Source: Dryococelus australis (Eukaryota > Arthropoda > Insecta > Phasmatodea > Phasmatidae). From it: DNA of 64,000 nt. Positions 1 through 64,000 of the stretch are shown here, piece after piece. Both the position numbers and the translations under genes were made by a program. The DNA is taken from NCBI GenBank assembly GCA_029891345.1, contig CM057000.1:137748663-137812662 (forward strand). Reading direction: 5' to 3'. The stretch's first letter is position 1; every line of letters begins with the position of its first letter. The notes beneath the pieces are model-generated. The model ran no database searches, was not told where the DNA came from, and was given only the letters and a program-made list of their open reading frames with translations.

Positions 1-1289
1 GGCGAGGAGCGTTAAGGGGCGAGAAATCTCTATCTAAAATATCTGAACGACCGACGTTTCACTTTTCAGCCGAATACCTTCAGCATGGCTGCTGATTTCT
101 AAACTTTTCTAAGAGAGAAGTACTTTAGCCCTCTCCCTCCCACTGCCCCCTTCTGGGACCATGCCACCAACACCTCATGCCCACAAGATAAACGGCTCCA
201 AGTCGGTGGTAGAGGGAAGTGTTTTTAAGGTCTTGTGGGGAGAAGGGATGAAGTTCTATTGTGCCTTCCTTTTCTTCCAGGCCACCTCCCGAACCGACAC
301 GAGATAAGGGATGGACTAATAAAACACATGGTTCTCCGCTCTGCACTTTATCTACCCTCGCCTCCTCCTTCGCTTCCATTTTTCTCCCCCGCTGCCATAC
401 CCTAGTTTTCGCCCCGCTTTTATCCGAACACAATTATTCCCTATTTTAAGTTCGTCGCTCCCAAGTTTCGCCTTGTTCTTTCCCCGAGACTCAACCTTAT
501 CATCACCACGGGGGTGAGCGAGGGGGTGAAATGGTTCGCTGTCTTGTTCTCGATCACTTTATCGTGTTAACCAAATAAAAGTGAGATAAAAAGAGGTCGC
601 GGGTAGAAAGAATTGCTCTGCCAATATACATAGAAGCTACTCCCACAGCTTCGGAGGAAAAAAAAAAAGTCTTCCTGAAGGGAGGGAAATCCTGAGACAA
701 ATCTCGGTCAATGTTTGAATTTACAGCGAGGTGAAATTAATTTAACTTGGTGTGGGATCAATTACAGCCTTTTAATTAATCTATAATAGATTCGAAGAAT
801 TAGGATCTCGCGAACGTTATTGGTAACACAATCATTATTACTTCCTTTACCGTGATTCATATTAATATAAAGATGTTTTGTGGAGTAAAGTGAAGATTAA
901 TGACAATATATTCACCTGTATAACATTTAGAGAGCATAAATTCACACTTTACAGTTTATTTATTTACGCGTACAGGAATGGCAGTATCAGAATTCTTAAA
1001 TATAATTCAATGATTTGTTATCTAACTATTCAATGCCACAACTACGAAAAAAAACTTAAATTTCCGTATGTAACGATATTCTCCTGATAGTTCTGATTAG
1101 TTAATGAAAATCAAGAAGACCGCTTGAACGTGAGCCCATAACGAGTATTGTAAAGTGGTACATATTCCCGTAAAAAACAAAACGGGATCCCTAATGGAAA
1201 GGAAATAACTTTGTGAATTTCTTCCGAGTTCTAATGTAGTTAACTAAATAAAATAAAGTTAACACTTATAATGCGTGTCCTTGTGCAGG

Positions 1290-1291
<2 letters not shown>
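1..1291. other. Anonymous intergenic DNA
   Basis: I see no gene or repeat here. Bases 1-600 are moderately GC-rich and pyrimidine-biased. The rest is AT-rich. Short open frames occur on both strands but resemble nothing I know and lack a coherent start or splice context. Confidence 0.5.

Positions 1292-1324
<33 letters not shown>
1292..1324. repeat. (CT)n microsatellite
   Basis: An uninterrupted run of about 16 CT dinucleotides, read directly. It would be expected to vary in length between individuals. Confidence 0.95.
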
Positions 1325-1326
<2 letters not shown>

Positions 1327-2794
1327 CATTTTGAAATACTCGTACGAGAATGGATACCCAGTGTGACCAAGTATAACGATTTGTTCGCCACCTGTAGATA
1401 CGTATATTTGGCTCTAATTAAATTGATTTTAATAGAGTTTGCAGCGTTATAAACTGACTTATGGTCAATTCATACGTGAAAGGGTGCTAACGGCGTAGCT
1501 AAATAATGAGTCACGATTAGGTGGAGCTCGACAGTAAACATTGGGGTTTATTGAACATAAAGTTTATACAATAACTATTTACGTGACTATTGATCGTAGG
1601 AGCTTAAATGGAATATCACAATGCTAATTACTTATGTTAAGTTAGATTACCGCACGCCATTATTATTACACTCTAATTGGAAAGTCTCCTTCTTAGTCAT
1701 GTTGCCGCAGGTTGGTTCTAGGATGCGGTTAACGACGGCCGGACATACCCATCTCCATTTCTTCTGGGTCAGCTACCCCCATGGCAAAAGACCTCGCGCC
1801 CAGTGTTACGTTGACCTATATCGGGCGCGTTGTTTAATATTTTCGGCCCCGTTCACTGGCCAGTGGAGGGGGTTTCTGCAACTGTCTTTAGCAATGTGTT
1901 GTTACGATCACGCTCGTGCCCTGGTTCAATGTTTGAAGGTGTGATCAAGCAGGCCGTCCACATGAGGTCTGATCACTTCATGAAAGCAGCTTCTTACGGC
2001 CATTTACTAGGAGTTTTCATGTCTTCTGAGTTTCAGCAACGTGGAATTCTGTAAGTAATCGCGAAGTTTCGGTCGACATTACAGTCGCCATCTTCAGGGT
2101 AGCAGTAACTGTTGTCTGACAGACGAACTGTTGACTTCAGCGCGTCCGAAAATGGAAGGACGAGAAACCTAAAATCAACTTGTTAAAACACTTCATGTGG
2201 CTTCAAAGTAGAAAATCATGATGGTTTATCTCGTGAACTACGCAGACCAATGTTATGGAACATGAATTAAGCTTTCCAGGCAAGAAGTTATAAAATGGAT
2301 AAGCAAACTCAGTGATGGCGGCATTAAACTTTTCTAGCTCTCAAAGCTACTGCCACTTGCGTAATGTATGGTGTGGGGTAAAGCACGGGTTTAGCATGTT
2401 TATTGTTTATAATTTGTAGCCTAAGTGCACTTTTGCTTCCACAGAAGAATTCACAATGCTTCGATTTTGCTTTTCATAAAATTCCGTTGAAGAAACAAGT
2501 TAAATGATTAAAGTCTGTTAAATCTGGCTAAATACACGACCGAAATAAACCGCCACCAGATAATCGTAGAAAACAATTTTCGATTGGAATAGCGTAAGCG
2601 AGATTTTATGGGTATATAAATAAATGACTAATTATATCATAAGTAACAGTGAACATGTTTTATTAAAAAACAAATTTTGAAATTTGACACTTATAAAAGT
2701 TAATGATGTTTCGGTAACGTGAACTTAGTTTAGGAAGATATCTGGAGTCGGCAATTACAACCAAAAACATTTCAAGTTTCAACTGAACTATAGT
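1325..2794. other. Anonymous intergenic DNA
   Basis: No recognisable gene or repeat. The 1621-2054 stretch has two overlapping open frames (107 and 74 codons) and locally higher GC, but neither translation shows a known domain and they overlap in different frames on the same strand. Confidence 0.45.
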
Positions 2795-3032
2795 TATAGG
2801 CTGTCCACGGTAAAGCGAACACTTTTGAGAACCTAGTTTCTTTTTATTTTCAGCCACTTTTTATCCTCGAACCACTTTTTTTTTATATAGCCATATAAGT
2901 AATAAACACAGTGCGTATATTCCACAGCACTCGGAAGTTAACATCTAAAGCTAAAATAAAATATATTTATTGACTATTATTCCAAATGAGAGGGCTTTCA
3001 AAAGTGCTCACTTTACCATGCATAGCCAATAC
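2795..3032 (+). mobile_element. Short GTTCAC TIR element (~240 bp)
   Basis: A non-autonomous DNA element. It begins TATAGGCTGTCCACGGTAAAG and ends with the inverted counterpart (CTTTACCATGCATAGCCAATA). The terminal inverted repeats are about 35 bp and include the arms AGCACTTTTGA / TCAAAAGTGCT. The core is AT-rich and shared with the copies at 12430, 42371 and 60216. TA-like flanks suggest Tc1/mariner-type mobilisation, which is inference from the family's ends. No open frame is present, so it would depend on a transposase made elsewhere. Confidence 0.85.
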
Positions 3033-3252
3033 AAAGGTTGTGAGGTGATTATCTATGCAATATGGGATATAAAACATTATGCGAACGATGTCGTACAGTA
3101 AATCGCAAGGGAGGTAGCCACCCTTGAAAATCGATATTTCAAATATTCCTACCGGGAAATAATGAAACCTACACGAGATAAAAGAGCCACTACGTGAATA
3201 CATAATGTTTTCTTTGACCAAGACCTGAAACCTGCGAACAGTTGGGGCGTAC

Positions 3253-3328
3253 TATCATCCCCTACACTGAGACACTAGGGGGTGGTATGATATTATCCTA
3301 CCAATGTCTCGCAACGTAGGGGATGATA
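3253..3328. repeat. Imperfect hairpin, ~76 bp
   Basis: The arm TATCATCCCCTAC at the left is matched by GTAGGGGATGATA at the right, with further pairing inside (GAGACA / TGTCTC). The stem is about 28 bp with small bulges. It could be a tiny MITE or the scar of an inverted duplication. No target duplication is evident. Confidence 0.7.
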
Positions 3329-3570
3329 TTTAATGGCTAAGGGATTATTCTACAAAAAGTTTTTTACAATCTACCGATAGTATTCTTTCACGGTTCAAAA
3401 CTTCCGTTTATTGTGAAAAAAAAATAGTTCAATAACAATCCACTAAATCAGTTTTATAGATAAATATCACTTATTAGAAAAGAACACGAGTGTACATCTC
3501 TGAAGAGTTTTGTCAAGGTGGAAGTACGGGAGACAAACTGTGGGATGTTTTTCAGCGACTAGTAGAGACA

Positions 3571-3849
3571 TGCAAAATTCGGGTTATTATTCGGGGACAC
3601 GTTCAACTTTAGACACTTTTACCTTTGCAATACGTTTGTCATTGGACCGTACTTTATTAGACACGCCCTGAGTAACTCTGCGCCAAAACGTTAACACTTC
3701 ACGATTGCGTGCCCCCAATCACGTGCCGTTCAGTCAGAAAGGGAGTCACTTCACAACTATGCTGCAGCCAATGGGGATACAACGTCGGCTCCAGTATATA
3801 CAGCACTGTGAAGTTTAGTCTGATGCAAAATGATAACGCGAATTTTGCA
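3571..3849 (-). mobile_element. ATTCGCG TIR element, ~280 bp
   Basis: Ends TGCAAAATTCGGGTTATTAT and, inverted, TGCAAAATTCGCGTTATCAT. The core, read on the minus strand, matches the element at 12922: an ATTGGCTGCTGC-like segment and GGCGTGTCTAATAAA occur in the same order. It is non-coding and one of five copies seen in the window. Confidence 0.7.
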
Positions 3850-4737
3850 GGTCCGTGGCGGCTAGTTATAGTTGCATTGCAACGTATTTAACTGAATACT
3901 TACCTATCACGTGCTCGACTACTGAACCCGCAGTCACGTGGCCTGCTGGAATGACAGTCCCTTGGAAACCGCAGATATCCCCAGCGTTCAGATAATAAAC
4001 TAATAGAGTTTTCAACTAAAATATTACGTTCAACTTAAAATATCGATACAACATCTCTTAAGAAGTTACGTTTCATTCGTACAACTGCTTACTTGTAACC
4101 CATTTAATAAAAAGTATATATCAAAATTCGAATCTTCAGTGACGTAGCTAATAGAACATAGGTAAGGGATACATTTTTTTTCTTCAGACTTATTAGTGAG
4201 AAAATTAAATAAATAAAAATTGTATAGAAACAAGTAACACTGTACAGGCCTTCGAGATGATGCAATCAAGCAGATACACATCAGTTGAAAGAAGCTAAGT
4301 ATTAACCACACTGAATGTCGACAAAAACATATTACAGAACTCAACAGTTAAATATTTGGATTAGTAAAGATACGAAGATTTTATAAATAATAAATACTTA
4401 AATATTTAATTTCTGTAGGCCAGCTGTTAATAGAAAAATAGTGATTTCATTTGTTATGTGGGAAAAGTTATATCATTCTCATTTTATCTGCCCCAACTGC
4501 ACAAAATAATGCAAAATAATTTTCCCTGTAAATAAAATGCATATTTTAAGAACCAGGTAAAATTTAAATACAGCAATTATTGAAGATAACAGATGTTACT
4601 AATTAACCTACGTTCCTCTTCATGAGCGGAAATAATTTTGCTGAAGTTCTTAAAAAGTTAGTTTGTGGGAGGTTCTTGACTTATCATTGACTGCGATGCG
4701 ATTAAAGATGGAACAAAAAACCAAAATGCAATACTAG
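3850..4737. other. Anonymous AT-rich DNA
   Basis: No gene or repeat recognised apart from short A/T runs. Confidence 0.5.
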
Positions 4738-4987
4738 TGAGGAGATTTGGACGGCTCTTAACATAGGGTCTTGAGAGCCGATGAGAGCGATTGAGGTGAG
4801 AATGGAGCAGTGCTGGAATTAGGGGGCGGGGGAAACGGGAGATCCCCGAGAAAACCCGCCGACCAACGGCATCGACTGGCACGATTCCCACATGCGAAAA
4901 GCGAAAATCCGGAGTGACCCGGCCGGGGATGGAACCCGGATCGCTTCGGTGGGAGGCGAGCAGGCTAACCGCACCGTGGCCCCTGCA
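4738..4987 (-). mobile_element. tRNA-headed SINE, near full length
   Basis: Read on the minus strand it starts GGGGCCACGGTGCGGTTAGC, a tRNA-like D-arm/A-box region, followed by a B-box-like GGTTCCATCCC. The body is shared with five other copies in this window. It contains GGATTTTCGC, CCCACATGCG-type inverted words, GTTTTCTCGGGGATCTCCCG and TGAGAGCCGATGAG on the plus strand. Its 3' end reads toward AAGAGCCG followed by an ATCTC-rich tail. Transcription by RNA polymerase III and LINE-dependent retroposition follow from the SINE class and are not seen directly. Confidence 0.88.
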
Positions 4988-5011
4988 ATCCTACCGAGGC
5001 AGTTACAAATA

Positions 5012-5095
5012 CACGCGTACCTTACACGGGACTCGAACCCAGAACTCTTCGTACTGCATGTCGGCGTGTAACCAACCGCATTACAGAGCTCAATG
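5012..5095 (-). mobile_element. tRNA-like SINE head, second family
   Basis: On the minus strand, TGCGGTTGGTTACACGCCGA is followed by a perfect B box GGTTCGAGTCCC, with the spacing of a tRNA D-arm to T-arm. The head differs from the GGGGCC SINE next to it. The copy at 47276 is related (TACGAGAGGTTCTTGGTTC). A real tRNA gene is unlikely because the acceptor stem does not close. Confidence 0.55.
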
Positions 5096-5549
5096 AGAGA
5101 AATAAAGCTTTTACGTTGTATTTCGGGAATCAGTCATCCTATTTCCACCAAATTCTGCACACAAGAATTGCGGTAGGCCATGTTAACTTAAATTATTTAA
5201 CTAACTCACGCCTTAGCATTTAAAATGTCGTTCCTGTAAATATCTGAGGTTGGCAAGCCGAGTCTATAACAATTTTAGACAGAATACAACCGAAGCTGAT
5301 AATTCAAGCCCTGCCTCCGAGATGCAATATTTGAACAGGAATCCATATATCTCTCAAGCAATTTGATAAAATTAAGCCAGGTGATAAAATGTGACACATA
5401 CCATATATAGGGAGCCAAGCAAATAATAAGCAACCAATTTTTCACACAAATAGTACTACAGAAGTCCATGTAAACTTACGTTGTTTAAGTAGGTCAGGAT
5501 TTTTCAGTGGCGACAATATACACTTTTTAAATAAGTTTATTTTATCAGA

Positions 5550-6484
5550 TCCAAACAAACTTTACCTGCGGGCAGCATCTATTAGAAACATCAGTATAGT
5601 TGAATTTGGTCTAATTGTTTAATACGCATGACAAACATTTCGAAATTATTTATGTGGCAGCCAGACTGTAAATAATACCAGACACACTTAAAACTTGTAG
5701 GTAGGTTTACGTTGGTTGATTAATTATTTGTGTAGTGCTATCCTCATTAATGAATAACCAAACGATTATGTACGGAAACATTCTACGTTTATCATAGATA
5801 CTGTTACATTTTAAGTTTGCTTGAAATTGTTTGGGACGGGACATAATATTATAAAATGTTTACCTGGCTGTTATTTTGAAAATATGTGACTATCTCTTTA
5901 AGTAGTATAAATTAATACAGACTACGAAAGTAAATTTATCGTCTTTATTTGGTGGGTTTTTGTAAACTGTTTCCCGAAATACAACACAAAAGTTTAATAT
6001 ATCATGTGACGCATTCTCCTGAAATTGTGGGAAACTGAGTTTATGTGTTAGTTCAGTTTATTCTTGCATAGGTACCTCCCAGCGTACAAATGTGTATTTA
6101 AATTGGTTACACTGTTTCCTAAATATAGGATACTATGCTAAAATGTTTACATGGCCGCTATTTTATATATAAGTGTCTCGCCCTCTTAAAATATTTTATA
6201 TTATTTTACATAGCTTACCAGAGTACTCATTGTTTTGCCAACTTACCAGCAATCGGTTGACTCTTTTCTGAGATATAACAAAACTTGATTTATTAAGGTG
6301 GCCCTATCTTACGAAATGTCGGACAAAAGATGCTCTATGTAGCCAGATTTGATTGATGTAAAAGATACTGCTAGTACAGATGAAAATGGTCGCTTGCTTT
6401 CGTAAACATAGCAGGGTTATCTAAAAGGTTATTATGGCCACCATTTTTAAAATAAGTGTCTCACCCACGAAAACAATTTCCCCC
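5550..6484 (+). repeat. ~290-bp tandem repeat, about three diverged units
   Basis: Three units share a block ending TGGCCGCCATTTTNAAAATA-like followed by GTGTCTC. The conserved blocks sit near 5855, 6147 and 6437, so the spacing is about 290 bp. The first block is the most diverged. The third also has a GGCCCTATCTTACGAAATG block and a GGACAAAAGA word. The same units recur five times at 50850-52330. No continuous open frame runs through them, so I regard this as a satellite-like repeat. Confidence 0.65.
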
Positions 6485-9400
6485 GATCCTCAAAACCTAT
6501 AAGATACAAATGAATGAAATTATTATAATTATTCTCTGACAAAATCTTGTTAAGCCTGTTAAACAGTAAGTTTCGTAGTACTCGAAAATTCACAAGGAGA
6601 CCTGTCTACAAAGCGAGGAGATTGGGATCTTTCCCATTTTCCGTGCCTGCTTAATGATCGATTCTCTGATCCTCCCGACTTTGCAAAAGTTCGATGGTCT
6701 GAGATTATTTTAAGGGTTTGCTGCCCCCTTTTTCTTTAATGCCGATCGCTCTCCATGAAGTGTAGCATGAATAAGTAAACCATTTTACAAATTCTATCAG
6801 CACCGTCTCTTGAAGCGAAAATCCGTTTAATAAAATATATGTATTCTTACGTTTGCCAGCAGGCTAATACTAGTGCTATTGTATTCTATTTCCCTATCAT
6901 TTCGTAATCAACAACAACATAATGAAAATGTCGATATCTTAGATCACATACTTCAAATTAAGAACGACTACATTGTTTTATACTTATGCCATTAATTTTA
7001 CATTATATTTGTCATATTATGAAGGGATTCTCCATTCCGTAGCTGAAAGTCACATTTATTGTCGTAATTCGTTAAAAGTTTTATTGTGTCATTACAACAA
7101 AGTTACTTGAAATAAATTTAATTGGTAAGTGTTCCAAATTGTTTGATTAATGGAAAATTCCTTGCCAAACTTCCTCTCTGGTTAATACAATTATTTTGAC
7201 GAATCAATTAATTACATTATAGACAGCAGGCAAATCGACAAATGCATCGTTCACGTGTATTTAACCAAATTTAATATGCACATTTTTCACGAAAAATTCG
7301 TTTATATACATACATAGTTTTTAAAATAAATAAGATTTGTTGTTATAACAACCACATATCCCTGGATAAACAAGTTGTTAATATCACATACTTAACAGAG
7401 TATATATTTTTAAGTTTCCCACCACGACTTCGTATTGCTGGTATAAATAATTCTTCTCGACATGTTTTTAGCTTCAGTGCGTGTCTGTTGCATTTACTGG
7501 CATTGCCTAATTTATACGATAACTTCAAAACCTACGTACGCATCAAATGTTTAGGACCGTGGAAGGTGTAAAGGAATCTCCCAATTCACATAGCATAGGA
7601 AATACATCAATTCCAGAAGTAAGGAAACACTGTGAAGTAACTCGATTATTCTTTAAAAAATTTACTGAAAACCAGGTAACTTGCGAACACTTGTTGACGT
7701 TTTTAATAGAATGCTATCACATGTGTATTATGCACCTTACTTAAGAATCGTTTTTATCGTGTTTGATAAACGTGATTTAGAAATTCCCAACTCGGCTTTA
7801 ATTTTTTTTTTTTTTTTTTTTTTTTTTTTCTACATTTACTCATTCTAATAGTTTGCCTCTTTATGTTAGGTAATGCATTTTTTCCTCCATTTTATATACA
7901 ACCACGTCACGAAAATACCACTGCAGTTGTATATCTCGACATGGATATGAATAATCAGTTAATTTATCATTTCCCGGCGACAAACCTTTAATATTATCTC
8001 TCAAGGGGAAATAAGGGGAAAGAGTACTCACTAACGCTCTAAACCACATTTCTCTAGCTCAGCGGGTAGGAAAAATATATTTAGTTTTCAATTTTGGCAT
8101 TTTTAGAGCTAATTTGACTTACAATTCGAATTCAGTTAACAAGAATAAAAAAAACTGCTTTGCAAACTTATTATTGCCTTCGTTTAATTTTTCTTTAAGT
8201 GTAAATATGAAGGAAATGTAAAAAATAAATAGCACTAATATAGTTGTATATTAAAAGTCTCCACACAATTTTTTACACAAAAATGTGTATGAAGTTCGAA
8301 ATTTGTGCAGTTATTTCAAAAATCAACACTTGCATATTATTTGACTAATTGCAATAATTTAATCATGCTAACATATATTTTGATATTGACAATGTTAAAA
8401 GCTGTTATTACATAGATTGCACCAAACATTTAATATTAACAAATTTACTAATGGCTTTTGACTTTTGCCGGGGACTGTAAGGCAGCATCAACACGAAATA
8501 CAACACTGGGGTACAAGTGAAGTCTTTATCCCATGGACATCCTTAACGTGCTGTCAGAGGTTGCCTATTGTAAACGGGGAGGGAATGTGCCAACATTCCT
8601 TAACCGAAATCTCCCTGTTTTGCCAGAACCTGGTATACAGCTGAATACTTCAGCAAAAAGGAGATGGCGAGCGGACAAATTCATTCACTAACAGATTGCA
8701 ACCGCTAGGCTACTTCTGATGCAGTAACAGATATTTCGGCAAGCGAATTTGATTACATGCAAGACGAATATACTACCTGTAACTGTATAAAAAGATTATT
8801 TTATAAATTGAACTACAGCTTTCATATAGCCTATAACAAATTTTACTTTAAACATGATTTCTTCTATGCATATTATAATTACCATATAAAAGATTTAAAA
8901 AATATTAAGTGAAAACGTTTCCCAAATATTTATAAGCATGATGTCAAAATATATGCCATTTGTTTTCAAAGTTATGATGACCAGATAGTTAATGTTTCAA
9001 ATTTACGCATATAAAATATTTTAGCAGTTCTTAAAAATTAATTTATAAGTTCTGAAAAATAGTTTGTTTTCCATGCCTTACACAGCCTATTTATGTTTTG
9101 ATAGGTACTTCCGGAACGTTATTAGTTCGTATTGTACAACATAATTTTTGTGTAATTTACTTTTGAAATAAACTAAATAAAAAGTTAAACAAATTTCGTA
9201 CTTTATTATGCTCTCTATAAAGACAAAACTCAAACGTGGGTCTCCGATTGACCAAAATGATGTCTGAGAATAATGCGCTGGTATTCTATTTCATAATGGT
9301 AGCGAAACGTGCGTAAACAACTTTATGACTACGGTATCAGTAATACAAAAATGCCATCGCTTCTTATATCTGTGTCGCTTTATGCATTTGCATTCTGAAA

Positions 9401-12235
9401 CAGGGCGGAGTTAAATATTCCAGTCAGAGCGGAGCAATATATTAAGGGGATCTCTGCTTTCATATTCACCAGGTATTGAGGTCACGTTGTCATTTTAGTA
9501 TCCATGGAAATATAAATCACAGTATGCAACGTATACAATTCTACCACATTTTCCTCCTTCGGTTTGTTTCACCAGCACGCTGCGAACGAAAATAATGCGC
9601 GCTTACTTTGCAGAATATCTCAACCTCGCACCTCGAGTATAATATTTCATGGTATGGTTGAACATTGTAAATATGCAAATTTTTTTATCGATGAAGACAG
9701 GAATGGGTATGTACGTATGTAGCACTCGAAGATGATTCAAAACTCCAGCATATTTATAATGTTTTATATTGATCTGAACCAAATGGACTATCGTGGAGTA
9801 ATAAAGAAAACATTTAAAGTGGATGAGTTAATCTCTTAAAAAATTGCGACTTTATTGTGTTACATGATGCTTCTCTAGAACGGTATAATAAATTTGAACT
9901 TTAATTCGCGAAGGTACTTGCTTTGTGTATTGAATACACTTGTCTGCTACTCTAGAAGACAGCATTGGTGAAAAAACCAAACGTAAAAATACCATACTTA
10001 AGTAACGGCTCAGCCGAGTGTCTCCCGTTTTGGCACGTAAGAAGCAATGCTTAAAGTCACCTTGAAATACAATGCAGCAGTCACGTGTTTTCAAAATGGG
10101 GGCCATATTCTTAGGGTAATGCTCATTACCACTTTAACCATGAAATCTATTTTCATTCAACTTTGTAATCGTTAAGTACTTTGTGTGTACCTTAAATTAA
10201 TAAATCAAAAGATTCAATTGTTCATCATTCTCTAAGGAAGTTACAACCTTAATGAATCACGTTTATTTGTTATATCGGGAATAATTGTACTAATTCTCGC
10301 CAAATGGAGGTGTATCATTATTTATACAAAATACAAATTTTAATCATAATATCCCACTCTTCACACATATGAAAGCCTTATCAAAATTAAGGATACTGAG
10401 TACACAAGAAAGTAGGCAAATTAGTTTGCTAACTTTTTGTTCTTATTGGTCAGAGAGTGGTGGCTGAATTTTAGATCTTCCTGGAACTCTTAAGTATATC
10501 AGACGAGTTGTTGGTCGCATGTATCAGTGAAATGAATATTCTAATGACTACGTTTATGAGTGAAACGTACACGTTATCGCCCGATCACTGGTACTATTAA
10601 GATAGCAAATATTAATACAATTTTGGGGACTATATTTTTGTCCAACTGCACATTTTAAACCCGAAACACCGACAGGCCTATCAGTCAGTAAAATAACATT
10701 CACTGAAAGTCAGTCGATAAGTTACTACCGAGTGGCGAATCAAACGAATTAACTGCGAATCATTGGCCTACGATGGTAGAATTCTCGACATTCGGTGGGA
10801 GTCAAGTGTAAATGAGCGAAAAATCATCAACTATAAATTATCACTTGTTTTCGATGATTTGGATCAATTTTCAATATTTCTGTTTTGAAAACATACAAAT
10901 TCACCAAATCAATAACTGTGTAGCGACGGATACGATTCGGATGTTTTGTCACGTACGTCTTATTGGACAGAAAACTAATAACAATATTCTGGAAATTTTT
11001 TTTAACACAACCGACAGAGATGTTTTCCCAAAAGCATCGGACCGTGCGTTTATCAGAGTGAATTAAATCAACAGCGGTTCTCAGTTCACGTATATACTGC
11101 GAATTAAACGACAATTAAATGATAATATTGTGATATATGCTTGTGTAATGTGACAAGTATCATACAATTTTTTTAAAAATTAGTAAGGGGAAAAAAAACC
11201 TTCCCTTTCACACTTCCTCCGGTATAAACTTATAATTTCACTTACTTATTTGCTGAGTAATATTGCACTACTTTGTACAAGGTAAATATCATAGAACAAA
11301 GTGGTAACTAAAATTTACAATTGGATGAAATGTAACAAGTTTATATTTCTGTCAACGTACCTGGATTCGTATTAAACACAAGTTCATCATTAGTACTGTT
11401 ACAGATCTGTGTTTTGCAATGATCGTAATGGAAACAAAGTTTATTTTGATAATCTATGACAACTAAACTTAGCCCTTAGTCTTAATATTTACCGCTCGAC
11501 ACCCAAAATACGTCAAAATATCAAATTATATTATTTATTATTTCAGTAAAGTGTAAAACGTGAACTTTATCCTACAGCGTAAACAGAGTACAATAGCAGA
11601 TTGCCAGTTAAACATCGAAAAAGTAACATGACTGCTCGTAATTGTACGTTTTTTTAACGTAATATCTGGCTTAATTACAAACAGTAGTTCAATAAAAAAA
11701 ATGGTAACCAAATTTGGCTTCTACTTGTTTTATATAACTTGAGATGAGAATAGACGCAACTGTAACACACATATGCTCGTAATAAATTTATGTCGTCACT
11801 TCAGGTCCACTTTCTTACAAATTGTTATATCCATGACTCACAGGATGTTCAAGCTTCGAGCTCTCTAGAAAGTCTTGGCTATACGTTAATTTCTATGTAA
11901 TTTGTTTCCTTACACTATTCATAAAATCAATATTGGCAAGGGCCTCATATCTTTATTCATGCGCCGATCAAATCCTAAACTATATGAAATTACAAGTGAC
12001 GTAACACATCGGGAATATTTCAGGGATTACTCTCATCAGAATTCATTAAAGAGAAAATAAACTTTATTTAGAAATTAGGCATATAATTATAAGTTAATAA
12101 AGTAACCTAGTTTCGCTTATTTGTTAGTAACCTCATATCTGTATGCGTGTCTTTTACAATTAAAAAAAAAAATGTTGAAGCCACTGACTCATTTTTACAA
12201 AGACTGATTATGAAATTTCTGAGCTAATCGCGAAA
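6485..12235. other. Long anonymous AT-rich stretch
   Basis: No gene is supportable. It contains the poly-T run at 7802-7829 and scattered A/T runs. Open frames of 60-95 codons occur on both strands, including an overlapping antisense pair at 10812-11114, with no recognisable domain. Highly diverged relics could be present and invisible by eye. Confidence 0.45.
7802..7829. repeat. Poly-T tract
   Basis: A run of about 28 T. It might be the poly-A tail of an old minus-strand retroposon, but no homologous body is seen next to it. Confidence 0.9.
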
Positions 12236-12239
12236 CGTA

Positions 12240-12921
12240 TATAATTTTTCACGCAGTGAGCGTACACGTCGGCCCCAAAGTGTAATAAACTCCAGCTTTT
12301 AATGAGTGCTTAGTGAAACGCAAAACCTGCAGCTATATTCCATTCGTGGCTACTTTCAACTTTTCTGAAGCCCTGCTGAAGTTCTGCTTTAAGGCAATAC
12401 GCCCACCCTATAAAACATAGCTTTACGTATATAGGCTGTTCACGGTAAAGTGAGCAATTTTGAAAGCCCTCTCATTTGCAATAATTGTCAATAAAAATAC
12501 TTCATTTTAGCCTCAGACGTTAACTTCCGAGTGCGGTGGAATATTATCTGTCTGTGTTTATTTCGTACATGGGTATATTTATATAAAACAAGGGGGTAAA
12601 GGATAAGAAATGGCTGACAGGAAAAAGAAACAGTGGCCTCAAAAGTGCTCACTTTACCGTGAACAGTCTATACGAAATGACACCAAATGAACATTATACT
12701 TTATTTATGCACACACAAATTAATATCATGTTGCATGAGCACTATTTCTTACTAGGCACTACCAACACAAAGACAAAGAATAAGATACTTTAATTTTGAG
12801 TATAAAACTGTAATGATACATTACATATTTAGGAAATAATACGTCATACACGGGGTCATTTTTTCAAATTTTTGGTTCAAAAAGTGCGAAGAAACCGCGA
12901 ATATGTTCTATAGTACCTAGG
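12240..12921 (+). repeat. Dispersed repeat R, interrupted by a GTTCAC element
   Basis: The blocks TTCTGAAGCCCTGCTGAAGT (near 12361), ACTATTTCTTACTAGGCACT (near 12741) and AAAAGTGCGAAGAAACCGCG near the right end recur in the same order at 31690 and 58357. The first two also occur, inverted, at 35569. The copy is split by the TIR element at 12430-12672. Class is unknown. It is about 450 bp without the insert and has no open frame. Confidence 0.6.
12430..12672 (-). mobile_element. Short GTTCAC TIR element
   Basis: Starts TATAGGCTGTTCACGGTAAA and ends TTTACCGTGAACAGTCTATA, so the terminal inverted repeats are nearly perfect over about 37 bp. The core is the reverse complement of the 2795 copy. 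It interrupts repeat R, so it arrived after R. Confidence 0.9.
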
Positions 12922-13203
12922 GATAGGAAAAATTCGCGAGTTCAGTGACCTGTAGGCCAGACTCCACAGTCATGTGTACACTCGAGCCTGAGATGTTTGT
13001 TCATTGGCTGCTGCCCCAAAGAGTAGCCAGTGTTACGTCACACCTGGCACTATGGCACTCGCTACTCGTTTCCTCGCAAGTCTGCTATTGGATCAGAGAT
13101 ATCCAGGGCGTGTCTAATAAACTGCAATCCAATTGCAAAGTCAACTTTAGTGTACACGTGTTTGCCGCCTATATTGTCCTGAAATGAACTCGCGAAATGT
13201 TCC
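12922..13203 (+). mobile_element. ATTCGCG TIR element, ~280 bp
   Basis: Left end GGAAAAATTCGCGAGTTCAG and right end, inverted, GGAACATTTCGCGAGTTCAT. The core contains CATTGGCTGCTGC and GGCGTGTCTAATAAA, shared with the 3571, 20058 and 42786 copies. It contains CCAAT-box-like words but no coding frame. Confidence 0.75.
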
Positions 13204-13366
13204 TATACCTATATATACCGTATTTCCCTGATAGCCTTCATTTCGACAATTCACTTCAGTTGTCCTGGCTTTGTGTCGTCCTTCGTGCAATGGCATTCTG
13301 CACCATCCGCCGAGGTGCGTATGGAGCAGACTCATACGCAATAGATTCCACTGTCATAAATTACGA

Positions 13367-13615
13367 GGGGCCGTTGTGATATAGTGGTTAGACTACTCAC
13401 CTTCCTACTACGCGAACCGGGTTCGATTCCCGGTGGGGTCACCCCCGGATTTTCGGTTGTGAGAATCGTGCCGGACGGCGCCGCTGCTCGGCGGGTTTTC
13501 TCGGGGATCTTCTGTTTTCCCCCCCCCCGCACTTTTCATTCCGGTGCTGCTCCACACCTCAACTTCGCTTCACCCTCATCTGCTCTCAAGACCCCGACCT
13601 TAAGGTGGCCGCCTG
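13367..13615 (+). mobile_element. tRNA-headed SINE with intact A and B boxes
   Basis: Begins GGGGCCGTTGTGATATAGTG. The A-box region TAGTGGTTAGA lies at 13382-13392 and a perfect B box GGTTCGATTCC at 13420-13430. The body carries GGATTTTCGG, AATCGTGCCGGACGGCGCCG, GTTTTCTCGGGGATC and CATTCCGGTGCTGCTCCA. The 3' end is degenerate around CTCAAGACCCCGACCTTAAG. It has the best-preserved internal promoter of the SINE copies here. Confidence 0.9.
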
Positions 13616-14531
13616 GTTGAAGTAATTTTGCACGTCTGTGACCTAGAAGCGTGGGAGCGCTAGAGACGACCAGGACATGAGCATCAAATCTCTCATCGCC
13701 TCTAAGCGCAAAGCACTGAACTGGCGTGCAGTCTCGCCGTCGATAACGCGCCTCTATAAGACTTTCAGCGGAGACCCTACCATTTTATGACGTAATAATA
13801 CAAATAAAGGTTTCATGCACGTCCTCATTCCTTTTTTAATGTTTCATACCAGAATATTCGTACTTAAAAAATTACCGCGAAAACACTCGTTTGAAACATT
13901 TTCACCATCACAAAAACTCGTTTTAGACAGACATGGAAAAACTGAAAAACGTATACAGACACGTAACGTCTCTTAAATGTTATTCGTAAGCAGACCTCTT
14001 TCAGGCACGTTGGACGGTTTTTTAATTAATCGTTTTCTGCCGGAGCTCTGCACACCGTTCGGCGGCCTACTTAGGATGTCATATTAAGTGTAATGGTGTA
14101 CGAAAATCGTATATTAATATAATTTCATATTCAATTTGTTTTACAGGGAATTTTTCGGAATTTTTGCTTCAACAAGACGTAAATAACAATTCTGAACACC
14201 TTATTAAATGGTTAAAAATTCTCTACGATCGTTATTCTCGGAGCTCTTGATTGAAGATAAGAAAAAAAAAATTCTTTCTTGTCTTCCATCAATGCTCCGA
14301 AAGTAATGAAGGGAGCGAAAATTTAACAAAGTAAAAATGTGTTGAAAATTATTATTTACGTCTTGTCGAGCCATAAATTTCGATAAAACCCTTTGGAAAA
14401 CGACTTATATAGAAACTCGGGTAAATATACTGCTTTCATGCACCATTCACATTAAGAACTGCCCATGTCTCTTCACTTCCTTTCCGCCTTCATTACACGG
14501 ACATTGCGTGATCGTTCTGCTGCTTCTAGCG
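13616..14531. other. Anonymous DNA
   Basis: No gene or repeat recognised. GC content is a little raised at 13640-13790 and AT-rich afterwards. Confidence 0.45.
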
Positions 14532-14805
14532 TAAGGTGACCAGACGTCCCGATTTTCGAGGTCGTGTCCCGAATTTTTTTAGAGGGTCATTCGGGACGGC
14601 CGTTCGTCCCTGACAGTGTTGACACGTGGTGTGGCGGTTTTGGGTGGATTTGGGCCAGATTAGGGAGGTAAAATATTTATTGTAACTCAATTTCTTGATG
14701 AAAGTAAAATAACGAAGAATGTAATTGTTTTTATTTAGTGTCTTTAATCAATAAATCATACGCCTTATGATAAACAATCTGTAAAACGACAACAATGGTA
14801 TTCAC

Positions 14806-14838
<33 letters not shown>

Positions 14839-14986
14839 ACACCCTCTGTACACAGTCAATTTCCCCCTCCCCACACACACAGACACACAAAAACACACAC
14901 ACACTCCCTACTCTCCCCTTCCCACTACCGACCATTTATGATCCGAAACGAGCGTCCCGAATTCGGGAAAAATATGGCCACCTTAC
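14532..14986. mobile_element. hAT-like non-autonomous element (~455 bp)
   Basis: The left end is TAAGGTGACCAGACGTCCCG. The right end read inverted is GTAAGGTGGCCATATTTTTC followed by CCCGAATTCGGGACG. TAGGGTGACCA-type termini with a following CGTCCCGA are typical of hAT relatives. The flanks TTCTAGCG and TCTAGAGCG resemble an imperfect 8-bp target duplication. The interior holds a 26-base poly-T run (14807-14832), a CA-rich stretch and no open frame. Confidence 0.6.
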
Positions 14987-15051
14987 TCTAGAGCGGAGAC
15001 CTCGAACAGAGAGCGAATTCGCATTATTCTGCAATCAGTTACGATGTCTGT

Positions 15052-15442
15052 TATAGGCTGTTCACGGTAAACGGAGCTTACGATCTATTTGTATACACGC
15101 TATGTATTCCCCCGTCTAATGCAAAATTAATATTGCCATAGGTCTTATCACATTACTTATGCTTCGGTCAAGTGAAACTCTGAAGATATTAAGAAAGTAA
15201 ATACTTTATAAATCTGCTCATTTTTACACCTCAGTGTATTAATAAACAGAAAGCGAAAGAAATAATTTTAACTTGACAGTTTTTATTTGACGTTAAGACA
15301 TGGAACTACTTTCCATCCATCGTTACCAACTTTACTGGGCGAATGCCACTCAGTGTGCCCATTAAAATATACGCATGCAGGATCAGTGACTTTTATCTAA
15401 GGTTCATTTCTAAAGTGCTCACTTTATCATGAACAGCCTTTA
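15052..15442 (+). mobile_element. Long GTTCAC TIR element (~390 bp)
   Basis: Starts TATAGGCTGTTCACGGTAAA and ends TTTATCATGAACAGCCTTTA. The ends are those of the short GTTCAC family, but the core is different. It has ATTGCCATAGGTCTTATCAC, GAAAGCGAAAGAAATAAT and GTTACCAACTTTACTGGGC, which recur in all long copies. This copy is the orientation reference for the long family. Part of the usual left arm (the AGCACTTTTGAAAGCCC portion) is reduced. Confidence 0.88.
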
Positions 15443-15770
15443 TGTGCATGTTTTGCTTCAGGAGGCGGTTTGACATCCTATCATTTTAACGAGCGTTTCA
15501 GCTACCCAATACTCTTTGCTTACGTGGCTGTGCTATCCGCGGTTGTGAATTATGGGGCGGCATATACCTGCTATCAACTGCCAAGGAAAATATTGTCTGG
15601 CGGCACAGTCTCTTTAAGCCCCGGTTATCGGTTTACGAGCGCTCGTAAAATATTTGTAGACGAGACGTTAGTAGTTATTGCTCGGTAAAATTTTGATCGC
15701 CGCAGCCATCTTATGTTCGATTTGACTCATGTGACAATACCGCGCGATACAATTATAGAAGATTGCTGAT

Positions 15771-15786
15771 ATATATATATATATAT
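15771..15786. repeat. (TA)n microsatellite
   Basis: A short run of about eight TA units followed by TGTATCGG. Confidence 0.85.
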
Positions 15787-15882
15787 GTATCGGTACAAAG
15801 TTACAAGTTTAACCTTCTATTGTAAGATCTAAGACATTATTCGGAAATTCGCCATTTCAGTGCCCTGCACAAAACTTTCTGG

Positions 15883-16271
15883 TAAACTGTAATGGGAATT
15901 TTTAACCTATATATTCCATGGATATAATACCGCACATCAAGCTGCAGATATAGGAATATTTAGCGTTGCTACTATCCAAAGTTGGGAACTTCCCTATACA
16001 ATAGACTGTTTCCTGAGCAAATTGTCCACTCTGAGAAATTATTTGGAAATTTACCATACCAGTGTATACGCTTAGTGAGAAAGCAGGACGGGTAATGTTT
16101 TCACCTGTAAATTCATCGTAGCGTTCCTACGTTTGCGCAGGAAACAGTCAAATGCGATGTGAAACTCCAAACTTTTTATAGCAGCGACGCTAAAAATTCC
16201 TATTTCTTGCAGCTTGATGTGTGGTATTATTACCACACAGCGTATAGGTCAAAAACTTCCATTACAGTTTA
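15883..16271. mobile_element. Foldback element with long inverted arms
   Basis: The left arm starts TAAACTGTAATGGGAATTTT and the right arm read inverted starts TAAACTGTAATGGAAGTTTT. Both continue through ACATCAAGCTGCA and ATAGGAATNTTTAGCGT to a shared GACTGTTTCC, giving arms of about 130-150 bp. A word in the loop, ATTATTTGGAAATTTACCAT, is echoed just outside the left arm near 15838 (ATTATTCGGAAATTCGCCAT), a local direct duplication. No open frame is present. Confidence 0.75.
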
Positions 16272-18899
16272 GGATGTCTTGAAAGAAAATCTTTTACTGT
16301 GTGGAGAGATGTTTTTCTAGAATGTGTTTTTCAATGACATCGTTCGACATGCGAGTGAACCTAGAGCAGACTGCACTGGAAACAAATCCACCAAGTCTCC
16401 GGAGGAATATTACTAATTACTGAAAGAGAACTTCGTGTTTTAAGAATTTAATGGCACACTAAATTATAAATTAGCTCTGGTTTGGCGTTTGAGATCAAAA
16501 TTCATGCCGTTTGTAAACATTAAAAAAAAAAAAAAACCTAATATCTATTATTTCAAAACCACAAATTGTACTGTTTCTAAATCAAAAGTAACCGTGTTAT
16601 GAACCCATAAATATAAAAATACTAATAAACAAAACATTGACTGAATGCAATTAAAATTCTTGCTCTGGGAAGTTTTCCTCTCTCACCAATTATTTCATGT
16701 AAAACATTTTAATTACAGATTATTACTATTACAAAATGATAATATACTTTTCCAACTAAAGTTTTTCTAAAGTTTAAATTTTTGTAGTTTTTCAGAAAAG
16801 CAGCAGAGAAGAGCTACTGTTATAAAAGTAACTAATAGTCATACTAGCAATAAAATAATATTTTTAGTAAATCTAAAAAATAACAACTGAGTTGATCAGC
16901 AAGTCATTGTTCGTTAGCTGTAACGGGAAAAAATTGATAACAGCCAAGCAACTTTTATTTAATTAACGAAATCTAATCTTTTGAAAGCTAATTTTTTAAT
17001 AGTATATATGAAATAAATTATTTTACGAGTATTCTGAGTAAATACTTTTACCAATATTTTCAAATATAACGAACACAATAACAACCATATTAATTATAGC
17101 ATTTCACCTACTGGCATTATTCTTGTAATTATTGTAATTTTTAATGGTGATAGATTGATTGGTGCTTGAGATAAAACAACACATTCGTCGGAAATGTATC
17201 ATAATATTCTTTATTTTATGGCAAGCGAAGGGATCTGACATATTTATAGGTAAAATTGACAGAAATATTTAATTTTGCGATTTTGTAGCAATGATTTACT
17301 TGCAGTATGTGGTTACAGTTTTTAAAAACTCTACAATAACACGGGTTTATCAATTCGGGGAATCTCGTTAAAGTGAGGTATATTTATGATTCTGGGATGT
17401 TGATCTTCTGTGAATGCTGGATGTATGGCATTCCCAAGAATTCAATACATTACAGAGTTAGAAGGCAAAATGTGTGTGAACTAGGTGCGACCTCGGGACA
17501 CTGGGAATAGACAATAGCATGGCCTCAGGAAAATGCAAAATGGATAGATATTGCAAGTATGTACACACATACATCTTTCATGCAGATATTCCGTAGCGTT
17601 CGGCTTTCCGTGGAAATGGAATGGTGCGTCGTAAGCCCACTTTTCCATGCCAATGAGTGAAAACCACTGGGTCTGCTTCTGCAAACCAACTTTGGTTTCT
17701 CAAAAGCGCTGAGCACGAAAAACTTATGTTTTTATTTGTGTATACTGAAAAAAAAAAGCGCGATTACAGTAAAAAAAAAAAAAAATAACCTTTTTGAAAA
17801 ATTACGTATGTTGTAATAAATAATAGTTTTATTTTCTTAGGAAACGCGAATGAAATAAACCAGATCGCACGAGAAATCTAAACAAGTGAGGCTGAAATGT
17901 ACGGTTTTAACGCATTTTAAGATATACTCGCGAGAAGTTATTTTTCAATTATTAGGATCTGCCACATATAAAGGACATACATAATCGCTGTTATTCTCAG
18001 TATTTGAAGAATTGCTAACATTTGTTTGGGTGCGATTAATCTAGAGGTCTCACTTACGGCAGTAGTTTATTTTCAGTGTAGTCACACATTTGCATTCAGG
18101 TAGTTTTAATTATTTGCTAAAAAAATTCATAATGTTAACTAATTAGACCGACAGGCGTTATTTTATATTAAGTGAAATATTACGAACTTGCTAAATATTG
18201 CTTCACTATGTCATCACAGAAAAGCGAGCCTGAAACATAAAGAACGAGCAGAAAAAAACGAGCCGAGTGTAGCTGCAAACAAAATATACAAACAAAACGT
18301 ATAATAAATCGCACAAGAAATTTTTCTCAGATAAATAACAAAACATAGAACAATGAACAAAATAACAAATTGTCAAACAAAAAAATACAAACAAACAAAC
18401 AAGGACCACCGACACTTAGACAGCACAAACGACATAATCATTCACCCCTATTGCAAGTATCTTTCTAACACTCAGTTATTATACTCCTTAAAATTGCCAC
18501 ACTCGTAATTTTAACAAGGTGCGTAGTGATTAGCACAAATGTAAAATACTGCATTTTATTTTTCTCTATCGTCCTTAATACGATGGGATGTAACCTTCAG
18601 GGTCCTTGAATTTGTGCGATCCGGAATGTCCCTTCGAACAATCGTGGAGCGTTGTGCTCAGAAAGTTGAAACTATCTGCGTGGAGTTCAGCACTGTTATT
18701 ACGAAACTCGTACGTTTTGGAATAATAACATGCCAACTCGTTGAGGAGCCACTTTTATTCTCGGCAGTACGTTTATATGGAAATTTCTTTGTCCTTGAAG
18801 ACAAAACTCTTATTTTATAGTTCTTATATTTCGCTGGACTTTGTAGGAATCCAATAAAATACTACAGCTTATTAGCCTTTTAGTACATGGGAATAAAAC
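16272..18899. other. Anonymous AT-rich DNA
   Basis: No gene or repeat recognised beyond A/T runs. Short open frames at 17481-17716 and 18206-18415 (minus) have no recognisable domain and low-complexity composition. Confidence 0.45.
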
Positions 18900-19240
18900 A
18901 GTTCTTTTTTAATAATTTATCGAACGAACACGATGGATTGTAAAACCTTGTTACATCTGTCGTGACATATGCATTGGTACTCGGTCAACGCGTGACTTCA
19001 TTGGCCAACCACCGACAAATAGCAAACGTTGCAGAGTACAGTAAACATATGCGTTGTAGCCAGAACCAATAGGACGATGATATGTGGATATATTATAGAG
19101 TATATCACAACACGTATCGCTGTTGTGGAGAATATAGGCACCTCCATTTTAACTTTGTCTTCAGCGTCAGTAAATACGTGCAGTCCTTAAACGATTGAGA
19201 AACCTAAATTTTTTTCCTCTTGATAGAAAAAAAACAGCGA
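18900..19240 (+). repeat. Diverged repeat block, paralogue of 19477-19830
   Basis: Shares, in order, ATTGTAAAACCTTGTTACAT-like sequence, CATTGGCC, GAGTACAGTA, GAACCAATAGGACGATGAT and CAGTAAATACGTGCAG with the next block. Identity by eye is moderate and interrupted by gaps. The unit type is unknown: it could be two copies of one dispersed repeat or an old tandem duplication about 580 bp apart. Confidence 0.5.
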
Positions 19241-19476
19241 TCTAGATGCCTAGCCATTTCTAAGGCCAAATATTCATTGAAGACTTCGATGTCCCAGGCA
19301 TATGGAAGCAACACTGGTTAACACTTTGTAGACTATGCTCGAGTGTAGCTTAAGCAACGCTAATTTGAAAATTTCTTTGTTGCTCAAAACAAAACTCGCG
19401 TGGATGTGCACTCTTTGTTCTGCTAATGTTTAACATGACATCACAAGAACACTATAATGCAGTAACAATGATACTG

Positions 19477-19830
19477 CTAACGATATAATTTCTTCTTTTC
19501 ATAGTCCCGCAAAGGAACATGATTGATTGTAAATCCTTTTGTACGATAAATGACGTTTGATTTTGGTCGGTATGAGCTCGGCTCTCCATTGGTTGATGAC
19601 CGGCCAATGATGAGCGCTGTAAAGTACAGGGTAGTATCCGGTGTGAAATGGACCAATAGGACAATGGTGAGTTCTAACACAAACAACAAAAGAAACCTGT
19701 GTTTTTGCAATAGTGGATATTGGTGACTCACTGATAATATGTCTTAAGTGCCAGTAAATGTAAGCAGACCTCAATGTGTTAAGTACTTTCTCGAAACAAC
19801 GCAGAAGTTTGAGCTTCATTATTACGGAGA
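19477..19830 (+). repeat. Diverged repeat block, paralogue of 18900-19240
   Basis: Matching words are ATTGTAAATCCTTTTGTACG, CCGGCCAATGATGAG, AAGTACAGGGTAG, GACCAATAGGACAATGGTGA and CAGTAAATGTAAGCAG. Overlapping minus-strand open frames of up to 123 codons cross this block in different frames and look like chance. Confidence 0.5.
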
Positions 19831-20057
19831 AAAAGCATGGATTGGGCCCTCTTATGCCCATAGTACACAAATGTCATCATACTGCACATGAAGACTATTT
19901 TTGACGGGTACTGTACCCACCGAGGCTGAATGCCCAACGGCCATCCGTGATTGCAACTGATTCGTAGACAGTGTTACCGCCCTGCGTTATGACTGGGTCA
20001 TACCACTTATCAACGAACACAAAAAATACAGTTTATTGGCTGTGATAAATAGAAATC

Positions 20058-20290
20058 TGCAGAATCCGCGGGTCCATTTCGGGACAAGCTATAATGCAAA
20101 ATACTTGTGTTTGTATAACTTTATCAGTTGGCCCACTCGGTGTTTGACACCTCCTGGAGAAGGCTGGCCCAATAGTTGCCTTCCGCTGTGACGGCAGAGA
20201 ACCAATGCGCAGTTGATATCGGAATATTTGTGCATACGACTGTAGAGTCTAGCCTACAGGTCATTGAACTCGCGAATTTTTCAGGTCTCT
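20058..20290 (-). mobile_element. ATTCGCG TIR element
   Basis: On the minus strand it reads CCTGAAAAATTCGCGAGTTC then AATGACCTGTAGGCTAGACTC, closely matching the left end of the 12922 copy. The other end is GTCCCGAAATGGACCCGCGG, a more diverged inverted partner. About 230 bp, non-coding. Confidence 0.7.
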
Positions 20291-21973
20291 AGTGATAACG
20301 AAACAATTTCTTCGACAACTCAAGTACAGCACGCATGAAAAAGTTCCGTATTTGCAATACCATAACACATACTGTAAGTTAATGAGCGACTGAAAGTGTT
20401 AACCAGTTCCGAGGGACAGGAAATATATTCACAGGCTATCCTGGAAACGTCTCACAGTGAGTGATTTTTTTAAATGCTGGTAACTATCATATACAGCAAT
20501 AGTTGACACGATATATAGTTTTATTTAAATATTCACTGCAAATCGCGAAGTTAATGTTACAGGTTATTAAGTACTGTGAGAAGTATGTTACTTAAAACAA
20601 GTGAATGTGTTGACGAATGGCGTGCCATTAAATGGCAGTGGTCGAAGTGGCAGGGAGAGGCAATTTTCCATCATAACGTTCTTTAGAGGTTAGAAAAATC
20701 TTCACTGCCTTTTGACTTACCTTCCTCGGAAGACAGACTTAACGCGATAATGCGACTATACTTGTTTCCTGTGCCTGATAAATTCTGTAGGCCCAATGAA
20801 CCGAACATACGATAGTAATATACTGCAAGTACGTATTGTGAATAACTATTGACACAGCGTAAATATTCACAAAAAATATATTATGCAGTTATATCATTTC
20901 AGCTGTGCAAATAAGCAATCCGCCTGCTGACTTGTAAAGCGGTGCAGTAATTATATAAATCACTGCACTCAATTCTTCACGAGACATGTCACATTCTCTC
21001 GAAAAAGTAAATATTATATGATAGTTTATTATTATTAATAGTAATAATATCATTATTTGAGTTATGGCACAGAGTATGTTGGTTCGAAACGTGTAACTGG
21101 CAAGAGGGTGGATTTTTCACCTCTCTTTTTCTTACTGATCCAAGATAAGTGTTTTGCAGAGAAAAAAATATATCTTTCCAACAACTCAATAATGGAAGTC
21201 AAAATCTGTAATCCAGTATAAAGTTCTACTAATAAACAAAAAATATTATTTGCATTTAAAATCAATACCAGCGGTAACAAGACGCCAAAAAGTCTTACTC
21301 ATAAGACTATAAATTTTATATCTTAAATGCAAATTTATGAATAGAAAAATCCTTTTGAAATATTATTTCAGCGTCTCTGGTGGTACACCCATTCAAGAAT
21401 ATGTCATAAAACTCGCAAGTACGTTGTTTAGAGTCCTTATATCACGAGAACATCCAACGTGGCTTAAATAAAAGACATTAACTTCAAGTTATAGCGAGAC
21501 ATAGCTACGAAAGTCAGTTACGCGGAGCTGCGTGATGTAATAACGAAACGATCATATCTCGCTGCATTGTCTAAGCATTTTTGTTCCGAGAAAGGAATCA
21601 TCATAAAATAACTAAATGTTACCGTTTCTGTTTTCACTTGTTGCAGGGTTTTTTTTTTTTTACGACGCGTTTCGTAAGCCACGGGGCTATGAATAGCGAT
21701 GAAGAAACGGCGCCCGCGATTGGCCGTAAATTGTTATCCGGGTAAGCGGGTACACGCTCAGGGATATGTGGCCTCGTGCGGTTTCCGCTCAGCAGTTTTA
21801 TGGGCCGGATGGATTTTACGATTCTCTTCAGGGTAAAACATTTTTGTGTACTTCACCCAAGTCACTATTCCCTACCCGTCGTGGGCGTGATCGAGCGAAC
21901 AGGGGGAGGGGGGAGGGGGGTTGAAGAAGGGAAACTGGTTACGGGGTTGGCGAAGTGACACGAACGCGACCCA
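20291..21973. other. Anonymous DNA
   Basis: No gene recognised. 21650-21960 is locally GC-richer, with a poly-T run and a G-rich stretch near 21900. Confidence 0.45.
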
Positions 21974-22235
21974 GGGGCCGCGGTGGTCCAGTGATCAGCC
22001 CGCTCGCCTCCCATCAAGGCGAACCGGGTCTAAATCCCCGGCCGGGTCACTCCGGATTTTCGCATGTGGGAATCGTGCCGGACGATGCCGTTGGTCCCGC
22101 GGGTTTTCTCGGGGATCTCTCTTTTCCCCCCGCCCTATCATTCCGGCGCTGCTCCATACTCACCTCAATCGCCCTCATCGGCTCTCGAGAGCTCGCTGTT
22201 AAGAGCCGCCCGAATCTCTTCACTCACTCACTCAC
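21974..22235 (+). mobile_element. tRNA-headed SINE, full length
   Basis: Begins GGGGCCGCGGTGGTCCAGTG and carries a B-box-like GGGTCTAAATCCCC. The body contains GGATTTTCGCATGTGGGAATC, GCGGGTTTTCTCGGGGATCT, CATTCCGGCGCTGCTCCATA and CGGCTCTCGAGAGCTCGCTG. It ends AGAGCCGCCCGAATCTC followed by a CACTCACTCACTCAC tail. It is the most complete SINE copy in the window and a good reference for the family. Three long overlapping open frames here result from high GC content and are not genes. Confidence 0.92.
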
Positions 22236-22514
22236 GAAAGTATCTAGTATCTTCTCTAGCTGGTTGTCCGTGGTACATCCGGTTTTTATTGCTTGTACAA
22301 TGCCGATCCTGCCACATCACGTAAACAATTAAAATTGTCACCGGTTTGTAGACCAGGATTCATACTTTTATAAAAATGATATACAATATGTTTTAAACTA
22401 CGTGACGAAATAAACGTTACGGCGTCTATGGGTTTATATAAAAACGGAAATCGTAGTAGCAAAACGTTCGGAAAATTCGTATAGTGTTTTAAAAACTGAT
22501 ATAGAAGTTATCAA

Positions 22515-22887
22515 AACAGCGCCGGGAGTACACGCCTTCACGTACCTGGGTGTACATCAAGCTGCCTACTACGAAGGCGAACGGAACTTGAGCGCCGTGC
22601 AGCGACCGCCTCTAAACTTCCAGTACTGAAGTTTGTGTGTTTTGGAAATAAAATGCGATCACCTCTGGCAGCCTTTGCTCCTCGGTTTTCAATACCCCGT
22701 TGCTCGTGAGGTTTGGCACGTGCGTACTAACAAGCGACCACTAGCGGCGCCCGCGTAACTCGAGGTTATGGTGTCTCGTATGTGCAGGCGCTCTCTCTGC
22801 ACTGCGCAACAGCACCTTTCGCCTTCGTGGTATGCAACTCTTTATACACGTTTGTACGTGAAGTTGCGGACTCCCCCCGGAGCTGTT
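22515..22887. mobile_element. Long inverted-repeat element, ~370 bp, CpG-rich
   Basis: The left arm AACAGCGCCGGGAGTACACG and the right arm read inverted AACAGCTCCGGGGGGAGTCC continue through CTTCACGTAC and TACNACGAAGGCGAANGG, giving imperfect arms of about 65 bp. The loop is GC-rich and includes TAGCGGCGCCCGCGTAACTC. Probably a non-autonomous DNA element of unknown superfamily. Confidence 0.6.
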
Positions 22888-22906
22888 ACGTAAATTTCAT
22901 ATCATT

Positions 22907-22933
22907 AAAAAAAAAAAAAAAAAAAAAAAAAAA
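22907..22933. repeat. Poly-A tract
   Basis: A run of about 27 A just upstream of a GTTCAC element. Origin unclear. Confidence 0.9.
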
Positions 22934-22959
22934 CTAAATAAATGTTCCGAACATTTTTT

Positions 22960-23386
22960 TTAAAGACTGTTCACGATGAAGTGAGCACTTTTGAAATCAA
23001 CGTTAGAAAAAAGTCACTGCCCCTGCATGCATATATTTTAACGGGTGCGATGAGTGACATGTGCCCAGTAAAGTTGGTAGCGTTGGAGGGGAAAGTAGTT
23101 ACATATATTAACGTCGAATAAAAAGTGTTAGGTAACTATTTGTGATAGCTTAAATTATTTCTCTCGCTTTCTGTTTTTTTAATTCATCGAAATGAAAAAA
23201 TAGGCAGATTTTTAGAATATTTACATTTCTAATAATTTCACAGTTTCACTTGACCGACGCATGAATAAAGTGATGAGGCCCATGGCAATGTTAATTTTAC
23301 ATAAGGCAGAAGAACACACAACGTGTATACAAGTAGATCTTAAGAAGGGCTTTCAGAAGTGCTCATTTTACCGTGAATAGCATATA
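22960..23386 (-). mobile_element. Long GTTCAC TIR element
   Basis: Starts TTAAAGACTGTTCACGATGA and ends TTTACCGTGAATAGCATATA. Read on the minus strand, the core follows the 15052 copy, with CCCATTAAAATATA-type and GAAAGCGAGAGAAATAAT words. About 427 bp, non-coding. Confidence 0.88.
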
Positions 23387-23559
23387 CCAGGGTTTATTGT
23401 TTATATTAGCCCATAGATGCCGTGGTTTGAATTCAGACATGCAATTTTAAAACACCATGTATACAGAGTGAATATGAGAAAAAAAAACACATCCACCAAC
23501 ATCACCTACACGTTCCTTATAAAAAATAAGTCGAAAACGTGTACACAATGTATTATCTA

Positions 23560-23718
23560 CGATGTTTCGTTAGATTGGTATGTATTGTTGGAGATGCAGC
23601 TGAAACACCGGTTTATTGTAAATATTACAGAAAGGGTTTGAAATGGAACAGTGACATTCAGGATAATGTGTATTTGAAGGAATATCTGCAACCACTAGAA
23701 AACTATTCACTGCCGTAA
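23560..23718 (+). pseudogene. hAT-type BED-finger fragment (copy 1)
   Basis: One reading frame gives VGDAAETPVYCKYYRKGLKW, then NSDIQDNVYLKEYLQPLENY, then a stop. The VYCKY-x2-K-x-LKWN and LKEYLQPL motifs align with the fragments at 24291 (minus) and 24863 (plus). The third copy keeps CxxC and LKGHL, as in the BED zinc finger at the N terminus of hAT transposases. Here the second Cys of CxxC is Tyr and the zinc-binding His of the LKxHL motif is also Tyr, so the finger is broken. No transposase core is seen nearby. This is a transposon remnant, not a host gene. Confidence 0.45.
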
Positions 23719-23769
23719 AATTGTGTCTAAATAAAAATAAGGATTTCAATCCTGCTGTCGCATAGATGT

Positions 23770-24031
23770 GGTGAAGAGGTGAAGTGAAAAGATTTGAACG
23801 GCTCGTAACATCGAGGTCTTGAGAGCTGATGAGGACGATTGAGGTGAGTACGGAGCAGAGCTGGAATGAAAGGGTAGGGGAAACGGGATATCCCCGAGAA
23901 AACCCGCCGACCAACGACGTCGTCCGGTGCGAAACCCACATGCGAGAATCCAGAGTGACCCGGCCGGGGATTGAACCCGCATCACCTTGGCGCGAGGCGA
24001 GCAGGCTAACCTCTCATCCACTGTGGGCCCC
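23770..24031 (-). mobile_element. tRNA-headed SINE, full length
   Basis: On the minus strand it starts GGGGCCCACAGTGGATGAGA, has a B-box-like GGGTTCAATCCCC and then the shared body. That body shows TCTGGATTCTCGCATGTGGG, GGGTTTTCTCGGGGATATCC, TCATTCCAGCTCTGCTCCGT and CAGCTCTCAAGACCTCGATG. It ends in an AATCTTTTCACTTCAC tail. It lies between two BED-finger fragments. Confidence 0.9.
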
Positions 24032-24136
24032 GCATAAATGTAAGTGTGGCTAGTATTCTAACGCATAAAGATCGAAACCATTGAATTACTGCACCTATAC
24101 GGCAGGCAACACGCAACGCACACAGCCTATTATTCC

Positions 24137-24260
24137 TTAGAAGATTTGTTCAAAATGCCAACCACCAACTTCAACGCACATGTTACAGTGTCCCTGCACA
24201 GACTGTCAGACCATCGTTCATTATCCGTGACTGGAAAACCAATTAATATCCATCATCGCA
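24137..24260 (-). pseudogene. Tc1/mariner-like transposase C-terminal tail
   Basis: On the minus strand one frame reads QSVQGHCNMCVEVGGWHFEQ, then IF and a stop. This matches the conserved C-terminal signature (C-x-E-V-G-G-x-HFE-x-LL/IF) of a transposase type abundant in insect genomes, with DDE endonuclease and DUF4817-type helix-turn-helix regions. Upstream the frame is closed by a stop just before QSV. Only the last ~25 residues survive, and no matching TIR was identified. The short length keeps confidence moderate, but the motif spacing is distinctive. Confidence 0.55.
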
Positions 24261-24290
24261 GACATTTACGCGACAGCAGGGATGCGACAC

Positions 24291-24488
24291 TTATTTTCCC
24301 TGTGACATGATTTTTTTTAAGCAACTGGTTTTTGCAGCGGTTGTAGATATTCGTTCAACAACACATAATTCCTGGATGCTACTGTTCCATTTCAAATACT
24401 TGCGGTAATATTTACAGTAAACATGTGTTTCAGATTTAACTTCAAGGGCGCTGGCCATCATTACGAAGCATCGCCATCCATGTGTCAC
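24291..24488 (-). pseudogene. hAT-type BED-finger fragment (copy 2)
   Basis: A 65-codon minus-strand frame contains ALEVKSETHVYCKYYRKYLK and then WNSSIQELCVVERISTTAA. At DNA level the run from ACATGTTTACTGTAAATATT onwards matches copy 1. The downstream homology ACGAATATCTACAACCGCTG lies in a shifted frame relative to copy 1. It is in opposite orientation to copies 1 and 3, so the three are separate insertions or a rearranged set, not exons of one gene. Confidence 0.45.
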
Positions 24489-24619
24489 ATATATGTTTTG
24501 GACTTATTTTATCGCGAATAAAATGCTATCGGAGTTATTCGCTGTTGCTCAGACTCAGTGTGTGTATATTTATGTGTGGTGAGGTGTAACATTGACAAAA
24601 TCCATCTGGATTTTCCTTA

Positions 24620-24840
24620 CGAAAAAAAATTAATTAATTAATTATAATAAATAAAATACAATAATAAAAATAAATTATATTTAAACTTATAAACATAAAA
24701 TTATAATATATTATAAATAAAACAAAAAAAGGAAATTTTTTATTATAAATAAACAATACAATTAATAAAAACAATAAAAAAATTAAAAATTAAACAAAAT
24801 TTTTTAAAGATAAATGTTAAAAAAGCACTTATTATATATT
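24620..24840. repeat. Extremely AT-rich tract
   Basis: About 220 bp almost free of G and C, built from TAAT, ATAAA and TTAAA words. A nuclear mitochondrial insertion would also look like this, but no mitochondrial gene is recognisable. Confidence 0.7.
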
Positions 24841-24862
24841 CGGCCAAAAATTATTATTGCAG

Positions 24863-25024
24863 GCGTTACGCACTCTTGAAATTAATGGCGCCAATACTCG
24901 TGTTTATTGTAAATATTGTAGAAAGCATTTAATATATAACATTTACACTCGGGATAGTGCGAAGTTGAAAGGGCATCTAGAACCACTGAGAAGTCCCGTC
25001 ACAGCCACCAAATACCTGCATTGA
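24863..25024 (+). pseudogene. hAT-type BED-finger fragment (copy 3)
   Basis: A 54-codon frame reads ALRTLEINGANTRVYCKYCR, KHLIYNIYTRDSAKLKGHLE and then PLRSPVTATKYLH before a stop. It keeps CKYC and an AKLKGHL motif 23 residues further on, the expected C-x2-C ... H arrangement of a BED-type finger. It is the best preserved of the three fragments. No start codon or upstream exon is identified, and no catalytic core follows. Confidence 0.5.
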
Positions 25025-25590
25025 CAAAATGAGGGTTGCATTGCTGTTGAGTACTCGCACGTGATGCCGTAGTTCATTATCGGTTTTCCAATAACGGATT
25101 ACTCATCGCCACATAAATACGATCTAAAAAGTTTGTCTTGTGCTATCGACCTAGATGCTGCGGTTTTCGTGGAATTTCTGCAGTCTCTCAAAGGTTTCGA
25201 CCTTAGGGCATTAAAGCCTCGAAAACGGTGGAAGCGTACAGAGTGATAGCGCACCTCAACCTTGTTCGCTAATATTAACCTGCTTATTAGTAATTTGTCA
25301 TTGGAAAACCAACCAAGCTTCGGCTTCACGACTTTTATGCGAAAATAAATTTTTCCGCCAGAAAAAATAACGGCGAAAACGGGTTTTGCAGAGATTTAAG
25401 ATTTAGTTCAAATACTCATGCTACTGAATACCATTGCTCAATATTTAGAAAACTTGATTTAATATTTATAATCCGGGTAAACATGCGTTTTAGCTCCCTC
25501 TTGAGAAAGGCATTTCTACCATAATTTTAATACATATTTTTTAAGAATTATTTTCGTGAAGAGTATGCACACACCCCCATATATAAATGC

Positions 25591-25595
<5 letters not shown>
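25025..25595. other. Anonymous DNA
   Basis: No recognisable gene. A 76-codon minus-strand frame at 25099-25329 has no known domain. Confidence 0.45.

Positions 25596-25596
<1 letters not shown>

Positions 25597-25644
<48 letters not shown>
25597..25644. repeat. (TA)n microsatellite
   Basis: About 24 consecutive TA/AT dinucleotides. Confidence 0.95.
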
Positions 25645-25646
<2 letters not shown>

Positions 25647-25789
25647 CACAGTAAGTTATTATTGCTGTAGACTGACGCGACGATATAATTATATAGTTGA
25701 AGATATCAAACAGTGACGTGTAGTGAGCAAGGCAAGCTGTGTTATCTCGGTGTTATACCCACCTATTCGTTTGCTAGTTCACAAATCGG

Positions 25790-25999
25790 CCTCTTAGACG
25801 CAGTAGTGCAGTCGATGTTACATCACGCGTGTAATGGGCGCCTCGCCGCTCTCTAGTGAGCGGCCGCAATACATTCAGTTTCCCCCAGCTCCACTCTAGC
25901 CGCTGGGGTCCCGCTGCGGGCGCCGAGTGCGTACAGCACTGAGCAAGCACCGGCTTACCTTGCAACGCTCCACCACACGCCGCTGGTAACAAGTACATT
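25790..25999 (-). promoter_or_regulatory. GC-rich island with splice-donor-like site
   Basis: A ~200-bp GC- and CpG-rich patch in AT-rich surroundings, with TGAGCGGCCGCAATAC and TGCGGGCGCCGAGTGCG. On the minus strand an ATG at 25998 opens MYLLPAACGGALQ and runs into TTGCAAG|GTAAGC, a good 5' splice-site match (last exon base 25959). This could be a short first coding exon of a minus-strand gene. With no partner exon recognised it may equally be chance in GC-rich sequence. Confidence 0.25.
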
Positions 26000-26243
26000 T
26001 ACACTTGACTAGTGCATGTTCCCGTTGAACAATATCTTGTTCTCAATACTAATCTGCTCTTACTCTTAATATCTGCATTAGTTCTCATAAGCGGAGTTAG
26101 ACATTCAGAAATAATTGGTTAAGTTGAACAACGATTATTTTTGGCACGAAAATATGTACTTTAGATAGAGCCAGCGATTTTTCGCGAAAAGATATGAGTA
26201 CAGGATAATCTTCAATACTATAAGCACCCACTCAAGTAGCAAC

Positions 26244-27665
26244 ATACGTTGGCCTAAGTGTTAGCATTTGGTTGGAAAGGCTGGAATGCGTTGGGTTATA
26301 AAACATACATAAATACAACGTTGGCCCAACGTAATATGCCAACCAAATATTTTTACTCGAAAATATTAATGAGATACCTTAGAAAAAGATACATCAACAC
26401 CTCACTATATCAAAAAAGTCACAACATGTTGCAAGAGCAATTTTTAAAAACTTTAAAATGGTTGGCTAAATGTTGGCAAATAGTTTGTAGACATAGTGTT
26501 GGAAATGCATATGTGTAATTATGTTGGGCCAACGTTGTAAAATCAACATTTCATGGCAAAGTTAGGGAGTATACTTTATTAATTAAAACAATGTTCCTTT
26601 CCTACTCTTTACGAATTACAGATGTTTTTCACGATACTGCCGATTTTTCTTTGAAATACGTGTATTTGGTTTTATGTTGGGACAATGTTCAAAATCAAAC
26701 AGTTGGCGATTGGTAATCTTCTTTAGTTGGGCCAACACTGTGAAACTAACATATCTCCAACAATGTTCAATAATATTTTTGGAATGAAAAAAAGAACAAC
26801 AACTTTTAATGTTTGTTTAAAATTTAGGTGTTTATTACGTAAATAATTCAGTTTCAAATTTAATTTGATGGTCGAGGTTGGCTGAATGTTTGCAACAAGT
26901 TGGAATATATACAGTTGGTAATTGGTATTTATTTTTATGTTTGACCAGCATTGTACAACCAATACTATAGTGTCGAATTTAGGGAATATTTTTTCTTAAT
27001 GAAAAACAATGCATATTTCCTGTATTGTATGAGATGTAAATGTTATTCATGATACTGACATTTTTTATTTTAGATATGTTCATATGGTTTTTTATGCTGC
27101 AACAATGTTGGGAACCAAAGTGTTGGTGTTTGGCCATTTTTCGTTAGTTGGGCCAAGTTTGTGTAACCTACATAAGTAATTTCAACAATGCTCCATAGAA
27201 AGTTCGGGATAAAAAAAAACGTTCTTGTTTAAACTTTTTTTTAAATACACAAACTAATTGAATTTAAAATATATCTTGATGGTCATGGATGGCTGATTGT
27301 TGGCAACTAGTTGGTAAACACATAGAAATTTTTTGTTGGCCCAACGTCTGGCTCTGGCGTTGGGCCAACGTTGGAAAACGTAAGTTGGGCTAACGTCAAA
27401 ATGTCACTTGGGGAAACGTTGGCCAACCGTGTATTTTTACGTTGGCTCCCAACTGAAATATGACGCTCAACCTACATTATTACGCCGACGAAAATTTATG
27501 GTTTTCTGCACGCTTTCCAAAATTCTCTTTCTTTCAAACATATGCCATATCAATAAAAAAAAACAAAACAAAATGCTGTTTGTTGGCTTTACGTTGGTTT
27601 ATCATGTGTATATTATAAATCACCAATATAATATGACGGAAACCCAACCACTAATATGACGGAAA
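26244..27665 (+). repeat. Tandem repeat of ~413 bp rich in GTTGG / CCAAC words
   Basis: The phrase GTTGGCTGAATGTTTGCAAC and its variants recur near 26459, 26875 and 27286, a period of about 411-416 bp. Between them further shared blocks occur in the same order: TTAGTTGGGCCAACACTGTG, TTTTTCACGATACTG / TTATTCATGATACTGAC and TATGTTGGGACAATGTT. Both flanks are dense in the palindromic word CGTTGGGCCAACG. Units are strongly diverged, so the array is old. No gene is present. The dense palindromic words suggest either the subterminal repeats of a transposon or a degenerate satellite. Confidence 0.65.
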
Positions 27666-27679
27666 CCCAACCACTAATA
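27632..27679 (+). repeat. 24-bp direct duplication
   Basis: The word AATATGACGGAAACCCAACC plus CACT occurs twice in immediate succession. Confidence 0.9.
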
Positions 27680-27954
27680 ACCTAGTTATTACGCTGGCTA
27701 TTCGCAGTAGTTTGATCATAATAATAATCTTCTCTTTTTCAGAAAGGCGTTCACTCAGTCATTTATCCACAGTTAGCAATGCTTTTCGGAGATGTGTTAT
27801 TGCATACATAATGCCGTCTAATAAAAAATGTTCTGCCAACGTTCGTTACCATTGTTTTAAATAAATTTTACCCAATATAAAAATAATTAAAGAACACATT
27901 AAGCCTATTATTGCTCATACCCCTTCACATTACGACCTGAAAACCCCATATGAT

Positions 27955-28035
27955 AGATATTGGAATTCGAACCCACGACCCTTGGATTAGCAGCCCCACA
28001 TATTATCCACAAGACTACTGTAACTTGCTACCCAA
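27955..28035 (-). mobile_element. tRNA-like sequence (SINE head or tRNA pseudogene)
   Basis: On the minus strand it reads AGTAGTCTTGTGGATAATATG, GGGGCTGCTAATCCAAGGGT and then a perfect B box GGTTCGAATTCC. A poly-T stretch on the minus strand lies just upstream (28038-28049). The acceptor stem does not close into a functional cloverleaf, so I call it tRNA-derived. It represents a third head type in this window. Confidence 0.5.
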
Positions 28036-28270
28036 TAAAAAAAAAAAAACCCTATAGCTGCCACTTTTTACATTTGTCCTGTTAAATATACTTAAAGATA
28101 AAAAGAAAGTGGAGATAGCCAAAAAAAGCATTTTTAGACCTTTAATGCGCAATTTCCCCAAGGGAAAGAATAAATTTATAAAATGGCGTTTATAGTTTAG
28201 TCCATTGGCTTACATCACGTGTAATAATAGCTATCCCACTGTTGGAGGTCTAATTTACGTGAAATCCAGC

Positions 28271-28432
28271 TATAGGCTGTTTACTGTACAGCGAGCACTT
28301 TTGAGCCCCTAGTTACTTTTTTCTTTCCAGCCATTTATTATTCCTTAACCACCTTTTTAAATAAATATTACCATGTAAGTAATAAACAAAGCGTGTATAT
28401 CCTACCGCACTTGGTCTAAAGGCTAAAATATA

Positions 28433-28438
<6 letters not shown>
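28271..28438 (+). mobile_element. Short GTTCAC element, left half only
   Basis: Starts TATAGGCTGTTTACTGTACA and follows the 2795 copy through AAGTAATAAACAAAGCGTGT and CCGCACTTGG, then passes into a TA microsatellite. The right half is missing. Confidence 0.8.

Positions 28439-28481
<43 letters not shown>
28438..28481. repeat. (TA)n microsatellite
   Basis: About 22 TA units at the junction between a truncated GTTCAC element and a TTAA-flanked element. Confidence 0.93.
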
Positions 28482-28486
<5 letters not shown>

Positions 28487-28488
28487 AA

Positions 28489-28946
28489 GAGGACTGTGTC
28501 TTGAGACGTTTTCTGTGAAATCGTTGTTTGCGCCTAAACGCGTGTCTCGGTAAATAAAAGTTCTGGAAATACGACTTTTTGATGGAAAGGATAAAAAAAC
28601 TATTGTCTATATCGCTATCTTTTTACTTTTATCACATTAAGTGTAGTAATGGAGAAAAAAAAATGGTGAAAGTGGTCAAATATCGCATTTTTAAAGCTTG
28701 CCTATGCAGTTTTCTTAAGCGATGAGAGAAAAGTACGACTATACGCACGTAGTTTGATCTGTGTACTTTCATCGAGTGTAATAAAACCCCTTTGTTGCAT
28801 ATCTAATTTGCACAGTACAGCGTTGCGACGGAAACACTGCACGCCATGCGCGTAGGAGCGATGAGGTATTAGGTAGGAGTGCGTGTTTGTGTCGCCCGTA
28901 TGGCTCCATCGCTTCTTGACCTTGGACGCGGAGCTACATAGTCCCC
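28489..28946 (+). mobile_element. TTAA-flanked TIR element, ~458 bp
   Basis: Flanked by TTAA at 28485-28488 and 28947-28950. The inverted ends are GAGGACTGTGTC and, inverted, GGGGACTATGTAGC. The interior matches the minus-strand copy at 59524-59979, including AAATCGTTGTTTGCG, AAAAGTACGACTATACGCAC and GGTCAAGAAGCG-type words. TTAA targets are the hallmark of piggyBac-type transposition, so I infer a piggyBac-like non-autonomous element. It has no coding frame. Confidence 0.75.
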
Positions 28947-28950
28947 TTAA

Positions 28951-29779
28951 GGCCCCCGCCTACCTGAGCACTTTAACTGCGTTAATAGTTCACGTTTTTC
29001 TGCGAACTATTAAACGTTCGTCCAGTGTGCTGATATTACGAGAAGAACACATGCTTCCACATTAGGGCTACTGAATGCTTTCAAGACGTTATTCGCATTA
29101 GGAATACAATTTCACAGCATTAAAAATGGCAACAAAAAAAACAGTCTTTTCACAGCCTCGTATCTCAAAATATACACATCAGATACATACAAAACTACTC
29201 AGGGGCCCTGCAAGGAACTTTCCTGCAGTCTTTCCACCAATAAAATAATAGGGTCACCGCTGACAGACCATAGGTACACGCATTGGGGCGAGAACCCTGC
29301 AAGTCACTTTACAGCCTTGCTCTTAGCGGCTATGGCGCACTTGATGTGCGAGGCAACGTCGCCCTTATTGCTCCCGCTCCTCTCGGCCTCGAAAGCAGGG
29401 GAAAAAAAAAGGCCGTTTGTTTTGCGCGAATACTTATACGTTGACGCACTCGGACGCCTTGATGATATTTTTTACGTTCCCGGCACCGCTTCACTCGATC
29501 ATATGGGGTTTTATTTTATGGACATCACTGGATTGCTTTTGAGATTCTCTTTCCAACCGTATACGATTTCTGTATTTCGACTTCGCTTTTTTGGCGAGTA
29601 CAGGCCGACATTGTATTAAGTTTTCTTAATTTTTTACATTAAACTCATACAATTTTAACAATAACCACGCCACACAGTTGTTTTTATAAACGCAATCGAT
29701 TGAATTTGACGAGAGCTTTCGATTGAAACTCAAACGAGCGTCGTAGCTTCTCCTAGTCAAAAGTTATACTACGCGGAAC
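28951..29779. other. Anonymous DNA
   Basis: No recognisable gene. A 100-codon plus-strand frame at 29317-29619 is the longest here, has no domain I recognise and lacks supporting splice or promoter context. Confidence 0.4.
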
Positions 29780-30470
29780 TTATGAGGCACGGCGAAAAGA
29801 ACTCAAAATTGAACAACCCCCCCCCCCCTCCCTCGCCTCGCGATGCTTCCTGGTCTTCACTCAACGTAACATATTCTTTGATCCTTTGGCAATCGAGTGG
29901 TGTAATTGAATTTTCAATGTAGACGATAGATTGGAAGCTGCAATGGCAAACTGTATCCCCCAATTTTGTTGTCATCGGATGTTCTGGATTGCCTCCCACT
30001 ATGGCTGCAAATTTAACGACGTATTCACGTCGAAATCCTTCAGGGGAGCGGACGTGACGTATAGTTCTCGACGGCGATCAGACGTGCGACCCGGGGCGTG
30101 TGGGTATGGGGCCGTCAGGGGTGAAAATAAAAATCAACCCCCTCCCGCCCCCGACAACGTGGAGGGTAGCCCACGCGCGTTCCTAGCACAGACGTCAGCA
30201 GGGGGTTAAACACGAGCTAGGGGGAGGGGAGGTCTGTGTGGGGGTGTGCGCTGGGTGAACTGTGGAGCAGCTGAACGTCCCTGGCAGAGGACTGCGTGGC
30301 CCCGGGGAGCTTGACCCCTTGACCTTCCGGTCGCGCGAGGGTCACGCGTTCTCTGGCGCATGCGCGAACTGATCCCCGACAACTCGTGCTGACCCAATCC
30401 CCCCATTCACCCCGCGCCCCTCTCAACACACCAATCCTTTTCAGTCCCAGTTTACTAGTGCGCAATTTCG
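29780..30470. promoter_or_regulatory. CpG-rich island with NRF1- and ETS-like motifs
   Basis: About 690 bp of GC- and CpG-rich sequence. At 30356-30365 lies GCGCATGCGC, the palindromic core bound by NRF1-family factors (Ewg in insects), and at 30323-30329 the ETS-type word CTTCCGG. Such combinations are typical of TATA-less housekeeping promoters. No exon or donor can be tied to it on either strand, so it is a candidate promoter only. Long open frames over it (up to 92 codons) follow from its GC content. Confidence 0.4.
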
Positions 30471-30519
30471 CTAGATTCGGGCAAGGCTCGACTCACAGTC
30501 GTAGACTAATGCTGAGGTA

Positions 30520-30563
30520 AAGGCTGTTCATGGTAAAGTGAGTAATACTTCAGAAATGAACGT
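30520..30563 (-). mobile_element. GTTCAC terminal fragment
   Basis: AAAGGCTGTTCATGGTAAAG followed by TGAGTAATAC and TTCAGAAATGAACGTTA: one terminal arm of a long GTTCAC element, immediately followed by a complete copy. Confidence 0.75.
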
Positions 30564-30564
30564 T

Positions 30565-30989
30565 AAAGGCTGTTTGCGATAAAGTGAGCACTTTTGAAAT
30601 CAACCTCATAAAAAAGGTCAGTGCTCCTACCTGCATACATTTTAACGGGCGCACTGAGCGACATGCGCCCAGCAAAGTTGGTAACGATGGAGGGTTAGTA
30701 GTTCCATATTACTAAGTCGAATAGAAAGTGTTGGGTAACCATTTGTGACGTTTTAAATTATTTATATAACTTTCTGTGTTTTTTAATGCATCAAAGTGTA
30801 AAGATCAGCAGATTTTAAAATATTTACTTTTCTAATAATTTCGCAATTTCACTGGCCCTGTGCATGCATATAGTGATGAGGCCCGTGACAATGTTAATTT
30901 TACATAAAGCGTAAGACTTCACAACGTGCATAGAAGCATATCTTAGGCAGGGCTTTCAAAAGTGCTCATTTTACCGTGAACAGCGTATA
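30565..30989 (-). mobile_element. Long GTTCAC TIR element, complete
   Basis: Starts AAAGGCTGTTTGCGATAAAG and ends TTTACCGTGAACAGCGTATA. The core in minus orientation carries GCCCAGCAAAGTTGGTAACG and AGTGATGAGGCCCGTGACAA. It directly abuts another long core at its right. Confidence 0.88.
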
Positions 30990-31369
30990 GAAAATAGTCA
31001 CTGCCCTGCATGCATGTATTTTAATGGGAACACTGAGTGACATTTGCCCAGTAAAGTTGGTAACGCTGGATAGAGGGTAAGTTCCATATTTTAACGTCGA
31101 ATAAAAGGTGTTAGGTAACCATTTGTGATAGTTTAAAATTATTTCTTTCGCTTCCTATTTTTTTTTAATTCGTCGAAGACAAAAAAATTGATTAGGTTTG
31201 TAAAGCATTTCTTTTCCTAATAATTTCACAGTTTCATTTCACTGACGAATGAAAAAAGATGCCCATGGCAATGCTAATTTTTACATAAGGTGGAAGAACA
31301 CACAGCATGTATACACGCAGAACGTAAGCAGAACTTTCGAAAGTACTCATTTTACCTTGAACAGCCTAT
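30990..31369 (-). mobile_element. Long GTTCAC element lacking its left end
   Basis: Begins GAAAATAGTCACTGCCCTGC inside the element, directly at the terminus of the previous copy, and ends TTTACCTTGAACAGCCTATG. The missing left arm and shared terminus suggest insertion of one copy into, or recombination between, two copies. Confidence 0.85.
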
Positions 31370-31689
31370 GTAATTAGAGATGGCGATTTATTGCAGGAAA
31401 AGTTGACTGTTTGCTAGGATTCAACGTATTGTACACGTGCCCGAGAGTTTGATTTCCTTATTGACTGTCACGCATGTATGAAGATACTACCCCTTTCCTC
31501 TGGACCAATGAGGATCCTGATACTATAAGGCAGGACGTCTGTGATTGGTCTGCAAACAACTTAGGCGAGTCAAAATATTGTTCACCCATTTATGAAAAAA
31601 TAATAAACTAGTTAGAGTGTCATAGGAGACATGCCAGCTCGAAAAAAAATATTTCAAAAATTTCCACCATCTCTAGATATAATCAATTC

Positions 31690-32110
31690 ACAGTTCGCAG
31701 TTTTCGGAAGCCTTGCTAATGTTCCGCTTCCCCGATATTCCTCCGTATCATTCAAACTAAGTTAACTAAGTCTAGCAAAATTACACTAAGGAAAACGCAC
31801 CGAATTTGTGCGCTCTAAGTTGTAATACTATCATCTCTATGAACTATTTCTTACTAGTCATTGCCACACGCATGTTTTCTCAATGTTTTTATTCATAATT
31901 TTTATAAATATAATATTAGAATTTATAAACAAAACACAGATAAAACTTCAATTTAACGAAAAAATGAGATAATTTCATGTTATCAAAGGTATAAATCGCT
32001 TGTGATACATGGCATATTTAGGAAATAACTAAACACGTCTTATATAAGATGATATTTCGAAGGCTTGATTCAAAAACTCTGAAGAACCCGATAGTAGACT
32101 ATAGACAGCT
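31690..32110 (+). repeat. Dispersed repeat R
   Basis: Carries TTTTCGGAAGCCTTGCTAAT, GTTAACTAAGTCTAGCAAAA and ACTATTTCTTACTAGTCATT in the order seen at 12240, 35569 (inverted) and 58357. The right end is near GATTCAAAAACTCTGAAGAA. The region between the GTTCAC array and this copy (31380-31690) shows nothing recognisable. Confidence 0.6.
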
Positions 32111-32443
32111 TATTCGTCTTCTGCGCATGAACTCAATACCCCAAAAGAACAGAGCTGCCAAGGGCGCTTGTTCAGCAACGACGAACGCGTTCATTTATAT
32201 ATCTTAATTTTTTAAATGACAAGCACTGTGTATATTAATAACATACTTTTACCAAATTAAATATAATCAAACGGCATTGCAAACCGGCATACAACCATCT
32301 GCAAGCACTTGTTTAGTAAACAGTGTTTTAACCTCAAATACAACCCACTCCGTTTTTGCAAGTCGTATTGGCCGGAGAGCAGTTCAATGTTGGGACACGA
32401 GGGTTGGTTGTGCGGAGCCAGCGATATCGGTCTACCTCATGTA

Positions 32444-32877
32444 TATAGGCTGTCCACGGTAAAATGAGCACTTTTGAAAGCCATGCTAAGTATCTACTTG
32501 TATCCACGCTCTGTATTCTTCCGCGTTATGTAAAATTAACTTTGTCGTGGGCCTCATCACTTTATTCAATCGTCGACCAGGTGAAATTGTGAAATTATTA
32601 GGAAAGTAAATACTTTACAAATGTGGTCGTTTTTACACTTCATGCATTTAAAAATTCTGAAAGCGAAAGAAATAATTTAAGCTATCGTAAATTGTTACCT
32701 ACCCCCTTTTATTCGACGTTAAGATATATGGAACTGCTTTCTATCCATCGATACCAACTTTACTGGGCACATGTCACTCAGTGTACCCGTTAAAATATAT
32801 GAGGGCAAGGACAGTGACTTTTTTCTAAGGTTGATTTCAAAAGTACTCACTTTTTTTAAAATCATGAACAGCCTTTA
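32444..32877 (+). mobile_element. Long GTTCAC TIR element
   Basis: Starts TATAGGCTGTCCACGGTAAA and ends AATCATGAACAGCCTTTA. The core follows the 15052 copy closely, including GAAAGCGAAAGAAATAAT, TATTCGACGTTAAGATAT and ATACCAACTTTACTGGGCAC. The left arm AGCACTTTTGAAAGCC is complete. Confidence 0.9.
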
Positions 32878-32888
32878 GTCTATGCTCA

Positions 32889-33337
32889 CAATAGTTCGCC
32901 ACATCCGTCAGTCGTCGGTCTGTCCGGCGGTCACGTGATCTTTAACCAATCACACGGCAAAGTTTATTTTTTTTTTTTTTATATTTACCACCGCCTTTTG
33001 ACGATACTCCTTAGACGTGAATACGCGCTTTCAAATAAGATGCAAGGCAGTGGATCTGTCTTTATATACCTTTGGTGGCAAATTCAAGAGTTTAAATTGT
33101 AAAACAATTAAGTATGAATGTTTATTATGTAAAAATATAAATTCCCATTTTTTTTTATCTATAATATTTTTCCAGCTAAAGAAAGTTCGCGACGTTAAGT
33201 TGTCGCACTGAAATGTTGCCGTTCGGGAAGAATTGACGAACGGCAGAATGTTTTGAATCGCTTTTAACTGACAGACGAAAGTGACAGAAGGATGACTGTC
33301 TGACGGACGGACGACTGACGGATGCGACAACCTATTG
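32889..33337. mobile_element. TIR element with CATCCGTCAG ends, ~450 bp
   Basis: The left end AATAGTTCGCCACATCCGTC continues AGTCGTC. The right end read inverted is AATAGGTTGTCGCATCCGTC continuing AGTCGTC. The arms are about 35 bp with small gaps. The middle is AT-rich with a poly-T run and no coding frame. Only 3 bp separate it from the next element. Confidence 0.7.
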
Positions 33338-33340
33338 TAA

Positions 33341-34028
33341 GGCAGGATTTACAACAGCCCGTCGCGTCCGTCCGTCATCCGCCCGTCCGTCATACGTTCA
33401 TCCTTCTCCCAGCCGAGCGATCTGCAACGAAACTTCGTACGCCCGTCGAAAGTTCATTGCTGCAAACTAATAAAAACGAAACTGTTTACAAATAGGAAAA
33501 AATTCTCCACAAAAAGTGAAAATCGTTAGTGGTATTGTGTTCCCAAGTACCAAAAACAACCATAAACGTACAATAATAGATGTAATTTTTTTTTAAATAC
33601 CATATGAAGCATATTTTTTATTAGTTTTACTATTGCACAACAGGAGCTCGTGTTTCCAAACGTAATTATCAATTAATCTTCAGGAAAAAGGGAATTTGAT
33701 TTAATTTTACAGTTACATAAACAAACATGTGAAATCAAGAGACAGCAAAAACAAAACACTGCACACGCTGCACAGCCTTGTGAAGAACTCGGGATGAACG
33801 AGTAACAAAGCACTGCACACACTACACAGCCTTGTAAAGAACTCGGGATGAACGAGTAACAAAACACTGCACACACTACACAGCCTTGTAAAGAACTCGG
33901 GATGAACGAGTAACAAAACGTGCGAGTTTAGAAGGCTGTAATTTCATCCGTCCGTCCGTCAAATGTTAAAGCGTGCCAAGGTTTCAACGGACGGATAGAA
34001 TTAATGGCGGATCGTTGTAAATCCTACC
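33341..34028. mobile_element. TIR element flanked by TAA, ~690 bp
   Basis: TAA at 33338-33340 and 34029-34031 flanks inverted ends GGCAGGATTTACAACAGCCC and GGTAGGATTTACAACGATCC. Both subterminal regions are full of CCGTC/GACGG words. A 3-bp TAA target and GG-starting ends resemble PIF/Harbinger elements (inference). It contains a threefold 54-bp repeat at 33757-33918. No transposase frame is present. Confidence 0.7.
33757..33918. repeat. 54-bp tandem repeat, three copies
   Basis: Unit CACTGCACACRCTRCACAGC ... GAACTCGGGATGAACGAGTA ACAAA repeated three times with very few differences. Because 54 is a multiple of three and no stop falls in two minus-strand frames, repetitive open frames of 67 codons appear. 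They are not evidence of a gene. Confidence 0.92.
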
Positions 34029-34031
34029 TAA

Positions 34032-35568
34032 TTCCAGCCTAAGGCTTATTGTTAGGAACAAAACGAGTTCTCTTATGGGAGAGCTTGTCATAGAAAAAAT
34101 TCCCAGCACTAGGTGCGACGGCGCGGCGTTTCAAATATGTCCATTTTATGCTGCTGGTTAATGGAGAGATTATATATTTTTATGTCCAGAAGTCTTTTTT
34201 TTTTTTTGGTGGAATCGTAATATATAATTTAATTTGTAACTGCTATTGAAGCTCTCCAATGGTGGTTATAACAGAAAACAGAAAATATTATCACTGTGTT
34301 TGGCATCGCGCGTCCATAAGCAAGCATTTTTTTAATGTAAAACAATTACCAATTTAAGTGCGAATAAATATACATGTCTTCATAAGAAATTAAATACATC
34401 TCACGTTATTCCTAAACGAAACTGTGTATAAAGGTCCCAAAAAATACTATTTATAAGCATTTTCTCATTTTTCTAAATTTAGATTTCGTATTTAAATTAT
34501 TTGATTGTGTAAGCGAACATTTTGCTAAACTCAGTTTTACGACAGAATATTAAACAATGCGTAGACATATTTCGTTATATTTTCACTCTAGTTTTAAGCA
34601 CAAAGTTCGTTCTTTTCTTAGTTTCCAAACTAAAAGCAGGGTGATTCACAACCTGAGTAGAGCAAACCTTAATTTGCTACTACTCGTTACTTCTCAAATG
34701 AAGACTTGTTATTTTGCACTCCTTACTTGGTTACTAGTTTAATTTTACCGGACCTTCGGGAATCGAGATAAAGTGCATCGGTCGTGAACAGGGAAATAGC
34801 TACTCGAGTTCCTTACTTTCTACTAAAAGGTTCATTAGCTTAGCAGAAAAAACCTATGCCAGGAATAAACACACACGTGCAGCCAAGACTCAAAAACTAT
34901 ACGCTTTCGGATTAATATAATAGGTTATAGAGATATGAATGTTGTTATAAATGATATTCGAAACTACAAGTGCTGTATGGGAACTGTAGTAAATTTATTA
35001 GATAATTTTAGTATACCCTATGTGTTATGTTTAACATACTGCCACACACTTGACTGCTCGAAACTAGTGGTTTTTAAAACAGGTAATAAAATTTCCACGA
35101 AAACAATATATCGGTGAGTCACCCGCGCCTATTTTCCGTGTCTATGCAACCCTCGAAAAAGTGCTGCCCATCTAACAGGCATAACGTCAATCGTAGCAGA
35201 ACTCCACGTGCGCGTTGATTCGTTGCCGTCAGTACAGCAAGCGGTGAACGGATGGCGTTATGTCAGCAATGTGTTGAGAAGTTGTCACTTTTAGAAGAAT
35301 GCACATCAGTTTATTGTATCTGAAACACAATATTGTGATGTTTACCAAATACATTGGTATAGTCCATTCAAGGTTTCTTCGGCCTTTTTTAATCAAACTT
35401 TTGAGAAATTTCCCTAAATACATCCTGTATCACAAGCGTTTTATACTTGTGTTCATAAAACTTACCTTTTTCCCCCCTGATAAATTGAAATGTTATTCAT
35501 ATTCTATGTATAAATTTTAAGGCTTTATTTGCAAATAATTTAAATAAAAACAGGACGAAAATAGTAAT
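34032..35568. other. Anonymous AT-rich DNA
   Basis: No gene or repeat recognised. Short open frames on both strands show no domain. Confidence 0.45.
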
Positions 35569-35765
35569 GTTGGTAGCGCCTAGTGAGAAATAGTCCTTAT
35601 ACAAAATACTGTTACACTTAGTGCGTACGAATGGGGTACGTTGTCCTTCTGGTGCAATTCTCCAGACTTAGTTAAGCTTAGTTTGCACGAGGCGGAGGAA
35701 TATCCTGGAAGTAGAACTTTAGCAGGGCTTCAGAAAAGGCTGAAGTAACCGTGAATGGATTATAC
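35569..35765 (-). repeat. Dispersed repeat R, partial
   Basis: On the minus strand: TTTTCTGAAGCCCTGCTAAA, GTTCTACTTCCAGGATATTC, CTTAACTAAGTCTGGAGAAT and GGACTATTTCTCACTAGGCG in the order of the 58357 copy. The part containing the AAAGTGCGAAG right end is absent. Confidence 0.6.
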
Positions 35766-35859
35766 GTGACGATTGTGTTTCTTCGTGGGACTTAAAAATA
35801 CAGTCACCGCTTACTGTATTGGCGAAAACGAATCAACGGGCAGGTGCTGTGTTGTAGCG

Positions 35860-36127
35860 GTTCTCTATTTCCGCGCTTCTGATTGGCGCAGGCTGACGAC
35901 GCCGTCGACTGTCCAGCTGACAGACGAGGCGCCGTAACAAGCACGTATAAGGCACGGGACTCGGCTACACGAGATAAACAGCAGAGGGGATGTTTTGTAG
36001 ATGGGTAGTATTGTGCGCGTGTTGCATTGATATTGAAAAATAGGCGCGGGCGTCCCATCCGGTGCCATACGTGTGGGTCTATTCCGTGTTGTTTATTTAC
36101 TCGCAATTTGTCAAAGCTAAGGTAAGT
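35860..36127 (+). promoter_or_regulatory. Candidate promoter plus first exon ending in a perfect donor
   Basis: A CpG-rich stretch carries an inverted CCAAT box (ATTGG at 35882-35886) and, about 60 bp on, a TATA-like TATAAG at 35946-35951. Expected transcription would start near 35976. At 36121|36122 lies AAG|GTAAGT, a full match to the consensus 5' splice site, so a non-coding first exon of roughly 145 bp is possible. No acceptor or coding exon downstream can be named, and a TIR element starts at 36422. The motifs are read directly. Their use as a promoter is inference. Confidence 0.35.
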
Positions 36128-36421
36128 CGCCTCCCTGAACTGCCTGTTGCCTACCACTTCTCATATCCCAGGGTTCCAAGATAACCCGAGGAGAAAGCTC
36201 GTTACTTTTCACTGCTACGTGCTCCGTAACGAGTCCGCAAGATCCTGCGCGTTATCTACCCGAGACTGCTTTGTGAATTGGTACTAGAGAAACAGCAGTT
36301 TACCGGGATTGCTACTCGTAACTTCCTTCTAATCCAATGCGGTAACGATTACTAAACTATCAAATCGTTACAGTCCGCCCTCCGGGCCAACATCTGTGGA
36401 CGCGGAGGTCGTGCCAGTTTA

Positions 36422-37281
36422 AGGCCGGAATGACGGCGACTTCGCATTACACGAAACAAACATCACACTATATTTTCACGTGTGCGTAAACCGTGATTTT
36501 CTTTCGCTGTTATGTTACGATGCTTCACGTAAGCATATAACCTTTCATACAGGATAGGCACTTCTGCTTTTCCGACTGAAAAACAAGACATTTATTGTCA
36601 TAAGGGCGTGCATATGCCTTCAAATTGATGTGGCAATGAAAGGTCGTTGAAATATTCGCGTTCGTGATTTTTAAAAACTTTAGAAACTAGGAGATCGCCA
36701 TATCCTCCGGAACGAAATGTCCTTGGAAGATGTATACGTGATTTTCGTGTACATGGGAATAAATCGTTTGTAATAAACTTTGATCTACTGAGAGAATTAA
36801 ATTGTGCTTCATGAAGCACGCTTTTCATGGTAGAATTTTTACACACATGAGAAACATAATGAATAAACTGTGGTAATTTAAATCTCCCTAAATATTTAGA
36901 AAAAAAAAAAAAAAATCGTAACTCATCTTCTGTTTCTCTTTCGCCATTTCCGGGAGAAAAATACAGTTGCGGCGAATTAATAAAAATCTGAGCATACGAC
37001 ATCGCGAAAAAAAAAAAAAAAAAAAAAAAACCCCGCAAAAAGCAGAAGTAAACCCAACATCGCCCCTACTGTGATTGGCCAGCGAGATCACGTGATGCAG
37101 AGTCATGTCTCGCGTACCATGCAGAAGTTAGATAATGATAAGCTTTTCCGTCACGTGAACGTTACGTGAAATGATCGTGATAGGTCTCCTTGAAACGCTT
37201 TAGGCAAAGAGTAGCCCACTTACATGAAAGTGTTATTTGTTACGTGTTACGTGAAACCTAAAGTCAGCGTAATCCCGGCCT
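36422..37281. mobile_element. TIR element with AGGCCGG ends, ~860 bp
   Basis: Flanked by TA on both sides (36420-36421 and 37282-37283). The ends are AGGCCGGAATGACGGCGACT and, inverted, AGGCCGGGATTACGCTGACT, followed by CAC/ACGTGAAAC-rich subterminal sequence on both arms. Two poly-A runs (36899-36915 and about 37007-37030) lie inside. A 146-codon minus-strand frame here owes its length to those A runs, which give phenylalanine stretches, and is not a gene. TA targets suggest Tc1/mariner-type mobility. Confidence 0.7.
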
Positions 37282-37283
37282 TA

Positions 37284-38075
37284 CGTTGTTGTACACATTC
37301 CGTCAACTCGGGTCACTTGGGGTCAAATGCGCTAACTCGGAATACTTGAAATTGAAAAGGAATTATATTTGTCCATGCATTAGCTTGAAGTACAATACAA
37401 CATAATCTACGATACACTAGCTGAAAACAAACTTGATGAAGCTGCATAATTCTACACCAGAGCTGCCACGTGAGTAAACAGAATTACTTTTACGGCGCCC
37501 GCAGTGTCCCAAAAACACAGTTGAAGATAGCCAAAACATCTTATAGATATTGAGATTATTTAACCATTTCGCGTCACGACTTCGGCGATAACTTATTTGG
37601 AATGCCTAATTTTTTTTTGAAGAAAACAGCATTCATTAAATTTTATAAGCACAAATATAAGGATTTCAAATGAAAATCTTTATTTCTTTTCCTCAATGCC
37701 ATAATTTTTTAAACTATAAATTCATGACAACTACAAAAGATATAATATTAAGTAAATGTAGAAAATAATCATTTACTTTTAGAATAGTGAATGCAGTTAA
37801 GGATATTCGTTCATATTTTAAAAGAAAACCTGCCTTTATAAAAGGTATCTGTTTTGTAAATTTATTATTTTTATTCTCTGATGGAATCACTCATATGTCG
37901 GCAAAAATACTGCAATCAAAAATAATACTTACAAGTTAATGAAAAGAAACAATTATAGCCGCGAATAATTGAACAAATATTCAAACCACTCCGAGAAACA
38001 TATTTTGAACAATATTGCAGTTACTAAAAACATTCCAATTTAACTTAAAAATTCGTATGTATTATACCTTGTTAG
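37284..38075. other. Anonymous AT-rich DNA
   Basis: No gene or repeat recognised. Confidence 0.45.
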
Positions 38076-38142
38076 AAGTTTAACAGGCAAAGGAGTTTTT
38101 GTGTATGTGACACACACAAAAATTACTTTTCCTGTTAAACTT
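38076..38142. repeat. Strong hairpin, 67 bp
   Basis: AAGTTTAACAGGCAAAGGAG ... TTTTTGTGT pairs with ACACACAAAAA ... TTTTCCTGTTAAACTT. The stem is about 30 bp with few mismatches and a loop of only a few bases. It could be a minimal foldback element. Secondary-structure function is untested. Confidence 0.8.
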
Positions 38143-39419
38143 TATTTGCCGATCTAATTATCTACAATTTCGTCACCAAAGTTCAATACGATATTTGAAT
38201 TATTGTCTAAATTTTTAAATGATGTATTTTTCATTTAGTACGGAATCACAAATATTGAATATATTATTAACTGCCCTGTAATACTTTTCCACGCAGGAGC
38301 ATTAAATCAACATTACAACCGAATATAAAATATCACGAGGTTTTCAAATGGCAGCCAAATGAACGTTTAATACCTCAATTGCAATCTGTATGTTTTTCCT
38401 GTTTCACTTATCGACCATTGTGGTTAAAATATGATTCATTTCCTATCACGCGATTTGGAAAATCCATGTGGAATTTTGAGATGATGGCAGGCGCGTGCCA
38501 AGACTGCAGATAATGCTGCATTTTACGTTAAAATTAACAGTGTTTAGAATGGTCTTTGTCATAGCACAAAAAAAAAAATAACGGGGATTGAATGGCTTTT
38601 TTGGCTGCTACGTATAACTATATTTTATAAGTAATAGCATTTTTGAGGCTAACCAAATCCTTTTCCGTGTGTTGACTACCACAAAAAGCTTATAAAGTGC
38701 AGCAGCTAACTTATCCCTTTGGAAACTGTCACCGGACAAGACGAATCGTGTGGAAATATCGCGCCTAGTAAACTCGCGTGAATAAGGCTATAAATGCGAA
38801 AGAGGCGCCGTGCCACCTTTCACATTGAGTTCATTTATATTTTCATAGTAGAGGCAAATTGAGTGTTTATATTGATAAGCAACAGATTATCGAAGGAGTT
38901 CCTACCTAACTGTACTTTTAGAAAACTTTAGTTCAGATCTACTTTCATGATTGGATGTTTCTAGGTGATTTATTTCTAATAGGGCTGCCTATGACCTTAA
39001 TTCTGATTAGCCTATCCAAATATCATACTGTTGTTTGACGAACGTAATTTACTTATAACCAAAATAAAACTATAAATGTGCAATTTGAATATCGCAATCT
39101 AGCCAGAGGGGAAACTTTTCGCGAGAAAATCATATGCTCCTATTTATATTTTTCAGAAGAAGACATTTAGAGGACATTGGGCTCGTGTGAAATTTGTCTT
39201 GTGTGAGCTAACGCCGCGATTTTACTGGCTGAAATGTTCTATAGTTAGTTATTTTATTAATTTTGTCGATTTTTGTAGTAAATACTACATTTATATAGGG
39301 CTAATAACTGTTTTGACTTGGGTAGTTTTTTGGTCTTCATACATTTATATTGCCATTATATATTAAGGCTTTGTAAATATTCATTACCGATTTCCCGATA
39401 TTTACAAGGTAAACCAATA
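38143..39419. other. Anonymous AT-rich DNA
   Basis: No gene or repeat recognised. A short palindrome (TTGTAAATAT ... ATATTTACAA) lies at 39371-39408. Confidence 0.45.
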
Positions 39420-39575
39420 CCATGGGCTACCGTGTGACATATATGTAATCACCAAATAACTATTCATACATTAAATAAATAAAAATATGGAAACATTTAT
39501 TTATATTTCAGAAAGTTTTTCTTATATATAGCTTGTTATTTGGCAATGACATGTATGTCACGCGGTAGCCCATGG
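39420..39575. mobile_element. Miniature TIR element, 156 bp
   Basis: The left arm CCATGGGCTACCGTGTGACA and the right arm read inverted CCATGGGCTACCGCGTGACA continue with TAYATGTNATNNCCAAATAAC, giving ~42-bp arms with few mismatches around a 70-bp AT-rich loop. A single diverged arm (TGTCACGTGGTAACCCAT) recurs near 49918. Confidence 0.75.
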
Positions 39576-40615
39576 AATTAGTTAATTATTGCATTTTTTC
39601 CATTTGTACAATTTAGTTAGTATTTGTTATAATGGCTAAAGCTAAACAGAAGAAAAATGAATTTGACATAAGATTATTAAAAAAATATAAAGTATTACTT
39701 TTTTTATTCGACGAAAATGCCATCACATATAGTGTGTACAAGTTGAAAAATGTTTGGTACAAAAATTAAATTTTTAATCTTTGGGATCCAGCACACTTAA
39801 TAATTTTAGAAAGAGCGATAAATTGTAATGTGCAAGTAATTAATATTTAAATGAGTGTGACGAAGTTAGATGATTTTAAGTGTGTGGCGAGAGTTCTTAT
39901 ATTCAATTCCAATACAGTTTCGATGTGTATATGTGTAAAAGTGTTTTGAATTTGCGGCAGAGTATAAAAATTGCTCTTATCAGTGCTGACAAATGCGCAC
40001 TGTTGCAAATACGTTACCCAGCTTCTCATGGACCAGTCAATTTTCGTAATGAAAACGGCCTTCATCTCTGTTACTCCCTGCAAGTTTTTTTTATACCGTG
40101 TGGAACCGGTGAGGCAGATATCCAACCATCTTCCCGGCAGTATTCTTCTGGCTTTCATGTAAAATTCGACCCAGCGACACGTATTCGCCAAATGTAATTC
40201 GGTATTTTGGCGTTCCTGTTAAAGATAGATAGGCCTGTTTACAACCAAGGGCTTCTTTTTTTAGCAGAAAAATACGTACTTCATTGCTATCAAGGCATTT
40301 TTTAAACATTAATGAATAGCTGGTTTCCTGGAAAGATCATAAACCTTAATAAGCAAATAAAAAATTACTGAAGAACGAATTGTTATATTTCCCTTGATAC
40401 AAAGCTTGAGAGTATAAGTTCTCCCAGTTAGGTTTCTGTTTCAATTTCATGTATACAAAATTGGCTGAAAAAAAAAAACCGAATTTCTTTAACAATTATT
40501 TCACTATACACAAATCTAACTGATTTCAAACCATGGAACAGCCTTAAGCAATGATTTTCACATTTTATAGAAAGCCTGTCGAAACGTTTACTGATGTCGT
40601 ATTTTCTACTTTCGT
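39576..40615. other. Anonymous DNA with antisense-overlapping open frames
   Basis: Plus-strand (105 codons, 39880-40197) and minus-strand (114 codons, 39847-40191) frames overlap almost completely. Neither shows a domain or motif I recognise, so I do not call either a gene. No repeat found. Confidence 0.4.
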
Positions 40616-40891
40616 TTCTAACGGGTTGGTATTATTTTCGGATACAGTAGCCTGAAAAGGCCTTTATCAGCTATGTTGGTACGGAACTCAAAAGTAGTTT
40701 TTGTGTTGCTCGCGATGTCTTGGAAGTTTGGCTGTAAATATTCCTCGTATGGATTCTAACGGGTTGGTATTATTTTCGGATACAGTAGCCTGAAAAGGCC
40801 TTTATTAGCTATGTTGGTACGGAACTCAAAAGTAGTTTTTGTGTTGCTCGCGATGTCTTGGAAGTTTGGCTGTAAATATTCCTCGTATGGA
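40616..40891. repeat. 138-bp tandem duplication, nearly identical
   Basis: The segment starting TTCTAACGGGTTGGTATTAT and ending CTCGTATGGA occurs twice head to tail with a period of 138 bp. I find one difference (TTTATCAGC versus TTTATTAGC), so the duplication is recent. The period is 46 codons. On the minus strand a frame reading NPYEEYLQPNFQDIASNTKT, TFEFRTNIANKGLFRLLYPK, then a stop, is repeated, preceded by an acceptor-like TTGTAACTGCAG. The stop inside each unit argues against a duplicated coding exon. Confidence 0.93.
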
Positions 40892-41734
40892 TTCTTTCTG
40901 CAGTTACAAGTAATACGAATATTTACAAGTAGTTTCATGTATGTACATGGATTTCAAACGTTGTGAAACCAAGTTTAAATGAAAGTAGGCCAACGTCATA
41001 CTCCCATTCTGCCAAAGGCAATTCGTAATGAACCCAGTAGCCTTGATGCACTTCAGCTAAACAAATAATATTACATTTGTCTATACGTTGAGTGAAAAAT
41101 ACTAACAGGTATGTAAATATATGAGAAATGTGGAACTAACAAAGTAATACAAATGTTATTCGATTGTACACGTTTGCTGTCAACTGTGTTCGATAAACTC
41201 TGCCACAATGTTATCATCCGTGTAGTTAACAATAGCAAAAATAATAAAACTCAGGTCAATAACCACATATTGCTAAATCAAGAGTACCGCAAAAAAAAAA
41301 AAAAAAAAAAAAAACAAATTCGATTAAAGCTGAAAAACTACGCGCCGTGCCGCAAATATTTAACCTTTTAGTACAATTATGTGTAATTATTCAATGTTCT
41401 CCCACAAACACACACGCGGTAATTTTGTAATGTCAAACAAACGAGTCATTTGCAGAAGTAGTGGAGGGATGGTCGGAATTTTGAATTTCCTGTTCGCTCG
41501 TCCCACATCGATGGTTACCATGCTGAATTTACTTTTTTTCTCTCATTTCCAAGTAATCTCTTTTCCCGGACGTACTATTTCTCAAGGAAAACTGAAATTC
41601 CGTGCCCATTACTCTCCCATAAATAATTATCTGTGTTGAATTTCTGTTCCCATTCAAGTGATATAGTCGGGATAGTGATGGTGTACTTGCACTATTCGGC
41701 GTGATCCAGTTCACAAGCGATGAGCAGGCCCATT
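40892..41734. other. Anonymous DNA
   Basis: No gene recognised. A poly-A run lies at 41290-41314. Confidence 0.45.
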
Positions 41735-42001
41735 TGTTTTTCGCGGAAAGATTTCAGCACTACTTGTACTCCGCAATACTATAGCTCGGATCCACTTTCG
41801 TGATTGGGTGATTTTAACTGCCACTCTTTGTGGATGTCTGGCCGCGAATCTCGGACACTCAGTGTAGGAGTTACCTAATTGTGATTGGCCCAGCCAGGTA
41901 AGGAACTGTCGTCCGGCAAAGATACGTGGCCAATAGCCAAAGGGAAACTGCACTTACTCGTAGCACATTGGAGTCCAGCCTTCGCTTTCGCGAAAAAACA
42001 G
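41735..42001. mobile_element. ATTCGCG-type TIR element, ~267 bp
   Basis: The ends TGTTTTTCGCGGAAAG and, inverted, TGTTTTTTCGCGAAAGCG flank a core with two ATTGG/CCAAT-type words. Its structure parallels the 12922 family, but the core is too diverged to be certain it is the same family. Confidence 0.55.
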
Positions 42002-42370
42002 GTGGCCGTAGCAATGAGTTATCGTAACGGTTAGGACGCCGCTGTAAAATGAGAAGTTTTGAAGTCATTCATAATATTCCATAACAATTTTATTTTCGGC
42101 GATGTTATTTTATTTTACTGCAATTTTAACGCCATATTGAGTTCATTGACATGGTCGTCTTTGCTTGCAATAGTATGACGTGAATTTCCAAACAGAAGGT
42201 ACATTGAAAGAAACAGTAAATCTTGCAGAGTTATTTTTTTGTGAAAAATATAACTGGTTTTATAACCATTCCTATAATAATTCTTAATTTTATTGCCGTG
42301 TTAGAACTTAAAATATTAGTAATGACGTAATATTGCCATCATAGAGGTGACGTCAATAGACATAACATGC

Positions 42371-42611
42371 TATAGGCCGTTCACGGTAAAGTGAGCACTT
42401 TTTAAGGCCCTTCCAAATTTTTCTTTTAAGCAATTTTTAATATTTAAGCCATATTTTAATATCAGCTTTGTCACGTGACTAATAAATACTTCGTATACTT
42501 TCACCACTCTCAAAAGTTAATGTCTGAGGCCCAATAAAACATATTTATTAGTGGTTACTGACTTTATGAGGGCCTTAAAAAGTGCTCACTTTATCGTGAA
42601 CAGCCGATATA
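42371..42611 (+). mobile_element. Short GTTCAC TIR element, complete
   Basis: Starts TATAGGCCGTTCACGGTAAA and ends TTTATCGTGAACAGCCGATA. The core has AATAAATACTTCGTATACTT and AAAAGTTAATGTCTGAGGCC, matching 2795. About 241 bp, TA-like ends. Confidence 0.9.
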
Positions 42612-42785
42612 AACTTATCCTGTATGTAAATTATGCATTTTATTTTAACATTACGAACTCTAACTTGTTTGATCAAAAGACGTAACACTGGAAAAGAGAG
42701 AGAATAAAACGTTGCTTTTCAACATATGGAAGAAGATGCCTGATGCCAACCAGAGGCTTGTAGAATTATACACAGGTAGAGCCCC

Positions 42786-43058
42786 GAGTATTTCGCGGAT
42801 TGAGTTGGCCGCAAGCTAGGCTGGACAGTCCTCAATACACTCGAGACATTATCCTTTGTTTATTGGTTGCTGTGAGCAAGTGAGCCCCTGTACAGGACTG
42901 TCAAACACTCACTCACACTACTGCTTCCTGCTTATTACTGGCTCGCAGTTAAATGAGGCGTGTCTAAAGAACTGTGGCCCAATCACAGCAGAAGGAGAAA
43001 AGAACAAGTGTCTGGAGTCTACCTCGCCTCCGAATGAATTCGCGAAATACTCGTGGCT
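42786..43058 (+). mobile_element. ATTCGCG TIR element
   Basis: The left end CGAGTATTTCGCGGATTGAG and the right end inverted CGAGTATTTCGCGAATTCAT. The core has TTTATTGGTTGCTG and GAGGCGTGTCTAAAGAACTG, the same order as 12922. Confidence 0.75.
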
Positions 43059-44822
43059 CTATATATAGACATGCATCCGTTTAAATTATTTACTCTACCA
43101 AGCTGACCCAAGTCATTCTGATCTTATCTCCACAACATGTTCATATTGTTTGAAGCGTGATTCAACTTAATCGACTTAAGTTTTTCACTCTTTAACACAA
43201 GGAGCGCTCTGATATTTACTCTGCTATTCTCCTTCTAATTAGCCGTATATTTGTTTGAGACATTAGTATTATCATACTTATATTTCAGTCTTAAGTTAAT
43301 ACTTTTTTATTGCTGTAATATCTTCTTAGTTACGTAGACAATAACCACTAATGAGTTCTTTCTTGTCATTTTCATAATTTGGTCAAGCGAGAGTACAATC
43401 TGTTTTAATATTATTTACTTATTTTACAGCATTTTAATCGTCTTGCGCCTAATAAGCACACATTAGATGTTAGCTATTATGGGTTCTATTAATTGCAATA
43501 ATTTTATCTAATTTCCAGAATTAGCCAGTGTAATTTTTTGTGTTATCGATTCTTATAGTGGAAGTGTTTTGTTCGGAGTAGTTCTTATGTGATTGAAGCA
43601 CGTACGAATTTCATGTTGTGCTGGATTATTGAAAGATTTTGAGCAAATTCTCTCATCGTGTCCCTCAAACTCTTCAGGGCCAATCACAACTCTCTACAGA
43701 AACCCCACATCAAACACATAAACCTAAACACAGTTTCGTCGTCTCTGAACTTCTTATGCATTTCTGTGCGCCGAAAAAAATACAGTTTCAGCTTCGAAAA
43801 AAAAAAGGATTCCTAATTTTGGTCGCATAAAAATCCTCACTTCAAATATAAAACGTGCAGTGAACACACTTCCTGCTAGAAAAAGCGTTCAAAAAATTAT
43901 TTTGTCCTCCCACAAGGGAACGCATTTTTCAAGATCCTAGTTGAACAACTTGATGGAAAATACACCGACTACTCAAGTTTGGGATCGAATGCTGTCGTTC
44001 AATTTTTCAACAGTGTCCTATCGAGATCTCCGACTTAAAGGCTCCAATTTCCTTGATTATCACGGACTTCATATCTCAATGGCGCACAGGAAGAGAGGGG
44101 CTGTGATTGTCAGCATTGCGTGTTACACACAGTGGACCAATGCCGTGTCACCTTCACAGGTGAGGTGAGCATCTGCTTCGGGCTTGGCGCTCCTTGATGT
44201 TCTTAACCCATTCTGACGAGAAGTGAACGTAGTTATTAACGATACGCACTTGAAGGTTACTTTCAGCCGGCACTGTACTCTCTGAGGATCAAAATCCGCT
44301 GACCTCCCCTGTGCGTCACTGATTCCTAAAGTGTGCCACTTGTCTAAGTTATAATCACCACAGCCGAACACACAACCTACGTCTCACTGGATGTCAACGA
44401 GACACACGTTGTGTCGGCTGTAGTAAAACCAGCAGCATAAAACTTATCTCACGCAACTCTCGAAACCATAAATTATAGTGGGACTGGAAGGAGTCAAAGT
44501 CACTGTCAAATCCAGCACAACTCCGGCGTCCTGCATTCCTGGCTCGAATGAGATATTTAACTTTCTCATGTAACGTTATCCGTGCTCATCCGAGCTCCTT
44601 TTCTCGTCGAAATGCTTACTCAGAGGGCATAGTATCAAATTGGAAGATTTCTTTCGCTGGTCCAATGATCAAGTCCTTATCCTTCTGGGCTCCATCAGCT
44701 GATTTGTTCTGTAGTGTTACGATATAGCTGAGCAACATCATCACCTGCTAAACTACCATCTCAGTTAGTCACCATTATGTACGTACATACTGTTTACTGA
44801 CTCCGAATACCCATAGATAATG
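43059..44822. other. Anonymous DNA
   Basis: No gene called. A minus-strand frame at 44123-44371 contains CGDYNLDKW, faintly like the GDFNLP motif of LINE endonucleases, but no neighbouring catalytic motif supports it. Confidence 0.4.
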
Positions 44823-45827
44823 CACTCTAAATCTGAATCAGTGAGAATTCCACTGTTTCAATCACTCAAACGTATTTGACTGATACAACAGCCACTTCAG
44901 TTAATTTAACTGATGAATCAGTGAAAAATGACATATTTCCTTCACTGATTGATACCGTGACATTTCCCGCTGATTCGTCAGTCATTTTTCCCACTGTTTT
45001 TTCAGTGGTTTATTTTTTGACTGATGGACCAGTGAAACATCTGAGCAACTTGCTCCGTCTTTAATTTTTTTTTTTTTAACTGATGTATCAGTGAAACTGC
45101 GTGTAAAAATGGTTGTCGAACATCGTTTAAAAATGGCCGCTAAACAGAGTGCATCAAATGAAGTAACAACGAATAGACCAATCAAACCAATACAAAATAC
45201 TCTATTTTACGAGGTAATATGAGCACACAGCCTTTCGTCCCGTTTTTACGTCTTTCATTTCGATTCCATGTAATCGTCACAGCGCTCTGTTTGAAGGTTT
45301 AAACTGAGTTTGGTGTTATACTATTCGGTTTAACAATCGTAACTATACTAACCAAACTAAAAACAAGAAGTATGAGCACTAAACATCAAACTACACGATT
45401 TCGCAGTGATAATAGAAAACATATATTTTCCTCTGCAAATTGTATCTTGACGTGGTTGCTCAGATTGCAAGGCAACAGCCTAGAGTCGAAGGATGTGTGA
45501 ATTCAATCCCAGCCACGTGCGAAAATTTTTTACTTGATAAAATTACGATAAATTCCACAATATAAATAGTTAACTATCGTAAATATATTTGTTTCACGTA
45601 ATTATTTGCCCATATTCAACAAAAGCAATATTCAATTCGCCAATGCAGTCAGCCGTCACTTATTCAATCGGTGAAATGGTTTCACGTAACTAATTCAATC
45701 AGTGAAGTTTTTTTCACTTAATCAATCAATTGTTTTCCACTGATTCTAAGTAGAGCCATTTTCACTCATTAAAGTAGCTGAATTTCATTGCGAATCAGTG
45801 GTTTTCTACTGATTCGAATTTAGAGTG
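44823..45827 (+). mobile_element. ~1-kb TIR element with tRNA-like core (copy 1)
   Basis: The ends are CACTCTAAATCTGAATCAGT and, inverted, CACTCTAAATTCGAATCAGT. Both 200-bp flanks are packed with ACTGATNNATCAGT-like words in both orientations, plausible transposase-binding sites by analogy with other subterminal repeats. The middle holds AATGGCCGCTAAACAG, TTTTACGTCTTTCATTTCG and CACAGCGCTCTGTTTGAAG, shared with the 60489 copy, and then a 72-bp tRNA-like segment (45449-45520). No open frame of note. Copies at 47839 and 60489 show TA targets. Here the flanking dinucleotides no longer match. Confidence 0.8.
45449..45520 (+). other. tRNA-like segment inside the TIR element
   Basis: GACGTGGTTGCTCAGATTGC ... 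GAATTCAATCCCAGCCACGTGC. The acceptor-like ends GACGTGG and CCACGTG can form six of seven pairs. A TGGTTGCTCAG-type A box and a GAATTCAATCC-type B box are correctly spaced. Length is 72 bp. The D and anticodon stems are imperfect, so a functional tRNA is unlikely. An internal RNA polymerase III promoter is possible. Confidence 0.55.
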
Positions 45828-47275
45828 CGAAACTCACTGATCGAGCTTGGGGAAAACCGAAAGAAGCCGTCTGGTGCTGCTGGGATCTACATAAGGCATC
45901 TTTGACACAAAAACTGTACAGTTGTCACTATAGAACATTACCACCTGAGATAGCAGCATTTATAATCTCATTACCATATAGGGTTATGGGCGAAGCGCAA
46001 CTTTGGAGCTAAATTCATGCAATATAGAAGACACGAAATCCAATGCTGTTCTGACAACTCAATTACCAGTCTCTTGAATATCGTCCGTTCCTTTAATTTA
46101 CGTTTCCCAAGAAACCCTATTAAATTGCACCTATTAAAAGCTGTATTTACAACATCATGTGCCAGATTATAAGAGCTCGTTAGGTTTCGTCACATAAAAT
46201 GATCGGGAAAAAACGTCTATGTGGTAGATACAGGGAAAGATTATGACACGGAAAGAAATCAAGAGAAAATCATGAAGGATTAGCGTCAATTAAAAAAAAT
46301 TTATATATATAATTCCTTTAAATTTTTGGCGTTGCGCTTTGAGCAACTTGATATACATGCTGTAAGTAAAAAAAAAAAATTAATTAAAACGCGGGGTGAA
46401 ATGTGCTTCGCTTTGAAATTGAATAACAAAAGCCCGATCAAAGTGACTGCTCTTTGCATCAAAGGAAACACGCGGAAAGAAGAGTAAAATTATATGGAAA
46501 AAGTTGCTCAGATCGTAACTTACGTAATAATAATGGCAAAGCAAGACATTTAAGTTAAAGCTGTGAATATAGAACTTCTACTTCCTATTGAATAAATGTA
46601 TAGAATATTCCATCGAAATAGCAAAGGGACGACGGCTTATATCCGAATTAATTTTTTTGTGTAACCCATATATATATAGTCACAATATCACCTAACGAGA
46701 TTTAAATCTTTCGTTCTAGCACGAACCTGAAATCTGACTGCTGGAAATCACTTGGCTACCTTAGCGGATGCATGTTGTTGCTTATTGTCTATACTGGCTC
46801 TAATTCGGTAAACAAAGTGGTAATTAATCAACTAGAGCTGAACATTACACTTTGGTAAATGCTCATGTTCTTCTACAAGTAACTAGAAATGGTTTTGGTG
46901 TAGGGTATAACAAGCTATATGCTACATATATGCAAAATTGATTTTAATAGTTTTATTTATTTAAAAATAACAATTCGAAATGTTTGCAGCTTCAGATTAT
47001 CAACACTTAATTGGGGAAAAATAGGTTTAAAAATTTTTTTTCTGTGGTTTAACAGTACACATTTGTAAATAACATGATAATTTCGTATAGTTTTCTGCCT
47101 TTTTAGAACTAACAACAATATGTTACCAATAAAGCTAAAGAGTATATTTTCCTCTACATAGATGCTAGTAATTATGATGGATTTCTCAGATTCTTACATG
47201 GTAGATAGGACTTAGCAATGCAATTGTAAATGGTACCACAAAAATATGTAATATAACACCAGTGTGGCAAGTACA
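45828..47275. other. Anonymous AT-rich DNA
   Basis: No gene recognised. A tRNA-like remnant is listed separately at 46681-46765. Confidence 0.45.
46681..46765 (-). other. Possible tRNA-derived remnant
   Basis: On the minus strand it reads GGTAGCCAAGTGATTTCCAG, a good A-box match, followed about 45 bp later by a weak B box (GATTTAAATCTCG). No clean acceptor stem. Confidence 0.25.
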
Positions 47276-47360
47276 CACACACACACACACACATCCCGTA
47301 CGTGGGACTTGAACCAAGAACCTCTCGTACCGTCAGCCAGCGTGCTCCTAACTACAATAT
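47275..47360 (-). mobile_element. tRNA-like SINE head with (TG)n tail
   Basis: On the minus strand TTAGGAGCACGCTGGCTGAC, then GTACGAGAGGTTCTTGGTTC with B box GGTTCAAGTCCC, ending directly in GGGATGTGTGTGTGTG (the (AC)n run at 47275-47292 on the plus strand). It shares TACGA-AGAGTTCT-like spacing with 5012-5095, so the two are probably one SINE family with a TG-repeat tail. Confidence 0.55.
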
Positions 47361-47838
47361 ATAAATAGGCTTGGGATATCAACTTCTGTTATAAGCAGTC
47401 TAACGTTTTGGTAAATAGTCTATAATAACATGAAGTATGAACAGGTTTACTATTATTAAAATAAGTGTAATTAATTTGTAAATAATTTAAGTTTACGTGT
47501 CCTATCATAGCTGTATTATGTGCAGAATTTGGGGGTAAAAGGCTGATTGGTTCCCGAGATGTGGTATAAAAGAATTCTATTTTCTCATGTGGGGCGTCTT
47601 ACAAGAATGCTTAAAAGACGATCTGCATACGCACGTATGATACATGTAATAAATGTTAATTTACAAAAAGCTTCGGTTGAAATAGTTTAAATTGTCTGCC
47701 ACGTGACAAGTTGACCTAAATTACTTATATTGACATAATTTTCAAAATAAGAGACCCGCATGTTCTACTGTAGCATTGCTAAAGGCTCTTCACGGTAAAA
47801 TGATCACTATTTAAAGCCTTGTTTATGATCTACTTGTA

Positions 47839-48936
47839 CACTCTAAATCGGAATAAGTTATTTCTTACTGATTGTCAGTTGAAACTGCTCCATCCGGAAT
47901 CAGTAGAATAAGAAAACTACTTATCTCTTCAGTTAAATGAAATCCATTAATACAAACAGTAGAAAATAGTTATTTATAGTCGATTAATAAAAAGCACAAG
48001 GATTAAAAAACCACGCATTACAGTTTCAAGTAAATTAAGTACAATTATTTTATAGCAAAACAGAATTATTACACGTAGAAGTAAATTTTGGAAGTGGTTG
48101 GTATCGAACTGCCGCCCCAGAATGCAACACATTCTCTTGTATACTTTTGGCTGACGTTCTACCAACTCTGCTGCTTTGCCACTAAGATAAACAGTCTCGT
48201 ATTTGCGTAGTAACATAGACTTACAATGGCGAACGGCTGTATGTTTCGTAATGTGAAAGTACTTCATGTTGTCGAAATGTACACATATTATGCGCACGTA
48301 GGTACCTGCATGTCTTTGTAAGGCTCGAAAGTCATTCCAAGTTAAGTTTAGTTCAGATTGTGTGCTTTAAAATAGAAATATAGTGGTTTTAACTGCGTTG
48401 TCGGTGTTTTCTATGGATCTGCAATTTTACAATGAAACGAGATCTTACAGAATGAAACTGTTATTTTGAAGAGACAGATTGACTAGTAATATCTGTGTTT
48501 GTCGTCTCCTCATTATTTGATCTGTTAACTTGCAGACCACAAAATATTTGTTGGTGTAAATTCACGTTTCTTATTGAATCACCACGCTATCAAGTCAGTA
48601 AAATTACCACTGATCTATCTGTCACAAAAATTACACTTTGAATGTGTAAGGTCTCGTTGCATTGTAAAATGGAGGATACTACTGGACCTCGATAACCTCG
48701 TACATTGGAACCACTCTTTTAACGAACAGAATCTGAACTAAACTAAAGATAGATTGACTTTCAAACTTTGCAAAGACGTGTACTTGCATTAACCAACTAT
48801 ATATAACTAGTTTTCTACAGCTTTAATTAGTAGATTTATTTTAACTGATGGATTAGTGATATTTTTTTCTACAGATTCCAGATGGAGCAGTTTCAACTGG
48901 CAATCAGTAAAAAATAACTGATTCCGATTTAGAGTG
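47839..48936 (-). mobile_element. ~1-kb TIR element with tRNA-like core (copy 2)
   Basis: Ends CACTCTAAATCGGAATAAGT and, inverted, CACTCTAAATCGGAATCAGT, flanked by TA at 47837-47838 and 48937-48938. Subterminal GGAATCAGT and ATCAGT words occur on both sides. The tRNA-like part lies near the left end on the minus strand, so this copy is reversed relative to 44823. Its core is the most diverged of the three. Confidence 0.85.
48092..48184 (-). other. tRNA-like segment inside the TIR element
   Basis: On the minus strand TAGTGGCAAAGCAGCAGAGT, then TGGTAGAACGTCAGCC (A-box type), and GGCAGTTCGATACCAACCAC with a near-perfect B box GTTCGATACC. A five-base AGTGG/CCACT pairing can close the ends. It is about 93 bp, longer than a tRNA, so an expanded or fused tRNA-derived unit. 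Confidence 0.55.
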
Positions 48937-49156
48937 TATGCACGTTGTGTATTCCTCCGCCTTATGTAAACTTAACATTGCTATAGTCCTCATCACTCTA
49001 TTCACACGTTGGTCAAGTGTAACTGCGTAATTATAAGGAAAGTAAATATTTTATAAATCTACTCACTTTTACACTTCGCTTCATTAAAAAAAAAAGACAT
49101 CCAATTAAATAATTTAAGTTATCACAAATGCTTACCTAACCCAGCCAACACAACCT

Positions 49157-49476
49157 GTCGGCAAATTGTCGGCCAGATACCTGTACAGTCGGCAAATTGT
49201 CGGCAAATTGTCGGCCAGATACCTGTACTGTCGGCAAATTGTCAGCCAGATACCTGTACTGTCGGCAAATTGTCGGCAAATTGTCGGCCAGATACCTGTA
49301 CTGTCGGCAAATTGTCGGCCAGATACCTGTACTGTCAGCAAATTGTCGGCCAGATACCTGTACTGTCAGCAAATTGTCGGCCAGATACCTGTACTGTCGG
49401 CAAAGTGTCGGCAAATTGTCGGCCAGATACCTGTACTGTCAGCAAATTGTCGGCCAGATACCTCTACTGTCGGCAA
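49157..49476. repeat. 31-bp minisatellite, nine units
   Basis: Unit GTCGGCCAGATACCTGTACT plus GTCGGCAAATT. AGATACCT occurs nine times. Three units carry an extra 11-bp GTCGGCAAATT or near copy, giving 42-bp spacing. No stop falls in most frames, so open frames of 67-111 codons appear on both strands. They are repeat artefacts. It lies at the broken end of a GTTCAC element. Confidence 0.95.
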
Positions 49477-50157
49477 CAGTCGTTTCAATAACAGAAGATA
49501 GCCATCTGACAACGGCGTGACGTCCTTTTTGAGACAGTATGTTTGCCGTTAGAAAAAAGACAACGGCCTACTGTATTTTTTTTTTGGATAGCAGATCGAT
49601 ATCACCTAAATTATGTCGCCTTGATAACACACAGCCAACATATCGCCAATAGCTAAAATAATATTCTGACCCGATTCTGATATAGCATCTTTGTTTTTTC
49701 GGTAAACTGGCCATCATCTTATTTATTCTCGCCTGCTAGCGTTTTCGAGACATGGCTCTTTATCACAATAAAGATACAAATATGATGTATTTTATGCCGA
49801 CAAACATTTTGGAAGTGTTTTTTTAAAAGTCAAGATGTTAGTTAGCTGTTAATGGCACGATGTCTTTTTTTTTTAGACCTTGTGTTAACTGTTGACATGT
49901 TTTTTTTTCCTCATCTGTGTCACGTGGTAACCCATTTCATTTTTTACATCAATTTTTCTTTCATTTGTATAACCATACGACAGATATATTAAAAACTAAC
50001 AAAAACTATTTTGTTTGGAAGCCTTTGAAGAACCGAAGGAACAGTTTTTAAATAATCAGTGTTTTACAATTATTTGTTACATTGCTATGGAATTTATACA
50101 TTCACGTATAACAATTTGTGTCATGATAAATTTGAAATTACTCAACAGTATCAGCAA
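49477..50157. other. Anonymous AT-rich DNA
   Basis: No gene recognised. Near 49918 a TGTCACGTGGTAACCCAT word resembles one arm of the miniature element at 39420. Confidence 0.45.
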
Positions 50158-50235
50158 CTTACCCCGTGGTTTAATGGTTAGCATGCTGGCCTGTCAACTA
50201 AAGGATCTTAGGTTTGAATCCTGCACTCCGCAAGA
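50158..50235 (+). mobile_element. tRNA-like sequence (Asp-like anticodon loop)
   Basis: CTTACCCCGTGGTTTAATGG, TTAGCATGCTGGCCTGTCAA, then B box GGTTTGAATCC. The anticodon-loop position reads CTGTCAA (GTC). The acceptor stem does not pair cleanly, so a tRNA pseudogene or SINE head is likelier than a functional gene. Confidence 0.5.
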
Positions 50236-50378
50236 AAAAGATTTTCATACCATATAATGCGTTGAGGAGTAAATGAAATGAATATGTGTTAAGAGGAAAT
50301 AACAGTTACAAAGGTTTTTAATCGAAAATTTAATGTTTTTTGTATGGTTAAACAGCTGCAGGTCTGGCATCGTAAAGA

Positions 50379-50625
50379 CACCCAGCCATCACTGGCACGG
50401 CATCTTGCAATCATCCAGCCGCCACGGGCCCGGCGTATTGCTGCCATCCAGCCGTCGCAGGCCTGGCGTCTTGCCGCCATCCAGCCGCCGCAGACCCGGC
50501 GTCTTGCCGCCATCCAGCCGCCGCAGGCCCTGCGTCTTGCCGCCATCCAGCAGCCGCATGGCCGGCATTTTACCGCCATCCAACCGCCGCAGGCCCGGCG
50601 TCTTGCCGCCATCCATCGGGCCGCT
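50379..50625. repeat. 33-bp GC-rich minisatellite, about seven units
   Basis: Consensus GCCATCCAGCCGCCGCAGGC plus CCGGCGTCTTGCC, with the outer units degenerate. The period is 11 codons and stop codons are absent in several frames on both strands. Open frames of 75-136 codons therefore appear, with peptide repeats such as MDGGKTPGLRRL or MAARRRACGGW. I do not regard them as genes: no promoter, domain or codon asymmetry favours one strand. Confidence 0.93.
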
Positions 50626-50740
50626 TCTGACATAAGACAGCGGGCCGGCATCATCTGGCCGGAGTTTGTCGGCTATCTTTTACCGACCCGATTCCGGCCC
50701 GTACTTTTCGTGTATGTTGGGAACACTTTTTATTCCATGT

Positions 50741-50785
50741 TAAGATGGACTTAAAAAGTGCTCAATTTATGGTGAACAGCTTTTA
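50741..50785 (+). mobile_element. GTTCAC right terminus, solitary
   Basis: ACTTAAAAAGTGCTCAATTT followed by ATGGTGAACAGCTTTTA: the right arm of a GTTCAC element with no core to its left. It may be the far end of the long element broken at 49141. Confidence 0.7.
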
Positions 50786-50849
50786 GTGAGCAAAACATTG
50801 CGGTATGCAGTTGATTAATGCCCAATATATTATATGAAACACTTTTATT

Positions 50850-52330
50850 AATGTGGGGATATCTTGCAAAATAGCGGACAAAAAAAGCTCTGTGTAGAGA
50901 TATTTATAAAGTAAAGTTAAAATAGGTTGCATTGATCCATAGACAAATAATACTAAGCGAAACTGTACACATGGCTACCATTTCGAAAATATTTGTTTGA
51001 ATGATCTCTTTACGCGGTCTCCCATAGTACTATTTGATTGCAAAATTCGATAGCAATTGGATAATATTTTCTCGAGGTATCGGACGAAAACTATCCGGGT
51101 TCAATCCCAGCCGGGTCACTCCCGGATTTTCGTATGTGGTAATCGTGCCGGACAATGTCACTGGTCGGGAGGATTTTCTCGGGGATCTCCCGTTTCCCCA
51201 GCCCTTTCATTCCGATGATGCTCCATGCACACCTCAATCCCCCACTTCGGCTCTCAAGACCTCGCTGTTAAGAGCTACCCAAATATCTTTAGTCACCCAC
51301 TTTGTATATTAATGAGTGTTATCTTACAAAACGGCGGACAAAAGAGTCTCAGTCTAGACAAATTTTGTAACTGTAATATATACTACCAGGATAGACAAAG
51401 TTAAGTTAAATAAGGTTATATGGTTTCGCAGACAGAGGAAACTATGCAACATGTTGATTTGGTCACCAGTACAAAAATAATTGATTGACCAAATTTAACC
51501 ATGTAATTTTTAATGAGCTGCTGTACAACTACTGGCGTACAAATTTGGTGGTTTGATTGCCGAAATATGAGATAAAATTTGGTTTATTTATTTAGCGCTA
51601 CAGTACAAAATTGCGGGCGAAATATTATCTACTCAGACACATTTAATGGTTGCAATAAATCCTGTCAACATATTAAGATGAGTTGAAATTAGCTATGTGG
51701 TTTCCTAAATAAAGCATACTAATATAGTTATGTTTCCGCCATTAGAAAAGTGTCTGATATTCTTAACGCATCAGTTTACAATATTGCCTATCATAGTATC
51801 ACTTGTTTGCGGATTTTTGTAGAAATCGGTTGATTCTTTCTCCAGTTTGCCACAAAAACTTCATTTTTCATGAGACGCTACCTTACAAAACGGAGGATAA
51901 AAGAGGCCATTAATTTTCAATTGGTTTTTTTTTTGTAATATGAAGTTTCAGCATACCAAGTTTTAATGAAATTGATTAAATTGTACGGTAAATAGGCTAA
52001 TTTTACCTAAAATGTTAATGACCCCAATTTTGAAAATAAGTCTCTCATCCTATTAAATCACAATTCTTTACATGGCCTACTACAGTACTACATAACGCCA
52101 AATTTGTCAGGAATCAGATGGGCTCTTTCAGATATATGACGGAAAAGCTTTATTTATCCATGTAGCCCTATCTTTCAAAACGGTAGGCCAAAAGCAATTT
52201 ACCTATCTAAATTAAATGACTACATGGTGAACCTGTACCTAACAAATTTTTTTTAATCGGTTAAATAGTTCTCGAGCTACTGCATGTTAAATAATTAGAC
52301 GGCCGCCATTTTTAAAATAAGTACCCGGCG
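50850..52330 (+). repeat. ~290-bp tandem repeat, about five units, with SINE insert
   Basis: Units begin near 50858, 51311, 51601, 51878 and 52166 with variants of TCTTACAAAACGGCGGACAAAA and end with variants of GGCCGCCATTTTTAAAATAAG followed by a GTCTC word. Spacing is 277-290 bp, except between the first two, where a ~208-bp SINE (51094-51301) intervenes. Units differ a lot from each other. Same repeat as 5550-6484. No coding frame runs through. Confidence 0.7.
51094..51301 (+). mobile_element. SINE, 5'-truncated at the B box
   Basis: Begins CCGGGTTCAATCCCAGCCGG, so only the T-arm of the tRNA-like head survives. The body CCGGATTTTCGTATGTGGTA, GATTTTCTCGGGGATCTCCC, GGCTCTCAAGACCTCGCTGT is intact, ending AGAGCTACCCAAATATC plus a TCACCCAC tail. 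It sits within the tandem repeat array and is therefore younger than it. Confidence 0.9.
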
Positions 52331-52379
52331 TGGTTAAAATTTATAAGTGTGGTATGTCCTTACAAAGTGATACACAGGA

Positions 52380-52960
52380 TGTTGCAATATTGCATGTAAG
52401 ACGCTTTGTTTCGTCACTACAGCCCGTAATACATAACATACACTGAATGGCCTGCGGGCTGGATCATGTTACTGTGGAATGCCATCGCAGCATTCGTTTG
52501 CTTGATACACGACACCTCACACTACGACACTACATAGGACGGCAGGAACTGCACGGGAATTAATTACACATGTGTGAAAGCTTGTCATCGGCACTAAAGG
52601 AAATGTTCACAATGCCCTCCATCAGCATGATCGCATGCATCAACCCGCCGTTGCATGGATTTCCAGATGCGTTGATGAACACCCTGGAAAATTTCTGATT
52701 GTTCCGCAACTCGCCACAATGCTATTACCGAGGGTGCATACACAAGTGCCTTCAAACGTCCCCACGAATAGATAAAAGCCTAGTGGATTCAAATCAGGGC
52801 CCCTCAAGGGCTGCTATAGGGCTGCCAATACAGCTGCGATGGCATCCCACAGTAACATGATCCAGCCCGCGGGCCATACACTGTAAGTTATGTGTTGTGG
52901 GCTGTAGTATGGAAACGAAGCGTTTGCGCACCATGTTCATATAACATTTTTACATCCTCC
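52380..52960. mobile_element. Inverted-repeat DNA transposon remnant
   Basis: The left arm TTACTGTGGAATGCCATCGC and the right arm inverted TTACTGTGGGATGCCATCGC extend outwards through GGCCTGCGGGCTGGATCATG, ACTACAGCCCGTAATACATA and CGCTTTGTTTCG. Arms are at least 85 bp and probably about 120 bp. The centre contains a transposase C-terminal fragment on the minus strand. The element looks like an internally deleted Tc1/mariner-type transposon with long TIRs. Outer ends are uncertain by about 20 bp. Confidence 0.7.
52594..52804 (-). pseudogene. Tc1/mariner-like transposase, C-terminal fragment
   Basis: On the minus strand, RGPDLNPLGF is followed in a second frame by WGRLKALVYAPSVIALWRVA, EQSEIFQGVHQRIWKSMQRR, VDACDHADGGHCEHFL and a stop. 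This is the characteristic end of DDE transposases abundant in insects: [RS]PDL[NT]P-x-DFFLWG-x-LK-x-x-VY, then SM-x-RR-x-D-x-C and GGH-x-EH-x-L. The PDLNPLGF and WGRLK parts lie in different frames, so one frameshift is needed between them. The Asp of the usual DFF is Gly here. Everything N-terminal of PDLNP is missing. The fragment lies between the inverted arms of its element. Confidence 0.75.
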
Positions 52961-55934
52961 AGATGTGAGGAATGTCCAGCCGAAGTATTGACATCCAACA
53001 TTCTGCATATGTAAGGTGATATTCGGTTCACGAGTTAAAAATATTTTTGGGCCAGTGTACATAAAAACATACATCAAGGCACACGCACAAAATACATATC
53101 ATAAACATACCTTACGATCGCATTTTCAAAATGAGCAAACAGTATATTCATATACTGTGAAAATAAAGTATCTTACTAATTACTAAAACTATGTCGAGAT
53201 TAGTTAAAATATGTGTGGTTTCAGATGTATTCAAAGGCTACAGAGACAAACCTACACCCACAAATATACTCAGGTAGGAAGGTATAACCTCGAAAGAATA
53301 TAAATCCTTAAAAGCAGATGTAAAATTGACATACATAATCACGTGCTGACTGTTGATCCCTAATAATTGTATGTTATTAAATAATGACCATTCTTGAGCT
53401 GATGTACGTTCAGAAAAATATCAGAAAAACAATGAAGTTATATTGTGCTGGTAACTTAAATTGTATTCCAACTAAATTTATTAATGAACAGAAGTTGACA
53501 AGATACGACACCACCACGAAGCTTTCTTGCAAAAATTCACAAAACTCCTGTTGTTTGTCTCTATAGTTTGAGCACAAGAAAGATAGATAATTCGTACATT
53601 TTGTAATAAATGTGATCTGCAAATATATATGTATTTATATACCAGTAGTAGGGAAAAGTTCCCTGACTTGCAACGGCATGGGCCGTCGGATCCGCCATTT
53701 TGTTACGTCATCCGACCACCATTTTCCCCCTGGCAGCCAATCTTGAAGTCGTTTAATGTAGATTTCATTCACGTAATTATTTTTTCGGCGTAAAATGCGT
53801 GTTAAAATTCCCGTAGTAGTAAACTGCACAAAAGAAATGCTGAACGTCTTTTGAAAGCGTTACTTGTAACAGGGACGTGATATATGTTACTCCCGATAAT
53901 TTCACATCCTTGGTCCCTGCTTTGTTTCTTCATTTATTTAAAATAGTTCTTCGTAAGCTGATTTTTAAGACCAGGCCTTAATTTTTGTCAAAGACGAAAC
54001 GTAAAAGGTAGACGGTCAAATAAACTTCTTTCGAAAGTTCTCTGGGTGTCTTTTAAATTAAATGAGAAATAAGAAAGTATTTAGTCTAAATTACGATTTT
54101 GCATGAACCAGTTTTAAGAGCAATACAAAATTAATTGTACAAGAAAATTTTTTTTCTATCACTGCGATGTCATTTTTAGAAAAACAATTAATAAATGGTT
54201 TTTAAGGTAAAGTGCTAATAAACACTTCTCCCAATAAAATGCAAAGCAGTGATTTAAATCTCCCAGACGTTCATTTGCTCGCTGGTTAAGTCGTGCAAAA
54301 GTTACCTGCTTCCTGATTTTATAAACAGCAGAAACAGGGAACTACTACCTACTGATTATTCCTAAATTTCGCACGGGAAAAAAACATGATACCTAATTTT
54401 TTTAAGTAAATATAGGCTTTTTTGATTAAATTACCTCATGTGTCTGGGAATGTGTATCTGTGCGTGTGTGTGCGTACATTCTGTGCGACCTCTAAAAACT
54501 TTTAAAATTGTCTACCGAATTTAACAAATCTCGGTATTAAATGTTATATGATTAAGAAACCATCTATCTATGTACTTATTACCAAAAAGGTGGCTCGTTT
54601 CGAATTTTTAAAGTGATAACCAAGAACATATTCAACTATCATAAATCATAATTGGAACACTGAATGTTCAATATGATTTCACTTACTATTAATGAAATAT
54701 ATATATATATTTTTATATCTGTATATATACATATATATTTAAATATAATATTTTCGGAGATCGTGTCATATGGAGAAAATAAAGCTCTTCTGATTTATAT
54801 GGGGTTCTACAAAACATTTTTGACAAAATTCGACTTAAATTAATTCTATGATGGCCTACGTAATAATACTAAAGCTTTCTATTTTGGCAGAATCCCTACC
54901 AATTGCTAGAATTTAGTATGAAAATACACAACATTTTTATGACCAATTTTAAGATAGCGGCCACTGAAAGAAAATTCTTACATATCCCAGTAAATACTCA
55001 AATGATTAATGTAAATTTTGGCATACAAGTTTTCCTATGGGACGTGGCCATAAGTTTGTGTGATTTTCATGTATTATGTATCCACATAAACATTTTATGT
55101 TGATATGCAACGTCTAGCGAACAATTAGACGACTATCAAACAAACTTTTTATGATCATTGTACCAAAGTGAGAACTGAAGCAATTTAATCGTACCTTTTC
55201 ATAAGGCATTTTATAATATACTGTCGACTAAATATATAACTTTATTATATATTGTTTTACAAAATAACAAACGAAAACCCTTTTTACTATACAAGTCGTT
55301 ATTATAGATAACAATTATTTAAATTTAAATTGATATGTTACTTATGTTCGAAATGGCGGCTTCATTAATATTTGTTTTACACATTATCTTTTTGGAACAA
55401 TTAAACCTCTTTAAACCGAACTCGGCATACGGGCGGTCCTTATTATTTTCACCAAATCCCCATGTGACATCTCGAGTATGCCATTTAATCGATTTTACTT
55501 CAGTTGTGATCTTCAGATAAAATTCTCAGCTATTTGGTGTTCTCTTCCAGCTTAATTTTCTGTGGAATCATGCATTTGAAGTTTATGTGATTTTAAATAT
55601 AGTATAATCTATGTTTAAAAGCTTCGGTGTATTTCTTGTAGAATAATGCACCATACATTTGATATACAAAAATTAAGTCAGGTGCCCATTAAATTAACCA
55701 AGCAAAAGTTCAACTACTCGCCATTTTGTAATGTGCTAGATAAAAAAAATATATTATTACAGGCTTCTGTATTACTCGATCGGTTACACAACTCCTAGTA
55801 GGAAATTAATTATTTTTAAATTTTTTTTGAACACGTGTAAGCTTTCGAATACGACATAAAAACTATTTGCATATACACTCACTGACAAAATAATTATTGC
55901 ACACAGATTGGTCTATCTAAAAGAGTTGAAAAAT
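52961..55934. other. Anonymous AT-rich DNA
   Basis: No gene recognised. Within 54640-55760, words such as ATAGCGGCCAC, GAAATGGCGGC and ACAAAATAACAAACGAAA hint at very diverged relatives of the ~290-bp repeat, not firm enough to list separately. A CpG-containing patch lies at 53640-53760, and TA-rich runs near 54694-54745. Confidence 0.4.
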
Positions 55935-56530
55935 GGTATTGCTGCGGGCGGCATCGCCCAGGATTGACAGGAGGCGCGCAAGTGCTGGATGGAGCGAGGC
56001 CCTCGGCAATCAGCCTGGCTAGTTACGGAAACACACCCGGCGGAATAGTAACAAGGTCGGGCCCAGCTCGGGACTATGGCTGCTCAAGACCATCTAGCTC
56101 CAGCCCGCCGGAGGCTCTGCCGGATCGCCGCCTGACAGGAGGACCACCAGTCCCGTGTTCCTGTGGCCATCGCCATCTTCAGCCGCCGTCGAGAGTGCCT
56201 CCACGCAGCCGACATCGTCACCCCAGGGTAATTATACTTCCATATAGGGCGATATAGGTTGCGTGAGGCGACGGGGTAAGCGAAGGCCAGTCATTAAGCT
56301 CCTTAAAAGCAATATCACCTTAAGATGATTCCTTTGTCTTTTTAATGTGTTTCTGAGTATTCCTGCCACTAACTGGAGTAAGTGTATTAACTGAACCGCA
56401 CCTCGCACTATGATATTTGTATTGCCTTAGCATTGAATAAAGTAGAGTTTTGTAATAAAGAGTGCTTTACTTCTGTCTACGAACATTGCCCTTTTGAGTG
56501 CGTTACTACCTCCTCTAAAATGAGAACCAC
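55935..56530 (+). repeat. GC-rich repeat of unknown class (possible solo LTR)
   Basis: A block beginning near GCGGGCGGCATCGCCCAGGA and continuing to an AT-rich part with two AATAAA signals near 56437 and 56454. The portion 56062-56165 (GGGACTATGGCTGCTCAAGA ... CACCAGTCCCGTGTTCCT) recurs inverted at 60352-60463. The order GC-rich segment, then polyadenylation signals, is compatible with a solo long terminal repeat, but no convincing TG...CA ends or target duplication were found. Treat class and ends as open. Confidence 0.4.
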
Positions 56531-56774
56531 AGTAATATGCAGCACCGAAACATGTAGGTTAACATTGCGACTAACTTGACGTTTGTTACGACTGTGCCCA
56601 CGCAGATCTGTTATTACTAGGCATTAACACCGCTGTAAATCTGCTAACTTGATCGGTCTTACGACGAAGCTGCATGCTGCATATCTGTGTGTGCGTGTGC
56701 AGTGAACATCATTGAGTTGCTAGGATCCCTCGGCGAGGCACTTCACACGGACGTGAACAGCTTGTATGGCTTGA

Positions 56775-56945
56775 GAGAGCGAAGTGGAGTGTATTCGACG
56801 GCTCTTAACGTCGGGGTCACGAGAACCAACGAGGATGAAGCAGCGCCGGAAAACGAGAGCGGGAGAAACGGCAGATCCCCGAGAAAACCCGCCGACCAGC
56901 GGCATTGCCCGGCACGATTCCCACGTGGCGAAAATCCGGGAAAAC
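56775..56945 (-). mobile_element. SINE 3' portion
   Basis: On the minus strand it reads CGGATTTTCGCCACGTGGGA, ATCGTGCCGGGCAATGCCGC, GGCGGGTTTTCTCGGGGATC and GACGTTAAGAGCCGTCGAAT. The tRNA-like head is missing: at its 5' end the sequence passes into a C-run. 5' truncation is usual for retroposons. Confidence 0.85.
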
Positions 56946-57738
56946 GCCTCCCCCCCCCTTTTCACGTCTGGTATTCGAACTTTGTTAGCTTAGCCACTTC
57001 TCCAAAGCCGTGTCCGAATTCAGGTATATACTGGCGTACTTGCATCCTTGCATACTTCACTTACCCTTGTCACCTAACTTGATGAATTCGGACAGGCAGT
57101 CTTGTTGGCTTCGGTAAACGTTATTAGCCAGCTAACCACTGTTAACGTACGTGTATTCCGACTAAGAATTTTATAATTGCCGAAAAGTTTAGGGGTTTAA
57201 TCAAGTATTAAATAATATTTCAATTTTATTTACATAACATTTATTATCTTGCATTATTATACGCGAGATTGCAAATTTGATTGCTGGTTCTATCTTAGCT
57301 TCTGTAGGTTAGGAACATAGGCCTAATACGAACTTATTGTTTAGGCCCTTTCTTAGGGTAAAAATTGATATAACTTATTAACTCAGTTCAAAATTATATG
57401 CCTACGAAGTAGTAATGTCGCCTTATTGAACTTTAAATAAAACAATTATGTCGAAAATCAATGGTAACCTACAAATTACTTCTCAAAATGGCGGCACATA
57501 TTCCGCAAGTACGCGAGCAGTATACATATTTGTTTACTTATATACTTGCATATTTTACTTGCAATTAGGACAGAACTTACGACGTCATTTCTGGGAACAA
57601 CTACGCATAAGTATGTACTTAAGGCGAATTCAGACCCAGCCTAAACGTGGCCCTAGTTTGAAAGAGGAAGAACAAGAAGCTGAATTGTCGTTCCGTAGTA
57701 TTGCTTCCCACGTGGACCGTTACGTCATAACAACAAAG
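56946..57738. other. Anonymous DNA
   Basis: No gene recognised. A short inverted pair (GTGTCCGAATTCA at 57010-57022, TGAATTCGGACA at 57082-57093) may mark a small element whose ends I could not define. Confidence 0.4.
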
Positions 57739-58356
57739 TAAAAACTGTTCACGGTAAAATTAGCACTTTTGAAAGCCCTGCTTAAGATCTACTTGTATGC
57801 ATTTCGTGTATTCTTTTGCCATATGTGAAACTGAAATTGCCGTAGACGTAATCGCTTTATTTGTACGTTGCTCAAGTGAAAATTTAAAATTTTGAGAAAA
57901 TTAAATGTCATGCATACTTACTATTTCTTACACGTATCGGCCTATGAATTTAAAAAAATTCGGAAAACTAAATAAACTATTTCAATATTCACAGATGTTC
58001 GCATAACGAATTTAATTCAACGTTAAAACACGAATTACTTTCCCTCAGTTGTTACCAACTTAACTGGCCGCATGTCAATCAGTGAGTCCGTGAAATATTG
58101 ATAAACGTAAATATTTTACAAATAATTTTAGTGTTACAATTATGCACTAAAGCAAAAAATACAATATAATTTTAGTATTCACAAATGTTTAATTAACACT
58201 TGTAATTTAATGGAATTACTTTCTATCCGTCGTTGTCAATTTTACTGGGCGCGATACAGTCAGTGCTGTGCCCCGCTAAAACATACGCTGGTAGGGGCAG
58301 TGACGTTTTTAAAAAGTTGATTTCAAAAGTGCTCACTTTACCGCGAACAGTCTATA
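57739..58356 (+). mobile_element. Long GTTCAC element with internal partial duplication
   Basis: Starts TAAAAACTGTTCACGGTAAA and ends TTTACCGCGAACAGTCTATA. The core segment from AAATATTTTACAAAT-like sequence to ACCAACTTNACTGGGC is present twice in diverged form (GAATTACTTTCCCTCAGTTG and GAATTACTTTCTATCCGTCG), making this copy ~618 bp instead of ~400. The second half is closer to the 62576 copy. It may be a recombinant of two subfamilies. Confidence 0.8.
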
Positions 58357-58916
58357 CATGAGATTACAAAGGTGAAAGAGCCGCAAATATTCCACGAACT
58401 CCGAACTCACACGCCAACGAAATGGCTTCGTGGGGCACTAAAATGTTGGAAGGCTGTTTGTCGAACGGAGCCTGGTAACCTACTTGCTGTAGCACATTCA
58501 CTATTACCTTCAACTTTCCTGAAGTCCTGCTGAAGTTATACTTCCAGGATACTGCTACGCCGCATGCAAACAAAGGTTAGAAAATTACTCCAACGGGCCA
58601 ACGCGCTGCATTCGTGCTTGCTCGGTGTGATTACACTTTGCATAGGAACTATTTATTAATGGCAATTACCAACACACAATATTTCCTTTCTGTATATAGC
58701 CATATTAGTTACGAATGAAATGTTGTAATTTGTAGATAAAAACATAATTAATAATTTAATTTGACACAAAAATAAGGTAACATAATGTCGACACACGTAT
58801 GAAATGCTTGTGATGCTCGGCATGTTTAGGAAACAACCACACACGTCATACATGGTATTTTTTTCAAAGGTTTTCATTCAAAAAGTGTGAAGTAATTGCG
58901 AATAGACTAGTTATAG
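58357..58916 (+). repeat. Dispersed repeat R, longest uninterrupted copy
   Basis: Carries CTTTCCTGAAGTCCTGCTGA, AGTTATACTTCCAGGATACT, GGAACTATTTATTAATGGCA, GCATGTTTAGGAAACAACCA and TTCAAAAAGTGTGAAGTAAT, in the order of 12240 and 31690. It is about 560 bp with no inverted ends recognised and no coding frame. A good reference copy for the family. Confidence 0.6.
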
Positions 58917-59235
58917 CCGGCAGCACGGCCCGTTTCTACACTGTAAGAAATAATGGGAAAATTACCTGACAGGTGTAAGGTAATATTCGCAAACTTGTGG
59001 GGGGAAACATAGTTTTCCTCACGGGTAAGATTAAATTACCGCACTCTGGAGTAAAATTCACGTACATGGTAGTGGAAATTACCATGCATGGATGGGAAAG
59101 TTAACTTACGACGCGTGCATCTCTTCCGTAATGATGTTAACAGCTAAGTGGTGGGATGGGTAGAAGACACGATATTTTCGCACACTAATTTTCAGTGAAA
59201 CTGAAAAGCTGTCGTCGTGGTATAATTGATAGCGC

Positions 59236-59313
59236 ACCAACAAGTGCACCACCCACCCACCAGCAAGTGCACCACCCACCCACCAGCAAGTGCACCACCC
59301 ACCCACCAGCAAG
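59236..59313. repeat. 23-bp minisatellite
   Basis: Unit AGCAAGTGCACCACCCACCC plus ACC, three to four times with one or two changes. No stops occur on either strand, so open frames with GGWVVHLLV-type repeats appear. They are artefacts. Confidence 0.92.
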
Positions 59314-59523
59314 TGTCGACGGTTTTTGGGGTTGAGGGTTTGGATACTGTTTGTAAGGGATATAAGAAAAAAAAACTAGATGTATTAACACGCCGGGATA
59401 TTTCTAAATATAATATTATTATATAAAATAGTTAATTTTCCCTTACTTGTATGGGATTTTCCCGCCACTTTTTTTTTTCAGGAAAATTTTCGTACGATTA
59501 TGGAATAGTACTTTGCATGTTAG

Positions 59524-59979
59524 GAGTTAGTTGGAGCTGCGCGTCCAAGGTCAAGAAGCGAGGGAGCAATACGGGCGACACTAACACGCACGCCTAGTGT
59601 ATCATCGCTCCTACGCGCAAGGCATGCAGTGCTTCCGTCGTGGTCCTGTACTGCGCAGATTATATCTGTAGCAGTGGGGGTTTATTACACGCGAAGAAAT
59701 CCCACGGATCAAACTACATCCGTACATTTGTACTTTTCTCCTGCCGTTCAAGGAAAATGCACAGGAAAGCTTTAAAAATGCGATATTTCACTATCTTCAC
59801 GAATTTATTTCCTAAAAGAATATACTTAATATGACAATAGTGAAATAATAGGGACGTAGATTTTTATTTATTATTTTTTTTTATCTTCTCTGACGAAAAG
59901 TTGTATTCGCAGAACATTTATTTACCGAGATACGCGTATTCCCGCAAACAACTATTTCACAGAAAAACGCGGAGGTCCC
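59524..59979 (-). mobile_element. TTAA-flanked TIR element, ~456 bp
   Basis: Minus-strand copy of 28489-28946, sharing CGCGTCCAAGGTCAAGAAGC, ATGCAGTGCTTCCGTCG, TGCGATATTTCACTA and CGGAGGTCCC. The right flank is TTAA (59980-59983). The left flank has decayed to TTAG (59520-59523). Confidence 0.75.
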
Positions 59980-60351
59980 TTAACTGTAAGGGAATTTGAC
60001 CTCAAATTGTTTCTACAGCGTAGAGCTACAAGGAATCTCGCGTCTGCGTGCTTATCTATTCTATGACAGAACTGTGCGATGGCGTTGGGAGAACACTCAC
60101 GCAGGGGTGGGAATGTCTCGGATTGCTCACGTCATCTCGACGTCCAACAAGAGTAAACTCAGCCAAACCCGTTTCTTTCCTCACATCCGTAAACACCCAG
60201 CGGTTTCACTAGCGATATAGGCTATTCACGGTGAAGTGAGCACTTTCGATGCCCTAGTTACTTTTTCCTTTCGGCAATAATTTTTTCTTTAACCGCCTTT
60301 TAAAAATATATCGCTACGTACGTAACGAATATGGCGCGTATGTTCCGCCGC

Positions 60352-60463
60352 AGGAACACGGGACTGGTGGTCCTCCTGTCAGGCGGCGATCCGGCAGGGC
60401 CTCCGGCGGGCTGGAGCTAGATGGTCTTGAGCCGCCATAGTCCCGACCTTATATACGAGCTGG
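60352..60463 (-). repeat. GC-rich 112-bp insert with 5-bp target duplication
   Basis: The sequence from AGGAACACGGGACTGGTGGT to ATATACGAGCTGG is bounded by GCCGC at 60347-60351 and 60464-60468, within the GTTCAC core. On the minus strand it matches 56062-56165 over about 100 bp. It differs by holding TATATAAG, a TATA-like word, near its minus-strand start. Class unknown. Confidence 0.6.
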
Positions 60464-60488
60464 GCCGCACTCTGAATTTAACGGGCTA

Positions 60489-61424
60489 CATTCGAAATCG
60501 GAATTAGTGAAAATTTCACAGTTGCAACCAGTCAAAAGTACTTGACTGATTCAACAGTCACTTCAGTGAATTTATCTGATGAATCAGCGGAAAACTGCCA
60601 GATTTACTTAACTTATTGATTGGTGGCATTTTCCACTGATTCATCGGTCATTTTTGTCACCGTTTACTCAGTGGTTTATTATTGACTGACGGATCAGTTA
60701 AACAGCGTCTAAAAATGACCGTCAAACAACGTTTAAAAATGGCCGCTGAACACCTTGTATCAAGTGAAATTACAACGAATAAACTATTAAAACCAATAAA
60801 AATAGTTTAAAAAAGCGGGTTACGTCTTTCAAAACGCCATTTTACGAGGTAACATGAACATTCAGCCTTTCGTTCCGGTTTTACGTCTTTCATTTCGTTT
60901 TCATGTAATCATCACAGCGCTCTGTTTGAAGATTCAAACTGCATATAATGCGATGACGAGAGTGCACTTATATATACTATTCGTTTTAACAATCCTAACG
61001 GTACAAATTAAACCAAAAGACGAAAAATAAGAGCATACAGTTTGAATCTTAACGTTTTCGATGTGAAACTATAAGACATATATTTTCCTGTCGTTACTTT
61101 AACTTGGCGCGGTAGCGCAGGTGTTAAGACACCGGCCTAAAATCGAATTACGGTAAATTGCGCGATATAAATAGTAAACTATTGTAAATATGTTTATTTC
61201 GGGTAATTATTTGGCTAAATTCAATAAAAACAATATTTAAATCTCCACTGCAGTCGGCTGTCATTTATTCAATCAGTGAAATAATTGCACGTCATTAATT
61301 AAATCAGTGAAATTTTTTCGCCGAAACAATTAGTGGGTTTCCTCTAATTCTAAGTGGAGCAATTTTCACTGATTCCAGTAGTTTAATCTCACTACGAATC
61401 AGTGGTTTCCATCTAACTCGAGGA
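60489..61424 (+). mobile_element. ~1-kb TIR element with tRNA-like core (copy 3)
   Basis: Left end CATTCGAAATCGGAATTAGT. The right end is degenerate (CGAATCAGTGGTTTCCATCT ... CGAGGA). TA flanks at 60487-60488 and 61425-61426. It follows the 44823 copy along its whole length, with AATGGCCGCTGAACACC, TTTTACGTCTTTCATTTCG, CACAGCGCTCTGTTTGAAG and GTGAAATAATTGCACGT. The tRNA-like part at 61105-61146 keeps the A-box and anticodon-arm half but has lost the T-arm. Confidence 0.82.
61105..61146 (+). other. Partial tRNA-like segment inside the TIR element
   Basis: TGGCGCGGTAGCGCAGGTGT followed by TAAGACACCGGCCTAAAATC. A strong A-box match (GGTAGCGCAGGTG) and a GTTAAGACACC... anticodon-arm region, then direct passage into ATTACGGTAAATT. 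Compared with 45449-45520 the B-box half is deleted. Confidence 0.5.
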
Positions 61425-61544
61425 TAAAATAATATATATTTATTGACTGTAATTACAAATGAGAGGGCTTTCAAAAGTGCTCGCTTTACCGTGAATAGCC
61501 TATACCTATTGCAGAAAAAGACACGCATTCTCAGAGTTGCTTAC

Positions 61545-61693
61545 GTCTTCTTCCAAGGACGCGCCGGATACGGCGGCCTCGTACGCGACGTTGGCATAAT
61601 CCGGTAGCATGAATAGTTGACGAGCGACAATGCATCGTCCTTGGAGAAGCATCCATGTTTCGTCTGCGCTCTGTATTCGAGAGCGGAGAGGCT
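61545..61693 (-). CDS. Candidate internal exon, function unknown
   Basis: On the minus strand a branch-point-like CTAAC and the tract TTTGTGTCTTTCCAG precede the segment, and GAAGAC|GTAAGC follows it: good acceptor and donor. The 149-bp segment is CpG-richer than its surroundings and open in one frame. That frame reads (E)PLRSRIQSADETWMLLQGR, CIVARQLFMLPDYANVAYEA and then AVSGASLEED. I recognise no family. The exon begins in phase 1 and ends in phase 0. A second frame is also open throughout, which weakens the case. The GTTCAC element at 60216-61504 would lie in the following intron. This is the best protein-coding candidate in the window, still weak. Confidence 0.3.
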
Positions 61694-62575
61694 CTGGAAA
61701 GACACAAATCTCGACCTCATAGTTAGGCACACATCTCCGGAAATGCTATCGCCATGGTGTTGAGAGCAGTGATCTTTGGTAGTGACTAGAGGAATTACTT
61801 CGTTTAAAGACGCGCTTTCAACGAACAGTTTTTCCAACAAGAAGAATGTCCCTACAACATGGGTTTCCTTCGCTGTTTAAATGTTTTTGTACTTTTAAAA
61901 CCCAGTTGTCAGGAAATACTTTCTATAACTACAAACAGATTCGTTGTAAAATATACAAAACGTATATTTGTAATACCATTACAAATGATAGGCTTGTATT
62001 ATAACTTAAATTACTAAGAAGTGGACAGAGAATTATCTCTTTCCTATAGAAAACAAGCGTAGTGAAATAATAAAAAGGAATAGGAAAAATAAATATTTCC
62101 AAATACAATTCAAGGGGGGGGGGGGGGTGGAATGAACAACACTTTGTCAACACGGTGACTGGATCCTTTGACCTTAATCACGAGACCAGCTTGTCTTACG
62201 AAGCTTCGAATTATTATTTTACTGTACATAGCAGTAAATACACACACAATATAGGTTAAGTTATTCTGTTAAAAAGAACGTATTTAGTTCATTTTTAGTG
62301 TTCTCTGTGGATATGAAACGTTAACATTTACAGTTAATGATAAATAGCGTCACGTGTTTTTAAATATGTAACCGTTTTATTATGATTATTTTTGTTAAGT
62401 GATTTATGTTATTCAAACTTGTAATAATTATCTTTTTTTTCACGCAATTACACTTTACATCACTCTTAGTTTTTGGACACACAGCTATAAACGGTTTTAT
62501 TTAGTTGGGTGTCCATAATTTTACTTGAGTTGGTGGACACGGGTCCATATGCTACAAACATTTTTTGAGGTCTAT
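61694..62575. other. Anonymous DNA
   Basis: No gene or repeat recognised except a run of about 14 G near 62114-62127. If 61545-61693 is an exon, this would be intron. Confidence 0.4.
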
Positions 62576-62948
62576 TAAAGACTGTTCACGTTAAAGTGAG
62601 CACTTTTGAAATCAACCTTTGAAAAATATCACTGCTCCTGCCTGCGTATATTTTAACGGGCACAACACTTACTGTCATGCGCCCAGTAAGGTTGGCAACG
62701 ACGGGTAGAAAATAGTCCCACACGTTAACGTTAAATTACAAGTCTTAAGTGAACCTTTGTGAATACTAATTTTTTTTTCTATTTTTTGCTTTAGTGCATA
62801 TAAATGTAACACTAAAAATATTTGTAAAATATTTACTTTTATAAAAATTTCTTCACATGCCCTTATGGTGGAATAATCCACAGTGTGCACACAAGTAAAT
62901 CTCAAGCAGGACGTTCAAACGTGCTCATTTTACCGTGAACAGCCTATA
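62576..62948 (-). mobile_element. Long GTTCAC TIR element
   Basis: Starts TAAAGACTGTTCACGTTAAA and ends TTTACCGTGAACAGCCTATA. The core in minus orientation has GCGCCCAGTAAGGTTGGCAA. It shares TTTGCTTTAGTGCATA (inverted) with the second half of the 57739 copy, marking a subfamily. Confidence 0.88.
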
Positions 62949-63135
62949 CAAACATAACTCTGGTAGTTTTACAGAAAGCGTAATTTTACAAGGTATCTGT
63001 TTGTACTGTCGCAAACATTCGCGAAACTACAAATAATTTGTCTATAAAATTCACAAAATACTTTTTTTTTTTTTAATAGTGCAAGACTGCCTTCGTGCCG
63101 TCGACGGCCTTCCTTGGCCGGCCAGGTCCCCTGAC

Positions 63136-63195
63136 CTGCCGCCTCTAGCACGTGTATAAAGTCAGCTGAGAGAGCAGCTTCAGCCACCAGTGCAT
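63136..63195 (-). CDS. Weak candidate exon upstream of 61545-61693
   Basis: On the minus strand CATGCTGCAG|ATGCACTGG ... GCGGCAG|GTCAGG gives a 60-bp segment open as (D)ALVAEAALSADFIHVLEAA. It enters and leaves in phase 1, which fits the phase-1 start of the 61545-61693 candidate. The acceptor lacks a clear pyrimidine tract and the donor is only fair. A match of phases has a one-in-three chance of being accidental. No function recognised. Confidence 0.18.
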
Positions 63196-63326
63196 CTGCA
63201 GCATGGATCGGCACTTGCAACTATTCTGGGACGGCAACTCGCAGAATTTTAATTAAACGTCTCTCTGAATCGATGCCCGAATATCGCTGCGTTTACGTAC
63301 GCTTGTGGTTGGCGCAACATGCACAA

Positions 63327-63386
63327 AATTTAGTATTCGGGTGTACAATTTAGTATTCGGGTGTACAATTTAGTATTCGGGTGTAC
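63327..63386. repeat. 20-bp direct repeat, three copies
   Basis: AATTTAGTATTCGGGTGTAC occurs three times in perfect succession, followed by a partial AATTT. Confidence 0.97.
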
Positions 63387-64000
63387 AATTTCGTCAGAAC
63401 AAATTGCCCATTCGTCTTGGTTTCTTAAGCACACAATTTAATCACCGTTTCCATTTCATGTGCCACTATTCATTGAATTTCGAAGTTTTATCCTGGAAGC
63501 GGCTATTTTTATAGCAATGAGTGTACGAGTAGAGAAAAATACGCTTTTTTTTTTTTTGTAACTTTAACTCTGTGTAGTTTGCGCGTATTTGCTGTTTTGC
63601 GTGATTATGGATCCGAGAAGAAAGTTTTCCACATTTGGTAAATCCCCTGCTTAACCGGTTGTCAAAATTTCGATTTTCGTTGCACCACTTAACCAAATAA
63701 CAATAAATACCTTCTATAAATTATCATAATTTGGAGCCGTCTATGCGACACGAAGATAACACGAGTATGACGTTGAAATAATATTCACTCATTACCCTTG
63801 CCGATTCTTGCAAACTTAAACGATGTAAATCTTGAACAATCAGCAGAAATGTGGATGATGAATTGATGGAATATCCTCACCGGGAACTAGTTGTCAAACT
63901 AGCGCTAAATTATCGTTCGTAAACTCCACGCCTTAATCAGTGATATCAATCGGTGGGAATCGCAAATAAATCAGCGATATTCAGCCGTTTTATTAATTAG

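Follow-up and report, generated by a model that had tools for sequence, protein, structure and literature searches.

What is a tRNA-like sequence doing in the core of a cut-and-paste DNA transposon? The question arises from a 64,000-nucleotide stretch of the Dryococelus australis genome (contig CM057000.1; hereafter the window), in which the initial annotation described three copies of one terminal inverted repeat (TIR) transposon family, here called W1, W2 and W3, with common ends, subterminal words and, where preserved, TA targets, and with a tRNA-like segment at the corresponding place in each. The features of these elements, and of two others with tRNA-like cores (E4 and E5), are given in Table 1. 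The genome searched comprises 3.4 Gb. For W1, genome-wide searches gave 7790 first-look candidates, 40 of which were scored, and two samples were assembled, one by score (39 W1-type loci) and one by the tRNA-like segment (36 loci); for W2, 20 of 40 scored loci were used. A further sample, based on the TIR only, consists of the first 20 listed of the 3438 TIR matches, every one of them at the same end of contig C1.

Table 1. Elements, tRNA-like segments and insertion points. Positions refer to the window unless a locus (L) or the W1 consensus is indicated.
Feature	Position	Strand	Remarks
W1, non-autonomous TIR element	44823..45827	+	1005 bp
W1 left TIR end, CACTCTAAATC	44823..44833	+	
W1 right TIR end	45817..45827	-	
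W1 tRNA-like segment	45449..45520	+	consensus 624-696, 73 positions
W1 box A, degenerate TTGCTCAGATTG (family consensus TAGCTCAGATGG)	45456..45467	+	insertion hotspot position in other copies
W1 box B, AATTCAATCCC (family consensus AGTTCAATCCC)	45500..45510	+	
T-run 3' of W1 segment	45526..45531	+	Pol III terminator-like (putative function)
W2, second non-autonomous TIR family, related ends, unrelated core	47839..48936	+	TA at both sides
W2 tRNA-like segment	48092..48184	-	
Box A of W2 segment	48162..48173	-	
Box B of W2 segment	48100..48110	-	
E4, multi-copy, probable TIR element	49140..50721	+	short imperfect CCCA ends by reading
E4 tandem arrays near both ends	49155-49476, 50379-50615		
E4 tRNA-like segment	50157..50232	+	box words with one mismatch each: A, 50167-50178; B, 50211-50221
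W3, diverged W1-family member	60489..61424	+	degraded right end, may reach ~61431
W3 tRNA-like segment, 3' part deleted	61105..61146	+	by reading
E5, TIR-like by reading	L052:215-1035 (about)		CAC...TTAAAAA ends; TTTCCGTA-type subterminal words
Insertions in score-selected W1 copies	L037 839-847; L039 683-705; L040 637-639; L042 638 and 886-891; L045 638		W1 consensus positions
Insertions in TIR-sample W1 copies	L120, L121 ~633-635; L123 641; L125 642; L127 634		W1 consensus positions; L120, L121 by reading

The CACTCTAAATC-type inverted ends are abundant in the genome, a 22-base TIR pattern having 1710 + 1728 exact matches against 0 for a reversed control, and by reading the subterminal regions are rich in ACTGAT/ATCAGT. 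The common ends and words of the initial annotation are therefore real, the latter as far as reading goes, and its single family is retained for two of the three copies. W3 aligns with W1 at 67% over q1-995 and, judged by their sequences, the two are members of a single TIR family with a tRNA-derived core segment. W2 is, by the same kind of comparison, a separate family: its consensus has terminal and subterminal words in common with that of W1, the cores give no match, and its tRNA-like segment is unlike that of W1 in sequence, length and strand. We therefore reject one family for all three window copies and, with it, the correspondence in place of the W2 segment. TIRs at both ends in many copies and a target duplication of fixed length, as expected of non-autonomous TIR transposons, were both found. 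Among the 35 W1 copies for which both ends could be placed, 20 have a 2-bp duplication (10 TA, 8 CA, 2 TG), as do 15 of 20 W2 copies (9 TA, 1 CA, 2 TG, 2 AA, 1 TT); among the window copies, W2 alone has TA flanks at both ends, W1 having tg/cg. Since CA, TG, AA and TT occur besides TA, the target is TA-preferring and not strictly TA; the non-TA duplications could derive from TA by decay only through identical changes on the two sides. CACTA/EnSpm elements have CACT ends, subterminal repeats and duplications of 2-3 bp, all of which we find here, and Tc1/mariner MITEs prefer TA. W1 resembles the former in its ends and subterminal repeats and the latter in its TA preference, whereas the strict TA duplication of Tc1/mariner is lacking in both W1 and W2. 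We use ‘CACTA-like’ as a description of W1, not as a classification, its superfamily being unproven.

The tRNA-like character of the segment is carried by its boxes. In the W1 consensus, TAGCTCAGATGG and AGTTCAATCCC differ at 0 and 1 positions from the consensuses for boxes A and B, a pair as good in 0 of 1000 Markov-1 shuffles, and they stand at tRNA-like spacing, as in a tRNA-derived SINE; the segment is followed by CTTTTTTACTTTTTT. The minus strand of the W2 consensus contains TAGCAGAGTTGG and GGTTCGATACC with 0 and 0 mismatches, and a mismatch sum of at most 1 arose in 1 of 1000 shuffles. A scan of the window at this stringency found the W2 segment and missed that of W1; the window copies are more degenerate than the consensuses. 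The predicted cloverleaf fold of the segment is weak at best. ARAGORN at default settings found 0 tRNAs, and the Rfam tRNA model, the covariance check proposed at the outset, aligned over its full length with the W1 segment of L065, among the best, at 14.2 bits (E 1.2; gathering score 29) and had no match in the W2 and E4 segments tried. An intact or functional tRNA gene is rejected for the W1 segment on both results. A tRNA-Leu call made on it by relaxed ARAGORN was discounted because other parts of the element were also called tRNA at that setting. A tRNA-like segment in each of the three copies is thus upheld at the level of box pairs in the W1 and W2 consensuses, W3 having lost half of its segment, and not at the level of the fold. 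No SINE body, A-rich or repeat tail, or target duplications belonging to the segment were seen in reading the W1 consensus around it.

Within the W1/W3 family, the segment is inherited together with the element. Of its 73 positions, at least 60 are kept in 32 of the 39 score-selected copies and at least 50 in 36, the remaining copies keeping 47 (L046), 36 (L022) and 18 (L047); this set favours intact copies because it was chosen by whole-element match. The TIR-only sample (n=20) contains 13 W1-type and 7 W2-type loci. The segment is uninterrupted in six of the 13 (L122, L126, L130, L132, L133 and L134), retains its 5' part up to foreign sequence that starts inside it in five (L120, L121, L123, L125 and L127), and is absent from two (L124, which breaks at 250, and L128, which lacks 102-932); none of the 13 has a clean empty site. 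Among the 40 best genome matches of the W1 segment consensus, four fell in copies already sampled and the other 36 all lay in W1-type sequence, with element matches extending to both ends in 27 of these 36 loci and not in nine, and no standalone relative appeared. A separate SINE insertion for each W1 copy is rejected by the fixed position and by these W1-type top matches. The argument of the initial annotation from shared position against three independent SINE hits accordingly holds for W1 and W3, and not for W2, and its idea of an ancestral capture is supported for W1/W3 by the same two observations. No empty-site relative showing the moment of capture was found among the W1 copies examined.

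In the seven W2-type loci of the TIR sample, the W2 segment is whole or nearly whole in four (L131, L135, L136 and L138) and only partly matched in three (L129, L137 and L139), and in each of the 40 scored E4 copies, the window copy included, the matched stretch covers the E4 segment. Compared with its own opposite strand, the W2 core gives matches at 66-77%, and L138 is a longer W2 form with a second, partial and inverted match to the tRNA-like segment in its other arm. W2 elements are also found within the other families: one W1 copy contains a W2 element within its tRNA-like segment (L114:130-205), so that a DNA transposon occupies the same segment, and another is apparently inserted in an E5 copy (L111), with E5 matches on both sides.

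The initial annotation also suggested, as one possibility, that the segment is kept for transcription or targeting and proposed as a check that boxes A and B be conserved above the surrounding core. No such special conservation was found over the 39 score-selected copies. The mean match to the consensus is 0.861 in the segment versus 0.922 outside, the 60 bp upstream being equally variable (0.836) and the 60 bp downstream reaching 0.928, and the 12-mers of box A and box B lie at the 17th and 16th percentile of conservation in the element, an order unchanged when CpG sites are dropped. Since conservation of the boxes does not exceed that of the core, we find no support for selection for Pol III use. 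Within the segment, the two boxes (0.896) nominally exceed the rest (0.845), over 23 columns only; they are also better kept than the 60 bp upstream, and this speaks against the segment as a pure passenger. Together with the T-run after the segment and the occurrence of tRNA-like segments in several cores without detected homology (W1, W2, E4 and, by reading, E5 in L052), this difference would fit a tRNA-like core retained since binding of Pol III or TFIIIC helps the transposon, be it by transcription, nuclear position or chromatin opening. We hold this explanation to be improbable in view of the low rank of the boxes within the element, the weak or absent tRNA fold and the W2 consensus, which by reading has no four-T run directly after its segment.

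The W1 segment turned out, unexpectedly, to be a hotspot for precisely placed retroelement insertions, which the initial annotation overlooked. Eleven insertions longer than 100 bp were counted in W1-type copies, six in the 39 score-selected loci and five in the TIR sample. Nine of them start in the 73-bp segment (binomial p 2.5e-9, for 72/1001) and eight at consensus 631-642, within 12 bp of box A (p 7e-14), these probabilities being subject to a test and a 12-bp window chosen post hoc and to assumed independence. The count treats L120 and L121 as insertions by inference, the sequence examined ending before the target resumes, and leaves out L124 as undecided (9 of 12 would lie in the segment if it were inserted elsewhere) as well as the 36 segment-selected loci, because their segments were chosen intact. 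The inserts are SINE-A with poly-A in L042, L045 and L125 and, by reading, SINE-A variants in L120, L121 and L127; L040 contains a 3' end with poly-A, L123 a different tRNA-headed repeat and L039 an unidentified insert. Junctions vary by a few bases, and about 22 bp of the target are lost in L045 and none evidently in L042; owing to these differences, the insertions were taken as separate events. In L120, a long tandem array of SINE-A head units (~33 bp) starts inside the W1 tRNA-like segment. The tRNA-like core of E5 in L052 is interrupted by SINE-A as well. The W1 segment seems to be a moving landing site, not a protected gene.

The same preference can be read from the side of the retroelement. 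Genome-wide, TAGCTC lies 0-12 bases upstream of 70 of 458 exact SINE-A 5' ends, compared with 3 of 458 for a displaced control at 30-42 bases upstream (odds ratio 27, p 1e-18), and the spacers peak at 6-7 bases (37 of 70), that is, right after TAGCTCAGNNGG, with none at 0 or at 10-12. In these cases SINE-A, a tRNA-headed SINE, is inserted at a constant place in tRNA-like sequence, as expected of a tRNA-targeted retroelement. In 20 high-ranking SINE-A 5' flanks, the exact 8-base box A word occurred near the junction in four and at displaced positions in one and none; with one mismatch allowed, a hand count gave 12 near the junction versus three and six displaced. The preference of SINE-A for the box A word is real but partial. 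TAGCGC was found 0-12 bases upstream of 6 of the 458 ends and the W2 box A word TAGCAGAG near none, the latter with a slightly different pattern from that of the TAGCTC count, so the role of landing pad is not general to all tRNA-like cores. The W2 box A was rejected as a pad on its 0 SINE-A matches. Twelve of the 70 filled sites, picked for varied box words (TAGCTC plus SINE-A pattern), were read. Five appear related to W1, as judged by blast for L160, L161 (weakly) and L171 (5' side) and by reading for L169 and L170; L162-L165 resemble one another (repeat TLS3), as do L167 and L168 (a further repeat, TLS4), and L166 was assigned to none of these groups. Neither TLS3 nor TLS4 could be followed to its ends. 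By reading, none of the 12 short stretches appeared to be a working tRNA gene. A few of the 70 sites resemble SINE-A inside SINE-A, by the spacer TAGCTCAGGGG. At L144, SINE-A is inserted after a stretch that may be 5S rRNA-like.

These sites also bear on whether the interruptions at box A are insertions at all. SINE-A has a box A of its own, TAGCTCAG, and L123 is readable as a switch between two tRNA heads, so that recombination or gene conversion between tRNA-like heads might have produced the interruptions of W1-type copies in place of targeted retroposition. We consider this very improbable: in L042, L045 and L125 the SINE spans from its 5' end to the poly-A and the target resumes after it, an A-run of at least 6 follows the SINE in nine of the 12 further sites (within the scripted window), and a switch by pairing of the two box A words would put the junction farther downstream than it is.

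For W1 and W3, we thus favour as the probable history an ancestral capture, spread by DNA transposition and use of the passenger segment as a retroelement pad. The family would be a non-autonomous cut-and-paste one, mobilised in trans by a putative transposase, whose ancestor may have acquired a tRNA gene or a tRNA-derived SINE head with its T-run. DNA transposition would then have multiplied the segment as a passenger, in the fixed position observed today. Retroelements favouring the word TAGCTCAGNNGG, by which the segment still resembles a tRNA 5' half, would insert there, at or just after box A, where the insertion points and poly-A ends are found; target-primed reverse transcription is the presumed route, probably primed at this site, with an endonuclease that the inserting retroelements may have in common. 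The transposon would in this way spread large numbers of landing pads. Descent of W1 and W2 from one ancestor with a tRNA core, the tRNA part alone being kept while the other core diverged or was replaced, could draw on the TIR and subterminal words that they share and on a segment that in both is situated ~250-305 bp away from one end and oriented towards it. It is the least probable explanation of all, as the segments of W1 and W2 are unlike in sequence and in length, the cores give no match and the W1 segment is more variable than the core, the reverse of what such descent requires.

The capture and landing-pad reading of W1 and W3 has partial parallels in known systems. MER6/MER6A is a Tc1/mariner-derived MITE carrying part of V-SINE (PMC6887750); as we propose for W1, a SINE-derived stretch was captured by a TIR element and then multiplied with it. 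The part of the SINE matched by MER6 comprises body and tail but not the tRNA head, whereas W1 has a tRNA-like head, no recognised SINE body and a retroelement hotspot. Non-LTR retrotransposons that target tRNA genes include Dictyostelium TRE5/TRE3, NeSL-1_TV, LIN15_SM and LIN25_SM (PMC5911963, PMC4640811). Like SINE-A, they are retroelements directed to tRNA sequences; the TREs settle outside the gene at a distance of tens of bases, whereas SINE-A enters the tRNA-like sequence itself, at box A or immediately after it. Unlike the tRNA-gene-targeting elements, SINE-A has targets that, among those read, are mostly repeats and a preference that is partial. Dada elements are DNA transposons that target snRNA and tRNA genes with 6-7 bp duplications (PMC3706591). 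Like W1, they are DNA transposons linked with tRNA sequence, but with tRNA genes as the insertion target and, in the U6 and U1 families, no terminal inverted repeats; W1 instead carries the tRNA-like piece inside and has 2-bp duplications. No report of a tRNA-like transposon core as a retroelement target was found in our searches of the open-access literature.

A broader proposal, which we regard as doubtful, is that tRNA-like cores were acquired separately by several unrelated families of DNA transposons and serve as a mobile safe haven for tRNA-seeking retroelements, the two kinds of element co-evolving. If true, such cores would give retroelements far more insertion sites than real tRNA genes do. 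Site-specific retroelements are seen as exploiting host genes present in many copies, and a DNA transposon that copies their target would change the arithmetic of this life style. Such a transposon would also provide a natural, replicated record of retroelement cut sites. For annotation, it is a warning that tRNA-like matches in genomes of this kind can be transposon cores and not genes.
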